A stretch of 6,467 nucleotides of DNA from Deltaproteobacteria bacterium (GTDB lineage Bacteria; Desulfobacterota_B; Binatia; UBA9968): contig JACPSF010000171.1 in assembly GCA_016193385.1 (NCBI GenBank), forward strand, positions 1 through 6,467. Reading direction: 5' to 3'. Position numbers and translations under genes: made by a program. The notes beneath the pieces are model-generated. The model worked only from the letters and a program-made list of their open reading frames with translations, was not told the origin of the DNA and did no database searches. Positions 1 to 6,467 of this stretch are shown piece by piece. How positions within the stretch are numbered: the stretch's first letter is position 1; the number at the start of each line of letters is the position of its first letter.

Positions 1-471
1 GCCTCGCTCAGCGGCCATCTGGTATTCACCACCCTGCACACCAACGATGCGGTGGGGGCGGTGCCCCGTTTGCTCGATATGGGAGTTGAGCCCTATCTCC
101 TGGCCTCCAGTTTAGCCTTGAGCATGGGACAGAGGCTGGTACGGGTGATCTGCAAGTCTTGTAAGGAACAGTATCAGCCGGAGAAAAGTCAGTTGAGCGC
201 CTTGGGCCTTGAGGAGAAAGAGAGTTTTGTTCGCGGTCGGGGGTGCGGCCGCTGTTTCAGAACCGGCTACAAGGGTCGCATCGGCATATTCGAAGCTCTA
301 TCTATAAGCGGGCCTGTTCGAGAGTTTATCATGGCCCGAGCTGACAGCAATAGCATAAAACAGCAGGCGTTAAAGGAAGGCCTGGTCACGATGATGGACG
401 ATGGGAGAGATAAAGTGCGCCGAGGGCTTACCACAGTGGAAGAGGTCATCCGGGTAGCCCATACGATTTAG
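1..471 (+). CDS. gspE: GspE/PilB-type secretion ATPase, C-terminal part (5' end outside window)
   Basis: This is the last 156 residues of the hexameric cytoplasmic ATPase that powers pseudopilus or pilus assembly. The reading frame is open from base 1, so the gene begins upstream, and the Walker A and B boxes are not in view. Visible at once is [14 protein letters not shown], the His box that follows Walker B in this family. The tetracysteine zinc motif follows: CKSC (bases 151-162) and CGRC (244-255). After it comes the family's C-terminal helical region, with [12 protein letters not shown] and a late [11 protein letters not shown]. The usual family length is about 550-600 residues, so roughly a quarter is seen. 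The next gene, gspF, is 9 bases downstream. GspE and PilB cannot be separated on this piece; GspE is preferred because the adjacent filament genes are GspG-like. Family assignment is very secure. Confidence 0.95.
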
Positions 472-480
472 CGCAAAGAG

Positions 481-1695
481 ATGCCCCAGTTTTATTACAA
501 AGCAAGAAACCTGCTCGGTCAGCGGGTCACGGGTCTGATGGTGGTGTCAGACGAGCTGGAGCTTGAAGAGCGGCTGCGCATCAACCATCTCTTTCTCGTC
601 GAGGCGAAAAAGGAAGGGGGTCCCAAGAGGGTGCCACTCTTTGGCGCGAAGATCGCCAGGACGGACGTGATTACCTTCACGGTGCATCTGGCGGTCATTT
701 TTTCTGCCGGGGTTCCTCTCCTGCAAGGGCTGGAGGATCTCAGGGCGCAGACGGATAAGAAAAGCTTTCAGTTCATCATCGGGCAGATCATTGAAGATGT
801 CCAAGGGGGGTCGAGCATCTCTGCGGCCTTGGCAAAACACCCCAAGGTTTTCTCCGAGGTCTATGTCAATATGGTGGCGGCAGGGGAGCTGAGCGGCAAT
901 ATGCCAACCATACTCAACGAGATGGTCCGTTTCCTCGAATGGCAGGAGGCCTTGACCACAGAGATCAAGAGGGCCACCACCTATCCCACGGTGGTCTTTA
1001 TTGCCGTTGTTGCCCTGGTCACCATCCTTTACACATTTGCCTTTCCGAGAATTTTTCCCGTTCTCCTCAGTATGAAGGTACCGCTGCCGTTCGTCACCCG
1101 GCTGGTGATCGGGGTCAGCCAATTCTTCAGCGCTTACTGGCATGTGCTTCTCGCTGCGATCTTTCTAATCTTCTTTGCTATCAAGTTGGCGAGGAGACGT
1201 CCGGGGGGAAAATTGTTCCTTGATGGCGTCATGTTGCGCCTCCCGGTCATTGGCGACCTGGCGCGGAAGATTGCGCTTTCCCGCTTCGCCCATCACCTCG
1301 GCGCGCTTTTCCGCGCCGGGGTTGACATCTCCAAGAGCCTCGCCACCGTGGAACAGGTAGTGGGGAATGCCGTCATTGCCCGCGCCATCGCTACCACCAG
1401 AGAGAGGGTGTTGGAAGGGGCCACGCTCTGGTATTCGCTGCAACAGACCGGCGTCTTTTCCCCTCTGGTGATCCGCATGGTCTCCATAGGAGAGACAAGC
1501 GGGAAGATGGATGAGACCCTGGTCAAGGTGTGTCAGTACTATGACCAGGAGGTGCCCGCGGCGGTCAAGCGGCTCTTCTCGGTCGTGGAGCCGCTGATTA
1601 TCGTGTTTTTGGCCCTCCTGGTGGTGGTGTCGGCCCTTGCCATGTACCTCCCGCTTTACAGCGCCCTGGGAAGGATTAGCGGCGGGAAATTTTAG
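481..1695 (+). CDS. gspF: GspF/PilC-type inner-membrane platform protein
   Basis: This 404-residue polytopic inner-membrane protein is the platform on which the ATPase acts to insert pseudopilins; the length is normal for the family. Two T2SSF repeats are visible. The first has FSAGVPLLQGL (residues 74-84) and AGELSGNM (134-141). The second has LFRAGVDISKSL (276-287) and IGETSGKMDETL (336-347). Hydrophobic segments lie at about 169-187, 217-236 and 371-391, the standard three-helix arrangement, and IFPVLLSMKVPLP follows the first. The N-terminal YYKARNLLGQRVTGLM is the typical GspF opening. ATG 481 is the first start after the in-frame gspE stop, with only three codons between. Its upstream AAAGAG abuts the ATG and is a weak ribosome site, so translation is probably coupled to gspE. 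No key element is missing. Confidence 0.96.
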   Translation: MPQFYYKARNLLGQRVTGLMVVSDELELEERLRINHLFLVEAKKEGGPKRVPLFGAKIARTDVITFTVHLAVIFSAGVPLLQGLEDLRAQTDKKSFQFIIGQIIEDVQGGSSISAALAKHPKVFSEVYVNMVAAGELSGNMPTILNEMVRFLEWQEALTTEIKRATTYPTVVFIAVVALVTILYTFAFPRIFPVLLSMKVPLPFVTRLVIGVSQFFSAYWHVLLAAIFLIFFAIKLARRRPGGKLFLDGVMLRLPVIGDLARKIALSRFAHHLGALFRAGVDISKSLATVEQVVGNAVIARAIATTRERVLEGATLWYSLQQTGVFSPLVIRMVSIGETSGKMDETLVKVCQYYDQEVPAAVKRLFSVVEPLIIVFLALLVVVSALAMYLPLYSALGRISGGKF

Positions 1696-1699
1696 GAGG
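1694..1699 (+). promoter_or_regulatory. Strong ribosome binding site for the first pseudopilin
   Basis: AGGAGG overlaps the last two bases of the gspF stop codon and lies 5 bases before ATG 1705. It is the strongest AGGAGG-type site paired with an ATG start in the window, which would fit this gene making the most abundant pseudopilin (inference). Confidence 0.7.
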
Positions 1700-1704
1700 A
1701 AGAG

Positions 1705-2538
1705 ATGGGCAAAAAAATTCTACGAATCGGCAGACAGGGCGTGACCCTTTTAGAGGTCCTTATGTTCCTGGCTATTTTTGCCATCCTCGCCGCGGTCTTG
1801 GTCCCTTTTATATTCGGCGAGCTGACGCTCTCCAGGGAAGAGGAGACGCGGCAGGAGATAGAAAAGCTGGTGGAGGCGATCGCAGGGAAGCCGGAGCTGG
1901 GCACGTTCGGCTTTGTGGGCGACTTTGGCAGATTGCCCAATACTCTTTCTGAGCTGAACAGCGCGATCACACCGGCCTTTCATACTGCTGATGGGGGGAC
2001 CAATCACAGAGGGGTTGTCGGCATGGGCTGGAACGGACCCTATTTTAAGGAAGAGTTCTTTAGCGGGGACAATCTCAAGGATGCCTGGGGAACCGATTAC
2101 CAATACACGGTCACCTCGGAGACTCGGGTAGAGGGAGGTGTGAGTCTCACCACGAGTAAGGGTCAGATCGTCAGCGCCGGCTCGGACAAGCAGTTTGGCA
2201 ACTCCGACGATATCAAGTCAGAACTCTTCTATGACAAAGGACATCTCTTTTTGACTGTGACCCAGGGAGGAGGGGACCAACCAGCGAATAATGTGACCGC
2301 AACCCTCTTTTTCCCGGTTAATGGAGAACAGTCCAGCATAGTCAGTGAACCCACTCCAGTCGCGGCCCCTGAGGGCTCCGAGACGACCATTGTTTTTGCC
2401 TCTGTTCCTGGTGGGTCCCGCTTTGTCCAGATCGATTTTGGCGGAAGCAAACACGAGATCTTTTATGTGGGGTTGACATCGAACATCGCCAATCGGATCA
2501 ATGTCAAGGTCCCGCTCGGCCAGGGCGGCAAGGCTTAG
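1705..2538 (+). CDS. gspG: GspG-like pseudopilin with C-terminal extension (copy 1)
   Basis: A 277-residue pseudopilin precursor. The type III signal is MGKKILRIGRQG followed by VTLLEV: cleavage and N-methylation would occur after Gly12, and Glu17 is the Glu5 of the mature protein. The membrane helix is about 13-36. The GspG-like core has GDFGRLPNTLSEL (72-84), WNGPYF (109-114), DAWG (126-129), and a calcium-type loop SAGSDKQFGNSDDI (157-170) with Asp161, Asp168 and Asp169. Ordinary GspG is about 140-150 residues and ends near here; this protein continues for about 105 residues. That extension is beta-rich, with NGEQ (206-209) and FASVPGG (231-237), both echoed in the next two genes. It resembles a transthyretin or carboxypeptidase-regulatory type beta-sandwich, but that is a fold guess. 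There are no cysteines. With the best ribosome site and full Asp-Asp loop it is the best candidate for major pseudopilin. Confidence 0.88.
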   Translation: MGKKILRIGRQGVTLLEVLMFLAIFAILAAVLVPFIFGELTLSREEETRQEIEKLVEAIAGKPELGTFGFVGDFGRLPNTLSELNSAITPAFHTADGGTNHRGVVGMGWNGPYFKEEFFSGDNLKDAWGTDYQYTVTSETRVEGGVSLTTSKGQIVSAGSDKQFGNSDDIKSELFYDKGHLFLTVTQGGGDQPANNVTATLFFPVNGEQSSIVSEPTPVAAPEGSETTIVFASVPGGSRFVQIDFGGSKHEIFYVGLTSNIANRINVKVPLGQGGKA

Positions 2539-2551
2539 GCGATGGCCATTC

Positions 2552-2556
2552 GAGGT
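2552..2556 (+). promoter_or_regulatory. Shine-Dalgarno site that decides a TTG start
   Basis: GAGGT ends 7 bases before TTG 2564. The only upstream in-frame ATG (2501) lies inside the preceding gene, has no purine-rich site before it, and would give an unusually long arginine-rich leader. This site therefore favours TTG 2564. Confidence 0.65.
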
Positions 2557-2563
2557 TAAAAGA

Positions 2564-3427
2564 TTGATCAGTCAGTCCCGCTTGCTTGATCAGAAAGGGC
2601 TAACGCTTTTAGAGGCAATTGTAACCCTGGGGATCCTCAGTATCTTGATCGCGGCTCTGACTCCGGTTGCTTTGAACCTTTTCAACACGGATCGCAGTCG
2701 GACAACGGAGAAAAAGGCGGAGAAGATTTTTCGCGCGATCTATGGGGATGGGGTGCGGGGAAGTGGAGATTTCGGCTATCTGGGCGACATGGGGCGCTTG
2801 CCCACGACTCTCACGGAGCTTTTGAGCCAAGGGAGCCAGACGGCCTTTCACACCGCCGATGGAGGTACGGACCATATAGGAAAAGTTGGGACAGGGTGGA
2901 GAGGGCCTTATCTAAAAGGCTTTTCCCAGGATGAGCTGCTGAAAGATGCTTGGGGCGAGAGCTTTTCTTATACCGATACCGGCGCCGACGCGGGCAAGAT
3001 TATCAGCGGCGGGCCCGATGGCAACACCGGCACTGCCGCGGATAATCTTCTCTTTCCAGCCAATGCCCCAGGGACCACGGGGACCCTCTTTGTCTCTCTT
3101 CTTATCAACCGGATCCCTGAGCCAGTGGGGTCAGTGATCAGGCTCTATACGGTTTCGAATGGGGAGCAGGTCCTCTTTGGGCGCAAGACCACAAGCGATG
3201 CAGGTTTTGATGGTTTCTTCTTTCAGAATGTGCCCCAGGGGCTGCATGCGATAAGGGCGGGCCATATCGGCCTAAATAGCAGCACCAATCTATGCGTCAC
3301 CATCACGCGGGAGGTAACGGTCCAGGTCTCGGCCAATCTACAGACGGTTAAAGAGATTCGCATGTTGACCTCCGCCGACGTCAAGGTCATAGGGACCGAT
3401 TGTCTGCCCATACCTGGTAGCTTGTAG
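2564..3427 (+). CDS. GspG-like pseudopilin with C-terminal extension (copy 2)
   Basis: From TTG 2564 this is a 287-residue prepilin, 25 bases after copy 1. The leader MISQSRLLDQKG is 12 residues, the same length as in copy 1, and is followed by LTLLEA with Glu17 as Glu5; the helix is about 13-36. An ATG at 2501 would add 21 residues and overlap copy 1, and is less likely. The GspG-like core is residues 70-165: GYLGDMGRLPTTLTELL, HTADGGTDH (96-104), WRGPYL (112-117), DAWG (128-131), and the loop SGGPDGNTGTAADN (148-161). The C-terminal domain (about 174-287) is beta-rich with NGEQ (199-202) and FQNVPQG (220-226). It holds the protein's only two cysteines, Cys244 and Cys280, which could pair in the periplasm. 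The core is about 70% identical to copy 3 by hand count, while the signal helix and extension are much less alike. It is probably a second pseudopilin in the same filament or an alternative subunit. Confidence 0.87.
   Translation: MISQSRLLDQKGLTLLEAIVTLGILSILIAALTPVALNLFNTDRSRTTEKKAEKIFRAIYGDGVRGSGDFGYLGDMGRLPTTLTELLSQGSQTAFHTADGGTDHIGKVGTGWRGPYLKGFSQDELLKDAWGESFSYTDTGADAGKIISGGPDGNTGTAADNLLFPANAPGTTGTLFVSLLINRIPEPVGSVIRLYTVSNGEQVLFGRKTTSDAGFDGFFFQNVPQGLHAIRAGHIGLNSSTNLCVTITREVTVQVSANLQTVKEIRMLTSADVKVIGTDCLPIPGSL
2771..3094 (+). repeat. Direct repeat unit A: duplicated pseudopilin core in copy 2
   Basis: This 324-base stretch, encoding residues 70-177 of copy 2, matches 3635-3961 in copy 3 at both DNA and protein level. 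Examples are the shared runs ATGGGGCGCTTGCCC and ACTCTCAC. Protein identity is about 70% by hand count, with one codon gained in copy 3. The similarity falls off on both sides, so this is the conserved part of a tandem gene duplication. Confidence 0.75.
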
Positions 3428-3430
3428 GAT

Positions 3431-3439
3431 GAGGTGATC
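3431..3439 (+). promoter_or_regulatory. Extended Shine-Dalgarno site that decides a start
   Basis: GAGGTGATC is a nine-base match to the extended anti-Shine-Dalgarno complement (TAAGGAGGTGATC). After its GAGGT there are 7 bases to TTG 3443, the same spacing as in copy 2. A GTG inside the motif (3434) is also in frame and would give a 12-residue leader, but would put the start codon within the ribosome site itself. Only AGGA (3426-3429) would then serve it. Confidence 0.55.
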
Positions 3440-3442
3440 TTG

Positions 3443-4252
3443 TTGAACAGAAGACAAAGGATGCGCGGCTTCTCCTTAATCGAGATGCTGGCGGTGCTCG
3501 CCATCCTGGCCATCCTCATAGGCTTTTTGGCGCCGGTGCTCTTAAAGAGCACGGAGACAGCTAGAACAGAGGCCACGGAGGCTGAGGCGGAGAAGATCTT
3601 TAAGGCGATTGTGGGAGAGCCGTCCAAAGCGAATTTTGGCTATCTCGGCGATATGGGGCGCTTGCCCGCGACTCTCACCGAGCTTTTAACCCAGGGGGCG
3701 CAGACAGCCTTTCATACGGCCGATAGCGGCGTGGATCACGTAGGCCGGGTGGGCACGGGCTGGCGCGGTCCCTATCTCACGGGCCTTTCGCAGGAGGATA
3801 TCCTCAAAGACGCCTGGGGAAATGACTATTCGTATACCAACACAGGAAACAACGCTGGTCAAATCAAGAGCGGCGGAGCTGACGGAGATCTCAACACAGC
3901 CTCAGATAACATCGTCTTCCCTGCAGACCTTCCTGTAGGAACCACGGGAACGCTGGTGGTCCACGTTCTGGTAAACGATATTCCTCAGCCTGCGGGCCTC
4001 ACCGTGGAGGTCTACACCACTGACAGCACCGGCGAGCAGGTGAAACGAGCAGGCACAGACGGTACGCAGACAACCGCCGCTCAAGGTAGCACCCCTTTCA
4101 GGTTTTCAGTGCCTCATGGAGTCACTGTGGTGAAGGCAACCCATACGAGCGCAGGGGTCACGGTGACCCGGACGGTGAATGTTGGGGTGGCGGCCAACAC
4201 GCAGGTGGAGAAGCGGATCATTATGAAGACCACGGCCACCGTCGCCATGTGA
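3443..4252 (+). CDS. GspG-like pseudopilin with C-terminal extension (copy 3)
   Basis: A 269-residue prepilin from TTG 3443; GTG 3434 is an alternative that adds three residues and would match the 12-residue leaders of copies 1 and 2. The leader MNRRQRMRG is followed by FSLIEML, the most classical class III junction of the three, with Glu14 as Glu5 and a helix at about 10-33. The core is residues 65-160: GYLGDMGRLPATLTELL, HTADSGVDH (91-99), WRGPYL (107-112 region), DAWG (123-126), and the loop SGGADGDLNTASDN (143-156). The extension (about 170-269) is rich in Thr and Val, with TGEQ (196-199) and FSVPHG (221-226), so it is homologous to those of copies 1 and 2. There are no cysteines. Its stop overlaps the start of the PilMN fusion gene by 4 bases, tying it to the machinery genes. 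Its role as a co-subunit or minor pseudopilin is inferred. Confidence 0.87.
   Translation: MNRRQRMRGFSLIEMLAVLAILAILIGFLAPVLLKSTETARTEATEAEAEKIFKAIVGEPSKANFGYLGDMGRLPATLTELLTQGAQTAFHTADSGVDHVGRVGTGWRGPYLTGLSQEDILKDAWGNDYSYTNTGNNAGQIKSGGADGDLNTASDNIVFPADLPVGTTGTLVVHVLVNDIPQPAGLTVEVYTTDSTGEQVKRAGTDGTQTTAAQGSTPFRFSVPHGVTVVKATHTSAGVTVTRTVNVGVAANTQVEKRIIMKTTATVAM
3635..3961 (+). repeat. Direct repeat unit B: duplicated pseudopilin core in copy 3
   Basis: Partner of the repeat at 2771-3094, encoding residues 65-173 of copy 3. Many differences are at third codon positions (for example GGCGATATG against GGCGACATG), showing selection on the protein since duplication. Copy 1 shares the same segment at lower identity, over half of residues by hand alignment. 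Confidence 0.75.
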
Positions 4253-5901
4253 CGATGGGAAAACCAGAGCAGAGGGAAAGAGCAGAGGTGGAAGAGAACC
4301 AATCTAAGGAGGGATGGCTCTTTAATCCCGAGGTAGAAGGACTCGAGGGCGCGGAGCGATCTCGGGGCCGTCGTGCCGGGCTGTGGCAGCGGCTTGGGTA
4401 TGGGAGAAAGAGCGTCGTTGGCATTGAGGTGGGCTCCTCCGAGTTGCGGCTCATCGAGGCCGATATGGATTCGCTCCCTTTAACCCTGCGCCGGATCGTG
4501 CGAGTGGAGACCCTTTCGCCTGATCCAGAGAATATCGCTCGACAGATCCGTGGCCTATTGCAGCAGAACGAGATAAAGAGCGATTTTGGCGCCCTCTCTC
4601 TCTCGGGCCCTGAGGTCATTCACCGCGTTTTAGAGATACCCTTGATGCCGCGCTCAGAGATGAGGGCGGTGGTCGAGCGCGAGGTATTGCGCGAGAGCCG
4701 GCAAGCATCCGGACCTATGGCCCATGGCTGGTACCCCATCGGTGAGGTGGAAGAGGCCGGGGTCAAGAAGGTGAGGGTTTTGGTCGTTATAGCTCCGAAA
4801 TCTCTGGTCGAAGGCGCCGAAGAGCTTTTGCGCCTGTGCGGCTTCAAGCGCTGGCTCATCACGAGCACCCCTCTAGCGCTGCTGCAATCGATCCGCGCTT
4901 TCTATTTTGGCGCCGGAGGTGTTGTGGGACTGATGCACATCGGAGAGTCGATGGGCTATCTCCTCTTCGCCCGCCATGGAAGCTGGGGCTTTTGTCAGGA
5001 GTTTCCCCTTCATCCCCCGCCGCTTCTTGATCAGCTTACGCTCGAACTCAAACGTGGACAGCATTTCTATCGGCAGAAATTTCCCGCTGGCAGAATCGAG
5101 GGAATCATCATAAGCGGAAAGCGCAGCGAAAGGCTTAAGCCGGCCATAGAAGGGCAGCTCGACCTGGAGCTGGAAGTTTTTGATCCGGCCCGAAACCTCG
5201 ACTTATCCCAGTTAAGAAACGTCGAGAAAGAGGACTTCTCTTCTTTTGCCAGCCTTCTGGGACTCGTAAGCGAGTCCCCCCGTAGGGCAGAGATCAACCT
5301 CGCCACGCCAGCCCCAAGTCCATGGCTCGACAGTCGGGTTCAGGGAGCCGTAGCGGCGGGATTATCGATCGCTGTAGCCGGGCTCCTGCTATTCCAATCG
5401 ATCGCCGTTTCGAAGGAGGTGGGGACGCTCCGCTCCCGCCTGAACCAGAAGCGCCAGGAACTCGGCGCTCTGCAAACGGCGCTGAAACAGGCAGAAGAGC
5501 AAAAGGCCCTGGCCGCCTTGGCCCAGGAATTGGCGAGATTCAGAGGACAACAGGGTGATGCCTCGTCGCTGCTCCCTGTCTTTCAATATCTCAGCATGAT
5601 TGTTCCCGATGAAATGGTATTTACTTCCTTGACCTTTATACCCGCAGGGGATCGGTGGGAGATCCGGATCAAGGGGCAGGTCATCGCGGCGGAATTTTAT
5701 CGCGCCCAAACAGTCTTTAATCAGTTCTATTTGAATTTGGTTTCCTCCCTCCTCTTGGAGAGTGTGGAGCTGCCTCCTTTTTCGGTCTCGGTCGTGGATG
5801 CTAAGGGGGCTCTGAGGCGCCCGGATCAAGGCCAGCAGGAGGTGGGGGAAAAGAAAAGCAAGATCGATTTTGAGGTCTCGCTCAAGACTAGGACCGTTTA
5901 G
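4249..5901 (+). CDS. pilMN: PilM-PilN fusion protein (GspL-like assembly protein)
   Basis: A 550-residue bitopic inner-membrane protein joining what are usually two proteins. Residues 1-55 are a charged, probably disordered cytoplasmic tail. About 56-345 is a PilM-type actin-like domain opening with VVGIEVGSSELRLIEA (56-71), with a second nucleotide-site-like strand VVGLMHIGES (225-234). At 348-351 is EINL, matching the 'INL' docking motif with which separate PilN binds PilM. A membrane helix follows at about 364-387, a coiled coil at 388-432, then a PilN-type ferredoxin-like periplasmic domain (437-550) with MIVPDEMVFTSL and IRIKGQV. GspL has the same plan but is usually about 400 residues. 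The GTG start overlaps the preceding stop as GTGA; ATG 4255 is an alternative. Neither has a clear ribosome site, so translational coupling is likely. Its job would be to connect the ATPase to the periplasmic alignment complex. Confidence 0.88.
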   Translation: MTMGKPEQRERAEVEENQSKEGWLFNPEVEGLEGAERSRGRRAGLWQRLGYGRKSVVGIEVGSSELRLIEADMDSLPLTLRRIVRVETLSPDPENIARQIRGLLQQNEIKSDFGALSLSGPEVIHRVLEIPLMPRSEMRAVVEREVLRESRQASGPMAHGWYPIGEVEEAGVKKVRVLVVIAPKSLVEGAEELLRLCGFKRWLITSTPLALLQSIRAFYFGAGGVVGLMHIGESMGYLLFARHGSWGFCQEFPLHPPPLLDQLTLELKRGQHFYRQKFPAGRIEGIIISGKRSERLKPAIEGQLDLELEVFDPARNLDLSQLRNVEKEDFSSFASLLGLVSESPRRAEINLATPAPSPWLDSRVQGAVAAGLSIAVAGLLLFQSIAVSKEVGTLRSRLNQKRQELGALQTALKQAEEQKALAALAQELARFRGQQGDASSLLPVFQYLSMIVPDEMVFTSLTFIPAGDRWEIRIKGQVIAAEFYRAQTVFNQFYLNLVSSLLLESVELPPFSVSVVDAKGALRRPDQGQQEVGEKKSKIDFEVSLKTRTV

Positions 5902-6467
5902 ATGGCGTGGGAGCAGTTAAAGGAGCTGAAGATCGGCGAAACCCCGATAGGAGAGATCGTCGGCCTTGCTATGAACAAGAAGACGATGACTCTTCTTGTC
6001 AGCCTTTTCGTTCTTCTCGGCTCTCTGTTTTCCTTCTGGGTCTTTAAGCGGTCGGAATTGAAGCGTCTCCAGACAGATCTCAAAGCTATTGAGAAACAGA
6101 TGGCCGCTCAACCAGCTGCGGCGAGCCAGGGAGGTAGCCGATCAGGCGTGGTGGGGGTACCTCGACTGGTATTACCTCGGGGCGTCGATAAGCCCCAAGT
6201 GGTGCTGGAGTTTGTACGGTTGGCCAATAAAAATCAGGTGCAGGATCTCTCCCTCCGTATCGAAGAGCCGAAGGCGGCTGAGACGCCCGCGGGAAAAAAG
6301 CCCCCTCCCGTTTCTCCACCGGGAGAGGGCAAGGTCGGATCTTTTGACCTCAAGCTGACCTTCTCCGTGGGTTGGAGAGATTTAGGCTACCTTCTAGAAG
6401 ACTTGCGCAAGTCGCCTTATCCTATAGCCTTGCAGTCCTTGGAGGTCAAAAGAGAAGCCCGTTTGCC
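5902..6467 (+). CDS. pilO: PilO/GspM-like assembly protein (3' end outside window)
   Basis: The frame opens at ATG 5902, immediately after the preceding stop, and stays open to the window end (188 full codons, no stop). AGGA at 5890-5893 lies 8 bases upstream. It begins with a cytoplasmic stretch (MAWEQLKELKIGE), then a membrane helix at about 29-48 (TLLVSLFVLLGSLFSFWVF). A short coiled coil (50-68) and an Ala/Gly/Ser-rich linker follow. From about residue 85 there is a ferredoxin-like domain: VVLEFVRLANKNQVQDLSLRI, a proline-rich loop (KKPPPVSPPGEG), then FDLKLTFSVGWRDLGYLLEDL and PIALQSLEVKRE. This matches the PilO order (helix A, strand, insertion loop, strand, helix, strand). PilO normally pairs with PilN in the periplasm, which fits its place after the PilMN fusion. 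GspM is the T2SS counterpart and the two cannot be cleanly separated here. PilO is about 200 residues, so little is missing. Confidence 0.85.
   Translation, partial: MAWEQLKELKIGETPIGEIVGLAMNKKTMTLLVSLFVLLGSLFSFWVFKRSELKRLQTDLKAIEKQMAAQPAAASQGGSRSGVVGVPRLVLPRGVDKPQVVLEFVRLANKNQVQDLSLRIEEPKAAETPAGKKPPPVSPPGEGKVGSFDLKLTFSVGWRDLGYLLEDLRKSPYPIALQSLEVKREARL

Follow-up and report, generated by a model that had tools for sequence, protein, structure and literature searches.

The 6467-base window analysed here is an entire contig with genes of a secretion-machine operon. Canonical operons place the minor pseudopilins H to K between gspF and gspL. In the corresponding interval of the window, from gspF to a gspL-like gene, none of H, I, J or K was found, and three consecutive genes of GspG type (G1, G2 and G3) lie there, each with an extended C-terminus. 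What would a machine with three such subunits use them for? We propose an atypical type II secretion system (T2SS) in which extended GspG paralogues, and not canonical GspI/J/K, form the tip complex, a reading to which we give an even chance.

Gene content of the window

All genes of the window lie on the + strand and are tightly packed, in the order gspE 3' end, gspF, G1, G2, G3, a gspL-like gene and the start of a putative gspM/pilO-like gene. The gspE/pilB-like assembly ATPase is represented by its 3' end (1..471, truncated at the contig start), which scores 127.8 bits with Pfam T2SSE and gives partial matches to TIGR02533 (194.9 bits) and TIGR02538 (161.3 bits), both below their cut-offs. 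Next comes a gspF/pilC-like inner-membrane platform protein of 404 aa (481..1695; Pfam T2SSF 173.7 bits), with 310 bits for TIGR02120 (cut-off 424) and 306 bits for NF052607 PilC (cut-off 700). T2SSE and T2SSF, both above their Pfam cut-offs beside the pseudopilin genes, are domains common to T2SS and type IV pili (T4P).

Downstream of G3, the gspL-like gene (4249..5901) encodes a 550 aa protein with a PilM-like part, a hydrophobic segment read off the sequence, and a further domain. It matches the pilM model TIGR01175 with 47.4 bits (E 1.3e-12, below the cut-off of 133), and at least two proteins of this kind were counted among 7998 scored candidates, these being the window's own and one at 82%. 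A possible gspM/pilO-like protein, of which only the beginning is present (5902..6467, truncated at the contig end), is assigned from its position after the gspL-like gene and has a weak match to NF040576 GspM (E 0.064). The contig covers E-F-G-L-(M) only; neither a secretin nor a short GspG gene lies within it.

Three GspG-type subunits with related extensions

The original prediction of three consecutive + strand open reading frames, each with a GspG core and an additional C-terminal domain, was confirmed. The frames span 1705-2538, 2501-3427 and 3434-4252. G1 is a protein of 277 aa with Glu5 (1705..2538). For G2, the start is most likely the TTG at 2564, because the orthologues P0036 and P0027 (287 aa) begin there and GAGGT lies just upstream, which would give about 287 aa (2564..3427). 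The database entry for G3 has 270 aa, corresponding to a start at 3440 (3440..4252). N_methyl scores above its cut-off in all three, and the prepilin N-terminus, GRLP, GPY, DAWG and acidic loop are present in each, with an S-G-D-D loop that is near-invariant. G2 and G3 are 54% identical to each other and, respectively, 33% and 39% identical to G1. Relatives numbered 141 matching proteins for G3 and 28 for G1, itself included.

GspG proteins usually have about 140-150 aa. Compared with this major pseudopilin, G1-G3 are twice as long, occur in three copies, and remain far below the equivalog cut-off (TIGR01710: 32.1, 32.4 and 46.3 bits for G1-G3, against 88.85). Two of the three pass the Pfam T2SSG cut-off of 21 (G2 26.9, G3 28.6), and G1 lies below it at 18.2. 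The core is nonetheless of GspG fold, as structure comparison matches that of G1 to GspG structures.

As cut for comparison, the extensions comprise 104 residues in G1 (2224..2535), 122 in G2 (3059..3424) and 109 in G3 (3923..4249). They share the motifs that had been noted, NGEQ/NGEQ/TGEQ and VPGG/VPQG/VPHG in G1/G2/G3, and their proposed common descent is supported by profile comparison, which exceeds chance for all three pairs (G2-G3 99.6%, E 1e-23; G1-G2 94.4%, 8.5e-8; G1-G3 72.3%, 3.3e-5). The idea that these are beta-sandwich domains held up for G1 and G3, whose models show an ordered extension (G3: pLDDT 91.9, pTM 0.82); for G2 the same fold is predicted from profile homology to the G3 extension. 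In a whole-chain Foldseek search 3phs was the one match below 0.001, and the query TM-scores across 50 rows lay at 0.16-0.29. Comparing core and extension separately, however, returned a GspG-type core and an extension of CnaB/transthyretin type, and the modelled G1 and G3 extensions are accordingly predicted to be transthyretin/CnaB-like beta-sandwiches, that of G3 also resembling carboxypeptidase-regulatory domains. Pilin and adhesin domains are among the CnaB/transthyretin-type structural matches of the extension. The assignment is one of fold only, because no Pfam model for a transthyretin-type domain matched the extensions; at E 0.01, the 58 aligned rows contained only N_methyl, T2SSG and DUF4148, the last in 2 rows. 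Matches of window proteins to DUF2207, EMC7 and phage-tail Pfam models lay far below cut-off and were discounted. The two-domain models of G1 and G3 combine a class III signal, a pilin helix and a separate folded module, the features of modular pilins.

Differentiation into three families

Each of the three orthologue families has its own signature, which suggests that G1, G2 and G3 are three DIFFERENTIATED subunits and not redundant copies. The G1 family, including L001_G1 and L002_G1, forms one clade both in the larger-G1 tree (24 rows, 99/98) and in the second tree (15 rows, 100/99). Its signature lies at mature position 5, readable in 26 of 28 rows: only the window G1, P0124 and P0127 have Glu, whereas the other 23 have Gly (13), Ile (4), Ala (3), or Trp, Met or Thr (one each). 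Leaving out P0133, P0146 and P0147, whose annotated starts fall inside the motif, Glu5 is absent in 20 of the 23 fully readable rows. It is present in all 71 readable rows of a 72-row comparison set made up of the G2 and G3 types and some more distant G3 matches. These counts are not independent events, because the rows are related.

The G2 type is marked by a conserved Cys pair near the C-terminus. In a tree of 67 rows built without the Cys and tail region, the 16 rows with this pair make up one side of a branch (99/90), which was recovered in 99% of 200 bootstrap trees. V-x-M at the C-terminal end characterises the G3 type (47/47) and so occurs in 47 of the 51 rows without the Cys pair, the four others being P0053, P0056, L002_G2 and L002_G3. 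Pro22, on the other hand, did not separate the types, being absent in 14/27 readable G1, 0/16 G2 and 20/47 G3 rows.

Related loci

Simpler relatives have a single extended GspG. In four such loci (L011, L066, L068 and L069) the order is E, F, extended GspG, GspL-like gene and then a secretin; three of them (L011, L068 and L069) also carry a gene for an ExeA-like ATPase and, upstream of E, a single short GspG-like gene or a pair of them. L067 deviates from this order, with E, F, three short and one extended GspG-like gene. Because G1-G3 occupy the slot of the single extended gene in the four loci, it appears that one extended GspG became three in the window. In L001, L002, L006, L009, L011, L034, L068 and L069 there is also a separate GspG-like gene without an extension, no more than a few kb away, and such short neighbours of extended genes fall into a single clade (6 rows, 100/99; 8 rows, 100/99 in the second tree).

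The trio itself recurs in an Acidobacteriota MAG (L001/L065), where a short GspG gene, G1, G2 and G3 are followed by gspE, which the end of the contig cuts off after its start. In a Desulfobacteraceae MAG (L002) there is a pair of short GspG-like genes and, 3 kb farther along, a gene of the G1 clade with two further extended ones. Its G1-type extension matched the G1 set at a profile probability of only 65%, and its other two extended subunits group together (94/92, second tree), so the split in L002 may be separate from that between G2 and G3 in the window. Genome G653 has two G1 genes, one adjoining a GspL-like gene (L064), the other solitary (L063). Equal-sized source contigs (2801; 1968; 3389) suggest that G1-type and G2/G3-type genes stand together on further contigs (P0125 with P0032, P0126 with P0045, and P0133 with P0012).

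We also counted genomes with matches, scoring the first 6, 12 or 27 candidates in most genomes. On this basis, at least 4 of 95 genomes match in the phylum of the NC10 MAG G010 (E 1e-20, one match each), at least 6 of 396 in that of the Acidobacteriota MAG G001 (1e-35), and at least 11 of 395 in that of the Desulfobacteraceae MAG G002, with at least 1 of 18 in the family of the last. A search with the G1 alignment in the class of G001 matched at least 10 of 193 genomes at 1e-25. Among the scored candidates, G1-like scores were found in G001 and G653 there, and in G002 alone in its phylum.

Loss of Glu5 and the comparison with GspK

Adjacent GspG-like genes are found beyond the G1-G3 families. 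At least two such genes above the score cut occur in 22 loci, or 16 after same-genome copies are dropped. One subunit without Glu5 is present in six of the 16 (L001, L002, L004, L007, L010 and L034, the residue there being A, I, T, A, S or Q), L010 being counted via L010_c, whose score of 29.9 is just below the cut; the ten others, three WOR-3 triples included, have Glu5 in every scored copy. L010 also has a copy with D5. For the tandem copies of L007, L010 and L012, profile comparison did not show homology of their extensions to those of G1-G3 (probabilities 0.1-33%). Tandem extended GspG-like genes elsewhere seem to have arisen separately, and some of these also lost Glu5.

How often was the residue lost? 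In the second tree L034_c joins the Glu-bearing L034_b (100/95), while L007_a and L010_c join L010_b (99/94), so that this tree needs two or more origins to account for the four Glu5-less rows outside the G1 clade. L007_a and L010_c are, however, long branches that meet, L010_b is placed elsewhere in the larger-G1 tree, and L004_b has no firm position; the larger-G1 tree does not force separate origins for its three Glu5-less rows (L007_a, L010_c and L004_b). A single origin of all Glu5-less subunits is not favoured by these trees.

The significance of position 5 lies in the comparison with GspK, described in PMC5207764 as the sole minor pseudopilin among H-I-J-K without Glu5, bulky, and believed to occur only at the tip in the canonical T2SS. 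GspK/XcpX is a large pseudopilin without Glu5, present once per system (PMC5207764), and most G1 orthologues likewise lack the residue. By this analogy, most G1 orthologues would fit a GspK-like tip role, and G2 and G3 would be their partners. Unlike GspK/XcpX, G1 combines a GspG core with a C-terminal beta-sandwich and has no T2SSK match, and the window G1 does have Glu at mature position 5. In this copy, as in P0124 and P0127, the residue is therefore no argument for the tip; since the same source describes TcpB as a tip-associated minor pilin with Glu5 (PMC5207764), Glu5 in the window G1 is compatible with it.

T2SSK gave no match in the window G1-G3 (E up to 1) or in L001_G1, L002_G1, L004_b, L007_a, L010_c and P0131 (E up to 0.1). 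In the 11 genomes searched it had no match on the locus contig; seven have a match elsewhere, the off-locus placing in L007, L012 and L013 being judged from matched frame lengths, and four have none, which weighs little because the searched genomes are mostly MAGs.

Tip, fibre or pilus

The original prediction had G1-G3 build or decorate the filament; taken in full, this would make them co-major subunits of a heteropolymeric pseudopilus or pilus coated throughout with beta-sandwich domains. Each of the window's three proteins does combine a GspG core with Glu5 and the near-invariant S-G-D-D loop, no other pilin gene lies within the 6467-base window, and heteropolymeric type 4 pili exist (PMC10628169). 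We nevertheless regard such a fibre as unlikely: related loci hold a separate unextended GspG-like gene, most G1 orthologues have lost Glu5, and a fixed stoichiometry is the better fit for subunits of three types, each with conserved features of its own.

Another way to view the extensions is as additional domains, for example adhesins, presented by modular minor pilins on a type IV pilus instead of serving secretion. We consider this improbable, since GspE and GspF score slightly higher with T2SS than with T4P models (all below cut-off), the core of G1-G3 is GspG-type, and relatives have a secretin and, in L011, L068 and L069, the ExeA-like ATPase. What speaks for it is the match of the GspL-like protein to the PilM model, the pilin and adhesin domains among the structural matches, and the wide distribution of modular pilins (more than 1,200 proteins in 264 architectures, according to PMC8179133). 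Plain local duplication into redundant, unspecialised copies would suit L012 and, in the second tree, L007_b/c and L002_G2/G3, where tandem copies group by locus, but for the window it is very improbable, given that the three types separate, each with its own signature, and that the order G1-G2-G3 is kept in L001.

Returning to the tip-complex reading, the observed basis is the gene order, the GspG core, the homologous extensions, the three orthologue families, and the loss of Glu5 in most of the G1 family and in no other of the three; as far as sequences can tell, the differentiation of G1-G3 resembles that of a tip set. The window would belong to a type II secretion operon of atypical layout, E-F-[G1-G2-G3]-L-(M), in which a single extended GspG-type subunit was duplicated into three differentiated ones, each with a transthyretin-like domain. 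G1-G3 would assemble with one another to cap a short pseudopilus at its tip, G1 replacing GspK, and G2 and G3 replacing GspI and GspJ. The shaft would be an unextended GspG encoded elsewhere, the better candidate because related loci carry such a gene within a few kb. As GspE and GspF extend the pseudopilus, the extra domains would form a head that contacts secreted cargo and the secretin. The earlier suggestion of a system unlike the canonical T2SS is supported.

Comparison with known systems and implications

The window system may be comparable to the atypical Pul/Oxp T2SS of Geobacteraceae, which according to PMC3543383 has two or three pseudopilins with G-type names (PulG, OxpG and TklG) and on which OmpB secretion depends. 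Modular (bimodular) type IV pilins such as S. sanguinis PilB have, like G1-G3, an extra module on the C-terminal side of the pilin (PMC8179133), but G1-G3 differ from them in having another module, a GspG-type core, three genes in a row and a T2SS-like operon. Our literature search, mostly of papers outside subscription, found no description of a triple or tandem extended GspG, and nothing on such an arrangement was found in the accessible part of the type IV filament survey PMC6668835.

On a broader and more tentative view, which we hold at somewhat under an even chance, three GspG paralogues with transthyretin-like heads would have replaced the GspI/J/K tip in one T2SS lineage, and a Glu5-less, GspK-like subunit would have been invented more than once from GspG-type stock (in the G1 clade, L034, Bdellovibrionota and perhaps Planctomycetota). 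The origin and role of the minor-pseudopilin tip are still debated. A tip seemingly rebuilt from the major-pseudopilin family, with the same residue lost repeatedly, would amount to a natural experiment, and it predicts that a subunit becomes committed to the tip once it loses Glu5, a prediction testable in a laboratory T2SS. It would also extend the modular-pilin idea to three differentiated subunits that are conserved as a set.

Loci related to the extended pseudopilins

The window's GspL-like protein (4249-5901) found a single other relative (82%) in a protein search, among 7998 candidates scored, and at the level of sequence it looks isolated among them.

A sigma-54 (NtrC-type) response regulator adjoins the operon of the Desulfobacteraceae locus L002 (L002:1678-3180), and such a regulator together with a histidine kinase adjoins that of L008 (L008:4082-7051). 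At the Acidobacteriota locus L001/L065, sequence matches place another E-F set, accompanied by an extended GspG, next to the L001 triple, on the opposite strand (L065:9182-13591, minus); the match to this extended GspG contains one TAG and one TAA. A G1-type gene with glycine at mature position 5 (L063:5883-6812, minus) stands alone on its 9.6 kb contig, on which we found no other pseudopilin match and no match to any of seven T2SS-related query proteins; the flanking genes look unrelated.

Among the listed relatives of G3, P0069-P0099 are GspG relatives of ~370-420 residues, that is, longer modular pseudopilins, some with precomputed PF17210, PF13620 or PF02369 domains (which we take to be SdrD_B, CarboxypepD_reg and Big_1, respectively). 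Three WOR-3 MAGs (L012, L013 and L014) each carry three consecutive GspG-like genes, all with Glu5, followed by a PilM-like gene, and these triples are apparently a tandem expansion of separate origin.
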